From assembly GCA_035939775.1 (NCBI GenBank), contig DASZFO010000101.1, positions 1 to 47,558 on the forward strand: DNA of 47,558 bases, read 5' to 3'. The stretch's first letter is position 1, and each line of letters opens with the position of its first letter. This document shows, piece by piece, positions 1 to 47,558 of the stretch. The stretch comes from Pirellulales bacterium. GTDB taxonomy: Bacteria; Planctomycetota; Planctomycetia; Pirellulales; DATAWG01. The translations under genes were made by a program, and so were the position numbers. Under the pieces are notes generated by a model, which was given only the letters and a program-made list of their open reading frames with translations, was not told the DNA's origin and did no database searches.

Positions 1-477
1 CTCGACGCCCTGCCTTCACTGGGCAGCGTCTGCTCCGGCGGGCGATACGACAATCTAGCCGAGTTGTATACGAACCAGAAGCTGCCGGGGATCGGCGCGA
101 GCCTTGGCCTGGATCGGCTCTTGGCCGGAATGGAAGAGCTGGGTATGCTTCCGAAGGGGGCCACGTCGGCCGAAGTATTCATTCCGTTCTTTGACGCCGG
201 GCGGCTCACCGACTATCTGCGATTGGCGGCGCGGTTGCGGAGCGCCGGTTTTCGCGTCGAGTTCTTTCCGGAGCCAAAGAAACTCGGCCAGCAGTTGAAA
301 TATGCCGATCGCCGGGGCTTCCGCGTGGCCTTGATCGCGGGTGAGAATGAATTCGCCGCTGGACAGATTCAAATCAAGAATCTCGCGACGTCCCAAACGC
401 AAACGGTGGCGCTCAAGCCAGACGCTGCGGCCCTGATTTGTGAGCTATCGAAACAATTGAAGAGCGGTGAAGACTGA
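1..477 (+). CDS. hisS: Histidyl-tRNA synthetase, C-terminal part (5' truncated by window edge)
   Basis: The frame is open from base 1 and ends at the TGA at 475-477, giving 158 residues. The enzyme charges tRNA-His with histidine in the cytoplasm. The sequence shows the class II HisRS active-site segment SVCSGGRYDNL, then motif 3 (GASLGLDRLLAGM) with its conserved Arg. The last ~95 residues look like the alpha/beta anticodon-binding domain (VFIPFFDAG, YADRRGFRVALIAGENE). N-terminal catalytic motifs lie outside the window. The stop codon is followed within a few bases by a heptamer repeat array. Identification is firm; the only unknown is the missing 5' part. Confidence 0.96.
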   Translation, partial: LDALPSLGSVCSGGRYDNLAELYTNQKLPGIGASLGLDRLLAGMEELGMLPKGATSAEVFIPFFDAGRLTDYLRLAARLRSAGFRVEFFPEPKKLGQQLKYADRRGFRVALIAGENEFAAGQIQIKNLATSQTQTVALKPDAAALICELSKQLKSGED

Positions 478-480
478 CCA

Positions 481-515
481 CCTCCGATCTCCGACCTCTG
501 ACCTCTGACCTCTAA
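481..515. repeat. Heptamer tandem array, family B (CCTCCGA-type), left arm
   Basis: Five degenerate 7-bp units in register (CCTCCGA, TCTCCGA, CCTCTGA, CCTCTGA, CCTCTAA). It lies between the hisS stop and the ATG at 517, so it fills the place where a Shine-Dalgarno site would be expected. An array of opposite orientation lies at 1070-1097. Confidence 0.85.
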
Positions 516-516
516 C

Positions 517-1056
517 ATGGCTAATCGCGAGAATCCGTACGAAGCGGCGTTCGAGGAGTATCTCCGCGCACGGCGGATTCCCTATGTCGCCGTGGATGAA
601 TCGAAGCGCAGCCTGTTGGGAGACGGATCGCTCAAGAGCCTCGATTTTATCGTCTCGAAGCCGGGCGGGGCGTCCTGGTTGGTGGACGTGAAGGGGAGGC
701 GCTTTCCGACGGCCTCCTGTGAAGGGAAGCAATACTGGAAGAATTGGTCCACCCGCGACGATCTGCGAAGCCTGGCGGCCTGGCAGCGGCTGTTCGGCAA
801 CGGCTTCCAGAGCTTGCTCGTGTTCGCGTACGATGTGCTGGGAGAACGTGCGCCGCTGCCGGCCGAGCAATTGTTCGAGTGCCGCGGGGCGCTGTATGGT
901 TTTGTCGCCTTGCGGCTGGAGGACTACGCCTTTCACGCCCGTCCCATCTCGCTCGCCTGGGACACCGTGGCGATGCCAACCGCCCGTTTCCGGCAATTGG
1001 CCGTTCCGATTGAAACGCTCTTCTTGGGGCAGCCGCCGGCCGAGCTGACCGCTTAA
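517..1056 (+). CDS. HYExAFE-family protein with PD-(D/E)XK nuclease-like motif
   Basis: 179 residues. The N-terminus carries YEAAFEEYL (residues 8-16), matching the HYExAFE signature of a family named from planctomycetes, with the first His replaced by Pro. Further on, SLDFIV (Asp43) and LVDVKGR (Asp57, Lys59) have the D-x(n)-D-x-K spacing of PD-(D/E)XK nucleases or their inactive relatives. No signal peptide or membrane segment is visible, so the protein is probably cytoplasmic. Catalytic activity and substrate are unknown and a nuclease role is inference. The ATG has no Shine-Dalgarno sequence because a heptamer array abuts it. The gene is flanked by inverted heptamer arrays on both sides. 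Confidence 0.85.
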   Translation: MANRENPYEAAFEEYLRARRIPYVAVDESKRSLLGDGSLKSLDFIVSKPGGASWLVDVKGRRFPTASCEGKQYWKNWSTRDDLRSLAAWQRLFGNGFQSLLVFAYDVLGERAPLPAEQLFECRGALYGFVALRLEDYAFHARPISLAWDTVAMPTARFRQLAVPIETLFLGQPPAELTA

Positions 1057-1069
1057 GCCGCGAGGAGCC

Positions 1070-1097
1070 AGAGGTCGGAGGTCGGAAGTCGGGACGA
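1070..1097. repeat. Heptamer tandem array, family B, right arm (inverted)
   Basis: Units AGAGGTC, GGAGGTC, GGAAGTC and a partial GGGACGA. It is the reverse complement type of the array at 481-515, so the two bracket the HYExAFE gene as inverted arms. Confidence 0.8.
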
Positions 1098-1199
1098 CAG
1101 CGTCGGGGCAGTATGGCGCGCAGTCCTCTGGCTCGCGGTAATCCGATTTGGTAGCCTTCTGCGAAATCATGCGAAGGTTGCTAACCGTCATTGGACTCG

Positions 1200-2423
1200 A
1201 TGGAGCGAGTTTTGCGCAAAATAGTGCGGTCGTTGCAAAGCACCGCTCGGTGGCTCGCCGGCGGTTCGCGCGGGCGGGCGATTCGGCTCATTCCGCGGCG
1301 GGAGCCGACCGGCGACGTATTGTTGTCGTACATTACGCGCCCGTTCGTTGCCTCCGGCCGCGTCGAGGCCGATGCGCACACGAATGTCTGGGAATGCCGG
1401 CAGATCGCCCAAACGTTTCTCGACTTCGGCTACGCGGTCGATGTGATCGATTGGAACAACCTTCGCTTCCGACCGGCAAGACCCTATCGCTTTTTGGTTG
1501 ACATCGGCGCGAGCCTCGAGCGGCTTGCGCCAATGGTCGGGCCCGATTGCACCAAGATTCTGCACGCCACCGGCAAGCATTGGTTGTTTCAGAACCGGGC
1601 CGAGTACGAGCGGCTCGCAGCGCTCATGGCGCGGCGCGGCGTCGCGTTGCAACCGCGGAGAATTGCCCCGGCCGGATCGGGGGTCGAAGCGGCCGATTGC
1701 CTCACCGTGCTCGGCAACGAGCTGACGATCGCCACGCTCGCCTACTCCCGCAAGCCCTGCTACCGAATCCCGCTTTCGACCACCGCCGAGTTCCCGTGGG
1801 ATGATGCCAAGGATTTTGCGGCCTGCCGAAGGCGGTTCGTCTGGTTCGGCTCGAGCGGGATGGTGCACAAAGGGCTCGATCTCGCGCTCGAAGCGTTCGC
1901 CGCGACGCCCGATCTGCACCTGACGGTCTGCGGACCGGTCGATCAGGAGCGTGACTTCGCCGATTTCTACCGCCGCGAACTGTACCACGCGCCGAACATC
2001 CGCACGGTCGGCTGGGTGGACGTGGCCGGCGACGTGTTCGCGCAAATCGTCCGCTCGAGCGGCGCGATCGTATATCCGTCGTGCTCCGAAGGCTGCGCCG
2101 GCTCCGTCGTCACCAGCCTGCACGCGGGACTGGTGCCGATCATCAGCCGGGAATCGGGAGTCGACGTCGGCGACTTCGGCGTGATCCTCCCGCGCTCGAC
2201 CGTCGCCGACGTTCGGGCCGCGGCAATTGACTTCAGCCGCCGCCCCGGGGACGAGCTTCGCCGCCGCAGCCGGGCGGCCTGGGAATACGCCCGCTCCTAT
2301 CACACCCGGGCTCGCTTCGCGGCCGAGTTCCGCGCGGTGGTCGAGGACTTGCTCGGCGCAAAGACCACGCGGTTGCCAGCCGCGGCGCGATTGAGTTTCT
2401 CGGCCACGGATGAACGCGGATGA
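1200..2423 (+). CDS. Glycosyltransferase, GT4-like (GT-B fold)
   Basis: 407 residues from the ATG at 1200; an in-frame TTG three codons upstream (1191) is possible but less likely. The C-terminal half has the GT-B donor-binding pattern: WFGSSGMVHKGLDLALEAF, then PNIRTVGWVDVAGDVF, then the EGCAGSVVTSLHAGLVPIIS acceptor/nucleotide-sugar loop with its conserved Glu. It probably transfers a sugar from a nucleotide donor to a cell-surface glycan, in line with the polysaccharide genes that follow. Donor and acceptor cannot be read from the sequence. The last residues (SATDERG) are encoded by CACGGATGAACGCGGATGA, which resembles dispersed 'CGGATGAA' repeats of many genomes, so the C-terminus may be repeat-derived. 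Confidence 0.85.
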   Translation: MERVLRKIVRSLQSTARWLAGGSRGRAIRLIPRREPTGDVLLSYITRPFVASGRVEADAHTNVWECRQIAQTFLDFGYAVDVIDWNNLRFRPARPYRFLVDIGASLERLAPMVGPDCTKILHATGKHWLFQNRAEYERLAALMARRGVALQPRRIAPAGSGVEAADCLTVLGNELTIATLAYSRKPCYRIPLSTTAEFPWDDAKDFAACRRRFVWFGSSGMVHKGLDLALEAFAATPDLHLTVCGPVDQERDFADFYRRELYHAPNIRTVGWVDVAGDVFAQIVRSSGAIVYPSCSEGCAGSVVTSLHAGLVPIISRESGVDVGDFGVILPRSTVADVRAAAIDFSRRPGDELRRRSRAAWEYARSYHTRARFAAEFRAVVEDLLGAKTTRLPAAARLSFSATDERG

Positions 2424-2445
2424 ATGCAGATCAGCCAAGGAACGG

Positions 2446-2543
2446 TAGGGTGCGTCAAGTCCGCGCAGACGCAACGGACCCCGCCATAGCGCGCGATTGA
2501 TGCCGCGTCATGGTGCGTCTGCTCAGAGCCTTGACGCACCCTA
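2446..2543. repeat. 98-bp MITE-like inverted repeat, copy 1
   Basis: It begins TAGGGTGCGTCAAG and ends CTTGACGCACCCTA. The inner parts (CGCAGACGCA / TGCGTCTGC) also pair, giving arms of about 30 bp around a non-paired middle. The same ends and arms recur at 20700-20795 with a different centre. It lies between convergent genes (glycosyltransferase on +, LptF-like on -). No transposase is encoded. Confidence 0.85.
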
Positions 2544-2578
2544 TGCATTCGCTCAGTTGACCGTACACGGTTCGTCAT

Positions 2579-3757
2579 TCAATACCGCTGCACGCGGCGC
2601 ATCAGCCAGGCGCCGCAAACGGCGAGAATGGCGTTGCCGATCCAGACCGACCACGCCGGCAGGATGCCGAGCTTCGCCTGATCGACGCCGAGGAACAAGA
2701 GCGGATAGTAAATCAGCAGGATCGGCATGAAGCAAGCGAAGAAGCTGGTCAAGAAATCGGAGTTTCGCAGGATGATCCCGGCGGGCGCTCCGAGCAGCAC
2801 GAAGCAGAGGCAGCTAAACCCATTCGCCCAGCGGCGCGACGGCTCGATCAGCAGGCGGTAGAACCGCACTCGCTCCTCGTCCAGCCGCCTCTCGTCGGCC
2901 GCCCATTGGCCCCCCGCCAGCCCGGAGAAATCTCCCGTGGTCAACTGCTCGGAGGCCAGAAGGGCCATTTTTTGCTGGATTTGCGCGATGCGGTCTTGCG
3001 AGGCCTTGATCTCGCCGGGCACCTGCGACATCGCCAAGTCGGAAGCTCCCTTGGTGGTGCGGCGGCTCGCTTCGTCCAGCGGCATGACGCGCTCGAACGT
3101 TCCCGGAATGAACCCGCCGACGCCTCCCACGTCGATCGTGCCATTGAGACCAACGATCGTCAGCGTGGCGGCCTTCAGGTCGCTCCGCAACTCCGCTTCC
3201 TCGCAAGTGATCGTCACGGAGGGGCTGTCGTCGGAGGAGCTGAATGTGAAGGTGGGCCGGATCAGTCTCTTTCCGTCGACGCGCCAGACGTTGATTCCAA
3301 ACTGCTTGCTGTCGTAGTGGCGCTGAAGCGCGAGCTTGGAATAGACGATCTCCTCGACCGACTCGATCACGACCCGCCGCGCCCCGTCGCGCCCCCAAGA
3401 GCAGGCCACGTCGTTGAGCACTACGCAGACCAGGCTGAGCACGAATGCGAACACGAACGTCGGCATGAGGATCACCAACGGCGAAATGCCCATCGCCTTG
3501 ATCGCCACCACTTCGTTCGTCGACGCCATCCGCCCGTAGACGCTGCACGTGGCGAACAAGATCGTGCCCGGAACGGAAAACCGCAGCGCCTCGGGCAAGA
3601 CAAAGGGCAAGAGCAGAAGAATCTGCTTCAGCCCCAACCCCTGCGAATACGCCTCTTTCGTAACGCTCACCAGGATCATGAACAGCGTCATCGCGGTCAA
3701 AGTGATCAGAAACACCTTGACGATCTCGAACAGCACGTAGCGGGTCAGCACTCGCAT
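2579..3757 (-). CDS. LptF/LptG (YjgP/YjgQ) family permease
   Basis: 392 residues. The N-terminus MRVLTRYVLFEIVKVFLITL is the typical start of this family. Hydrophobic segments lie near residues 10-30, 55-75 and 95-120, followed by a long soluble middle region with a beta-jellyroll-like character (about 140-230). A charged helical stretch precedes three C-terminal membrane segments (about 310-390), giving the usual 6-TM arrangement. In Proteobacteria LptF and LptG form the inner-membrane part of the lipopolysaccharide exporter. Here a role in exporting a lipid-linked surface glycan is inferred from the family and the adjacent sugar genes. It is the last gene of the minus-strand run. No second permease or LptB is adjacent. 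Confidence 0.88.
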   Translation of the reverse strand: MRVLTRYVLFEIVKVFLITLTAMTLFMILVSVTKEAYSQGLGLKQILLLLPFVLPEALRFSVPGTILFATCSVYGRMASTNEVVAIKAMGISPLVILMPTFVFAFVLSLVCVVLNDVACSWGRDGARRVVIESVEEIVYSKLALQRHYDSKQFGINVWRVDGKRLIRPTFTFSSSDDSPSVTITCEEAELRSDLKAATLTIVGLNGTIDVGGVGGFIPGTFERVMPLDEASRRTTKGASDLAMSQVPGEIKASQDRIAQIQQKMALLASEQLTTGDFSGLAGGQWAADERRLDEERVRFYRLLIEPSRRWANGFSCLCFVLLGAPAGIILRNSDFLTSFFACFMPILLIYYPLLFLGVDQAKLGILPAWSVWIGNAILAVCGAWLMRRVQRY

Positions 3758-3785
3758 CGACCGGCGATACTTTCGTCATTTACCA

Positions 3786-5270
3786 CTAGGCGGCTCGCGC
3801 CGGTCGGGTTTCCGTTCGATCGAGCGCCATGGGCACAATCGGGGCCGGCCGCTCGAGCGCCGGTTCGGTCCTGAAGATATCGGTAAGCTGGCGCGACCAG
3901 CCTGAGGCGGCCAGTTGCTCCGACATGATCAGAACCGCGAGCGGATAAAGATGCAACATCAGCCGCGTCGTCGAGGTGAGCAACTGATAGCGGAGATGCA
4001 ATGGGGTGACGACGAGCACGGCCAGATACGCGGCGGCCATGCCGCCGGCCGTCAGCCGCCAGAGCCAGACGTGGGCCGGCAGCCTCCCTCGCCGGAGCAA
4101 ACAGAGCGCAGCGAATAGGCAGGGCCAGATCAGGTTCCAAAAGCGAACCCTAAAGAATTCTTCGCTCGCGTAAATCAGCACGGGCCAGGGCCGATCGGCC
4201 AATTGTTTCAACCATTTCCAATCGAGCGCGGCCGCATACGACGGGTAGTAAGGTGAGTTGGGCATTCCGCGATGCGCCTCGGTGCCCAACGCGATCGCCC
4301 CGCCGACGATCGCCACCACGGGCAAGATCGTTGCCGCTCGCGGCCAAAACGAGCGGCTGCGTACAAGAAGCACGATCGCCAGCGAACCTCCGCAGACGGC
4401 GATCCACAGCATCCCTTCCGACTTGGTCAACGCCGCCGCCCCCAGCAGCACGCCGGCGCTCGCGGCGCCGCGCCAGCTCGGCCAAGCGAGCCAGCGCGTC
4501 AATTCCAACACCCCGCCGAACAGAAATGCCGCCAGCGGCAAATCGGCCGATCCCGAAAACCCGGCCCCCTCGAAGCAGCAGAGGAGGATCGGGGTCTGCA
4601 AAAACAACAGCGCTGAGACCGCCACGAAGCCGGGCGAGTCGAACCGTTTTGCCGCACCGGCGTAAATCGAGGCCGCCGCCAGAGCAAAGCCGACGAACAG
4701 AAACTTTAGCCCCGGCGCCTCATACGTCTGCTCGGCCCAATCCATCTCCGCTTCCAACAGCGGCAGAAGCAGCGGATAGGTCGGATTGAAGTTGACCCGC
4801 GTCACGTCTTGAAAATCTTCGTTGCGGACCGTGCCGGAATCGTATAGCATCCGGGCCTTCAAGGCATAAATGCTCCGCGCATCGTAGCCGGTGAGTTCGC
4901 TGCGGGCCGAATGGAGCACCGCCGGAGCTAGCGCAATCCCGAGCGCGATTTTTCCCGCCAGCGGCAAATCCCGCACCCAGGCGAACAGCCGCGGCCGTCG
5001 GCGCCGGCGCCACCATCCGATGCCGAGCCAACACCAGGCGGCCAGGCCGGCCTCGGCTACGATCAGAAAGCTCAGATGCGTGATCCGCCCATCGATGGCC
5101 AACGGCACGTGCAGCGCGATCCCGACGATGGCCGCTCCCAGCAAATACGCCCAGCCGAGCGAAAGGTCCATTGGATCGCGATCTGGCCCGGAACGCAGCC
5201 AGCGCTCGGCCACTGCTCCGATGCCAGTCACCGCGATGAGAAACAGCGCGATCCCGATCCAATGAATCAT
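3786..5270 (-). CDS. Multi-pass membrane protein, GT-C/GT39-like glycosyltransferase candidate
   Basis: 494 residues with about ten hydrophobic segments. After the first segments, SELTGYDARSIYALKARM (Asp130) resembles the first extracytoplasmic loop of GT-C enzymes, where an Asp lies close to the lipid-linked donor site. NPTYPLLLPLLEAEM follows and is also typical of this loop. The protein probably uses a polyprenyl-phosphate sugar at the outer face of the membrane, which is inference from fold and context. It overlaps the upstream gene by 4 bp (ATGA), so translation is coupled. The C-terminal ~40 residues are a hydrophilic tail. Confidence 0.7.
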   Translation of the reverse strand: MIHWIGIALFLIAVTGIGAVAERWLRSGPDRDPMDLSLGWAYLLGAAIVGIALHVPLAIDGRITHLSFLIVAEAGLAAWCWLGIGWWRRRRRPRLFAWVRDLPLAGKIALGIALAPAVLHSARSELTGYDARSIYALKARMLYDSGTVRNEDFQDVTRVNFNPTYPLLLPLLEAEMDWAEQTYEAPGLKFLFVGFALAAASIYAGAAKRFDSPGFVAVSALLFLQTPILLCCFEGAGFSGSADLPLAAFLFGGVLELTRWLAWPSWRGAASAGVLLGAAALTKSEGMLWIAVCGGSLAIVLLVRSRSFWPRAATILPVVAIVGGAIALGTEAHRGMPNSPYYPSYAAALDWKWLKQLADRPWPVLIYASEEFFRVRFWNLIWPCLFAALCLLRRGRLPAHVWLWRLTAGGMAAAYLAVLVVTPLHLRYQLLTSTTRLMLHLYPLAVLIMSEQLAASGWSRQLTDIFRTEPALERPAPIVPMALDRTETRPARAA

Positions 5271-6085
5271 CGCACGCGCTCCAGGTGGGATCGAGCCAGA
5301 TCGTATTCATCGAATGTCACGACGTAGTCGATGCGATGGTTTCGGATAAAGTCCTGCTCGTCGATCGATGCGGTGGGCAGCCGCTGCCGCCAAAAATCCA
5401 GTTTCCGGTCCTCGGGAATGTCGCGTAACTGGGGCTGAACGTGCCAACTTCCGGCGAGCGCCGTCAACTCCTGCGGCAACATGAAGACGGGCCGTGGATA
5501 CACCTCGTAGGCAAATCGCAGCGCGGCCGTTTGACCGTGGTACAGAATGCGGGCGTTGGGCGGCAGTTGTTCGCTGACGCGGCGGGCGAAGCATTCGAGA
5601 TTCGGCACGCTCTGGCCGTTGACATTGTAAGCCGCGGTCCGATACGAATGCTCCTGCGCCTGCCGCTCTTGCGCGAGGTACGACGGGTAGCTTTGCCAAA
5701 ACCTCAGGACGAACAGAGCCTGCAAGGCGACGAACGCGAAAACCAACCGCTCGCGCCAGCCCCAACGGCTCCAGAGATCGCGAAAATGTCGCCAGACGCC
5801 CGGCGCCTGTTGGCCGATCCCGTTGCCATATCCCTCCAGCCGGCGCAACCGCCGCTTCAGCCATTGGCCGTACCCGTCGAAGGTCATCCGCCACATGATG
5901 TAGCCGACGATCAGCCCGAAGACCGGATTCCGGACGCTCCGCAAGCTGAGCGCCATCGGCCCGATTTCCCATTGGCTGGGCGCTAGCGTGGCAGCCGCGG
6001 TCAGCAGACCGCAAAGCAACATCAGCGCAAAGCCGAGACGATTGATCCACCATCGGGCCCGCGGCGAAAGCATGGCTCGCTCCAT
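5267..6085 (-). CDS. Hypothetical membrane protein of the polysaccharide operon
   Basis: 272 residues. Hydrophobic segments lie near residues 16-36, 50-65 and 115-132, followed by a soluble domain of about 140 residues (VNGQSVPNLECFARRVSEQL onward). That domain has an alternating alpha/beta pattern (ARILYHGQ, YEVYPRPVFML, HRIDYVVTFDEYD). Such domains sit after the membrane part of GT-C-like proteins, so this and the downstream gene may work as a pair. No known family is recognised. The start chosen is the first ATG; a second ATG lies four codons downstream. It begins 10 bp after the stop of the aminotransferase gene. Confidence 0.7.
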   Translation of the reverse strand: MERAMLSPRARWWINRLGFALMLLCGLLTAAATLAPSQWEIGPMALSLRSVRNPVFGLIVGYIMWRMTFDGYGQWLKRRLRRLEGYGNGIGQQAPGVWRHFRDLWSRWGWRERLVFAFVALQALFVLRFWQSYPSYLAQERQAQEHSYRTAAYNVNGQSVPNLECFARRVSEQLPPNARILYHGQTAALRFAYEVYPRPVFMLPQELTALAGSWHVQPQLRDIPEDRKLDFWRQRLPTASIDEQDFIRNHRIDYVVTFDEYDLARSHLERVR

Positions 6086-6095
6086 CGGATTTCTC

Positions 6096-7211
6096 TCACG
6101 CGGCCAGCGATATCCGGCCGGCGGGCAGGTGATCGACCACGAAGTCGATCTGTTGCTCGGTCAGCTCGGGAAACATGGGAAGGCTCAGGCACTCGTCGGC
6201 CCAGGCCTCAGATTCCCGGAGCGAGCGGCCTTGCGGCGCCAAGTTTCGATACGCGCGGAGCCGATGAACGGGGAATGGATAGTGGATTCCGGCCTGCACC
6301 TGATGCTGCTCGAGCCATTGCAGCTTGGCCGCTCGGTCCGGGACGCGGACCGCGTATAAGTGATAGACGTGCTCGCTTCCCGCTTCGACCGCGCCGGGGA
6401 CCACGATATCGCGATGGCCGCGCAACCGCCGATCGTAGGCCGCCGCATGGGTTCGCCGCTGGGAATTCCAACGGGCGAGGTGCTTGAGCTTCACCTGGAG
6501 CACCGCCGCCTGAATCGTGTCGAGCCGGCTGTTGAGCGCAACTTCTTCGTGATGATATTTCTTGCGCGAACCCCAATTGCGCATCAGCCGGAGCCGATCG
6601 GATAGGGCGGCGTCGGCCGTTGTGATCGCGCCGCCGTCGCCATAGGCCCCGAGGTTCTTGCCCGGATAAAAACTGAACGCGGCGGCATGGCCGAGCGAGC
6701 CGGCCGGGCGGCCCTTGTAGACGGCGCCGTGCGCTTGGCAGGCGTCTTCGACGATCACCAGGTCGTGGGCCGCCGCGATCTCGCGGATCTTGTCCATGTC
6801 GGCGCAGCGCCCATACAGGTGCACCGGCAGAATGGCGCGCGTCCGCGTCGTGATGGCCGCTTCGATTTGATCCGGATCGATCAGGCCATCCTCGCGCCGC
6901 ACGTCGCAGAGCACCGGCTTGGCCCCGGCCAGGCTCACTCCCAAGGCGCTGGCCACGAACGTGAACGCGGGCACGATCACTTCGTCCCCCGAGCCGATCT
7001 CCAGCGCCCGAAAAATCAGGTGCAGCGCATCGGTGCCGCTGGCCACTCCAACGCAATGTTGCACCCCGCAGAAGTCGGCGAACGCCGCCTCGAATTGCGC
7101 GACCGGCGGCCCAAGGATGAAGCACGTCTCATCCAATACGTCCTGCAACGCGGCATTGATCTCTTCGCGAATCGACGCGTACTGAGCCTTGAGGTCGACA
7201 AGTGGAATCAT
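6096..7211 (-). CDS. DegT/DnrJ/EryC1/StrS aminotransferase (nucleotide-sugar aminotransferase)
   Basis: 371 residues. It shows the PLP-binding Lys in FSFYPGKNLGAYGDGGAI, the VEDACQAHGA segment with the Asp that contacts the PLP ring nitrogen, and the GIHYPFPVHRL C-terminal signature of WbpE/WlbC-like enzymes. The family moves an amino group from glutamate onto a keto-sugar nucleotide. With the oxidoreductase just upstream and the acetyltransferase two genes further upstream, it fits the step forming a 3-amino sugar in UDP-diacetamido-uronate synthesis. The assignment of that substrate is inference. A second, longer paralogue lies at 10488-11747. Confidence 0.92.
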   Translation of the reverse strand: MIPLVDLKAQYASIREEINAALQDVLDETCFILGPPVAQFEAAFADFCGVQHCVGVASGTDALHLIFRALEIGSGDEVIVPAFTFVASALGVSLAGAKPVLCDVRREDGLIDPDQIEAAITTRTRAILPVHLYGRCADMDKIREIAAAHDLVIVEDACQAHGAVYKGRPAGSLGHAAAFSFYPGKNLGAYGDGGAITTADAALSDRLRLMRNWGSRKKYHHEEVALNSRLDTIQAAVLQVKLKHLARWNSQRRTHAAAYDRRLRGHRDIVVPGAVEAGSEHVYHLYAVRVPDRAAKLQWLEQHQVQAGIHYPFPVHRLRAYRNLAPQGRSLRESEAWADECLSLPMFPELTEQQIDFVVDHLPAGRISLAA

Positions 7212-7220
7212 GGCATCTGA

Positions 7221-7255
7221 GGGGATCGGAGGTCGGAGATCGGAGGTCAGAGGTC
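7221..7255. repeat. Heptamer tandem array, family B (GGAGGTC-type)
   Basis: Five units in register (GGGGATC, GGAGGTC, GGAGATC, GGAGGTC, AGAGGTC). It lies just upstream of the aminotransferase start and 29 bp from a family A array, between two genes of the same operon. Confidence 0.85.
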
Positions 7256-7283
7256 GTTAGGCCCGCGGCTTGCCGCGGAGTGG

Positions 7284-7320
7284 CTTACTTTCGTACTTCG
7301 TACTTAGCACTTCGTACTTA
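7284..7320. repeat. Heptamer tandem array, family A (TCGTACT-type)
   Basis: About five units of the TTCGTAC family (two TCGTACT, then TAGCACT, then TCGTACT). It directly abuts the stop codon of the oxidoreductase gene (stop at 7321-7323 on the minus strand). Confidence 0.85.
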
Positions 7321-8373
7321 TTATGCGGCTCGCGCGAGGTCGCGCTTCGACGGAGCAACGGGGGTCAAGATCGAACGGTTGCGCATCGACCGCTGCGCCG
7401 CCTCGAGCGCGCTCACGACGCGCAGGCCAACCTGGCCGCTGTTGAGCGGCTGGGCCGTGCCTTCGATGCAATCCAGGAAATGCTGGCATTCGGCGTCGAG
7501 CGGCTGGGCGGCGTCGATCCTCGGGATCACCACGTCGCCGCTGCGGACCAGCAGGCGGAATGCCCCAAAGCTATCGGCATAAGCCGGGCCGCGCTCGACG
7601 TCGACCGATTTGTGATAGATCCGCACTGGCTCGTTCAGGTCCATGTCGTTCCAGACGACCATCTGCCGCTCGCCGACGACCGTGATTTCGCGCACCTTTT
7701 GCGGGTTGAGCCAGCTCGCGTGGACGCAGGCCTGCACCTGCTTGGGATAAGCGAAGTTGGCCACGACGACGTCTTCAACGTTGGGATTGAGATACGACGT
7801 GCCGCAGGCGGTCACTTGCAGCGGCTCGGAGCCGAGCCAATAGTTGAAGATGCTCACGTCGTGCGACCCCAAGTCCCACAAGGCATTGACGTCCGAGCGA
7901 AACGGTCCCAAGTTGGTCCGCGAGGAAAAGATGTAGCGAATGCTCCCCAAGTCCCCGCGGTCGATCAGCCCCTTCACCGCGCGGATGCCGTTGTTGAACA
8001 AGAACACGTGGCCGACGCAGAGCACCTGCCGCCGCTCGTCAGCCAGAGCGACCAATTCTTCCGCCTCGTCCAAACGCGCGGCCAGCGGCTTTTCCACGAG
8101 GACGTGCTTGCCGGCCAGCAGGGCCGCCTTCGTCAAGGAATAGTGCGTCTCAGTCGGCGTGGCGATCACGACCGCCTCGGCGGCCGGATCGGTGGCCGTA
8201 GCCTGCGGATCGCTGCTACAACGAATCGAGGCGGAGATATTGCGCCGCACGGTAGCCAGCCGCGCGTCGGAAAGATCGCAGACCGTGCCGACCCCAGCAC
8301 GCTGGCTGTTGATGAACGCCCGGACCAGATTCGGTCCCCAATGCCCCAAGCCGATGAAGTTGACCGTTGTCAC
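7321..8373 (-). CDS. Gfo/Idh/MocA family oxidoreductase
   Basis: 350 residues. The N-terminal Rossmann fold has NFIGLGHWGPNLVRAF, followed by AVVIATPTETHY and the family hallmark EKPLA, whose Lys is catalytic. The C-terminal part (WDLGSHDVSIFNYWLG) has the conserved D-x-x-x-H pattern. Family members oxidise or reduce sugar carbons with NAD(P). The close similarity in motif layout to WlbA/WbpB-type enzymes and the adjacent aminotransferase suggest that it makes the 3-keto intermediate of a UDP-acetamido-uronate. That substrate is inference. It is the third gene of the minus-strand run. Confidence 0.92.
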   Translation of the reverse strand: MTTVNFIGLGHWGPNLVRAFINSQRAGVGTVCDLSDARLATVRRNISASIRCSSDPQATATDPAAEAVVIATPTETHYSLTKAALLAGKHVLVEKPLAARLDEAEELVALADERRQVLCVGHVFLFNNGIRAVKGLIDRGDLGSIRYIFSSRTNLGPFRSDVNALWDLGSHDVSIFNYWLGSEPLQVTACGTSYLNPNVEDVVVANFAYPKQVQACVHASWLNPQKVREITVVGERQMVVWNDMDLNEPVRIYHKSVDVERGPAYADSFGAFRLLVRSGDVVIPRIDAAQPLDAECQHFLDCIEGTAQPLNSGQVGLRVVSALEAAQRSMRNRSILTPVAPSKRDLARAA

Positions 8374-8415
8374 GCGACTGGCTCCGCTAACAAGTGCGAA
8401 TTACAGAGTACGTTT

Positions 8416-9138
8416 CTAACGCCGTAGCCCGAGTCCCAGGAGCACAACCGGCCGCAAGATGTCCCACCAGCCGACAACCGGTTTCATCTTCGTAATGCCG
8501 AGCTTCTTGGGGGGGTAGATCTTGGTGCAGGGCACTTCGGCGTGCCGGTAGCCGCAAACGAGCATTTTGTAGAGCAAGTAAACTTCCAGGCCGTACCCAT
8601 CGAGCCACTTCTGATCGAGTCGGATTCTCGGGTCGTCGAGGCAGGAGAGCCGGACGGCGCGAAATCCGTTCGTCGTTTCGGTAAGCCGCTTGCGAGTTGC
8701 CAGGCTCATCAGCCAGGGATGCAGTCGCGTGGCCACTTTGCGATAGGCCGGCATGTCTCCCCCATATCCGCCGCCGCCAAGGAACCGCGAGCCGATCACC
8801 AAGTCCTGCTGCTCGGCGCAGATTGGATCGAGTAGTCGCGGAATCTCGGCCGGGTTGTCTTTATTGTTGCCGGCCATGATGACGGCGATCTCGAACCCTT
8901 CGCGCCGCGCATATTGCAGACCGCTCCGCAGCGCGCTCCCCACCCCCAGCACCCGCCCGAGCGACAACACCTCAGCCCCGCCGGACCGGGCCACCTCGGC
9001 CGTCCGATCGATCGAGCCGTCGTCGACGACCAACAGGCGGTCGACGATGTCGCGCGGCGTGCGCGCGACCACTTGTCCGATCTTCTGCTGCTCGTTGTAA
9101 GCAGGCACGATCGCGATGATTCGCCGGCCTTGGTACAT
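8416..9138 (-). CDS. Glycosyltransferase family 2 (dolichyl-phosphate-mannose-synthase-like)
   Basis: 240 residues from the ATG at 9138 (MYQGRRIIAIVPAYNEQ). An open frame continues upstream to 9369, but that extension only translates repeats and the neighbouring gene. The protein has the GT-A start IVPAYNEQ, then LLVVDDGSIDRT and VIMAGNNKDNPAEI in place of the usual D-x-D loop. ETTNGFRAVR follows near the acceptor site. No C-terminal membrane segment is clear beyond a weak hydrophobic end. It probably loads a sugar onto a polyprenyl phosphate or nascent glycan. Neighbours are the oxidoreductase 42 bp downstream and the acetyltransferase upstream. Confidence 0.9.
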   Translation of the reverse strand: MYQGRRIIAIVPAYNEQQKIGQVVARTPRDIVDRLLVVDDGSIDRTAEVARSGGAEVLSLGRVLGVGSALRSGLQYARREGFEIAVIMAGNNKDNPAEIPRLLDPICAEQQDLVIGSRFLGGGGYGGDMPAYRKVATRLHPWLMSLATRKRLTETTNGFRAVRLSCLDDPRIRLDQKWLDGYGLEVYLLYKMLVCGYRHAEVPCTKIYPPKKLGITKMKPVVGWWDILRPVVLLGLGLRR

Positions 9139-9174
9139 TTGGGTCCCTAACGATTTCTGAAACTTCGACCTAGA

Positions 9175-9225
9175 CGTGGCCGACGCTGCTAGCGTCGGAT
9201 ACAGACGCTGGCAGCGTCCGCCACG
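9175..9225. repeat. 51-bp REP-like palindromic repeat, copy 1
   Basis: It starts CGTGGCCGACGCTGC and ends CAGCGTCCGCCACG. It contains two near-palindromic halves (GACGCTGCTAGCGTC and GACGCTGGCAGCGTC). The reverse complement matches 10410-10459 at nearly all positions. Confidence 0.85.
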
Positions 9226-9232
9226 AGGTCGC

Positions 9233-9844
9233 TCAGGCCGACATCCGCGCCGCGCACTCCACGAGCGTTTCTTCGTACTTCGCACTTCGCACTTCGTACT
9301 GGAGCCCGCACTGCGGGCAACACCGCGTCGGATCGAGCCGACCTCCGCAGGCGCAGGCCCAACCGACAACGCGGGCCGGATTGCCGACCACCATCCGATG
9401 CGGCGGAACGTCGCGGGTCACGACCGTGCCAGCCCCGACCATCGCGAAATCGCCAATCGTCACTCCGCACACGACGATCGCCCCGGCCCCCAGGCTCGCC
9501 CCGCGGCCGACCGTCGTCGCAACGCGCCAACCGGACGGATCGACATAGCGAGCGGCCACTACCGGCATCCGCGGACTGCGCGGCGTTCGATCGTTGGTGA
9601 AAATCACGCCCGGCCCGATGAAGACGTCGTCGGCGATCGTGACTCCGTCCCAGATCATCGCTTGATTCTTGACAGTCACGCGGTCGCCGAGCGTGGCACC
9701 CGACTCGATGAAGGCGCCGTCGCCGATGTTGCAATCGCGCCCGACGACGGCCCCGGCCATGACGTGAGCGAAAGCCCAGATGCGCGTCCCCTCTCCGATT
9801 TGCGCCGATTCGCAGAGAGCCAATCGGTGAGTAAAGCTGCCCAT
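9233..9844 (-). CDS. Hexapeptide-repeat N-acetyltransferase with zinc ribbon (WbpD/WlbB-like)
   Basis: 203 residues. From about residue 10 to 150 it has repeated hexapeptide turns (IGEGTRIWAFAHV, VGRDCNIGDG, LGAGAIVVCG), which form a left-handed beta helix. GNPARVVGW closes the helix. A zinc-ribbon-like pair follows (CAC and CCPQC). The family acetylates an amino sugar nucleotide from acetyl-CoA, which suits the neighbouring aminotransferase and oxidoreductase. The last ~20 residues (from YEVRSAKYEE) are encoded by the heptamer array at 9271-9298, so the native C-terminus was probably replaced or extended by the repeat. It is the first gene of the minus-strand run. Confidence 0.88.
   Translation of the reverse strand: MGSFTHRLALCESAQIGEGTRIWAFAHVMAGAVVGRDCNIGDGAFIESGATLGDRVTVKNQAMIWDGVTIADDVFIGPGVIFTNDRTPRSPRMPVVAARYVDPSGWRVATTVGRGASLGAGAIVVCGVTIGDFAMVGAGTVVTRDVPPHRMVVGNPARVVGWACACGGRLDPTRCCPQCGLQYEVRSAKYEETLVECAARMSA
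9271..9298. repeat. Heptamer tandem array, family A, inside an acetyltransferase gene
   Basis: Four units CTTCGTA, CTTCGCA, CTTCGCA, CTTCGTA. The array is read on the minus strand as YEVRSAKYE near the acetyltransferase C-terminus. Confidence 0.85.
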
Positions 9845-10168
9845 CCTTGGCGCCCTTGCTCGAAAATGCTCGTGAATTGGGGGAGTTCCCGGCCATGCCC
9901 TTGCGCATCGAATCCATGACGCGCACCAGCGGCGGGGAGCGGAATATCTACCCCTTCAGCGCGATTGCCGCAAGGTCAGATTCCATTGCGGCGGAAGGGG
10001 TTCCGGAAGATGCGCGACGCATCGCCGCGGCTTGTGGATCCCCGCGTTCACAAGTAGAATTCTTGAATGCAAGCAATCGGTGACACCGCGCACTTTGTAG
10101 CGGAATTCGCCGGAATTCCGAGTTCTCACTCGTAAGCAATCCTTCGCCTCATTGGCCGGCAGACCATC
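9845..10168. other. 324-bp divergent intergenic region
   Basis: It separates the minus-strand sugar operon from the small plus-strand gene. Short open frames exist on both strands but show no recognisable protein. A possible promoter lies at 10032-10060; otherwise nothing is recognised. Confidence 0.6.
10032..10060 (+). promoter_or_regulatory. Candidate sigma-70-type promoter for the small membrane-protein gene
   Basis: TTGTGG at 10032-10037 and TAGAAT at 10055-10060 are separated by 17 bp. The start codon lies 109 bp downstream of the -10. Confidence 0.4.
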
Positions 10169-10402
10169 ATGGAAGCGTTTCACCGCTGGTTCGGCTGGGT
10201 ACGAATCGCCGCCTTCGCGGTGATCGCCTGGACACTCGGAGCGCAGGCAGTCTTTGCCCAGGCGCCAGGCGCAGCGCAGTCCTATGAAAAGAGCTATGTG
10301 GTCCCTTATATTCTGGTGCTATTGGCATGTGCGCTGGGACTGCTGATCGTTTGCCGCTCCTCCAACCGCTCGAGCGAGATCAAACGAACAGACGACGACT
10401 GA
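10169..10402 (+). CDS. Small secreted/membrane protein (planctomycete-type hypothetical)
   Basis: 77 residues. The first hydrophobic segment (residues 12-29) ends in AVFAQAP, a signal-peptidase-like site. A short linker with SYEKSYVVPY leads into a second hydrophobic helix (about 46-63) and a charged tail ending in RTDDD. This gives either a cleaved precursor with one membrane helix or a two-helix protein. No enzyme motif is present. It stands alone on the plus strand between two minus-strand sugar genes and is followed by a palindromic repeat. Confidence 0.7.
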   Translation: MEAFHRWFGWVRIAAFAVIAWTLGAQAVFAQAPGAAQSYEKSYVVPYILVLLACALGLLIVCRSSNRSSEIKRTDDD

Positions 10403-10409
10403 GCGCGAT

Positions 10410-10459
10410 CATGGCGGACGCTGCCAGCATCCGCGCCGACGCTAGCAGCGTCGGCCACG
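10410..10459. repeat. REP-like palindromic repeat, copy 2 (inverted relative to copy 1)
   Basis: ATGGCGGACGCTGCCAGC is followed by GACGCTAGCAGCGTCGGCC. It is the reverse complement type of 9175-9225. It lies between the convergent ends of the small gene (10402) and the aminotransferase (10488), a position suited to bidirectional termination. Confidence 0.85.
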
Positions 10460-10487
10460 GTTGCGTGTCGCGGGGCCCAAGCGCGAC

Positions 10488-11747
10488 CTAGCCGACTTCC
10501 CGCTTGGCGCGCGATCCGGTTGGCCGATCGAGGAATTTCGGCCGTTTGACGCTGGTCGGCGAACTCGGCCGCGCGGCGCCGAAAAACTCGGCGATCCGCG
10601 TGACGACTGCCCGCTGCTCCACGACTCGCAGCTCGGGAAAGATCGGCAGCGCCAGCACCTCGCGCGCCGCCTGCTCCGTCTCGGGCAAGCTCCCCGGCCG
10701 GTAGCCGAGCGGCTTGAAGCATTCCTGCTCGTGCAGTCCCAAGGGGTAATAGACCTCCGTGCCGACTTTCGCCGCGGATAGATGGGTGCGCAGGGCATCA
10801 CGACGGCCGTTCGGCACGCGGACCACGTATTGATTCCAGACATGTCGCCGGTTCGGAGCGACCGCGGGGAGCGTGAGAATCCGATCCAGACCGCATTCGG
10901 TCATCAATTCCGTGTAGAACTCCGCATTCGCGCGGCGCAGTTGCGCCCAGCGATTCAGGTGCGGCAACTTGACGTTGAGAATCGCCGCTTGGATCGAATC
11001 GAGCCGGCTGTTGATGCCGACCACTTTGTGGTGGTAGCGCGGTTCCATACCGTGCGCCCGCAAGAGCTTTAGTTGGGCCGCCAAGTCGTCGTCTTCGGTC
11101 GTCAGCAGGCCTCCATCGCCGAAACCACCCAGGTTTTTGGTCGGATAGAAGCTGAAGCAGCCGATGTCTCCCAGCGCCCCGGCCGATTTGTCGCCCACGC
11201 CGGCCCCAATCGATTGGGCCGCGTCTTCGATCAGAGGCAGTTGGTGTGCCGCGGCGACGGTTCGGATGGCGTCCATATCGGCGCATTGACCGAACAGATG
11301 CACGGGCACGATGGCCTTGGTCGCTGCGGTGGTCCGCTCGGCGATCAGTTCGGGATTCATGTTGAAGGTGCGCGGCTCGATATCGACGAACACCGGCACC
11401 CCGCCGAGCCGCGAGACGGCGCTGGCCGTGGCGAAAAAAGTAAAGCTGGGCACAATCACCTCATCCCCCGGCTGCACGCCAACCGCCATGAGCGCGAGCA
11501 GCAGCGCATCGCTTCCCGAGGCGCAGGCGACGGCGTGCTTAGCGCCGGTGAACGCCGCAACGCCCTTTTCCAATTGCTCGCAATCCGGCCCAAGGATAAA
11601 TCGGCCCGACTCGCAGACGCGGTCGATCGCCGCGCGGATCGCGTCGCGCAGCGGCTCGTACTGCCGTTGCATGTCCAACAGCGGCACGGCCGGGAGGACC
11701 GGATCGTGGTGCAGGACGGGGGACTCTTTGGGAGGTAATCCATCCAT
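10488..11747 (-). CDS. DegT/DnrJ/EryC1/StrS aminotransferase, second copy
   Basis: 419 residues from the ATG at 11747. This start is preceded by AAGGAG with 6 bp spacing, so it is preferred over the further upstream in-frame ATG at 11777. The PLP Lys lies in FSFYPTKNLGGFGDGG; LIEDAAQSIGA supplies the Asp. VGTEVYYPLGLHEQECF is the C-terminal signature. It is about 50 residues longer than the copy at 6096-7211, mainly because of N- and C-terminal extensions. It probably aminates another keto-sugar nucleotide; which one is unknown. It is separated from the main operon by the small plus-strand gene, so it is probably transcribed separately. Confidence 0.92.
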   Translation of the reverse strand: MDGLPPKESPVLHHDPVLPAVPLLDMQRQYEPLRDAIRAAIDRVCESGRFILGPDCEQLEKGVAAFTGAKHAVACASGSDALLLALMAVGVQPGDEVIVPSFTFFATASAVSRLGGVPVFVDIEPRTFNMNPELIAERTTAATKAIVPVHLFGQCADMDAIRTVAAAHQLPLIEDAAQSIGAGVGDKSAGALGDIGCFSFYPTKNLGGFGDGGLLTTEDDDLAAQLKLLRAHGMEPRYHHKVVGINSRLDSIQAAILNVKLPHLNRWAQLRRANAEFYTELMTECGLDRILTLPAVAPNRRHVWNQYVVRVPNGRRDALRTHLSAAKVGTEVYYPLGLHEQECFKPLGYRPGSLPETEQAAREVLALPIFPELRVVEQRAVVTRIAEFFGAARPSSPTSVKRPKFLDRPTGSRAKREVG

Positions 11748-11821
11748 GGATAACTCCTTCCTGATTGGGAGACGCAATGCCGCGATGACAGCAGCCGGCG
11801 GCGGACGTGATTAGGCTGCGA

Positions 11822-11850
11822 ACCTTAAAAGCATCCCCGCGGCACGTCAA
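11822..11850 (-). promoter_or_regulatory. Candidate promoter of the second DegT aminotransferase
   Basis: On the minus strand, TTGACG (11850-11845) and TAAGGT (11827-11822) are 17 bp apart. The gene start with a good Shine-Dalgarno site lies about 75 bp downstream. Confidence 0.45.
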
Positions 11851-11884
11851 GCCCGATCCCACTCGTCATTCTCGCGACGGCGGC

Positions 11885-11890
11885 TAGAAT
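11885..11890 (+). promoter_or_regulatory. -10 element 6 bp before the ATG (leaderless-type start)
   Basis: TAGAAT is followed by exactly 6 bp (GGCCGC) and the ABC ATPase ATG at 11897. Transcription starting about 7 bp after a -10 would begin at or next to the start codon. No Shine-Dalgarno site is present. The same spacing occurs at three other genes (31945, 32534, 32853). Confidence 0.55.
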
Positions 11891-11896
11891 GGCCGC

Positions 11897-12832
11897 ATGA
11901 CTGAACCGCTCGTGGGGGTTGTTGAGCTGGGAAAGCGCTTCGGCGAGACGATGGCGCTGGAAGGCGTCAGCTTTCGCGTCGAGGAGGGAGAAATCTTCGG
12001 GCTGTTGGGCCCAAACGGCGCGGGGAAGACGACTCTACTCTCGATCCTGGCTTGTCTCTTGGCGCCGAATTCGGGCGAAGCGCGGCTTTTTGGCCGCGCG
12101 GCAAGCCCGCGCGATCGGGAGGTGCGGCGGCGGCTGGGCATCGTGCCGCAGGAGCTGGCCCTCTATGGCGATCTTACGGCGCGCGAGAATCTTCTGTTTT
12201 TCGGCGGCCTTTACGGGCTGGCCGACGACGTGCTCTGCCGAAAGACTGACGCCGTGCTCGAAGCGATGGGGCTTGCCGATCGGGCCGATGACCGGGTCGA
12301 TACGTTCTCCGGCGGGATGCAACGGCGGTTGAACCTCGGAGCGGCGCTCGTTCACGATCCGCAGCTCGTGTTGCTCGACGAGCCGACCATCGGCGTCGAT
12401 CCGCAATCGCGAAACCACATCTTCGAGGAGATCAAGCGGCTCAATGCCCGCGGGGTGACGATCATCTATACGAGCCACTACATGGAAGAGGTCGAGGCCC
12501 TCTGCCGTCGAATCGGCATCATCGATCACGGCCGACTGATCGCCTGCGACACCTTGCCATTGCTCCTGCAAAGACTCCAGGGGCAGATTCGCTTTCAGGT
12601 CTCCGAAGTCGCGTTGGCTCTTCGCGAGCGTCTGGCTGCGTTAACCGACGCTCACTTTATCGAAGAAGCAGATCATCGAATGGCGCTGGAATGCCGCGAT
12701 GTAACGGGCACCCTGCTCCGTCTGATCGCTCTACTCAAGGAATTGCAAATCGAATTGACGCATATCGAGACCATCGAACCAAACCTGGAACGCGTATTCC
12801 TGCACCTGACCGGCAAGACACTGCGAGATTAG
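11897..12832 (+). CDS. ABC transporter ATP-binding protein (ABC-2 exporter type)
   Basis: 311 residues. Walker A is GPNGAGKTT (residues 38-46), the ABC signature is FSGGMQRR, and Walker B is LVLLDEPTIG with its catalytic Glu, followed by YTSHYMEE containing the switch His. A C-terminal extension of about 80 residues follows the nucleotide-binding domain and is common in exporters of the CcmA/NatA/DrrA type. It supplies ATP-driven power to the ABC-2 permease encoded 92 bp downstream. The cargo is unknown. The start is preceded by a -10-like TAGAAT at 6 bp and no ribosome-binding site, which suggests leaderless translation. Confidence 0.93.
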   Translation: MTEPLVGVVELGKRFGETMALEGVSFRVEEGEIFGLLGPNGAGKTTLLSILACLLAPNSGEARLFGRAASPRDREVRRRLGIVPQELALYGDLTARENLLFFGGLYGLADDVLCRKTDAVLEAMGLADRADDRVDTFSGGMQRRLNLGAALVHDPQLVLLDEPTIGVDPQSRNHIFEEIKRLNARGVTIIYTSHYMEEVEALCRRIGIIDHGRLIACDTLPLLLQRLQGQIRFQVSEVALALRERLAALTDAHFIEEADHRMALECRDVTGTLLRLIALLKELQIELTHIETIEPNLERVFLHLTGKTLRD

Positions 12833-12924
12833 CGTTTGAATTCGAGCCACTAATTCCGGCGGCTTACGCCAGCGGATTACTCCGCCACGAAGACTCGCAT
12901 TCCCAGCCCCCATTCCCTTCCCCC

Positions 12925-14286
12925 ATGCCCACCTGGATTCTCATCAAAAAAGACTTGCGGCTGAGTTGGCGCGACCGGCGTTCGCTGGTCGTGCTGCTCT
13001 TGATGCCACTGTTGTTGGTGCTCGTGTTGGGGCTGTCGCTGGGGGAGGGATTCGGTCAGAAGGCCGATGATCGGCTGCGGATTTCGATCGTCGATCTCGA
13101 TGCCGGTTACGTCGAGAAAGACCCCGCCAGCAAAGTCGAGACGGCTCGGCGCTGGTCGAAAGTGGTCGAGAACGACCTGGCCCAAACGGCCGGCATTCGC
13201 GTCGAGTTGATTGCGAGCGAGCGCGAGGCCAAGGACCTCATCGACCGTGGCCGGCGAGCGGCGGTGCTCGTGTTCGGTCCCAAATTCAGCGAGCAGATCA
13301 CGCTATGCTCATTTCTGGCCGACGGCGTCAACCCGTTTTATCGCGACGGCGTCAATTTGGAAGCCGTCGATGCCAAGCTGCTGACCGATCCGACGCAAAT
13401 CACGGCCGCTTCGATCATCGAGCAAGTCGCGCAAGTGACCACGCTGCGAGTCGTCATGCCGTGGATGATCGGCCGGGCGTTCGACAAAGTCGGAAAGGAG
13501 CTGGGACCGCTGGTGCAAGCTGGCTTGAAACAGCTTTTTCCCAACTACGACCTGACTGCCACCACCTGGGCCGATCTAACTCGCTCGAAACCTCGCGAAG
13601 CCTCTCATGCCGACCACGCGGGCGAGATCAGCACATACCAGCCCCCGGCGAGCACGGGATTGCTCAACCGCGGCGCGGCGCGGTATCAGATTCTCGTGCC
13701 CTCGTACCTGGTGATGTTCGCCTATTTCTTGGTCCTCGTGGTGGGCCGGCTGTTTGTCAGCGAACGGCGGCAGGGGACGATGAAACGTCTGCGGGCGGCA
13801 CCCCTCTCGCGGTGGCAGATTCTCGTCGGCAAGTTTGTTCCCGCCTATTTGCTCTCGATCGTGCAAGGTTTCTTTTTGTTGGCGGCCGGCAAGCTGGTGT
13901 TTGCGATGAGCTGGGGACCGCAGCCGCTGTGGCTCGTGCCGGTCGTGCTGACCACGTCACTCTCCGCGATGGGATTGGCGTTGGTCGTGGCCGCGCTCGC
14001 CAAGACAGAGTCGCAAGTGGCCGTCTACGGGACGCTGCTGGTGCTAGCGCTCGCCGGCTTGAGCGGCTGCCTGATGGGAGATCGCGAGTTGATGCCGGAG
14101 ACCATGCGGCAGGTCAGCCTGATCACGCCGCACGCTTGGGCGCTCGACGCCTATCGGCAACTGTTGGCCAATCCGACTGGCCCGAATCTGGCGATCGTCG
14201 CCCAGTCTTGCGCCGCTCTGTCGGGTTTCGGCGTCGGCCTGATCTTGCTTGGCTGGTCGCTGCTGCGGTTGGAAGAGGTGAGTTAG
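12925..14286 (+). CDS. ABC-2 type transporter permease
   Basis: 453 residues from the ATG at 12925 (MPTWILIKKDLRLSWRDRRS). The frame is open further upstream into the ATPase gene, but that part is a shadow. The first membrane segment (about 23-38) is followed by a large extracytoplasmic domain (about 40-260). Five to six membrane helices fill the C-terminal half (for example YLVMFAYFLVLVVGRLF and TLLVLALAGLSGCL), with the loop ERRQGTMKRLRAAPLSRWQ that contacts the ATPase. This is the architecture of YhhJ/YbhS-like exporters. Together with the upstream ATPase it forms a complete two-gene system. The substrate cannot be read from the sequence. Confidence 0.92.
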   Translation: MPTWILIKKDLRLSWRDRRSLVVLLLMPLLLVLVLGLSLGEGFGQKADDRLRISIVDLDAGYVEKDPASKVETARRWSKVVENDLAQTAGIRVELIASEREAKDLIDRGRRAAVLVFGPKFSEQITLCSFLADGVNPFYRDGVNLEAVDAKLLTDPTQITAASIIEQVAQVTTLRVVMPWMIGRAFDKVGKELGPLVQAGLKQLFPNYDLTATTWADLTRSKPREASHADHAGEISTYQPPASTGLLNRGAARYQILVPSYLVMFAYFLVLVVGRLFVSERRQGTMKRLRAAPLSRWQILVGKFVPAYLLSIVQGFFLLAAGKLVFAMSWGPQPLWLVPVVLTTSLSAMGLALVVAALAKTESQVAVYGTLLVLALAGLSGCLMGDRELMPETMRQVSLITPHAWALDAYRQLLANPTGPNLAIVAQSCAALSGFGVGLILLGWSLLRLEEVS

Positions 14287-14293
14287 CGACGAA

Positions 14294-14359
14294 ACACTAG
14301 CCCGATGCGCTAGCGAGGGTGCGGCATCCCGCACCCTCGCTAGCGCATCGGGCTAGTGT
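14294..14359. terminator. 66-bp perfect palindrome between convergent genes
   Basis: Two 31-bp arms pair perfectly around a 4-bp loop (CATC). The left arm starts ACACTAGCCCGATGCGCTAG and the right arm ends CTAGCGCATCGGGCTAGTGT. It lies between the ABC permease stop and the BBP7-like stop. No U-tract follows on either strand, so a bidirectional terminator role is inference; it also looks like a dispersed palindromic repeat. Confidence 0.75.
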
Positions 14360-14393
14360 AGGTGATAAACAATACAGGTCAGGGCGGCGGCCG

Positions 14394-15704
14394 CTACCAG
14401 TTGAATTCCAAGCCCAACGACATACCGGTGAACATTTGGCCGCCGGCAACGTTGATCGCATTCGGCTGGAATGCGCCGAAGTGCACCTGATCCGGCGCCC
14501 GCGCGACGCTGGTCAGCCACATGAAATCGTAAGAGGTTCGCAGCCGCAAATTCGGCCGGATTTGCCAGCCGGCGACAAAGCCCAGTTCGCTCACGGCGGC
14601 GGGGCCAGTGTGGAAACCATTTTCTGTGTGCGAGCCCGCGGGAGTCGCCGGACTATCGACGAATCTCAAGCTTGCGTCAACCTCCGCGAAATTGGCGCAG
14701 ACGGTTGAACCACCGCGGATCCCGACATACCACAAGTCGTGCTTGTAATCCAATTCACTTCCAATGTGGAGCCCGAGCAGATTGTTCGTCGTATGGTTGG
14801 CGTAGTCGCCGCCGAAGACTGTTGGGCTGACGTTGTTTTTTCGCGTCGAGAAACTAAATCGCTCGTCGTATTCGGCGTCGTGGATGCCCAGCAGGAAAGT
14901 GAAGACGGCCCCGTCTTCGGCCTGGCGTTTCCAAAACCCGTCGGGATCGTAGACGAGGGCGTCTTTGCCGGGCCGCTTCGTCCAGCGGAGATCGAGGCCA
15001 CCACTGTTGAACTGCGATTTATAATAGAAAAATGCGCCGTCGGCACCGCTAAAACCGGCGAGTCCCAACAGATTCCCAGAGGTCGAAATAGCGCCCGGAA
15101 CCACGCCAATCAAAGCGAAGCTCCGGTGCCAATCCTCCATCCCGGTAAAGGAGGCTTCGATTGCATGATCCCAGCCGAAGGTGTCGTGACAGCGCCAGAG
15201 GCCGATCGTATATCGCGCCCCTTCAGTGATGCCCAGCGAGAGATTCTGCTCGGTGAAGAAATTTCCCAGGGCCACGTCAACAGCGAAGCGAGTATCGCGC
15301 AGGGGTCGGTCGTGGTTGAGCACGACAAAATCGGAGTTTACATACCAACGGTCAGGGGCGAACCAGCAGTTCGATGAAATCACCGGCGTGCAGGGCTGCC
15401 CTTGTTCGAAGACTTGCTCAGCATCGGCCGGCGTTGTCCCGTCGGGCGTTTGCTCTGGCTGCCCCTCCATCTGTCCGGGCGGAACGGCTTCCGCTCCCGG
15501 TTGCTCGGGCGGAATCGCGTCGGTGGCCGGCGGTTCTTCCGGACCGACAGCGGATGTCGATTCGACGCCCGATTCCTCGGGCGCTCCCGCTGGCGAAACG
15601 GCGGACATTCCGGTCGGGGAGGGCTCGGCCGCCATCGACGCACCGCCCAGCCAAGCGGTTGCCATCAGGCCGATCGCAATTCGCCAGATCGCAGTTCGGA
15701 CCAC
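14394..15704 (-). CDS. BBP7-family outer-membrane beta-barrel protein
   Basis: 436 residues. A GTG start at 15704 is supported by AAGGAG 7 bp upstream. A signal peptide (residues 1 to about 25) ends near ASMAAEP, followed by a Pro/Glu/Gly-rich low-complexity stretch to about residue 100. The rest has alternating hydrophobic strands (WYVNSDFVVLNHDRPL, YTIGLWRCHDTFGWDHAIEA, LDYKHDLWYVGIRGGS, LRLRTSYDFMWLT) and ends in FNW, an aromatic C-terminus suited to barrel insertion. The pattern matches BBP7 proteins, which are widespread in planctomycetes. A surface or porin-like role is inferred. It is convergent with the ABC exporter. Confidence 0.85.
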   Translation of the reverse strand: MVRTAIWRIAIGLMATAWLGGASMAAEPSPTGMSAVSPAGAPEESGVESTSAVGPEEPPATDAIPPEQPGAEAVPPGQMEGQPEQTPDGTTPADAEQVFEQGQPCTPVISSNCWFAPDRWYVNSDFVVLNHDRPLRDTRFAVDVALGNFFTEQNLSLGITEGARYTIGLWRCHDTFGWDHAIEASFTGMEDWHRSFALIGVVPGAISTSGNLLGLAGFSGADGAFFYYKSQFNSGGLDLRWTKRPGKDALVYDPDGFWKRQAEDGAVFTFLLGIHDAEYDERFSFSTRKNNVSPTVFGGDYANHTTNNLLGLHIGSELDYKHDLWYVGIRGGSTVCANFAEVDASLRFVDSPATPAGSHTENGFHTGPAAVSELGFVAGWQIRPNLRLRTSYDFMWLTSVARAPDQVHFGAFQPNAINVAGGQMFTGMSLGLEFNW

Positions 15705-16138
15705 CCTTCGTCTCCTTCAATGCCAGCCGTGCGGTGTGCGGCGCCGCGCCCACTCTGGGCCGGGCGGAGTCAAAAATCCCTAATGGTCATCGGATAGCGC
15801 AAGCCTTACGCCATAGGAATAAACGGCAAAACCCGGAAAATCGACAGGGTCAGGCTAACTTATCCAAGCAACGCATTTCGCAAGTTATTGAAAATAAGGC
15901 TGTTGCGACATTCACGGGCGCTCACTCGTGCTCGGAATTGGGTGGCAGCTTAATTCTCAGTAAGTTCCGCCTGCAGGATGCGACCGGTCCGGCTCGGACT
16001 TCGGCGAGTTCAGTAGAGCCGCAACCCGGACCTATATCAGATTAGGCAACCACCTGAATTTGGCGGCCGCTGTCCAAGCCTGGATTCCGCGGATAGGATA
16101 TTCAGGGATTCATCTCACCTCAAAAAGGATTTCCAGCC
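15705..16138. other. 434-bp divergent intergenic region
   Basis: It holds the upstream regions of the BBP7-like and transaldolase genes. Neither a convincing pair of promoter hexamers nor a small gene was seen. Base composition is less GC-rich than in the flanking genes. Confidence 0.6.
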
Positions 16139-17200
16139 ATGACCACCCCTCTGGAATCGCTCGTCGCTGCTGGCACCAAGTTGTGGCTCGATTCGATCGA
16201 CCCGGATTTGGTCCGTTCCAATCGGGCTCTCGGTGCCAGCGGCGCCACGTCGAACCCGATCATTATCTCCGACCTGATCAAGACGGGCCGGTTCGACGGC
16301 CGGCTCGATGAGCTGATCCAGCAGGGACTCGACGATCAGCAGATCGCCTGGCAATTGACCGACAGCTTGGTCCGCGACGCTCAACAAGTCTTTCTACCGT
16401 CCTGGGAGGAGACTCGCGGCAACGACGGTTACGTCAGTTTCGAACTGGATCCACTGCTGGAAGACCCGCAAGCCGGCCCGCCGCACAAGGAGCGCGTCGC
16501 GCGATATATCGAATTGGGCAAGAAATGGTCGGCAGGGCATCGCAACCGGATGATCAAAGTTCCCGCGACCCCCGCCGGGCTCGAAGCGCTCGAGGAGTTG
16601 TGCGCGTCGGGCGTGACCTTGAACGTCACGTTGATCTTTTCGCTGCGGCAATACCGGATCGCGCGCGATAGCATTTGGCGCGGTGCGCAGCGGCGGTCAA
16701 CGCTCGAGCGGTTCAAGAGCGTATACAGCATCTTTGTCTCGCGAGTCGACGTCTACACGGAAAAGCACGTACCGGGACTCTCGCCGGCGGCCCAAGGCAT
16801 GGTTGGGATCGTCAACGCCAAGCGAATCTGGGCCGAGAACCGGCAGTTTTGGACCGAGCATCGCACGCCGCTGCAACAGGAGATGATTTTCGCCAGCACG
16901 GGCACGAAGAAGCCCGAGGATCCGCCCTGGAAATATGTCGAGGCCTTCGCGGGAAGCGACATCGAAACCAATCCGCCCGCGACGAACGATGCGGTGCAAA
17001 AGAGCGGCCGCACGTTCACCCGCCGAATCGATGAGATGCCCGATGCCGCGGTGCTCTCCGAAATGGATCGGCTGGTCGATATCGATCATCTCGAACGGAC
17101 GCTGATGGAGGAAGGGGTCAAGAAGTTCGCCGATCCGCAAAAGGCGCTGCTGAGCCTTATCGGCGAAAAGCGGGCCGCGCTCGCGCCCGCTGGCCGGTGA
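16139..17200 (+). CDS. Transaldolase family protein
   Basis: 353 residues with AAGGA 8 bp upstream of the ATG. Motifs in order: LWLDSI with the catalytic-site Asp18, GATSNP (35-40), and IKVPATPAG with the Schiff-base Lys140. [11 protein letters not shown] follows, then SRVDVYTEK. Transaldolase moves a dihydroxyacetone unit between sugar phosphates in the non-oxidative pentose phosphate pathway. The length fits the longer Tal types (about 350 residues) rather than the short fructose-6-phosphate aldolase-like forms. No other pentose-phosphate gene is adjacent. The end is followed by the SEC-C/TPR gene after 109 bp. Confidence 0.92.
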
Positions 17201-17309
17201 CGTCTGTTTAATGGCGGCCAAGATGATACGATAATCCGGCGGGCGTCCTTGACACGATGGGCGCCGCTCGACTTGGCCGGCCCAACCATCTTTCTTCGAT
17301 CTTTCTCCC

Positions 17310-19457
17310 ATGACCATCGATCCCTATTCCATTTGTCCCGGCGGCACCGGCAAGAAAGTGAAATTCTGCTGCTCCGATTTGGTTGCCGACTTGGACAAAA
17401 TCGAGCGGATGCTGGAAGGCGATCAGCGGATTGCCTGCCTCGACCACATTACCAAGCTGGAAGCGAAATGCCCGCAGCGCGCTTGCCTGATGGCGGTTCG
17501 CTCGCTCCTGGAAATCTCACTCGACAAACCGGAGGAGGCGACCGCCACGATCGCCGCCTTCCTGGCAAAGTATCCGGACAATCCGGTCGCGTTGGCCCGC
17601 TCGGCGGTCCTGAAATCGCGCCAGGGCGAGCCGCGCGAGGCGATTGTGTCGCTGCTGCGGGCAACCGAGGTGAGTGGCGAAGAAATCGGCACCAACATCT
17701 ATCAAGCGATCACGGCGGTCGCCATCAACTTGGAAGCGATGGGGTACGTGATTTCCGCGCGTGCGCTGCTGTTGTGGCAATTCAGGATTTCGCGCGGAGA
17801 AGACCAACAGCCCGCGCTCGCTTTATACCAGCTTCAAAGCGATCAACGCCTGCCGCTGCTGTTGAGGGAGGAGCCCGACTTGGAGCCGCCGCCGGAGGGC
17901 GCGCCGTGGAAGTTCGAATTCGATGTGGCGTATAAAAGCGCCGTTCAAGGCCGCTGGAGCATCGCGGCCGAGAAGTTCGCCGCGCTCGTTCCGCTGGCCG
18001 GCCAATCCCCCGCCCTGTGGCGCAATTTGTCGCTGCTGCGCGGCTGGCTTGGCGACTATCCGGGAATGGTCGAGGCCCTGCGCAAGCTGTCGACCCTCGA
18101 GGCGCAGCCCGACGACGCGATCGAGGCCGAGGCGCTCGCGCAACTGATCGACGAGAATTCCACCACCGACGCCGTGGAAATCGTGGAGGTGGCTTATGCC
18201 GTCGCCAACCAAGCGGATGTCGAAGAGCGGTTTTCCGCAGATCGCCAGATGGAACGGACTCCGTTCGATCCGCGCGCCTGGGAGAGCGACGAAGTGGATG
18301 AGGCCCCAAGCCCGCCGCCGCGAGCGTTGTTTCTGTTGCTCGACCGGCCGATTGCCGCGACGGCGGCTGGATTGACTCACGATCAGGCATCGGGAGTCAG
18401 CGCCACGGTGTTGCTCTTTGGCCGCCAGACCGACCGGCCCGAGCGGTTGGTCGTTCAGACCGAGCGCGATACGTTGCCGCAGGTGGATTCCCTCCTCAAG
18501 CGAATCGCCGGCGACGCACTCGGCGAGCGGACGAGTGATCCCGAAAAGGTGGTTGATCGAATCCCGGCGATTGCCCACGCCTTGCGGATGGATTGGCGAT
18601 TGCCGCGCGACGCGACTCCCGAGCAGCGCGCGGCCCTGGCGGCGGCCGGGCGCCGCGACAGTATTCTGAACCGATTGCCGAAGCTCCGTCTCAACCGACT
18701 CGGGGGCCAAACGCTCGAGCAGGCCGCGACCCTTCCGGCGGGACGGATTCGCGCGTCGGCCTTGATCTTGAACCTCGAATTGCCGCTCGTCCGGGACCGC
18801 GATGTCGAGCTTTACAACGACCTGCGCCGCCAACTCGGCTTGCCGGTTCCCGGTCCGATCGATCCGGTCTCGCTGGTCGGCGACGCTCGGTTGCCCGCGG
18901 CCCGGCTGCACCGTATGCAAGCAGAGCGTCTGTCGGACAAATTGCTGATCGAATTCTATCGCCGCGCGAGGGTGCTGGGGATTGCCCGGGCCATCGGTAA
19001 AATGGCCGCCGAATTGGTGCGCCGGCCGGGGCTTGCCGAGCAGATTGATTTCGCCGAGCCGCACGGCTTGCTGGCGAATCTTTCCGAGACCCTGGACGAC
19101 GCACTGGTCCACGTCGATCAAGCGCGCGCGATCACTCAAAAGGCGCGGCAATCTTCGGCCCGGTGGGACCTTGAGGAACTGTCGCTTCGCATTCGGTTCC
19201 TCGACCTACAGGGGGCCGCGCGGCTGTTCGAGCATCTCCGCAAAGAGCACATTGGAGAGGAAGGAGTCGCCGAGACCTTGGGGCAGATTCTCGTTTCGAA
19301 CGGATTGGTCGATCCGAGCGGACGGCTGCTCTTGCCCGCCGTCGCCGAAGCTTCGCCGATCGTCGTGCCGGGCGCCGCCGCGATGGGCCGAATCCTAACG
19401 CCCGACAGCCAGCCCGCCACCGCCGAGCGCAAACCCGTCCTCTGGACGCCGAATTGA
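17310..19457 (+). CDS. SEC-C-like zinc motif plus tetratricopeptide-type helical protein
   Basis: 715 residues. The N-terminus reads YSICPGGTGKKVKFCCSD, a SEC-C motif in which the second Cys is Gly11, leaving Cys9, Cys20 and Cys21. Residues from about 30 to 290 are alpha-helical repeats of TPR character (ATIAAFLAKYPDNPVALARS, WSIAAEKFAALVPLAGQSPA). A middle segment rich in charged residues and a C-terminal alpha/beta part (about 340-640) follow, without recognisable motifs. SEC-C motifs bind zinc and mediate protein contacts, as in SecA. A scaffold or chaperone-like role is possible but unproved. The stop codon is directly followed by a family A heptamer array. Confidence 0.75.
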   Translation: MTIDPYSICPGGTGKKVKFCCSDLVADLDKIERMLEGDQRIACLDHITKLEAKCPQRACLMAVRSLLEISLDKPEEATATIAAFLAKYPDNPVALARSAVLKSRQGEPREAIVSLLRATEVSGEEIGTNIYQAITAVAINLEAMGYVISARALLLWQFRISRGEDQQPALALYQLQSDQRLPLLLREEPDLEPPPEGAPWKFEFDVAYKSAVQGRWSIAAEKFAALVPLAGQSPALWRNLSLLRGWLGDYPGMVEALRKLSTLEAQPDDAIEAEALAQLIDENSTTDAVEIVEVAYAVANQADVEERFSADRQMERTPFDPRAWESDEVDEAPSPPPRALFLLLDRPIAATAAGLTHDQASGVSATVLLFGRQTDRPERLVVQTERDTLPQVDSLLKRIAGDALGERTSDPEKVVDRIPAIAHALRMDWRLPRDATPEQRAALAAAGRRDSILNRLPKLRLNRLGGQTLEQAATLPAGRIRASALILNLELPLVRDRDVELYNDLRRQLGLPVPGPIDPVSLVGDARLPAARLHRMQAERLSDKLLIEFYRRARVLGIARAIGKMAAELVRRPGLAEQIDFAEPHGLLANLSETLDDALVHVDQARAITQKARQSSARWDLEELSLRIRFLDLQGAARLFEHLRKEHIGEEGVAETLGQILVSNGLVDPSGRLLLPAVAEASPIVVPGAAAMGRILTPDSQPATAERKPVLWTPN

Positions 19458-19490
19458 AGTGCGAAGTACGAAGGACAAAGTACGAAAGCG
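19456..19490. repeat. Heptamer tandem array, family A (GAAGTAC-type), left arm
   Basis: Five units (GAAGTGC, GAAGTAC, GAAGGAC, AAAGTAC, GAAAGCG). It begins inside the SEC-C/TPR stop codon and is oriented opposite to the array at 19536-19570; about 45 bp lie between. Confidence 0.85.
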
Positions 19491-19535
19491 GACGATCCTG
19501 CCGCTTCTTTATTCTCCGGCCCAGCGCCCTTCTTC

Positions 19536-19570
19536 CTTTCGCACTTCGTATTTTGCACTTCGTACTTCGG
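19536..19570. repeat. Heptamer tandem array, family A, right arm (inverted)
   Basis: Five units (CTTTCGC, ACTTCGT, ATTTTGC, ACTTCGT, ACTTCGG), with its end 10 bp before the ribD start codon. It pairs as an inverted arm with 19456-19490. Confidence 0.85.
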
Positions 19571-19580
19571 TAATTCTGCC

Positions 19581-20693
19581 GTGACTGAAGCCGACGCATT
19601 TTGCATGGCTCGCGCGATGGAGTTGGCCCGCCGCGGCGAAGGGTTCGTCGAGCCGAACCCGATGGTCGGCTGCGTCGTCGCGCGCGAGGAGGGAATCGTC
19701 GGCGAGGGCTGGCATCGTCAGTTCGGCGCGCCTCACGCCGAGGTCGAGGCGCTTGCCGCCGCGGGACCGCTCGCTCGCGGCGCGACGGCCTACGTGACGC
19801 TCGAGCCATGCTGCCATTTCGGCAAGACGCCGCCTTGCACGCAGGCGCTCATCGCGGCGGGAGTTGAGCGCGTGGTCGCCGCGATGCCCGATCCGTTTCC
19901 CGCGGTGGCTGGTCGGGGTTTCGCCGAATTGAAGGCTGCTGGAATTCAAATCGACGTTGGGCTGATGGAAGCCGAGGCCCGGCGACTGAACGCTCCATAT
20001 CTAAAGCGTGTTGCCACCGGCCGGCCCTGGATCATCGCCAAATGGGCCATGACGCTCGATGGCAAGATTGCCACCCATTCCGGCGATAGCCGCTGGATTT
20101 CCGGCCCGCAAGCCCGCGAGATCGTCCATCGGCTGCGCGGCCGGGTTGATGCGATTCTCGTGGGGCGCGGGACCGCGGTGGCCGACGATCCGCTGCTGAC
20201 GGCCCGGCCGCCGGGACCACGGACGGCCGCGCGGATCGTGCTCGACGGACGCGCGGCGCTCAGTTTGGATAGCCAACTGGTTCGCACCGCGCGAGAGACG
20301 CCGCTGGTGATTGTCGCCGGCCCCGACGCGGCAGACGCCGATCGTTCACGATTGACCGGCGCCGGCTGCGAAGTTCTCGTTTGCGACGGCCAGAGCCCCG
20401 AGACGCGGCTTGGCCAATTGCTCGACGAACTCGGGCGGAGGCAAATGACCAACGTGCTTGTCGAAGGCGGCGGCCGCTTGCTCGGCAGCTTGTTCGATGT
20501 CCGTGCAATCGACGAGGTGCACGTGTTCATCGCCCCGAAACTCTGCGGCGGCGAGTCGGCGTTAGGACCGATCGGCGGCAGCGGCATCGAGCGCATTGCC
20601 GAGGCCTTGCATCTCGAAGAAATGGACGTCCAGCACGTGGGCGCCGATCTTTACCTCGCGGGACGTTTGGCGGCAGCGTCGAGCGCGCAATAG
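19581..20693 (+). CDS. ribD: Bifunctional riboflavin biosynthesis deaminase/reductase RibD
   Basis: 370 residues from a GTG at 19581. The N-terminal deaminase domain has PHAEVEAL (zinc ligand His52, catalytic Glu54) and TLEPCCHFGKTPPC (ligands Cys77 and Cys86). The C-terminal reductase domain begins KWAMTLDGKIAT, with RVDAILVGRGTAVADDP and NVLVEGGGRLLGS for NADPH and substrate binding. It catalyses the second and third steps from GTP to riboflavin. No other rib gene is in the window. The usual Shine-Dalgarno position overlaps the tail of a heptamer array, so initiation signals may be unusual. Confidence 0.96.
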   Translation: MTEADAFCMARAMELARRGEGFVEPNPMVGCVVAREEGIVGEGWHRQFGAPHAEVEALAAAGPLARGATAYVTLEPCCHFGKTPPCTQALIAAGVERVVAAMPDPFPAVAGRGFAELKAAGIQIDVGLMEAEARRLNAPYLKRVATGRPWIIAKWAMTLDGKIATHSGDSRWISGPQAREIVHRLRGRVDAILVGRGTAVADDPLLTARPPGPRTAARIVLDGRAALSLDSQLVRTARETPLVIVAGPDAADADRSRLTGAGCEVLVCDGQSPETRLGQLLDELGRRQMTNVLVEGGGRLLGSLFDVRAIDEVHVFIAPKLCGGESALGPIGGSGIERIAEALHLEEMDVQHVGADLYLAGRLAAASSAQ

Positions 20694-20699
20694 CGAACG

Positions 20700-20795
20700 T
20701 AGGGTGCGTCAAGTCCGCGCTGACGCACCGGAACTATCGGCAGCGTTAAGTTTCCGCCGCCGCGGTGCGTCTGCGCCGAGCCTTGACGCACCCTA
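20700..20795. repeat. 96-bp MITE-like inverted repeat, copy 2
   Basis: It has the same ends as 2446-2543 (TAGGGTGCGTCAAGTCCGCG and GCCTTGACGCACCCTA), with an unrelated centre. It lies between convergent ribD and the pterin dehydratase gene. Confidence 0.85.
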
Positions 20796-20806
20796 CAGCT
20801 ACACGC

Positions 20807-21169
20807 CTAGCTCTTCAGCTTGATCGGGAGTTGATCGATCTTGGCCGCCAGGATGAAATCGTTCTCCGAGAGCCCGCCGATCGCGTGAGTCGAAAGTTCG
20901 ATCGACAGGTTGCGATATCCTTCCAAGTGCAGGTCGGGATGGTGTTGCTCCTCTTCCGCGAGGCGGGCGACTTCGTTAACGAAGTCGATGCCGGCCATGA
21001 AATTCTTGACGACCCAGTCCTTGCGGATTTGATTCCCATCGTCCGTGATCCGCCAACCGGAGAGTTGATCGAGCTGCTCCCTCGCCTCGGATCGCGAGTA
21101 TTTCGCAACCCCTCCCTCGCACGATACGCACTTCTTAGCGACCAATCGATCCAATGTTTGAGTTTCCAT
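20807..21169 (-). CDS. 4a-hydroxytetrahydrobiopterin dehydratase (pterin-4a-carbinolamine dehydratase)
   Basis: 120 residues from the ATG at 21169, supported by AAGGAG 8 bp upstream; the longer frame from 21277 has no support. The conserved EEQHHPDL (His76, His77, Pro78) and the following YRNLSIELSTHAIGGLSE match the catalytic signature. The enzyme dehydrates the carbinolamine formed by pterin-dependent hydroxylases, or has a role in molybdopterin-related chemistry in some bacteria. A Cys pair (KKCVSCEGG, residues 12-20) at the N-terminus is a common family extension. No aromatic amino-acid hydroxylase gene is in the window. Confidence 0.92.
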   Translation of the reverse strand: METQTLDRLVAKKCVSCEGGVAKYSRSEAREQLDQLSGWRITDDGNQIRKDWVVKNFMAGIDFVNEVARLAEEEQHHPDLHLEGYRNLSIELSTHAIGGLSENDFILAAKIDQLPIKLKS

Positions 21170-21276
21170 GACAGATGCTCCTTGAAGTGGCCTGCGGATA
21201 ACTGCACCCATTATATTCAATCGCCGCCCGATGCGATCTTGCCTCTTTGGCCTATTTCCGCGCAATCCGACTGGCA

Positions 21277-21305
21277 TTGTTTTGCTGGCGCGCCGTCGCT
21301 ATGAT
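21277..21305 (+). promoter_or_regulatory. Candidate promoter of the hypothetical gene at 21351
   Basis: TTGTTT (21277-21282) and TATGAT (21300-21305) are separated by 17 bp. The start codon follows 45 bp after the -10, which leaves room for the AAGGGGAG-type site. Confidence 0.5.
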
Positions 21306-21350
21306 CCGGCCCCACAGCAGTTTCAAATCGAAGGGGAGTCGGATTGGGCG

Positions 21351-22079
21351 ATGGAATCCTCTGTCGGCCTCGTGTTTCGCGCGCTCGTGATGCTGGCTTG
21401 CCTGGCGGTGGTGCCGCTGGTGGCGATGTATGGCAAATATGTGCCCGACTTCGCCCAGGCTGTAATGGAAGCCTACAAGTCCCGCACGCAAGCCAAGGCG
21501 GTCGCCAATCCGCAAGCGGCGGCCGACGACGCACCGCCATTTGCCGGCGCGCCGATCCGCGCCAACAATAGCCCGACTCCGCCGCTGAGCGGTCGAGGGC
21601 CATCGGCGGCCGCTCCCGCCCCTTGGACTGATTCCGGTCAGGCGGCTCGGCCGCTATCTGAATTTCGACAGCCAGGCGCGCCAGACCAGAGCGCCGGTTT
21701 CAAACAAGCCAGCTTCGACGCTCCATTGACCGGACATCCGGGCGAGGCCGCCGGCGATATCGCTCGTCGAAACGAAGCTCCGCCAGCAGTGCCTGGCAAT
21801 CTGCAAACCGCCGGCGCGCCCGGCGAGAATCAGTCCGACTGCACGACTCAGTTTCGCCGAATGGAGCAGCGATTGCGTGAACTCGGGGCCACCTATTATC
21901 TTCTGGAGACATGGGGTTCCAGCGGCGATCGCTACCGATTCTTCTGCAAAATGGCACTCGCGGGCAACGCCGACAACAACCGTAACCGTATCTTTCAGGC
22001 CACCGCCGCCGATCCGCTCCGCGCGATGCGCGACGTGCTGGATCAGGTCGAAGAATGGCACTCCGGCCGCCAGCCCTGA
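21351..22079 (+). CDS. Membrane-anchored hypothetical protein, planctomycete-type C-terminal domain
   Basis: 242 residues from the ATG at 21351; AAGGGGAG lies about 12 bp upstream. One hydrophobic segment (about residues 8-28) is followed by a long Pro/Ala-rich linker (about 45-165). A compact C-terminal domain (about 165-242) contains CTTQFRRMEQRL, TYYLLETWG, YRFFCKMAL and PLRAMRDVLDQVEEW, with two Cys residues. The layout suggests a periplasmic domain tethered to the membrane. No known enzyme family is recognised. It is divergent from the pterin dehydratase gene and is followed directly by family B heptamers. Confidence 0.72.
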   Translation: MESSVGLVFRALVMLACLAVVPLVAMYGKYVPDFAQAVMEAYKSRTQAKAVANPQAAADDAPPFAGAPIRANNSPTPPLSGRGPSAAAPAPWTDSGQAARPLSEFRQPGAPDQSAGFKQASFDAPLTGHPGEAAGDIARRNEAPPAVPGNLQTAGAPGENQSDCTTQFRRMEQRLRELGATYYLLETWGSSGDRYRFFCKMALAGNADNNRNRIFQATAADPLRAMRDVLDQVEEWHSGRQP

Positions 22080-22081
22080 CC

Positions 22082-22137
22082 GGAGGAGATCGGAGGTTAG
22101 AGGTCGGAGATCAGAAGTCGGGGATCGGAGGCCGGAT
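22082..22137. repeat. Heptamer tandem array, family B (GGAGGTC-type), left arm
   Basis: Eight units in register, for example ATCGGAG, GTCGGAG, GTCGGGG, GCCGGAT. It starts two bases after the stop of the preceding gene. The inverted partner is at 22205-22242. Confidence 0.88.
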
Positions 22138-22204
22138 GTCTCGCGTTGGCCGGTTCGCTTGCGAACCGAGGTGCGCGCGCATGGCGGCCGAGCGTCGCGT
22201 CTGG

Positions 22205-22242
22205 CTTCCGACCTCCGATCTCCGACTTCCGACCTCAGACAG
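22205..22242. repeat. Heptamer tandem array, family B, right arm (inverted)
   Basis: Five units (CTTCCGA, CCTCCGA, TCTCCGA, CTTCCGA, CCTCAGA) and a partial unit. The spacer to the left arm is 67 bp. Confidence 0.85.
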
Positions 22243-22440
22243 ATCTGCTGACCGCCATCCGTAAGTCGGAACAAGGGGGCTTGCCAACTGGGCCGGCTTT
22301 GGCTTTACTTTTGGGCACGGAACGACTTGCGATCATTCTGGTTCGGCAGAATCCAAGTGGCGTTTCGGCGGTGCTCGGGGTATAACGATTCACTTTCCAG
22401 GCCGGGCGAGCCTTTTCCAATCAACCCTTTGATCACTTCC

Positions 22441-23238
22441 ATGCAAGTTGGCTTTCGCACCGCTGGACGAAAACAGCGCAGCCTCTGCCCGGTTCGAAAA
22501 TCGGGCCTTGCTGCCAGATCGCGACGCGGCATCGGCTTTGCTCGCATCTGGCAATTCCGTCCGCAAGAAACATCCGGGCCTTTGGCGATCGCCGGACCGT
22601 TGGCGCGCGACAAGCGGCTCGCCCGCGTCGAGGCTACTTTGTTCCTCGCCCGCGAGCCGTTGGCCAGCCGAAAAATTGCTCAGCTCGCCAGCTTGGCGGA
22701 CGGCACCGAAGCGCGTACATTGGTTCGCCGGTTGAATCAACTTTACGATCAAGGGGGAAGCGCGTTTCGCGTCGAGGAACTGGCCGGCGGGTTTCAATTG
22801 CTGACCCGTCCGGCGTTCGGTCCTTGGTTGCGGCGATTGTTGCAGACGCCGGTTGAAACGCGGCTCTCGCCACCGGCGATGGAAACTTTGGCGGTGGTCG
22901 CGTATCGTCAGCCGGTCTTGCGGGCCCAGATCGAGGAGATTCGCGGCGTGCAATGCGGCGACATTTTGCGGCAGTTGATGGACCGCGATCTGGTCCGGAT
23001 CACGAGCCGGTCGGACGACTTGGGACGGCCGCTGTTGTATGGAACGACAAAACGATTTCTCCAAATCTTTGGACTGCGACATTTAGATGAACTGCCGTTG
23101 GCCGCGGATTTGCGGCGCTGCGGCGATGCCAACCCCGCGATGACCGCGACTGCGGCCGCTTCGCCTGCCATCGACGGATCGCCGAATGCAGCCCAAGCCG
23201 AATCAATTGCCCTGACCACCGATCCGATTTCCAGATAA
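22441..23238 (+). CDS. scpB: Segregation and condensation protein B
   Basis: 265 residues from the ATG at 22441. After ~55 weakly conserved residues, two winged-helix domains follow: ARVEATLFLAREPLASRKIA to about residue 135, then LSPPAMETLAVVAYRQPVLR with EIRGVQCGDILRQLMDRDL. The second ends in PLLYGTTKRFLQIFGLRHLD, a hallmark of ScpB. ScpB dimers bind ScpA and regulate the SMC complex in chromosome condensation and segregation. No scpA or smc is in the window. The C-terminal ~35 residues are Ala-rich and variable. A hyperacidic protein gene begins 21 bp downstream, so the two are probably co-transcribed. Confidence 0.9.
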   Translation: MQVGFRTAGRKQRSLCPVRKSGLAARSRRGIGFARIWQFRPQETSGPLAIAGPLARDKRLARVEATLFLAREPLASRKIAQLASLADGTEARTLVRRLNQLYDQGGSAFRVEELAGGFQLLTRPAFGPWLRRLLQTPVETRLSPPAMETLAVVAYRQPVLRAQIEEIRGVQCGDILRQLMDRDLVRITSRSDDLGRPLLYGTTKRFLQIFGLRHLDELPLAADLRRCGDANPAMTATAAASPAIDGSPNAAQAESIALTTDPISR

Positions 23239-23245
23239 GCAATGC

Positions 23246-23251
23246 AGGAGG
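23246..23251 (+). promoter_or_regulatory. Shine-Dalgarno site AGGAGG that sets the start at GTG 23260
   Basis: A perfect AGGAGG lies 8 bp before the GTG at 23260, while the upstream in-frame ATG at 23242 overlaps it. This favours the GTG as the start. Confidence 0.75.
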
Positions 23252-23259
23252 GACTTTCA

Positions 23260-23628
23260 GTGACGATCGCAAATCGCTTCGAGACTTCGACCGATGAGAT
23301 GGCCGGCGAGCGCTTCTGGGTGCTCGATGAAGTGGCGGGCCGCGCGAGCCTGGCTTCCTTCCTCGTCGCCGCCAAGAGTGAAGACGAAGATGCCGACCTG
23401 GAAGACGACGAGGAAGAGGAGGAAGACGATCTCGAAGACGACGAGGACGATGTCGATGACGACGAGGACGACGATTTCATCGACGAGGAGTGGGAAGAAG
23501 TCGATGACGACGAGGAAGAGGACGAGGAAGAGGAGGCTGAAGAGGAAGACGACTGGGACGACGAGGACGACGACTGGGACGATGACGATGACGACGAGGA
23601 GGAAGAGGACTGGGAGGACGACGAGTAG
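23260..23628 (+). CDS. Hyperacidic low-complexity protein linked to scpB
   Basis: 122 residues from the GTG at 23260. The first ~40 residues form a normal-looking segment (TIANRFETSTDEMAGERFWVLDEVAGRASLASFLVA). The remaining 83 residues are almost only Asp and Glu: about 70 of 83, broken by scattered Trp, Phe, Ile, Leu and Val. Trp occurs five times in the whole protein, often in DDW-type contexts. The coding strand is strongly purine-rich (repeated GACGAG/GAGGAA). It may bind basic proteins or mimic DNA, or chelate metal; none of this is shown. The gene ends at TAG 23628 and runs into a heptamer array. Confidence 0.78.
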   Translation: MTIANRFETSTDEMAGERFWVLDEVAGRASLASFLVAAKSEDEDADLEDDEEEEEDDLEDDEDDVDDDEDDDFIDEEWEEVDDDEEEDEEEEAEEEDDWDDEDDDWDDDDDDEEEEDWEDDE

Positions 23629-23629
23629 G

Positions 23630-23657
23630 GAATGACGAATGTCGAATGTCGAAAGTG
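23630..23657. repeat. Heptamer tandem array, family D (GAATGTC-type), left arm
   Basis: Units GAATGAC, GAATGTC, GAATGTC, GAAAGTG. It abuts the stop codon of the acidic gene. A weaker inverted partner (GTCATTA twice) lies at 23721-23737. Confidence 0.75.
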
Positions 23658-23664
23658 GTCCGTC

Positions 23665-23701
23665 GTCAGTTGTGCTTAGCAACTGACGAAGCACAACTGA
23701 C
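23665..23701. terminator. Hairpin between convergent acidic-protein and hemA genes
   Basis: A 13-bp perfect stem (GTCAGTTGTGCTT / AAGCACAACTGAC) with an 11-nt loop. No long U-run follows, so a terminator role is probable but not certain. Confidence 0.5.
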
Positions 23702-23720
23702 AATTGACAAATCGAGCTTC

Positions 23721-23737
23721 GTCATTAGTCATTAGAC
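23721..23737. repeat. Heptamer repeat, family D, right arm (inverted)
   Basis: GTCATTA occurs twice, followed by GAC. This is the reverse-complement type of the array at 23630-23657 and ends just before the hemA stop region. Confidence 0.6.
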
Positions 23738-23745
23738 GTTGGCGT

Positions 23746-25020
23746 TCAGTCCTTCAGATGAAAGAGCCTCTTGAGCGCTTCCAGCAATCCATGCGGGTGG
23801 CCGTGGCGCGATTCGTCGCGGATCCGCTCCAGCGGCGGATGCAGCATCTTGTTCACGTAGCGCTCGAATGAGCGGCGGATTTCTTCGCGCTGCGGCTCCT
23901 CTAGGTTCGGCAGCTTGTTGAATAGCCGCTCCAATTCTTGATCGCGCAGTTCCTGCCACGATTGCCGCAGCCGCTGCACCACGGGCCCCGTCGCCCGATG
24001 GTGCAAATCCTCCATGAACCGCCGCGTTTCTTCCTCGATGATCGCCACCGCGGCCGGCAATTCGCTGTCGCGCTCGCGGCGGTTTCGTTGGCAAACGGCC
24101 TCCAAGTCGTCGATCGAATAGAGATACACTCCGAGGCAATCGCCGATCGCCGGCTCGAAATCGCGCGGCACCGCCAGATCGAGAATCAACAGCGGCCGCT
24201 GATAACGGCGCGGCTCGATCCGCCGAAACCGTTCGAGCGACACCACCGGCTCCGGCGCGCCGGTCGTGCTGACGATTAAATCCGCGGCGACGAGCCAGTC
24301 GTCGAGTTCGTCCCAGTCCGCCACCCGGCCGGAGAATTGCTCGGCCATCGCCGCGGCGCGCTCGGCGTGGCGATTGATGATCGTGAGCCGGCCCACGCCT
24401 TCGTCGCGCAGATAGCGCAGCGCCTCTTCCCCCATTTGCCCCGCGCCGATCACGAGCACCTGCTTGTCGTCGAAGCGGTCGAAGATGTCGCGGGCGAAAT
24501 CGCCGACCGCCACGCTGGCGATGCTCACCCGCTTGCGATAGAGCGATGTCTCTCCGGCCACGCGCTTGGCCACCCGCAGCGCGGCCTGAAACATTTCGTG
24601 CGTCAGCGGCCCGGCGCTCTGCTGCGCTTGCGCGACTTGGTAGGCTTGCTTCACCTGGGCCAGGATTTGCGGCTCGCCGAGCACCATGCTGTCGAGGCTG
24701 GCCGCCACCGTGAACAGATGCCGCACCGCCGCCTCTCCCGATTGCTCGAACAGATCGTCGAAGATCGAGTACAGATCCAGCCCGTGACACTCGGCCAGGA
24801 ATTCGGCCACTTGCTGATGATTCGGCCCGGTCGCCTCCGTGTCCCAGGCCGTGTACAGCTCGACCCGATTGCAGGTCGAGAGCAGCACGGCCTCGGTCGC
24901 CGGATAGCGCCGCCGCCAGCGCTCGAGCGCCTCGGCCGCCTGCGCCGAACTAAATGCGAGTTGCTCCCGCAGCGCCAGCGACGAATTGTGATGACTGCAC
25001 CCGACCATTTGCAACTTCAT
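23746..25020 (-). CDS. hemA: Glutamyl-tRNA reductase
   Basis: 424 residues. LLSTCNRVELY contains the catalytic Cys50 that attacks glutamyl-tRNA. It is followed by DSMVLGEPQILAQVKQAY and the NADPH-binding VLVIGAGQMGEEALRYL. TTGAPEPVVS and LILDLAVPRDFEP complete the catalytic part, and a C-terminal helical dimerisation domain ends in HLKD. The enzyme makes glutamate-1-semialdehyde, the first committed intermediate of tetrapyrrole synthesis in the C5 pathway. Its ATG overlaps the hemX-like stop by 4 bp (ATGA), so it is translationally coupled to that gene. Length is usual for the family. Confidence 0.96.
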   Translation of the reverse strand: MKLQMVGCSHHNSSLALREQLAFSSAQAAEALERWRRRYPATEAVLLSTCNRVELYTAWDTEATGPNHQQVAEFLAECHGLDLYSIFDDLFEQSGEAAVRHLFTVAASLDSMVLGEPQILAQVKQAYQVAQAQQSAGPLTHEMFQAALRVAKRVAGETSLYRKRVSIASVAVGDFARDIFDRFDDKQVLVIGAGQMGEEALRYLRDEGVGRLTIINRHAERAAAMAEQFSGRVADWDELDDWLVAADLIVSTTGAPEPVVSLERFRRIEPRRYQRPLLILDLAVPRDFEPAIGDCLGVYLYSIDDLEAVCQRNRRERDSELPAAVAIIEEETRRFMEDLHHRATGPVVQRLRQSWQELRDQELERLFNKLPNLEEPQREEIRRSFERYVNKMLHPPLERIRDESRHGHPHGLLEALKRLFHLKD

Positions 25021-26024
25021 GAGAGCGCCCTCCCCGAAGCTGCGTAGTTTCCACTTTCGTACTTCGTACTTCGTACTTCGTACTTCCCCTCGTCTCCGGT
25101 TTCATACTTCGTACTTCGTACTTCGTACTTGCCATCGTGTTCCGAGCGATTGAACAACTGCGCCGCGAGAAATATCGCCAGAAAAACGAAGCTGGCCACC
25201 GTGAGATAGGCCACCTTCCTGCCGCGGCGGGCCGGACGATAGAGCGCATTGAAGAGCGCCGCCGCCAACAGCCAGCCGAACAGCCCGGCCGACTCCCACA
25301 CGATCGGGTCGGTCCAAGGCAATTCGTCGCGCTGGTGCCAATGGTTGATCAGGTTGATCACGATCCCCGAGACCAGGCCCGCCCCGGTCATCAGCACCGA
25401 GATCAAAATCGCTCGGCCGTTGGCCCGCTCCAGCCATTCAAGGCTCGGCAGCCGCAGCCCGGGAACTGTCCCCTTTTTTGCGGGCACCATCGCCGCGATG
25501 GTCGTCGGAAAAAAAGGGGACTGTCCCCCTTGCCGGTGACTTTGCGAGAGCCGCTTGAGCCGGCTGGATTGCAACAGATACATCACCCCCGCCACGAACC
25601 CGAAGATCACGGCCACGGCCCCCAGCACTAAGAACGCCCCGTGAATCGCCCCCCAAACCTGCGTTGCTGGCGATTGCGGAAACGGCTTCTTCGACGCGTA
25701 TTGAGCCGCCGCGACGAGCGCAAGGGCCAGCGGCAGAATGAAAACTCCGCTCGCCGCCGCCGGATGAAACAGCGACAGATACAAATAAACCGCGACCAGC
25801 CCCCAAGCGGCGAGCAAAAACCACTCGTAAGCGCTCGACAGCGGAACGCTCTCGGCCATCGCCGCCCGATACCCCAAATAAAGCGTCTCAGCCACGATCC
25901 CGGCGACGGCGAACCCGATCGCCAACACCCCGCGCGCCCGCCCCCGCCACCCCAGCCGCGCCAGCTCCAACCCCAGCGCCACCGCATAACTCCCGGCAAA
26001 ACAGAGGGTGGTAATACCAGACAT
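25017..26024 (-). CDS. HemX/CcsA-like cytochrome c assembly membrane protein with repeat-derived insert and tail
   Basis: 335 residues from the ATG at 26024; upstream open frame is a shadow of yqgE. About eight membrane helices (ITTLCFAGSYAVALGLEL, AYEWFLLAAWGLVAVYLYL, FLVLGAVAVIFGFVAGVMYL and others), with WHQRDELPWTDPIVWESAG near the C-terminal helices, fit the CcsA/HemX-type assembly domain. Such proteins handle haem or regulate GluTR, and here the gene is directly coupled to hemA, as hemX-hemA linkages in other bacteria. Two oddities: a loop of about 25 residues (SPFFPTTIAAMVPAKKG) is encoded by a palindromic repeat at 25461-25530, and the C-terminal ~35 residues (with two KYEVRSTKYE copies) come from heptamer arrays. 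Function is likely kept, since helices on both sides are intact. Confidence 0.82.
   Translation of the reverse strand: MSGITTLCFAGSYAVALGLELARLGWRGRARGVLAIGFAVAGIVAETLYLGYRAAMAESVPLSSAYEWFLLAAWGLVAVYLYLSLFHPAAASGVFILPLALALVAAAQYASKKPFPQSPATQVWGAIHGAFLVLGAVAVIFGFVAGVMYLLQSSRLKRLSQSHRQGGQSPFFPTTIAAMVPAKKGTVPGLRLPSLEWLERANGRAILISVLMTGAGLVSGIVINLINHWHQRDELPWTDPIVWESAGLFGWLLAAALFNALYRPARRGRKVAYLTVASFVFLAIFLAAQLFNRSEHDGKYEVRSTKYETGDEGKYEVRSTKYESGNYAASGRALS
25053..25087. repeat. Heptamer tandem array, family A, in the hemX-like 3' end (array 1)
   Basis: Five units of TACTTCG type. On the minus strand it is read as KYEVRSTKYES in the last residues of the hemX-like protein. Confidence 0.88.
25103..25130. 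repeat. Heptamer tandem array, family A, in the hemX-like 3' end (array 2)
   Basis: Four units (CATACTT, then CGTACTT three times), same orientation as array 1 and 15 bp away. It is translated as GKYEVRSTKYET. Confidence 0.88.
25461..25530. repeat. About 70-bp palindromic repeat inside the hemX-like gene
   Basis: The outer arms are GGGAACTGTCCCCTTTTTT and its inverse AAAAAAAGGGGACTGTCCCC, with a GC-rich centre around CCATCGCCGCGATGG. The whole stays in frame in the hemX-like gene. Confidence 0.8.
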
Positions 26025-26572
26025 CAGTTCAGCGACGGGTCGGCGGGGACGTGTTTGATATTGAGCGCCGAGATCATTTGCGAGGTCGAGATTTGGCGCA
26101 TGATCTTGAGCCAGATGTCGTGCGGGGCGTCGAAGGCGTGCTCGGGAGTGGCAGGGACGGTGAGCCAAGAGTCTTGGGCCATTTCCGCTTCGAGCTGACC
26201 AGGTCCCCAGCCGGCGAAGCCGATGAAGAACCGCGACGGCTCCTCGGCCTTGCCGATCACCGCCTCGATCTTGTCGGGATCGGCGCAGAATTGCAGCCCG
26301 GCGACGACTTCGATCTCCCCCAGCTCCGCATCGCCGTGCAGGGCCATCAGCGGGCCGCGGCAGGGGCCGCCGAGATAGATCAGGCCGTCCATCGGGCAAG
26401 CGGCTTCGCTCACCTGCCGCCAAGCCTCGGACAAAGTGGTCTTCGTCGGTCGGTTGATCACCAGCCCCATCGCGCCCTCTTCGGAATGCTGCACGAGCAG
26501 CACGACCGAGCGGGCGAAGTTCGGGTCGAGCAGCTCCCGCGAGGCGACGAGAAAGTGACCTTCAAGCGACAT
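26024..26572 (-). CDS. yqgE: YqgE/AlgH family protein
   Basis: 182 residues. MSLEGHFLVASRELLDPNF, VVLLVQHSEEGAMGLVINRP and IYLGGPCRGPLMALH are the diagnostic blocks of this family, followed by RFFIGFAGWGPGQLEAE. The family is widespread in Gram-negative bacteria and its molecular role is not settled. The stop overlaps the hemX-like start by one base (TGATG), so the genes are translationally coupled. It lies 78 bp downstream of the sigma-54 activator gene. No typical Shine-Dalgarno site precedes the ATG. Confidence 0.93.
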   Translation of the reverse strand: MSLEGHFLVASRELLDPNFARSVVLLVQHSEEGAMGLVINRPTKTTLSEAWRQVSEAACPMDGLIYLGGPCRGPLMALHGDAELGEIEVVAGLQFCADPDKIEAVIGKAEEPSRFFIGFAGWGPGQLEAEMAQDSWLTVPATPEHAFDAPHDIWLKIMRQISTSQMISALNIKHVPADPSLN

Positions 26573-26631
26573 GGAATGATTTGCAGCTAGCGGATGAGTC
26601 CCACGGGTAATTCTATCATCACGAGGAACAC

Positions 26632-26664
26632 GGAATGAAGAATGCCAATTTCATTCCTCATTCT
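26632..26664. repeat. Heptamer repeats, family D, inverted pair at the sigma-54 activator stop
   Basis: GGAATGAAGAATG and CATTCCTCATTCTG face each other with about 7 bp between. The stop codon and the last residues (QNEE) of the activator are read from the right half. Confidence 0.65.
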
Positions 26665-27697
26665 GTCCTTGCTCGGCCCCTTCCAGGCCGTATTCCTTGA
26701 GTTTCTTGTGCAGCGTGTTGCGGTTGATCCCGAGGCGATTGGCGGCCTTGGTTTGCACGTTGTCGCAGGAGGCCATCACCTGGGCGATCAGCTCGCGCTC
26801 GACGCGGTTGACGATCTTCGTGTGCAGGGCGTCTTCCTGCGGGCCGGCGGTCGAAAGGCCCTGGTGGACGAGTTCGCAGGTGAGCGTTTCCAAATCGGCG
26901 GCGCGGAACCGGCCGCTCCGCGGGCGCGATTGGCCGAGCACGGCCGGCGGCAGGAGTTCGCAGGTCAGCTCGTCGCCGGTGGCCATCACGACGGCCCTCT
27001 CGACGATGTTCTGCAGCTCGCGCACGTTTCCCGGCCAGTGATAATCCTGCAGCGCCTCGAGCGCCTTGCGCTCGATGTGGACCACATAGCGGTCGTTCTC
27101 TTCGTTGTAGCTATTGAGAAAATGGCCGACCAGTTCGGGGATGTCTTCGCGGCGCATCCGTAGCGGCGGGAGATGGATCGGCACGACGTTCAATCGGTAA
27201 TACAAATCCTCGCGAAAGGTCTCCTTCTCGATCTCTTCCAACAACTCACGATTGCTGGCGGCGATCACGCGCGTATCGACGCGGATCGTCTGCGTGTCCC
27301 CCACGCGCTCGAACTCGCGCTCTTGCAGCACGCGGAGCAGCTTGACTTGCAGCTTGGGAGTGGTCGAGTTGATTTCGTCGAGAAAGATCGTGCCGGTGTG
27401 GGCCGCCTCGAAGCGGCCAGTGCGGTTGGCGATCGCCCCGGTGAAAGAGCCGCGAACGTGGCCGAACAACTCGCTTTCGAGCAGACTCTCGCTCAGCGCC
27501 CCGCAGTTCACGCGCACGAACGGCCCGGTCCCCCGCGAGCTGAGCTGGTGAATGGCCTTGGCGATCAGCTCCTTGCCCGTACCGGTCTCGCCGAGCAGCA
27601 AGACCGAGGCGTTCGATCGGGCCACCTGACGGGTGATCCGATAGACCTCGGTCATCGCCGCGCCGGAGCCGATGATCCCTTTGATCGGCGGTGACAT
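26651..27697 (-). CDS. Sigma-54-dependent transcriptional activator without receiver domain
   Basis: 348 residues starting almost directly in the AAA+ domain: Walker A GETGTGKE (36-43), the sigma-54 contact loop GSFTGA (83-88, with Ser for the usual Ala), Walker B GTIFLDEIN, and the sensor region FREDLYYRLNV. A Fis-type helix-turn-helix ends the protein (KAANRLGINRNTLHKKLKEYG). It should open sigma-54 promoters, using ATP. No REC, GAF or PAS input domain is present, so control must come from another protein or from its own level. The start lies 5 bp from a family C heptamer array; no Shine-Dalgarno site is seen. Target genes are unknown. Confidence 0.92.
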   Translation of the reverse strand: MSPPIKGIIGSGAAMTEVYRITRQVARSNASVLLLGETGTGKELIAKAIHQLSSRGTGPFVRVNCGALSESLLESELFGHVRGSFTGAIANRTGRFEAAHTGTIFLDEINSTTPKLQVKLLRVLQEREFERVGDTQTIRVDTRVIAASNRELLEEIEKETFREDLYYRLNVVPIHLPPLRMRREDIPELVGHFLNSYNEENDRYVVHIERKALEALQDYHWPGNVRELQNIVERAVVMATGDELTCELLPPAVLGQSRPRSGRFRAADLETLTCELVHQGLSTAGPQEDALHTKIVNRVERELIAQVMASCDNVQTKAANRLGINRNTLHKKLKEYGLEGAEQGQNEE

Positions 27698-27701
27698 AGG
27701 C

Positions 27702-27736
27702 GGGGCTAGGGGCTGGGGACTGGGGGCTGGGGAAGA
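27702..27736. repeat. Heptamer tandem array, family C (GGGGCTG-type), left arm
   Basis: Five units (GGGGCTA, GGGGCTG, GGGACTG, GGGGCTG, GGGAAGA). Four or more G-runs of 3-5 with short spacers give a G-quadruplex motif on the plus strand, just upstream of the sigma-54 activator start. The inverted partner is at 27829-27856. Confidence 0.85.
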
Positions 27737-27828
27737 GGCGTCGCCCAGCGGCCGGTCGGTGAGAGATTAAGGCGATCGCTGTTCGTCATTGTTTTGTCGC
27801 TACGAAAGAATGCCGCTTGCGGATTTGC

Positions 27829-27856
27829 CAGTCCCTAACCCCCAGCCCCCAGTCCC
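27829..27856. repeat. Heptamer tandem array, family C, right arm (inverted)
   Basis: Units CAGTCCC, TAACCCC, CAGCCCC, CAGTCCC. On the minus strand it encodes the last residues (GLGAGG) and the stop of the HEAT-repeat protein. Confidence 0.85.
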
Positions 27857-30135
27857 TTCTTCTTCTCGATCACATCCAGCACGGCGCCGAGCAGTTGCTG
27901 CGTTTCCTTGTCTTGCTGAGCGCTTTGGTTGTAGCGCTCGTATTGGCGGAGGATTTCCGAGGGGCTGAGGCGCAGGCCGAATTCACGAACACTATCGCGA
28001 AAGGCGGCCCCGGCGGCGCGGCGGACCGCCAGCGGCTGCGTCGCGAGGCTGGCCAAGTCGATCAGCGACCGCTGCGACGACGGCGTCGCTAGGTGGGCCA
28101 TGACGGCAGCGGCGTGCGGCGCCGTCAGCGGCGAATAGAGCGCCCGCTCGACCACCGGCTCGTAGTGCCGCACGTCCGCGATGTCGGGGGGTAGCGTCGC
28201 CAAGACCGCCAGCCAATCGAGGGCCTGCACCGCCTGCTGCTGCCGCAGCTTGACCGGCACGAATCGGTCGCCGGCGATTTCGGCGCCCCGCGCGACGATC
28301 GGCTTCATCGCATCGAGGCTCGGCGGACGCGTTGCGACGAACACGCGAGGGAATTTCTCGTAGACCTGTTGGTCCAAATCGCGCTCGTCGAGTTCGGCCA
28401 ATACGCAGATTGGCACGTCGGCCGTGCGCGGGTCGCGGAGCAGCTCTTGCACGAGTTCGAATGTGGCCGGACGATTCATCCGCCCGCTGACGAGGATCAA
28501 CTCCGTGTCCGGCGATTCGGTGGCGGCGGCAACAAGCTGGCGGCCGTTGGTGGCGGTCACCGACTCGAAGCCCAAGGCGTTGGTCATGCCGGCCAGTTCT
28601 TGAAGCGGCGCGAGCGTCGGAAATGCGATCGCCGCGCGGCGATGTCCGGTCGCGGCGGCCATATCGGCCAGCGCGTCGGTCAGGTAGCTTGAACCGGCAA
28701 ACGGCGCCGTCGGCTTGAGCTTCATGATCGCCTCGACCGCGGCAACGCGGAGCCGGCGATCGCTCGACCGCAGGGCCTGCACCAGCGGCGACAGGTTCGC
28801 GCCGTCGCGCGTGAGCAGCCGCACGTCGCCGATGTCGCCGAGGATTTGCGCCGCCCCTTTCCCGGCCGCCGTGTGACCGGTGGCGAGCGCCTGAGCGAGC
28901 GCGTCGTTGAGCGCGTCGACTCCCAGGCGGGCCGCCCGGTCGTAGTCCGTGCGGGGGCCGGTCGGCAGCGGACTATCGAGCCCCGCTCGGTAGTCCGCCG
29001 ATTCCAAAAGGCTGATGAGATATAATCGGCGATGGGATCCGGAATCCGGATCCAACTCGAACAGGTCGCGCGCTAGCCGGGCCGCGACGAAAGCCGCCGC
29101 CCGCCGCGGCGGATACTCGGCCATGGCCAATTGCTTCACTGCTGGGTCCCATTGCCAGATGGCGACGTTTTCGCTCTCGTCTCCGCGCAGCGGACGCTCG
29201 TGCTCCAGATAGCCCCGCGCCTCGCGGTTCAACAGAATCACCGCCTCCGCTTTGCTCGGCAACACGCCGACAAGCTGCCGGAGCGATTCTTCAGCCGCGC
29301 GGCGGGCGGCGGAGTTAGTCTTCGGCGAGAGATAAGGAACCAATAGATACGGCACGGCGTCTTCTGGCGGGCCGATCTCGCCCAAGAGCCTGATCGCTTC
29401 GACTTGCTGCCGAGCATCCGGAGCGTCGATCGCCGCGACCAACGGCGCAACCGCGGCCGAGCCAATGCCGACGAGCGCTTCGCGCGCCAGCGGCCAAATC
29501 TTCGCCTGCGCCGGATCGGCGAGCGCCGAGAGCAACAGCGGCGCCCCCCGCGGTCCGGAATTCCGCAGGGCCGTCACCGCAGTGAGCCGCAAGTCCGGCG
29601 ACGGATCGCCAAGCTGCTTCACAAACGCGGCCAATCGGGCCGGATCGCGGCGCTCGGCGGCCGCGGCGCCAAGAATCTGGTCGGCCACTTGCTGCGCTTG
29701 AGGGTTCAGCGATTTATTGCCGGCCATTTGCAGGAGCGGTCCGCTGCCGAATTGCCGCGCGAGATCGGCCAGCGTCCCCGCGTTCGGCTTGGCAGTGAGA
29801 AGTTGGTCGAGATACTGCTTCGCCAAATCGGCCCGATCGAGTTCCGAAAGCAAGATGGCCGCTTGGACCAGCTCTTGAGGCGTCTTGGGCTTTGATTCGA
29901 CAATCGTATCGACCGCCGGATTTGGCGGATGCGCCGCGGCGGCAGCTTCGCCTAGGGCTGCGGCTTTGGCGCCGGCCGCCCCGGCCTTCTTCTCCGGCGC
30001 GGCCTTCTCCGGCGCCTTTTCAGCCGCGGGCTGACCAGTAGCGGCCTTTTCGTCTTGGGCGCGGAGCGCTGCGGCCGTTGCCAGCGTTGCCGCGACCGCG
30101 ATCACGGCAAGAATGGTGCGATGGTTGTATTTCAT
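27835..30135 (-). CDS. Secreted HEAT-repeat protein with a pseudo-receiver-like domain
   Basis: 766 residues. The signal peptide (about 1-26, ending ALRAQDE) is followed by an Ala/Lys/Glu/Pro-rich linker (27-75). HEAT-like helical repeats fill about residues 160-290 (LRLTAVTALRNSGPRGAPLL, ARQQVEAIRLLGEIGPPEDA) and 400-490. Residues about 500-605 look like a response-regulator fold: GFESVTATNGRQL, ELILVSGRM, VPICVLAELDE, FVATRPPS. The phospho-acceptor Asp is replaced by Ser550 and the conserved Lys by Arg, so it should not be phosphorylated. Export to the periplasm would be unusual for such a domain. Its C-terminus is encoded by a heptamer array. It precedes the receiver-less sigma-54 activator on the same strand. 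Confidence 0.75.
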   Translation of the reverse strand: MKYNHRTILAVIAVAATLATAAALRAQDEKAATGQPAAEKAPEKAAPEKKAGAAGAKAAALGEAAAAAHPPNPAVDTIVESKPKTPQELVQAAILLSELDRADLAKQYLDQLLTAKPNAGTLADLARQFGSGPLLQMAGNKSLNPQAQQVADQILGAAAAERRDPARLAAFVKQLGDPSPDLRLTAVTALRNSGPRGAPLLLSALADPAQAKIWPLAREALVGIGSAAVAPLVAAIDAPDARQQVEAIRLLGEIGPPEDAVPYLLVPYLSPKTNSAARRAAEESLRQLVGVLPSKAEAVILLNREARGYLEHERPLRGDESENVAIWQWDPAVKQLAMAEYPPRRAAAFVAARLARDLFELDPDSGSHRRLYLISLLESADYRAGLDSPLPTGPRTDYDRAARLGVDALNDALAQALATGHTAAGKGAAQILGDIGDVRLLTRDGANLSPLVQALRSSDRRLRVAAVEAIMKLKPTAPFAGSSYLTDALADMAAATGHRRAAIAFPTLAPLQELAGMTNALGFESVTATNGRQLVAAATESPDTELILVSGRMNRPATFELVQELLRDPRTADVPICVLAELDERDLDQQVYEKFPRVFVATRPPSLDAMKPIVARGAEIAGDRFVPVKLRQQQAVQALDWLAVLATLPPDIADVRHYEPVVERALYSPLTAPHAAAVMAHLATPSSQRSLIDLASLATQPLAVRRAAGAAFRDSVREFGLRLSPSEILRQYERYNQSAQQDKETQQLLGAVLDVIEKKKGLGAGG

Positions 30136-30185
30136 GGTGTCGATTTCCAGCGTGCCTTTGCGCCACCCTCGTTCATGTCCGTAGT

Positions 30186-31628
30186 TTAACCCCCAGCCAA
30201 CGGCGAGGGCGTCATGGCGGGGATCGCCGTCGCCGTTGGCTCCGGGTTAAACGTTTGCAACTTCTCTCTCCACGCCGCGACTTGCCGCTCGACTTCCGCC
30301 GGGGCGGTCGAGCCGTAGCTGGTGAACCGCGCGATGACTCGCTCCACGCCCAGCACCTCTTTGACGCTCGCGTCCAAGCTCGGATGCGCGTCGATGAATT
30401 CGCTGGCCGCCAGATCGGAGAGCCGCACGCCCCGGTCGAGCGCTTTGCGCACCAGCCGGCCGACCACCTCGTGGGCCGTTCGCTGCGGCAGCCCGCGGCG
30501 GATCATTTCTTCCATCAGCGTCGTGGCGTCGAGATGGCCTCGGTCGAGCCGCTCGGTGATCGCCGCTCGGTTCAATTCCGCCCCGGCCACCAGCGGCGCG
30601 GCCAATTCCAAACAGGCCGATACCGTGTCGAACGAATCGAACAGCCGCGGCTTGTCTTCTTGCAGGTCTCGGTTGTACGCCAGCGGCAGCCCTTTCACGA
30701 GCATCATCAGGGCCTGCAAGTTTCCCGCGACGCGAGCCGTCTTGCCGCGGATCAATTCGAGCACGTCGGGGTTGACCTTGTGCGGCATGATTGACGAGCC
30801 GGTGCAGAACGCCTCCGGCAGCGTCAAGAAACTGAACTCCGTCGTCGTCCAGAGGATCCATTCCTCGGCCCACGTGCTCAAGTGCAACGCGATTGTGGCG
30901 AGCGCGAAGGCGAACTCGAGCACGAAATCCCTATCGCTCGTCGCGTCGAGGCTGTTTGCCGAGACGCTGTCAAAGCCGAGCCGCCCGGCTACGTCGTGCC
31001 GATTGATCGGCAGGCTGGTCCCGGCCAGCGCGGCCGCGCCGAGCGGAAGCACGTTCGCCCGCCGCCGGCAATCGGCCAGCCGCGAACGATCGCGCTCCAA
31101 CTTCTCGCAATACGCCAGCCAATAGTGAGCGGCCAGCACCGGCTGGGCACGTTGCAGGTGCGTGTAGCCGGGCAGGATGCAGCCGGCGTCCTGCTTCGCG
31201 CGGCCGACGAATGCTCGCTGCAATTCGACGAGCCGCCGGTCGATTTGGTCGATCGCCTCGCGCTGCCAGAGCCGCAGATCGGTCGCGACCTGGTCGTTGC
31301 GGCTGCGGGCCGTATGGAGCTTGCGGCCGACGTCGCCGAGCCGGTCAATCAGTGCCCGCTCGATGTGCAGATGGATGTCTTCCAACTCGATTTTGAACTC
31401 GAATCGGTCTTGCTCAATCTCTTGGCGAATCGCGGCCAAAGCCTGCTCAATCTTTTGGCATTCAGCGGCAGTGAGCAGGCCAACTTGGACCAGCATTTGG
31501 GCATGGGCGATCGAGGCTTGGATGTCATGCGCGTAGAGGCGGCGGTCGAAGCTGATGCTTTCGGTAAACTGCTCGACACGGCGGTCCGTCGCCTCGCTGA
31601 ATACGCCCGACCAAGCTTTCGCAGCCAC
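30186..31628 (-). CDS. argH: Argininosuccinate lyase
   Basis: 480 residues from the GTG at 31628, which has GGGAG 5 bp upstream; a GTG two codons earlier (31634) overlaps that site. LHTARSRNDQVATDLRLW and the family signature GSSIMPHKVNPD with its catalytic Ser loop are present, with TSDRDFVLEF before it. The enzyme splits argininosuccinate to arginine and fumarate in the last step of arginine synthesis. The length is typical (about 460-480). No other arginine gene is adjacent, though carB, which supplies carbamoyl phosphate, lies about 1.7 kb upstream on the opposite strand. Confidence 0.95.
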   Translation of the reverse strand: MAAKAWSGVFSEATDRRVEQFTESISFDRRLYAHDIQASIAHAQMLVQVGLLTAAECQKIEQALAAIRQEIEQDRFEFKIELEDIHLHIERALIDRLGDVGRKLHTARSRNDQVATDLRLWQREAIDQIDRRLVELQRAFVGRAKQDAGCILPGYTHLQRAQPVLAAHYWLAYCEKLERDRSRLADCRRRANVLPLGAAALAGTSLPINRHDVAGRLGFDSVSANSLDATSDRDFVLEFAFALATIALHLSTWAEEWILWTTTEFSFLTLPEAFCTGSSIMPHKVNPDVLELIRGKTARVAGNLQALMMLVKGLPLAYNRDLQEDKPRLFDSFDTVSACLELAAPLVAGAELNRAAITERLDRGHLDATTLMEEMIRRGLPQRTAHEVVGRLVRKALDRGVRLSDLAASEFIDAHPSLDASVKEVLGVERVIARFTSYGSTAPAEVERQVAAWREKLQTFNPEPTATAIPAMTPSPLAGG

Positions 31629-31681
31629 GCTCACTCCCTAAAACCATGCTCGTAAAACGATCAACTTTCGCCAACACATTT

Positions 31682-31710
31682 ACTGTAAATGGCTTACGGC
31701 GAGGTGTCAA
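31682..31710 (-). promoter_or_regulatory. Candidate sigma-70-type promoter of argH
   Basis: On the minus strand a perfect TTGACA (31710-31705) and TACAGT (31687-31682) are 17 bp apart. The start codon lies about 54 bp downstream. Confidence 0.6.
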
Positions 31711-31832
31711 CGCGGCGGCGTCCGCTAAACGGCTGTAATCGCGGCTACTTTTCTCGTAAGACCTCACAACCGATCTCATCTGCCTCTCTTCGTTTTTGTC
31801 AATGGAACCCGTCCCCTCGCTCTCCCATCCAA

Positions 31833-31900
31833 ATCTGTGGAACTCTGTCTAATCTGTGGATGAAAGATCTGATCCACAGATTAGACAGATTTGCACAGAT
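31833..31900. repeat. 68-bp inverted repeat (ATCTGTGG-type)
   Basis: Two 29-bp arms with three mismatches surround a 10-bp loop. The inner 18 bp (TCTGTCTAATCTGTGGAT and its complement) pair perfectly. It lies between divergent argH and the small membrane-protein cluster. The 'AATCTGTGGAT' motif resembles dispersed repeats of many genomes. Confidence 0.7.
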
Positions 31901-31932
31901 GTTTGTCGCGGGCCGCCAACACCTCGCGATGC

Positions 31933-31938
31933 TACAAT
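31933..31938 (+). promoter_or_regulatory. Extended -10 (TGC-TACAAT) 6 bp before ATG 31945
   Basis: TACAAT with an upstream TG one base away, followed by exactly 6 bp and the ATG. This predicts a leaderless transcript. Confidence 0.6.
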
Positions 31939-31944
31939 GCGGGC

Positions 31945-32220
31945 ATGTGTAAGCCATTGCAGTTTTCAGTTCGCCGGATGCTTGGCGCTGTGGCGCTGCT
32001 CGCCTTGGCAGCGCGACTGGCAATGTTGTTCATCGCTGAGAGGACCAATCCGCAAGTAACATATCCGGTCCTGCTCTACATTGGGTGTTTTGCCACTGGT
32101 GGGGCGGCGCTCGGCCGCATTACGGGCAGTCCGCTCAGGGGCGCTTACATGGGCGCTCAGTTGGGAATAATGACTGGCATTGTCGTAGTCCCGGTGATTG
32201 GCTCAGCAAGAGGTTTGTGA
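31945..32220 (+). CDS. Small 'KPxQFSxR' membrane protein, paralogue 1
   Basis: 91 residues from the ATG at 31945 (MCKPLQFSVRRMLG); the longer frame from 31891 has no support. The N-terminus matches the paralogues at 32534 and 32853. Three hydrophobic helices follow (AVALLALAARLAMLFI, YPVLLYIGCFATGGAAL, AQLGIMTGIVVVPVIG). QFS-L/V/M-R starts are common among planctomycete small membrane proteins of unknown role. The stop is one base before the ATG of the next gene (TGAGATG), so the two are co-translated. Confidence 0.75.
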   Translation: MCKPLQFSVRRMLGAVALLALAARLAMLFIAERTNPQVTYPVLLYIGCFATGGAALGRITGSPLRGAYMGAQLGIMTGIVVVPVIGSARGL

Positions 32221-32221
32221 G

Positions 32222-32473
32222 ATGAACATAGACGGTTTGCGGTCGGCACTTCGCCGGGAACCATTTCAACAGTTTGCAATCCGTTTGGCAGATGGCCGCA
32301 CGGTGCCGGTGAGGCATCCGGAATTCGTCGCCGTCGGGCCCCGCTTGGTTTTGGTGGTTGACGAGGACAATTCTTGGTCGATCATTGAGCCGCTTCTGAT
32401 CGTGTCGCTCGATTCGCTCCCCAAGCGAAACGGCGAGAACGGGAAACGCCGCAAGCGGCCGCCGCGCGGCTGA
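32222..32473 (+). CDS. Small conserved hypothetical protein
   Basis: 83 residues from the ATG at 32222 (MNIDGLRSALRREPFQQFAI). The pattern, a short helix, RLADGRTVPVRHPEFVAVGP, then a strand RLVLVVDEDN and LLIVSLDSL, matches a widespread small family of unknown function in planctomycetes and other bacteria. A basic C-terminal tail (KRNGENGKRRKRPPRG) follows. It overlaps no other gene and starts one base after the stop of paralogue 1. No membrane segment is present. A role with the neighbouring membrane proteins is possible but unproved. Confidence 0.75.
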   Translation: MNIDGLRSALRREPFQQFAIRLADGRTVPVRHPEFVAVGPRLVLVVDEDNSWSIIEPLLIVSLDSLPKRNGENGKRRKRPPRG

Positions 32474-32521
32474 CGTTGCTGCCCGTGGATTGGTCAACGA
32501 GTCGGCTCATCGACGGCGTGA

Positions 32522-32527
32522 TACAAT
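32522..32527 (+). promoter_or_regulatory. Extended -10 (TGA-TACAAT) 6 bp before ATG 32534
   Basis: Same layout as at 31933: TG, one base, TACAAT, 6 bp, ATG. No Shine-Dalgarno site is seen. Confidence 0.62.
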
Positions 32528-32533
32528 GCGGAA

Positions 32534-32788
32534 ATGAGCAAACCCGTCCAGTTCTCGATGCGGCAGATGTTCGGCACAGTGGCGCTGGTTTCTATGGCGG
32601 CGCAGTTGGCCGTGTTGTTCTTTGCCTCGAGGCTCGATCGGTCGGTCAATCCGGTCGTGCTCTTCGTTGGCTTCTTCGTCGCCGGCGGGGCTGTCATCGG
32701 CCTTATCGCGGGCAATTCGATCAAGGGCGCTTGCGTCGGCGCTCTAGTGGGGATTATCGGCAGCATTCTGATCCCGTATACGCGATGA
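32534..32788 (+). CDS. Small 'KPxQFSxR' membrane protein, paralogue 2
   Basis: 84 residues: MSKPVQFSMRQMFGTVALVS, then helices VALVSMAAQLAVLFF, PVVLFVGFFVAGGAVIGLI and ACVGALVGIIGSILI. It aligns over its whole length with paralogue 1 (identical lengths of the helical units, shared Gly-rich third helix). It lies 60 bp after the small conserved gene and carries its own extended -10, so it is likely transcribed alone as well as by read-through. Function is unknown. Confidence 0.75.
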   Translation: MSKPVQFSMRQMFGTVALVSMAAQLAVLFFASRLDRSVNPVVLFVGFFVAGGAVIGLIAGNSIKGACVGALVGIIGSILIPYTR

Positions 32789-32840
32789 ATGGCGACGGCG
32801 TATGTCGCTCGGCCAACGGGCTCGCGTCTTGGCGAAGTGA

Positions 32841-32846
32841 TATAAT
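32841..32846 (+). promoter_or_regulatory. Extended -10 (TGA-TATAAT) 6 bp before ATG 32853
   Basis: A consensus TATAAT with TG one base upstream, followed by 6 bp and the ATG. It is the strongest of the four leaderless-type signals in the window. Confidence 0.68.
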
Positions 32847-32852
32847 GGGGCG

Positions 32853-33143
32853 ATGAGCAAGCCAATCCAGTTCTCGATGCGTCGGACGTTCGCGGCTACA
32901 GCCGTCTTCTGCGTCGGCGCATGGGAACTCGCCATGCTCGATAAAAGGGATGATCCGGACTTTGTTCTCGGCTATCTCCTTTGGGTCGCAATCTTCGCAA
33001 TCATCGGGGGTGTACTCGGAATTGTTGTCGCAGCGAGGCCAATCGTTGGCGCTCTCTGTGGCATGGCTGTGTGGATTTGGCTGGCCGGAATAGGCATTCT
33101 GGCACACGGCATCACTAGCGACCATGCCCGGTTTTTTCCTTGA
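32853..33143 (+). CDS. Small 'KPxQFSxR' membrane protein, paralogue 3
   Basis: 96 residues: MSKPIQFSMRRTFAATAVFC, then an Asp-rich loop (DKRDDPDFVLG) and helices LLWVAIFAIIGGVLGIVV and LCGMAVWIWLAGIGIL. The N-terminal dozen residues match paralogues 1 and 2, but the remainder has diverged more. It ends 155 bp before the carB start. Function is unknown. Confidence 0.72.
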   Translation: MSKPIQFSMRRTFAATAVFCVGAWELAMLDKRDDPDFVLGYLLWVAIFAIIGGVLGIVVAARPIVGALCGMAVWIWLAGIGILAHGITSDHARFFP

Positions 33144-33298
33144 CAAACCCGCCACCGGCATCATCATCGGGATTCCGCGCCCCTTGAAGTCCCAGCGCTC
33201 TCTGTGGTAACTTCGTGGGATTTTACTTGCGTCCAAGCGCATAATGGATGGCGGCAATGCCGCCCTGCGCCTGCGAAGCGACCTCAAGGAATCCCCAC

Positions 33299-36200
33299 GT
33301 GCCTCGTCGCACCGATATTCACAAGATTCTGCTCATCGGGTCCGGGCCGATCGTGATCGGTCAGGCCTGCGAGTTCGATTATTCGGGCACGCAGGCTTGC
33401 AAAGCCCTGCGCGAAGAGGGGTATGAGGTGGTGCTGGTCAATTCCAATCCGGCCACCATTATGACCGACCCGAACATGGCCGATCGGACCTACATCGAGC
33501 CGCTCACCTGGGAGATCGTCGCCAAGGTGATCGAGGTCGAGCGGCCCGACGCCATTTTGCCGACGCTCGGAGGCCAGACCGGCTTGAATCTGGCGATGGA
33601 CCTGGCCCGCAACGGAGTGCTCGAGCGATTCGGCGTCGAGATGATCGGCGCCCGGGCCGACGTAATCGCCAAGGCCGAGGAGCGCGAGCAGTTCAAGCAG
33701 GCGATGGAAAAGATCGGGCTGGAGGTTTGCCACGGCCGGACGGTGCATAGTCTGGCCGCCGCCCGCGAGACGCTCAAGGAGATCGGCCTGCCTTGCGTGA
33801 TCCGCCCTGGTTTCACGCTCGGCGGCAGCGGCTCGAATCTGGCCTACAATCGCGAGGAGTTCGATTCGGTCGTCAGCCGCGGACTCGATGCCTCCCCGAT
33901 TAGCGAGGTGCTGATCGAGGAATCGATCGTCGGCTGGAAAGAATATGAGATGGAGGTGATGCGCGACGCCGACGACAACGTCGTCATCATCTGCTCGATC
34001 GAGAATTTTGACGCGATGGGGGTGCACACTGGCGATTCGATCACGGTCGCTCCCGCCCAAACGCTCACCGATAAGGAATACCAGCGGATGCGCGACGCGT
34101 CGCTGGCAGTGATCCGCGAGATCGGCGTCGAGACGGGGGGCTCGAATATCCAATTCGCGATCCATCCGCAGACCGGGCGGATGATAGTGATCGAGATGAA
34201 TCCGCGGGTGAGCAGATCGAGCGCGCTGGCGTCGAAGGCCACCGGCTTTCCGATCGCCAAGATCGCCGCCAAGCTGGCGGTCGGCTACCGGCTGCACGAG
34301 CTGCCCAACGACATCACGCGCGAGACGATGGCCTGCTTCGAGCCGACGATCGACTACGTGGTGACGAAGGTGCCGCGGTTCGCGTTCGAGAAGTTTCCCG
34401 AGGCCGACTCCCGGCTCACCACGCAAATGAAGAGCGTCGGCGAGACGATGGCGATCGGGCGGACGTTCAAGGAGTCGTTCCAGAAGGCGCTCCGTGGGCT
34501 GGAGGTCGGCAGCTTCGGATTCGGCTGCGACGGCAAGGACCTCTGGGGCACGCCGCAGCAGCCTTCGATCGGCGAAATCCGCGCCAAACTGGCGACGCCC
34601 AATGCCGACCGCGCGTGGTATCTCCGCTATGCCACAAAGAGCGGCATGACGGTCGAGGAAATTCACGCCTTGACGCACATCGACCCGTGGTTTCTCGACG
34701 AACTCGAGCAGATCGTCGAGCTGGAAAACGAGCTGCGGACGTACGACGACGCGGCCAGCGTGACCGACGCGCTGCTCCGCCGCTCCAAGCAGTTCGGCTT
34801 CTCCGACCGGCAGCTTTCCACGATCTGGAATTGCTCCGAGATGGATATCCGCGCCCAGCGCAAGCGCCGCGGGATCGTCGCCACGTTCAAATCGGTCGAT
34901 ACCTGCGCCGCCGAGTTCGAGGCCTACACGCCCTATTACTATTCGACCTACGAGGACGAAGACGAGACGCCTCCGAAACCGCCCGGCGGCAAGCGGATCA
35001 TGATCCTTGGCGGCGGGCCGAATCGCATCGGCCAAGGGATCGAATTCGACTATTGTTGCTGCCACGCCAGCTTCGCTCTGCGCGAAATGGGGATCGAGTC
35101 GGTCATGGTCAACAGCAACCCCGAGACCGTGAGCACCGACTACGACACCAGCGACTTGCTCTTCTTCGAGCCGCTCACGACCGAGGACGTGCTGAACATC
35201 GTCGATCGCGTGGATCCGGACGGCGTGATCGTGCAGTTCGGCGGGCAGACGCCGCTCAATCTGTCGCGGGCGCTCGCCACGGCCGGCGTGCCGATCATCG
35301 GCACCAGCGTCGATACGATCGAAGACGCCGAGGACCGCGAGAAATTCCAGCGGCTTCTCCAGCGGCTCGGCCTGCGACAGCCGGCCAACGGCATCGCTCG
35401 CACGATGAACGAGGCTCGCGCCGAGGCCGCCAAGATCGGCTATCCGAATCTGGTGCGCCCCAGCTTCGTGCTCGGCGGCCGGGCAATGGAAATCTGTTAC
35501 GACCAATCGCAGCTTGAGCGGTTCGTGGCCGAGGCGTTCATCGTCGCTCAGGGGCAGCCCGTGCTGATCGATCGTTTTCTCGAAGATGCGATCGAGGTCG
35601 ATGTCGACGCGATCTGCGACGGCCAGCAGGTGATCGTGGCCGGGATCATGGAGCACATCGAAGAGGCGGGCATTCACTCCGGCGACTCCGCTTGCGCGAT
35701 CCCACCCTATAGCCTGGCCGGGCCGATCTTGAACGAAATCCGCGAAGCGACTGTGGCCATGGCCCGGCGCTTGAAAGTCGTGGGACTGATGAACGTGCAA
35801 TACGCCATCAAGCGCGAGGATGGCCGTCAGGTGCTTTACGTGCTCGAGGTGAATCCCCGCGCGAGCCGCACCGTGCCGTTCGTGGCCAAGGCCACGGGGA
35901 TGCCGGTCGCGCGGGTCGCGGCGAAAGTGATGGCCGGCATCTCGCTCGCCGAGCAAGGCTACACGAGCGATCCGATCCCGAGCCATGTGTCGGTGAAGGA
36001 GAGCGTCTTCCCCTTCTCGAAATTCGCGGGAGTGGATATCGTGCTCGGCCCGGAGATGCGCTCGACCGGCGAAGTGATGGGCGTGAGCGAGCGATTCTCG
36101 ATCGCCTTCGCCAAGAGCCAGTTGGCCGCCGGGATTCTGTTGCCCAAGGAAGGCCGAATCTTCATCAGCGTCGCCTCGCCGGCGGCAAAGGAACACATGG

Positions 36201-36580
36201 TTGGCCTGGCCGCGCGGCTGGTGGCGATGGGCTTCCAACTCATCGCCACGGAGGGGACGGCTCGGCGAATCGAGCAGGACGGGATCCCGGTCGAGCACGT
36301 GAAGAAACTGCAAGAGGGTCATCCGAACCTGATCGATCACCTCATCGACGGCCGCGTGCAACTCATCATGAACACGCCGCGCGGCAAAGGCGCCCGCACC
36401 GACGAAGGCCGCATCCGCGCCGCCTCGGTGGCCCACGGAGTGCCCTGCATCACCACGATCCCGGCGGCCGACGCCTGCGTCAAAGCGATGGAAGCGCTGC
36501 GCGAGGAAGAAATGACGGTGCAAGCGCTGCAGGATCGGTTTGTGAAGGCGGAGCCGTTTTCCCAGGTTTCGGGCTCTTAG
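33299..36580 (+). CDS. carB: Carbamoyl-phosphate synthase large subunit
   Basis: 1093 residues from the GTG at 33299, with AAGGA 8 bp upstream (33286-33290). The protein begins [26 protein letters not shown]. Two homologous halves each carry an ATP-grasp domain (for example [18 protein letters not shown] and [16 protein letters not shown]), with [19 protein letters not shown] and [19 protein letters not shown]. The C-terminal allosteric domain starts near [15 protein letters not shown]. It forms carbamoyl phosphate from bicarbonate, ammonia and two ATP for arginine and pyrimidine synthesis. The partner carA is not in the window. Length is close to the E. coli enzyme (1073). Confidence 0.96.
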
Positions 36581-36838
36581 GCCGGAATAGATCAGTTTTC
36601 GGGCGGAATCGGAATGCATAGTCACTGAACAACGTTTCTGAACCGAAGGGAGAACTGGGTTCGTGTATCTTGCTCGCGCGATACAGCCCGGAAAGAGCGT
36701 GCATTGGGTTCGCGGGTTGAACACTGATCGGCAGGATTCTGTCGTGCGAAAGCTCAAACATGGTGTCGGGCGGAAGGGACGGGAGGCGTTGTTATCACTC
36801 GCCGCCTCTTTCGAATCCTCTGTACAGAGAGTCAAGGA

Positions 36839-37555
36839 ATGGGGCGGACGATGGGTACGATTACGGAAAGCAGCACGGAAAGGAATACGTTCCAAGGGAA
36901 GTTTGAATTCACGTATAAGGCAGTTCCGAGCCACCTGTGGGATTTCGTTAAGCACCCGGTTCCGATTGTGCTCGCGGCAGGTTCGATCTTCTGCGCCCTG
37001 TGGACCTTGGCGGATATTCCACTGTATTTTGCCCGCGTTGGCACCCACGACTGGCGCTACTATTGGGCGTTGCTTGGTGCATCGTTCTTTTTTTCGGTTC
37101 TTTGGAATGGTTACTTCTACTGGCAAAGAGTGCTGGATGGTTTCGAGGACGTATCGCGCCGAGCCGCTCTGATCGCTCATCGCCGACGACCGAAATGGCA
37201 GTTTCGGCTTGCGATGGCACTGCTGGCCGAAAGGCTCGGGCCCTTAGTACGCGAGTTGATCGAGGTGGAAACCGGTCGCGCCTTTATTCGGCTCGAAAAG
37301 CCGCCGACAATTGACGCTTACAGGGGCTGGGCGTCAACTCGGGTTGAGACCTTAGAGCGAATGGTCTCGGTCGCCACGAAATTGCTGGTTCAGGACTTCC
37401 CTCGCGCGCTCCAATCCACGCCGGAAAGAGCTGCGGACCCGAAGGAGATATTGGCAACGGTTGAGTCGCTTGCTCGTTTTTATCAAGAGACCGTCAAGTT
37501 CGAGCGCGAGGCCAGAGGAATCCTTACGTCGAAAGACCTGCAATCGCTACATTAG
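36839..37555 (+). CDS. Membrane protein of unknown function in a lower-GC island
   Basis: 238 residues. The start could also be the ATG four codons downstream (36851). Two membrane segments lie near residues 44-64 and 72-95 (IVLAAGSIFCALWTLAD, YYWALLGASFFFSVLW). The rest is an amphipathic helical region (about 95-235) with coiled-coil-like charge patterns (ESLARFYQETVKFERE). No known family is recognised. After the TAG stop the same frame stays open for another 65-68 codons (to 37759), so the gene may have lost or suppressed part of its C-terminus. It lies between carB and the restriction-modification genes and has lower GC than its neighbours. Confidence 0.65.
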   Translation: MGRTMGTITESSTERNTFQGKFEFTYKAVPSHLWDFVKHPVPIVLAAGSIFCALWTLADIPLYFARVGTHDWRYYWALLGASFFFSVLWNGYFYWQRVLDGFEDVSRRAALIAHRRRPKWQFRLAMALLAERLGPLVRELIEVETGRAFIRLEKPPTIDAYRGWASTRVETLERMVSVATKLLVQDFPRALQSTPERAADPKEILATVESLARFYQETVKFEREARGILTSKDLQSLH

Positions 37556-37579
37556 CATCAATTGGGTTGGTCGGACCCT

Positions 37580-37759
37580 GTGCGCGACGCCGTTCACCAG
37601 TTATTTCAGTTTCTTCAAAAGATTTGCGACTGCAATCCGCGGGAGAAGCCCACCATCGAGTACACGATTGCGTTTGGCTCGCCACCGGGCGTGGAGGCGT
37701 TCTGCGATGAGATAAGGCAGCTTGAACCGCGTTATGCTCAACTCGCCCGCGATTGGTAG
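37580..37759 (+). CDS. Possible small protein or C-terminal remnant of the preceding gene
   Basis: 59 residues if started at the GTG at 37580 (VRDAVHQLFQFLQKICD); a TTG at 37562 is also in frame. The frame is the same as that of the upstream gene, separated by one TAG and a few codons. Composition is like that of a soluble helical domain with two Cys (CDCNPRE). It could be a free small protein, a read-through extension, or a decayed 3' end. No family is recognised. Confidence 0.35.
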   Translation: MRDAVHQLFQFLQKICDCNPREKPTIEYTIAFGSPPGVEAFCDEIRQLEPRYAQLARDW

Positions 37760-37819
37760 CGAGAGTCGCCATTGCTCTCGCCAGCGGTGGGCGGGATGAC
37801 CCAGAAGGCCGTTGGGGAT

Positions 37820-38713
37820 TCATTCGGTCGGCATTTCAGCGACCGGCGCAATTGGCGCATCGATCGTCAGCCGCGTCTTGGCGGAAATCTTCTTCTCAAG
37901 TTCGGCGACGATCGCTTCCAGCTCGATCTTGGTTTCCGCCTGAATACCCAAACACTCAGCAACGCCGGCCGCGTCGGTGCTGAGACGTGTGTCGAGTTGA
38001 ATCTTGAATTCGCCGTCGCCTTCCTCCATTTTGTACGAATGGATGTGCATCGTGTCGCCGACGCGCACATTCGTCAGGTGTGCAAAGTTGAACTGGCTTT
38101 GCAGGTATTCCAAAAGGCAGTCTTGGATCACCAAGGCGAGGTGTTTGCCAATGTGTTCCAGCGTATCGACTTTGTGATGAAGCTGAACAAGGATCGTTTT
38201 CGCCGTCATCTTCCAATTCATGCCAAAAGGTTTGCGAGAATTCACGTCCTTTCGCGAGGCTTTGATTCCCAGCACCTTCAAGAGCCTTTGCCGTTCGGGC
38301 CACACGGTTCCTGTCGTGTCGAGCGTCTGAAATTCAATGGCGACGAAATCCTTGACTTTGCCTTTTTTGACCGAGACCAGGAAATAATCAACGCTGCCGC
38401 CCGGTATCGAAACTTCAGGGACAACATGCAGTTCGTTGCCCGGATCGTGCTGGGTTAGCAAGTGAAGGCAATCGGTGAAAACCTGTCGGCGTTCCAACAG
38501 CCTGTTCGGGCAAATGATGATATCCTGATCGCCCTTCCCATAGCGGACCGAGCAAGTGCCGATGGAAACATCGGGGTCGCTCTTGCGAACCTTGAAGCAC
38601 TTGGTTGCAGAAAACGGGCACCGCTGCTGCTGGACGATCTGTGACCAATTATGGTTTCGCCGCGTGGAGTTTCCGAACAACTCCAAGACCTTGTTCGAAT
38701 CGGTCTGTGCCAT
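37820..38713 (-). CDS. NotI-family type II restriction endonuclease
   Basis: 297 residues from the ATG at 38713; a TTG 12 codons upstream would overlap the methyltransferase. Cys32 (RCPFSATKC), Cys39, Cys54 (IGTCSV) and Cys68 (IICPNRLL) match the four-Cys metal site of NotI. Glu100, Asp109 (SVDYFLV), Glu127 and Gln129 (VAIEFQTLD) match the PD-(D/E)XQ active site in order and spacing class. NotI-type enzymes cut GC-rich palindromes such as GCGGCCGC; the specificity here is not known. The gene lies 17 bp downstream of its likely methyltransferase on the same strand. The region is less GC-rich than the surroundings, which points to transfer. Confidence 0.8.
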   Translation of the reverse strand: MAQTDSNKVLELFGNSTRRNHNWSQIVQQQRCPFSATKCFKVRKSDPDVSIGTCSVRYGKGDQDIIICPNRLLERRQVFTDCLHLLTQHDPGNELHVVPEVSIPGGSVDYFLVSVKKGKVKDFVAIEFQTLDTTGTVWPERQRLLKVLGIKASRKDVNSRKPFGMNWKMTAKTILVQLHHKVDTLEHIGKHLALVIQDCLLEYLQSQFNFAHLTNVRVGDTMHIHSYKMEEGDGEFKIQLDTRLSTDAAGVAECLGIQAETKIELEAIVAELEKKISAKTRLTIDAPIAPVAEMPTE

Positions 38714-38730
38714 ATTCGAGGGATGCCGGC

Positions 38731-39798
38731 TCAAAGCAAGAGTTTGCAACGATCTTGTGCGAACCTGACATACTCATCCGATACGTCGACGCCCACGGAT
38801 TTGCGTCCAAGCTGAAACGCTACGAGGTTCGTCGTCCCCGTGCCGCAGAACGGATCAAGAACGATCCCATCGTCGGGACACGTGGCAAGAATCGGAATCT
38901 TGCAGAGGTCTTCGGGGTACGGAGCGAAATGAGATTCGCGCTTCTGCGTGTCTTCCGGCATAATATCCCAGACGTCGCTGGGTTTGCTCCCCATCGGGTG
39001 ATATTTCAGAAAATAGAAGCCCTTCTCGCGAAGTTCTCTTGCCCTGCCCGACACGCTTTCCGAGTCGGAATGGGTAGCGCGCTGCTGGCCGCGGATTATC
39101 ATGCGAAAGTCGGCCAATTTTCCTTCCAAAATCTCGTGAAGAATGTTTTCCAGCGCGCCGAAGGCATTTCCCTTCTCTGCTTCGGAGAGCGCCGTCGACA
39201 GTTCGATCTGACGCCGATATCGAACGCCGCTGACGCCAGTAGCTGAAACGACCGCGCCATTACGGACCCTGCTCGTCTTGGGGTTCGATCGGATACCATC
39301 CACGTCGTAGAAATACGACTTGCACTTAGTGAAGTGAAAGACGTATTCGTGAATGTTCCGCAACTTGTCTTTGGCGTTGTCTGGGCCGCCTTTGACCTTG
39401 TTCCAGATCACATCGTTGCGGAGCAGCCAACCCTGGTTGTCGGTCAACTCCAAAGCGACTCGCCATGGAAGACCCAGAAGCCGTTTGTCCTGATACGTGT
39501 CGCCGATGTTAAGCCAGAACGAGCCTCTGCTCTTGAGCACACGCTTCACTTCGCCGCAGACTGCCGACAAGTCGCGCACGTAATCCTTGAAGTTGACCTC
39601 TTCGCCGATCCCGACCGAGGCATACTGCCGTTGTCCCCAGTACGGCGGCGAAGTCATGCAGAAATCGATGGACTCCGCCGGAAAATCACGAAGAACGTCG
39701 ATCGAGTCGCCGCACAAAAACAGCGGCCGATATGACGCGATGTCGTGGTAATTCCTAAACTCGTGTCCGTAGTCGAGTCGGGCGGCGTTTTGGAGCAT
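38731..39798 (-). CDS. DNA methyltransferase, beta-class, probable N4-cytosine
   Basis: 355 residues. Motif IV TSPPYW (residues 49-54) comes first and motif I LDPFCGTGTTNL lies near the C-terminus (about 315-326), followed by GVDVSDEYV. This order defines the beta class. Ser in TSPPY is usual for N4-cytosine enzymes, whereas N6-adenine enzymes mostly have D/N-PPY. The middle (residues about 170-270) is the likely target-recognition region. It should protect the sites cut by the NotI-family endonuclease encoded just downstream. Its exact target cannot be read from the sequence. Confidence 0.9.
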   Translation of the reverse strand: MLQNAARLDYGHEFRNYHDIASYRPLFLCGDSIDVLRDFPAESIDFCMTSPPYWGQRQYASVGIGEEVNFKDYVRDLSAVCGEVKRVLKSRGSFWLNIGDTYQDKRLLGLPWRVALELTDNQGWLLRNDVIWNKVKGGPDNAKDKLRNIHEYVFHFTKCKSYFYDVDGIRSNPKTSRVRNGAVVSATGVSGVRYRRQIELSTALSEAEKGNAFGALENILHEILEGKLADFRMIIRGQQRATHSDSESVSGRARELREKGFYFLKYHPMGSKPSDVWDIMPEDTQKRESHFAPYPEDLCKIPILATCPDDGIVLDPFCGTGTTNLVAFQLGRKSVGVDVSDEYVRFAQDRCKLLL

Positions 39799-39969
39799 CG
39801 ATGTAGCCCAGTCGTCGGGATTTCAATGGACAACATACCACGTGTCTCCGCAGCGTCCAAGTCGCACGGGTTTCAACTAAGAGGCCGTCTCGACGGTGAG
39901 CTTCAGTCCTTTCGCCGTTGTCACGGCCACAAGCGTCGAGAGTTAGGAGTTGCCGCGCGACGGCAGAGA

Positions 39970-40857
<888 letters not shown>

Positions 40858-40902
40858 CGGGGCGTGAAAGACCGCTTCATTCTAACGCCGCGATCCAGGG
40901 CG

Positions 40903-41439
40903 TCATCCCCTGAGCCAGAGCGAGCCAAACGCGCCTGCCCAATGCAGCGCGTGCAGGGCGAGGCAGGCGTAGGCGCCGGCGGCCCAATCGTCGGCCATGA
41001 TTCCCAACCCGTCGGGGAGTTGCTCAAGCTGCCGGGCCGGCGGCGGCTTGGTGATGTCAAACAGACGATGCAGCGCGAAACCCGCGGCGAGGATGATTGG
41101 TTGTTGAAGCGCGATCCGAGGCACGAGAAAAAAGGCGATCGGCATCGTGGCGATCTCGTCGAATACGATCGCGCCCGGGTCTTTCACGCCGCCAAACTTC
41201 CGCGCGGCGGCGGTACAAAGCGGAATGCCGACGAGATTGATCGCGACGATCGCGGCAACCTGCAACCAAATCTCCGGCAGAAAACTGATCGCCCAGCTTA
41301 GCGGCAAGCCCCAGAGCGCTCCGAAGGTGCCCGGCGCCCAAGGAATTCGCCCGGCCCAAAATCCGGTCGCCAGCACGACTGACAGCGCCCGCCAGTCCAC
41401 AGGTCCGGTCGGCTTTTCACTTTTTCCATAAGCGCCCAT
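40903..41439 (-). CDS. pgpA: Phosphatidylglycerophosphatase A
   Basis: 178 residues. WAPGTFGALWGLPL, KDPGAIVFDEIATM and FDITKPPPARQLEQLPDGLGIMADD hold the conserved acidic residues of the PgpA active site. Three to four membrane segments are visible (for example AAIVAINLVGIPL). The enzyme dephosphorylates phosphatidylglycerophosphate to phosphatidylglycerol in the inner membrane. It is upstream of folD in the same orientation. An exceptional feature is absent; length is typical. Confidence 0.93.
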   Translation of the reverse strand: MGAYGKSEKPTGPVDWRALSVVLATGFWAGRIPWAPGTFGALWGLPLSWAISFLPEIWLQVAAIVAINLVGIPLCTAAARKFGGVKDPGAIVFDEIATMPIAFFLVPRIALQQPIILAAGFALHRLFDITKPPPARQLEQLPDGLGIMADDWAAGAYACLALHALHWAGAFGSLWLRG

Positions 41440-41627
41440 AGCCGGATGCTACCGGCAGTTAGAGCGATGAGAAAGAGGAGGGACGCGATTTTTGGGGTTC
41501 AAGTCGCCACAGGTGCGTCTGCGGATACAATAGGCACCGTCATTTCGCCGAATACGTCCGGCAATCGGCTAGCCGGATTTTGAGCAGCGACTAGAATGAT
41601 GTCAATCGTCGTGCGTTGGAGCGACTT

Positions 41628-43274
41628 ATGGCGAAGGCCCAGATTCAACCTGCCGTGGCGTCGCCGCAACCCGCCATGCCGCCGAGTATCGAGCCGCACC
41701 CAGTAGTTTCACCGCAATCGCAAGCTGACGGCAATGCCGCTGCAATTTCTGCAACGCCCCGGCGGCACCGACGCCGAAAGTGGCTCATCGCCGGAGCGGC
41801 AGTCATCGGGATCGCGATTCTCGTCCTGGTCGGCATACCGATGATTCGCGAAGCCCTGACCACGGTCTCCACCGACGATGCCTACGTCAATGGACACGTG
41901 ACGTTTGTCGCCCCGCGCGTGGCAGGGCAAGTGACGCAGGTGCTGGTGGATGACAACAACCGTGTTCGCGCCGGTGATTTGCTGGTTCAATTGGACCCGA
42001 AACCGTATCAGGTGCAGGTCGAATTGGAAAAGGCGGCATTGGACGCCGCCAAGACCGACCTGGCCGGCGCCCAATCGCAAGTGCGCGGTTACGCGGCCCA
42101 AGCCCGCAGCCTGCGATTCAAGCTCCAGCACACCATCGAGGACATCGACAACCAGATTGCGTTGCTGCGGGCCAAAGTCGCGCAGCTTGCAACCAAGCAA
42201 GCCACGCTCGCCCGGGCCAAGGCCGATTACGAGCGCGGCAAGAAGCTCGTGGAATCGCGGGCCATCGCTCAAGAGGACTTCGACCAGCGACAGGCGGCCT
42301 TTCGCGTGGCGGAAGCCGACATGAACGAAGCGCTGGAAGAGGTGTATCAGTCGCGGGCGTCGCTCGGCTTGCCGCGGGAGCCGCCTGATGGAAAGGACTT
42401 GAGCCAGGTCCCGCCGGACCTCGATCAAACTGCCTCCGCAGTGCGCGAGGCCCTGTATGCCATGATTCAAAGCGCGGCGTTGTTGGGAGTTTATCCGTCG
42501 TCGTACGAACTTACTCCGAAGCGGACGATCGAGGAGTTCATGCGCCGCGATCCCAGCGCCGACGTGAATCGAATCTACGAAAAACTGCTCCTCGGTGCGC
42601 CGGCCGTCAAGCAGGCCGAGACCCGAGTGGCGATGGCGCAGGCCAACTTGGACCAGGCCGAGCTGAATCTCAGCTACTGCAAAATCTACGCGGTCATCGA
42701 CGGCGTCGTCACGCGACGGAACGTCAACCCCGGCAATAATGTGCAAGTGGGCCAAGGCCTGATGGCCGTCCGCTCGCTGACCGAGATTTGGATCGACGCC
42801 AATTTCAAGGAAACGCAGCTCGATTGGCTGCGAATCGGCCAGCCCGCAGACCTGGTTGTCGATATGTATGTTGGCCGCCGCGTGTTCAAGGGGCGGGTTT
42901 CGGGCTTCACGATGGGCACCGGCTCGACGCTGTCGCTCTTGCCAGCGGAGAACGCCACGGGTAACTTCGTGAAAGTCGTGCAGCGATTGCCGGTGCGAAT
43001 CGATCTCGTCGAGCCGAACCCGGAGGACAGCCCGCTGTTCATCGGGCTTTCCGTCACGCCGTATGTTCACGTCAACGAACAGCCGACGGGCCCCGAGGCG
43101 GGGAAATTCCTTCAGCCGCACGTGGTTGCGGCGGCAGTCGAAAGCGTCGCGCCGAATTCGACCGGCGCCGGCGGCGCTGCGATTCCGGCCGGCCCGTCGC
43201 GGCCGCCGGCGGCTGACTTGCCGACTGCGCCGGCGCCTACCGGATTGCCGCTGCCGCAATCGCCCATGAAATAG
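41628..43274 (+). CDS. HlyD/EmrA-type membrane fusion (periplasmic adaptor) protein
   Basis: 548 residues from the ATG at 41628 (a TTG four codons upstream is also in frame). A Pro/Gln-rich cytoplasmic start is followed by a membrane segment (about 60-78: LIAGAAVIGIAILVLVG). The biotinyl-lipoyl half (VSTDDAYVNGHVTFVAPRV) and long coiled-coil arms follow, then the beta-barrel part (RSLTEIWIDANFKETQL). It is about 150 residues longer than EmrA of E. coli. The excess lies in a segment within the hairpin (about 245-325: LPREPPDGKDLSQVPPDL to KRTIEEFMRRDP) and in a Pro/Ala-rich C-terminal tail. It links the EmrB-type pump, encoded 23 bp downstream, to an outer-membrane channel not in the window. 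Confidence 0.9.
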   Translation: MAKAQIQPAVASPQPAMPPSIEPHPVVSPQSQADGNAAAISATPRRHRRRKWLIAGAAVIGIAILVLVGIPMIREALTTVSTDDAYVNGHVTFVAPRVAGQVTQVLVDDNNRVRAGDLLVQLDPKPYQVQVELEKAALDAAKTDLAGAQSQVRGYAAQARSLRFKLQHTIEDIDNQIALLRAKVAQLATKQATLARAKADYERGKKLVESRAIAQEDFDQRQAAFRVAEADMNEALEEVYQSRASLGLPREPPDGKDLSQVPPDLDQTASAVREALYAMIQSAALLGVYPSSYELTPKRTIEEFMRRDPSADVNRIYEKLLLGAPAVKQAETRVAMAQANLDQAELNLSYCKIYAVIDGVVTRRNVNPGNNVQVGQGLMAVRSLTEIWIDANFKETQLDWLRIGQPADLVVDMYVGRRVFKGRVSGFTMGTGSTLSLLPAENATGNFVKVVQRLPVRIDLVEPNPEDSPLFIGLSVTPYVHVNEQPTGPEAGKFLQPHVVAAAVESVAPNSTGAGGAAIPAGPSRPPAADLPTAPAPTGLPLPQSPMK

Positions 43275-43297
43275 CCCCGGTCGGCAAGGGAGGCAAC

Positions 43298-44905
43298 GTG
43301 AGCACCATCGCATTGTCTCCGAGTCTGGAGCGCCCTGCGGTGAACCCGTGGATCGTCGCCTGCGCGGTCATCGTGCCGACCTTCATGGAGATTCTCGACA
43401 CGACGATCGCCAACGTTTCGCTCCGCTATATTGCCGGCGGGCTTTCCGCCTCAGCAACCGACAGCGAATGGGTCATTACGAGCTACCTCGCCGCCAACGC
43501 GGTCATCTTGCCGATCTCGGGCTGGATTTCGACGACACTCGGCCGGCGGAATTATTTCGTCCTATCGATCTGCATCTTCACGGTCAGCTCGGTGTTGTGC
43601 GGCACCGCTCAAAGCCTGAATCAATTGATTCTCTTCCGCGTACTGCAGGGCCTCGGCGGAGGCGGATTACAGCCCAGCAGCCAGGCGATCCTGCTCGACC
43701 GGTTTCCGCCGGAGAAGCAGGGATCAGCAATGACGCTCTACGCCGTGGCGGGGCTGATGGCGCCGATTGTCGGTCCTACGCTCGGTGGCTGGATCACCGA
43801 CAATTATTCCTGGCGCTGGATCTTCTACATCAACCTGCCCATCGGCATGATCGCGGCGGTCGCTTGCTATGCCGTGGCCCGCGATCCTGAGTATCTCCAG
43901 CGCTTGCGAGCCGAGCGGCGGAAGAACCCGCAGCCGTTCGATACGATCGGCCTAAGCTTGCTGGTGATCGCGATGGTCTGCTGGGAAGTGACGCTCAGCA
44001 AGGGGCAGGAATGGGATTGGCTGGGGGATCCGTTCGGCCGCGTGCAAACCTTGGCTGCACTCTTCGGAATCGCGACCGTCGGATTGTTCATTTGGGAGAT
44101 GCGGCGGCCGGCGCCGCTGGTCAATTTCCGACCGTTCGCCAACCGGAATTTCGCAATCTGTTCGCTGATTATTTTCTCGATCTTTGCCGTGCTGTATGGG
44201 GCCAGCACCTCGCTCCCCGCCCTCTTGCAAACCCTGTTCGGCTACGATGCGCTGCAATCGGGGCTGGTAATGTCGCCATCGGGCATTTTCGCCGTGATCA
44301 CGTTGCCGATCGTCGGGTTTCTGCTCGGTCGGCGGTTCGACGCCCGCGGGCTCATCGCCTTCGGTCTGCTGCTCGTGGCGGCCGGCTCCTACTGGATGTC
44401 GCGGATGAATTTGCAGATCAGCCCGATGTATATCATCTGGCCGCGGGTGGTGATGATCATCGGGCTCTCGTTCTGCTTCGCCCCGCTGAATGTGGCGGCT
44501 TACAAATACATGCCGGTGGCGCTGCGCGGGGCGGCGGTCGGCATGTTCTCGCTATTGCGAAACGAAGGAGGCAGCGTGGGCACGTCGCTCGCCCAGACGA
44601 TTCAGGAGCGCCGCGCTCAATTCCATGCCCTGCGGCTCGGCGAATTCCTCGATCCGCTCAATCCGGCCGTGACCTCGTTCGGCCGTCAGGCGCAAGGCTA
44701 TTTCCTTCAGCAAACCGGCGATCCGGCGTTGTCGCGCTTGATGTCGGTCGCCGAACTGGCCAACGTCCGCGACCAACAGGCCTCGGCCTTGGCCTACTTC
44801 GATTGCTTCTGGCTCTTCTCGATTGCGGCCTTGATTCTGATCCCGCTCGTACTGCTAATGCGCCGTTCCGCGGCAGAGGCGGGGCAACATTTGGCGGCGG
44901 AGTGA
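43298..44905 (+). CDS. DHA2-family (EmrB/QacA) MFS efflux transporter
   Basis: 535 residues from a GTG with GGGAGG 4 bp upstream. About 14 membrane helices are visible. MEILDTTIANV in helix 1 (Asp of the DHA2 family) and the loop ISTTLGRRNYF are present. The family's motif C-like segment is LYAVAGLMAPIVGPTLGGWI. It expels hydrophobic compounds or drugs with proton exchange, working with the EmrA-type adaptor encoded just upstream. Substrate is unknown. The 3' end is 5 bp from the stop of the convergent small gene. Confidence 0.93.
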   Translation: MSTIALSPSLERPAVNPWIVACAVIVPTFMEILDTTIANVSLRYIAGGLSASATDSEWVITSYLAANAVILPISGWISTTLGRRNYFVLSICIFTVSSVLCGTAQSLNQLILFRVLQGLGGGGLQPSSQAILLDRFPPEKQGSAMTLYAVAGLMAPIVGPTLGGWITDNYSWRWIFYINLPIGMIAAVACYAVARDPEYLQRLRAERRKNPQPFDTIGLSLLVIAMVCWEVTLSKGQEWDWLGDPFGRVQTLAALFGIATVGLFIWEMRRPAPLVNFRPFANRNFAICSLIIFSIFAVLYGASTSLPALLQTLFGYDALQSGLVMSPSGIFAVITLPIVGFLLGRRFDARGLIAFGLLLVAAGSYWMSRMNLQISPMYIIWPRVVMIIGLSFCFAPLNVAAYKYMPVALRGAAVGMFSLLRNEGGSVGTSLAQTIQERRAQFHALRLGEFLDPLNPAVTSFGRQAQGYFLQQTGDPALSRLMSVAELANVRDQQASALAYFDCFWLFSIAALILIPLVLLMRRSAAEAGQHLAAE

Positions 44906-44910
44906 GTCGC

Positions 44911-45234
44911 CTACCAGCCCATCACCATATTCGATTCGATCACCTTGCGGGCCCGCTCCAGATCGGTCCCGGTTTCGTGCATGTAGAGCCGGATCGCGTG
45001 GACTTTGTCGCCGGCGGCTTTTGAGAGGCAGTCGCGGGCGGTGTTGCAAGGGTCGATTCGCCCGTTGATCCCCAGGGCCGATTTCGAGATGACCCAGGTA
45101 TCCCGCGGGCGCTTGGTCAGTCGAATCACCCGTTCACTTGGATACGCCTCGTTGACCACGCCGGTGGCCGAATCCTCGTCGCTCGCCCAAGTGATGATAA
45201 TGTGTCCTTCCGTTTCGACTTCAAATAGTGGCAT
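44911..45234 (-). CDS. Small conserved hypothetical protein
   Basis: 107 residues from the ATG at 45234 (MPLFEVETEGHIIITWASDED), preceded by GAGGGG about 9 bp upstream; the frame's earlier ATG is less well placed. The protein is soluble and acidic-to-neutral with a beta-rich start, RLTKRPRDTWVISKSALGING in the middle, and a helical end (HETGTDLERARKVIES). Two Cys (PCNTARDC) lie in the C-terminal half. No family is recognised. It converges on the MFS gene with 5 bp between stops and shares no obvious function with it. Confidence 0.65.
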   Translation of the reverse strand: MPLFEVETEGHIIITWASDEDSATGVVNEAYPSERVIRLTKRPRDTWVISKSALGINGRIDPCNTARDCLSKAAGDKVHAIRLYMHETGTDLERARKVIESNMVMGW

Positions 45235-45564
45235 GGCGAATCCCCTCATGCGCTAAGCGTTGATGACCAGCGGCCGTCAGCGGCGGCCGAGCTAAAAGGG
45301 CGTCAGACATGGCGGGTGGCCCTAAACAAAAATCTAATGCGGGGGGCGAGTTTCGTCAACGCACGCTGGAAGGGGGCCAGCCCAACAATCGGCAGACGGC
45401 CGGGGATCGCTTGCGGCTTAGCCGGCCACTGCCATCTGCCAACTTGCACTGAGGGTAGCTGTTGAGCGCGAACAGCGGCTACAATCTGCGATGTCCGGCT
45501 ACTGGAACTATCCGCCAATCCGAAATACCGCAAACGCCCATCAGCAAATCTCGCCGACTCTGCC
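45235..45564. other. 330-bp divergent intergenic region
   Basis: It lies between the small hypothetical gene and the LolD-like gene. TACAAT at 45480-45485 is a possible -10, but no matching -35 or leaderless ATG in frame is found. Nothing else is recognised. Confidence 0.5.
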
Positions 45565-46242
45565 ATGCCCGAACTGGCTGTTTCTAATTTGACCAAGCAG
45601 TTTCCGGCTCGGGCCGAGTCGCTCGAAGTGCTGCGCGGGGTGTCGCTGGCATTGTCGGCCGGGCAGAATTTGGCAATTCTCGGGCCGAGCGGATCAGGGA
45701 AAAGCACGCTGCTGCACATCGTTGGCACGCTCGACCGCCCCACCTCCGGCGAGGTGCGGCTGGATGGCAAAGACCCGTTCGTACTCGACGAGCCGAAACT
45801 GGCCGATTTCCGCAGCCGACGGATCGGTTTCGTCTTTCAAGATCACCATCTGCTGCCGCAGTGCAGAGTACTGGAAAACGTGCTGCTACCCACGCTAGCG
45901 CAAGGTGCAACGAATAATGGCGATCTGGAGCGGGCCAAAATGCTGCTCGATCGCGTCGGGCTGGCGGCGCGGCTGGAGCATCGCCCGGCGGAACTTTCCG
46001 GCGGCGAGCGGCAGCGGGTGGCGGTAGCGCGGGCGCTTATTCGCAAGCCGATCTTGCTGTTGGCCGACGAGCCGACAGGCAATCTCGACCGGACCACCGC
46101 CTCCTCCGTCGCGAAACTGCTGCTGGAGCTGCACGAACAGGAGCAGACGATGATGATCGCCGTCACGCATAGCATGGAACTGGCCGCGATGTTCCAGCGG
46201 CGGATGGAACTTGATGAGGGAAAACTTAAGGAGCGCAATTGA
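45565..46242 (+). CDS. LolD/MacB-type ABC transporter ATP-binding protein
   Basis: 225 residues. Walker A is GPSGSGKST (40-48), the Q-loop segment IGFVFQDHHLLPQC, the signature LSGGERQR, Walker B LLLADEPTGNL with the Glu, and the H-loop VTHSMEL. The short length with no extra domain and the TGNLD element are typical of LolD and MacB ATPases. These power extraction of lipoproteins or export across the periplasm with FtsX-type permeases. Such a permease starts 82 bp downstream. Which cargo is moved cannot be read from the sequence. No Shine-Dalgarno site is obvious. Confidence 0.93.
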   Translation: MPELAVSNLTKQFPARAESLEVLRGVSLALSAGQNLAILGPSGSGKSTLLHIVGTLDRPTSGEVRLDGKDPFVLDEPKLADFRSRRIGFVFQDHHLLPQCRVLENVLLPTLAQGATNNGDLERAKMLLDRVGLAARLEHRPAELSGGERQRVAVARALIRKPILLLADEPTGNLDRTTASSVAKLLLELHEQEQTMMIAVTHSMELAAMFQRRMELDEGKLKERN

Positions 46243-46285
46243 TGGGCCGCTAACCGCCGCGCTCGCCTGGCGGCGCGCGGCTAAA

Positions 46286-46318
46286 CGTTTGTACTTCGCA
46301 CTTTGTACTTCGTACTTA
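46286..46318. repeat. Heptamer tandem array, family A, before the permease gene
   Basis: About four units (CGTTTGT, ACTTCGC, ACTTTGT, ACTTCGT). It ends 6 bp before the proposed TTG start of the permease, so it occupies the ribosome-binding region. Confidence 0.85.
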
Positions 46319-46324
46319 ACCGCT

Positions 46325-47558
46325 TTGTCTTCCTCCCGCTTTATAGTCCGCAGCCTGGTGTTTCATCGGCGAATTCACGTCGCCGTGGCGCTGGGGGTCA
46401 TGGCGGCCACGGCGGTGCTGACCGGGGCGCTATTGGTCGGCGATTCGGTGCGCGGCAGCCTGCGGCATCTCACACTGGATCGGCTCGGGCGAATCGACGC
46501 GGCGCTCGTCACGCCGCGGTTCTTTCGCGCGGCGCTGGCTGAAGAGATTTCAGCGTATCGCGATGCCGAGCGCCCCGAGGCGCGGATCATCGCACGGCCG
46601 GCCATCTTACTACAAGCGACAGTGGCTCACGGAAGCGGCGCGGCGCGGCGATCGGCGGGCCAGGTTGCCGTAATCGGATGCAGCGACGGTTTCTGGGATT
46701 TTGATCCGGCGGGACCGCACCCGCGGCTTGAGAGTGGCCAGATTGTGCTCAACGAATCACTGGCCGAGAAGCTGGGTGCCAAGGTCGGCGACAACGTGAT
46801 CGTGCGACTGCCGCTCCCCGGCGACATCCCCGCGGAAAGCGCGCTAGGCCGCAAGACGGAAACGGTCCGCTCGCTGCCAGCCCTCAAGATATCGGCGATC
46901 ATTCCGGCGACCGGGCTGGGCCGGTTCGGCCTGCGCCCCACGCAGCAGCTTCCGTACAACGCGTACGTCGCCCTCGCGACCTTGCAGAAGGCACTCGACC
47001 AGCCCGACCGCGTCAATGCGATCCTTGCGGGCATTGACCGACCCAGCGATTCGCCGCCGGCGGCCGACGACGAATTGCTCCAGCGAGCCTTGCACCCGAA
47101 GTTGGCTGATTATGGGCTGTCGCTCCGAGAAACCCCACGAGGCTACTTCAACCTGGCAACTGACCGAATGATGTTGGACGAGCCGATTGAGCGCGCCGCC
47201 CAGCGAGCGTTCGGGGATCTCGACGGCCAACCGACCTTCACATATTTGGCGAACTACATTCTTGCGTCGAACGGAAAGGCGAAGATTCCATACTCCACAG
47301 TGACCGCGCTCGACATTCGTTCCAAACCGCCGCTCGGGCCATTTCTCGACCGCGAGAACAAAGAGATCGAGCCGCTCAAGGACGACGAAATCGTTCTCAA
47401 TAGCTGGGCGGCGGTCGACATGGCAACGCAGGGAGCAAAACTCAAGCGCGGCGACACAGTCCAAATTCAATACTTCGAGCCGGAGAGCCTGCACGGCGAG
47501 GCGCGCGAGCGGACTGCCAGTTTTCGGCTCAAGTCGATCGTGGAATTGGACGGCGCCG
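46325..47558 (+). CDS. FtsX/MacB-type ABC transporter permease (3' truncated by window edge)
   Basis: The frame stays open to the window end (411 codons seen) and is easily missed because it lacks a stop. The proposed TTG start at 46325 gives MSSSRFIVRSLVFHRRIHVA, followed by a membrane helix (about 18-42: VALGVMAATAVLTGALLVGD). The subsequent region is the large extracytoplasmic domain (DSVRGSLRHLTLDRLGRIDA, LNESLAEKLGAKVGDNVIV, LPYNAYVALATLQKALDQP). This is the order seen in MacB/LolC-type permeases, whose C-terminal helices are missing here. It should form a complex with the LolD-like ATPase encoded upstream. Initiation at TTG with a heptamer array in the ribosome-binding position is inferred. 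Confidence 0.85.
   Translation, partial: MSSSRFIVRSLVFHRRIHVAVALGVMAATAVLTGALLVGDSVRGSLRHLTLDRLGRIDAALVTPRFFRAALAEEISAYRDAERPEARIIARPAILLQATVAHGSGAARRSAGQVAVIGCSDGFWDFDPAGPHPRLESGQIVLNESLAEKLGAKVGDNVIVRLPLPGDIPAESALGRKTETVRSLPALKISAIIPATGLGRFGLRPTQQLPYNAYVALATLQKALDQPDRVNAILAGIDRPSDSPPAADDELLQRALHPKLADYGLSLRETPRGYFNLATDRMMLDEPIERAAQRAFGDLDGQPTFTYLANYILASNGKAKIPYSTVTALDIRSKPPLGPFLDRENKEIEPLKDDEIVLNSWAAVDMATQGAKLKRGDTVQIQYFEPESLHGEARERTASFRLKSIVELDGA

Follow-up and report, generated by a model that had tools for sequence, protein, structure and literature searches.

We identified a defined class of gene start in a Pirellulales genome, in which a -10-like hexamer (TANAAT) stands at a fixed distance of 6 bp, with a raised count also at 7 bp, ahead of an ATG start codon. 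The class is present genome-wide and across the order, and its most likely meaning, as read from the DNA, is leaderless transcription. The genome (6.39 Mb) is fragmented over 384 contigs, and the window, i.e., the whole stretch of 47,558 nucleotides that was analyzed, is contig C101. The argininosuccinate lyase encoded in the window has its best matches, at about 75% identity, in Pirellulales/Planctomycetota genomes. Spacings between hexamer and start codon are written below as N followed by the number of bp.

In the window, TANAAT is found exactly 6 bp ahead of the ATG at 31945, 32534, 32853, and 11897. Hexamer, spacer and start codon read TACAAT-GCGGGC-ATG (31945), TACAAT-GCGGAA-ATG (32534), TATAAT-GGGGCG-ATG (32853), and TAGAAT-GGCCGC-ATG (11897). 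The features of the four genes and of one neighboring gene are as follows:

11885..11890, + strand, -10-like hexamer TAGAAT, 6 bp before ATG 11897
11897..12832, + strand, ABC transporter ATP-binding protein, 311 aa (Pfam ABC_tran, 4e-32), unrelated to the paralogues; predicted leaderless start
31933..31938, + strand, -10-like hexamer TACAAT, 6 bp before ATG 31945; TG at 31930-31931
31945..32220, + strand, small membrane-protein gene, 91 aa, beginning MCKPLQFSVRRML, from translation and paralogue match; predicted leaderless start
32208..32213, + strand, SD-like AAGAGG, 8 nt before ATG 32222, read from the sequence
32222..32473, + strand, ORF of 83 aa, probably SD-started and in one transcript with the preceding gene, which stops at 32218-32220
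32522..32527, + strand, -10-like hexamer TACAAT, 6 bp before ATG 32534; TGA at 32519-32521
32534..32788, + strand, paralogue gene, 84 aa, beginning MSKPVQFSMRQMF; predicted leaderless start
32841..32846, + strand, -10-like hexamer TATAAT, 6 bp before ATG 32853; TGA at 32838-32840
32853..33143, + strand, paralogue gene, 96 aa, beginning MSKPIQFSMRRTF; predicted leaderless start

The initial annotation had described these four sites as lacking a Shine-Dalgarno (SD) sequence and a clear -35 element, and all four were recovered as described. None of the four genes has an SD-like core between -4 and -20, and no close TTGACA-like hexamer was seen by eye at 15-19 bp. The TG one base before the -10, which had been reported for the three paralogues, was found as well (TGC, TGA, and TGA at 31945, 32534, and 32853) and is absent at the ABC transporter gene. 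At 32534 and 32853 the reading frame is closed 15 nt ahead of the ATG by the TGA of the extended -10, and at 11897 it is closed 12 nt ahead by the TAG of TAGAAT, so the starts of these three genes cannot lie farther upstream. Two more TANAAT-N6-ATG sites in the window (10055 and 15020) are followed by ORFs of only 22 and 6 aa; four of the six sites are gene-linked. The 32222 gene lies directly behind the 31945 gene and, with its SD-like AAGAGG (window 32208-32224), forms a contrast to its leaderless-type neighbors in the cluster. About 50 bp before the -10 of the first paralogue, an inverted-repeat-like stretch was observed (31848-31901; TCTGTCTAATCTGTGGAT ... ATCCACAGATTAGACAGA), which is perhaps a terminator or a regulatory hairpin.

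The three small proteins of the window belong to a group (MSKPxQFSMRRM) with six members in the genome, three in the window, two on C235 and one on C245. The protein encoded at 32534 is 49% identical to that at 31945 and 41% identical to that at 32853, and the differences at codon positions 1/2/3 (27/17/37 and 27/23/34, respectively) fall mostly at third positions, so these genes very probably encode proteins. In each of the six paralogues, exactly 6 bp separate a -10-like hexamer (TACAAT, TACAAT, TATAAT, GATAAT, TATAAC, and GATAAT) from the ATG, with differing upstream sequences. The spacing common to the three paralogues of the window is inherited together with the promoter and does not represent three independent cases. 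The proposal of a defined class of start, which the initial annotation had drawn from this shared spacing and from the ABC transporter gene, is upheld by the genome-wide and order-wide enrichment described below, which constitutes the independent support, whereas the spacing in the paralogues does not count as such.

A comparison of the 6-bp spacing with other spacings throughout the genome, which the initial annotation had put forward as a check, revealed 74 TANAAT-ATG sites at N6, 28 at N5, 56 at N7, and 28 at N9. Over the remaining spacings from 2 to 12 the mean count is ∼30, and the reversed-pattern control gave 9 sites at N6. The enrichment whose absence would have refuted the proposal was thus observed. 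The spacing class is thus one of 6-7 bp with a peak at 6, N7 being raised too. The starts proposed by our home-made gene caller were often 70-100 nt off, which made spacings measured from them too noisy, and motif-centered counts were used instead. When only gene-linked sites were counted, defined as an intergenic motif followed by an ORF of at least 60 aa, 16 were found at N6 vs. 33 in total at 20 other spacings (mean 1.65; Poisson 3e-11) in 1.88 Mb of sequence, taken partly from contigs with a known TANAAT-ATG match at any spacing from 2 to 12, a choice that favors no spacing. Two related hexamers are also enriched at N6, namely GANAAT (24 vs. 5.4), whose excess stems largely from a 43-bp repeat family described below, and TANGAT (10 vs. 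1.75, with 7 at N7). The looser pattern TANNNT showed no enrichment at offset 6 in 810 kb (65 vs. 36-71 at other offsets).

The enrichment at N6 is tied to ATG (17 vs. 2.9), with little or none for GTG (4 vs. 1.8) and TTG (2 vs. 2.6). SD cores (GGAG/GAGG/AGGA) are present at 2 of 41 N6 sites vs. 15% of all ATG-ORF sites. The upstream neighbor is on the opposite strand or at least 50 bp away for 16 of 17 TANAAT-N6 genes vs. 822 of 976 (84%) called genes, so that these genes look promoter-proximal, as do most called genes, with transcription units delimited by distance; the difference is weak when taken alone. A TGn was counted at 7 of 41 N6 sites and at 9 of 126 controls. The extended -10 is therefore a feature of the paralogue group and not clearly of the start class.

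These counts indicate that the leaderless-type start is a minority class, with roughly 45 strict-hexamer genes above background, or about 1% of the genes. Because neighboring spacings carry about 28-56 sites, some of the N6 sites are background, and the hexamer by itself says little about a single gene; the four genes of the window rest on joint evidence and not on the motif alone. Pairs of TANAAT-N6-ATG sites on opposite strands, 50-80 bp apart, were observed in this genome (C14:23914-23990 and C139:20067-20156) and in the relatives G035 (C9:31711-31787 and C84:82756-82835) and G051 (C53:16911-16989), and are possibly back-to-back leaderless promoters.

Across 57 Pirellulales genomes, the summed TANAAT-ATG counts at N5/N6/N7/N9 are 1315/2395/2139/1579. 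N6 exceeds N9 in 49 genomes and is lower in 7, and it exceeds N5 in 48 and is lower in 8; among these Pirellulales genomes the N6 peak is absent in G006, G017, G020, G042, and G056. In a sample of 199 genomes from the phylum, the excess of N6 over N9 is strong in some families (G078, 38/8; G142, 44/7) and absent in others. One genome of this sample (G093) has more TANAAT-ATG sites at N9 (53) than at N6 (27), with controls near 0, and perhaps uses a different preferred distance between -10 and start. Control stretches of E. coli (150 kb; 0 sites at N6 and 4 at N7) and Deinococcus (200 kb) are too small to decide.

The position of the hexamer bears directly on where transcription begins. A -10 ending 6-7 bp before an ATG would put the transcription start at the A of that ATG, and the simplest reading is a leaderless mRNA. 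The raised counts at N7 (56 in this genome, 2139 in the order) would also fit some leaders of 1 nt, and at many of the genes several hundred bp of non-coding DNA lie upstream, where a second promoter could be accommodated. Near-leaderless or mixed mRNAs, starting within 1-3 nt of the ATG on either side or produced partly from such an upstream promoter, are nevertheless unlikely: N9 is back at the level of N5, and a leader of 1-3 nt leaves no room for an SD sequence. We regard leaderless promoters as a well-founded, though sequence-derived, interpretation of the TANAAT-N6/7-ATG sites, and one that is likely to be correct.

When all N6 sites were listed, a sharply bounded repeat of 43 bp surfaced before many genes (ATCnCTTGCTCCGGCTGCCCGCGGTCGGGGATAATGCGGCC followed by ATG), which contains GATAAT-N6-ATG. 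Its consensus is ATCnCTTGCTCCGGCTGCCCGCGGTCGGGGATAATGCGG followed directly by CC and the ATG. Most columns are 70-100% conserved from about position -3 to the ATG, and both flanks about 30-60%. A 22-base core of the module was found 62 times in the genome with at most 3 mismatches (reversed control 0) and 0 times in a relative of the same family; a single copy with 2-3 mismatches was found in each of ten further order genomes, which is about the reversed-control frequency there. The 43-bp repeat is apparently specific to this lineage. Within 11 mismatches, 68 matches to the module were found in the fetched stretches, two of them probably by chance, leaving about 66 copies, and none in the window. 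The three window genes are hence linked by the -10/ATG end and by their protein family, and lack the complete module. The module loci that were recorded are:

L063, L064, L272, L137, L273, L274, L284, and L271, own genome, loci of the 43-bp module

Copies of the module are often clustered in genes of the same orientation (contigs C71, C187, C235, C318, C333, C56, and others). The module-led genes mostly begin with MQTEPPKADPPKRKRRWFQFSLRSLL, a charged stretch plus membrane anchor, and the bodies behind this start vary from LRR proteins and DUF1559 pseudopilin-like proteins to small membrane proteins; truncated ORFs are found behind many copies. Family members lacking the module keep TANAAT-N6-ATG (C192, C30, and C145). 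A second recurrent start block (... GGCGGGGTTTTTCAYGCGCTGGTATAATGCGGCC followed by ATG) was observed in the same genome at L064:2991 and L115 (reverse-strand offset 1762), with a terminator-like GC stretch and a T-run just upstream of the -10, before ORFs of 99 and 89 aa.

REP and MITE elements are multi-copy intergenic repeats, short, sharply bounded, present in many copies and confined to one lineage. The 43-bp module resembles them in all these respects. It differs from them in that 51 of the 66 copies end exactly at an ATG (several others at AAG, GTG, ATT, ACG, or ATA), in that the orientation toward the gene is kept, and in that its folding is no better than that of shuffled sequences (z = 0.09). 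No Rfam match for the module was found.

Module copies show an open frame of 13-125 codons ahead of the ATG, usually with a TTG at -36, which raises the question of whether the block is coding, with the true starts farther upstream (e.g., at this in-frame TTG) and a conserved peptide LLRLPAVGDNAA. In the window, stops in frame with the ATG at 32534, 32853, and 11897, 12-15 nt ahead of it, argue against this, and substitutions in the module are distributed over the codon phases as 21/39/37, without concentration at third positions. A set of 13 ungapped members gave identities of 85% for the module, 26% for the 40 nt preceding it, and 83/87/66% for codon positions 1/2/3 of the genes. The block is thus more conserved than the third codon positions, which indicates that it is constrained or homogenized as DNA, beyond the effect of recent duplication alone. 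On the upstream stops, the substitution phases and the block identity, a coding role of the module was rejected, and we give upstream starts almost no credence.

Since three of the window genes and the 66 module copies are paralogous or repeated, hexamer-N6-ATG could also be regarded as a by-product of amplified DNA, one ancestral promoter having been copied without any general class behind it. After removal of the small-protein paralogues, however, about 11 TANAAT-N6 genes remain (the ABC transporter gene and others) vs. 1.65 expected, and the enrichment is seen in most of the 57 genomes of the order, which apart from this genome lack the 43-bp module. Mere copying is therefore a highly improbable explanation, and a start class of general occurrence, read as leaderless, is retained.

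The N-terminal protein family is present in 41 of the 57 order genomes. In G035, which belongs to another family of the order, five of the seven family genes listed start at TANAAT-N6-ATG; in G046 this holds for 6 of 32 family genes at N6 or N7, and in G051 for at most 1 of 13. Coincidence of family genes and sites was established by cross-matched coordinates, with a chance of ∼0.001 per gene as estimated from site density. Recurrent words spanning hexamer to ATG were observed in G046 (TAGAATGCAGGCCATG and TAGAATCAGGGCCATG) and in G051 (TATAATGGGGCGATG and TACAATGGCGTCCATG), suggesting that each lineage may amplify its own version of a promoter-start repeat. Tentatively, and with considerable doubt, the module might be a self-contained promoter-plus-start-codon unit that is spreading or being homogenized in the lineage and that brings leaderless expression and an N-terminal membrane anchor to otherwise unrelated bodies, among them LRR repeats and DUF1559 pseudopilin-like proteins, while other Pirellulales would amplify versions of their own (e.g., TAGAATGCAGGCCATG in G046 and TATAATGGGGCGATG in G051).

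We propose the following model for the start class. A sigma-70-type -10 (TANAAT, also GANAAT and TANGAT) would end 6 or 7 bp ahead of the ATG, and RNA polymerase would begin transcription at the A of the ATG or beside it, about 7 nt past the -10. The resulting mRNA would have no leader and would be translated from its 5'-terminal AUG without an SD sequence. In this Pirellulales genome it would be a minority mode of starting, used mainly by promoter-proximal genes and heavily by a lineage-expanded protein family with a KRRWFQFSLRSLL-type N-terminal membrane anchor, in which the genes were presumably duplicated together with the whole promoter-plus-start unit, a conserved block of 43 bp that ends at the ATG.

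By published accounts SD usage is low in Planctomycetota, and start annotation is uncertain. The present data extend a specific, testable start class to this phylum, and a -10 at 6-7 bp before an ATG offers a simple rule for correcting start codons. In addition, the lineage studied here preserves the whole promoter-plus-start unit as a single conserved block throughout a large family.

A leaderless start class is already known from other phyla. TA-like signals (TANNNT) about 12 bp upstream of the start were described for leaderless genes of Actinobacteria and Deinococcus-Thermus (Zheng et al., 2011; PMC3160421), in a paper whose main text does not contain the word Planctomycet, and leaderless genes figure in the transcription start site map of M. 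tuberculosis (PMC3898074). The class described here has in common with these genes a -10-like hexamer ∼12 bp upstream (counted from its first T), the lack of an SD sequence and, presumably, a start codon at the transcription start. Leaderless genes make up a minority to a large fraction of the genes in Actinobacteria and Deinococcus-Thermus and a small fraction here. Unlike the signal of those phyla, TANNNT is insufficient here, and the inner bases of the hexamer carry information, with AA at positions 4-5. For Planctomycetota only a hint was found: Nakagawa et al. (2017; PMC5397173) report, in the parts of their study concerned with non-SD genes, base biases that suggest leaderless and/or S1-dependent initiation, with Planctomycetes among the phyla. 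Those parts deal with phylum-average base biases only, with neither a promoter spacing class nor a gene set. A literature search, outside of which most subscription journals lie, found no paper on a 6-7 bp spacing class in Planctomycetota. The closest counterpart is in Deinococcus, where a -10 motif located in most cases about 6-7 bp ahead of the ORF, without a ribosome binding site, was studied as a promoter (PMC12340547) and concerns nearly one third of the genes with no pathway bias. Unlike in Deinococcus, the strict hexamer marks about 1% of the genes here and is over-represented in an expanded protein family.
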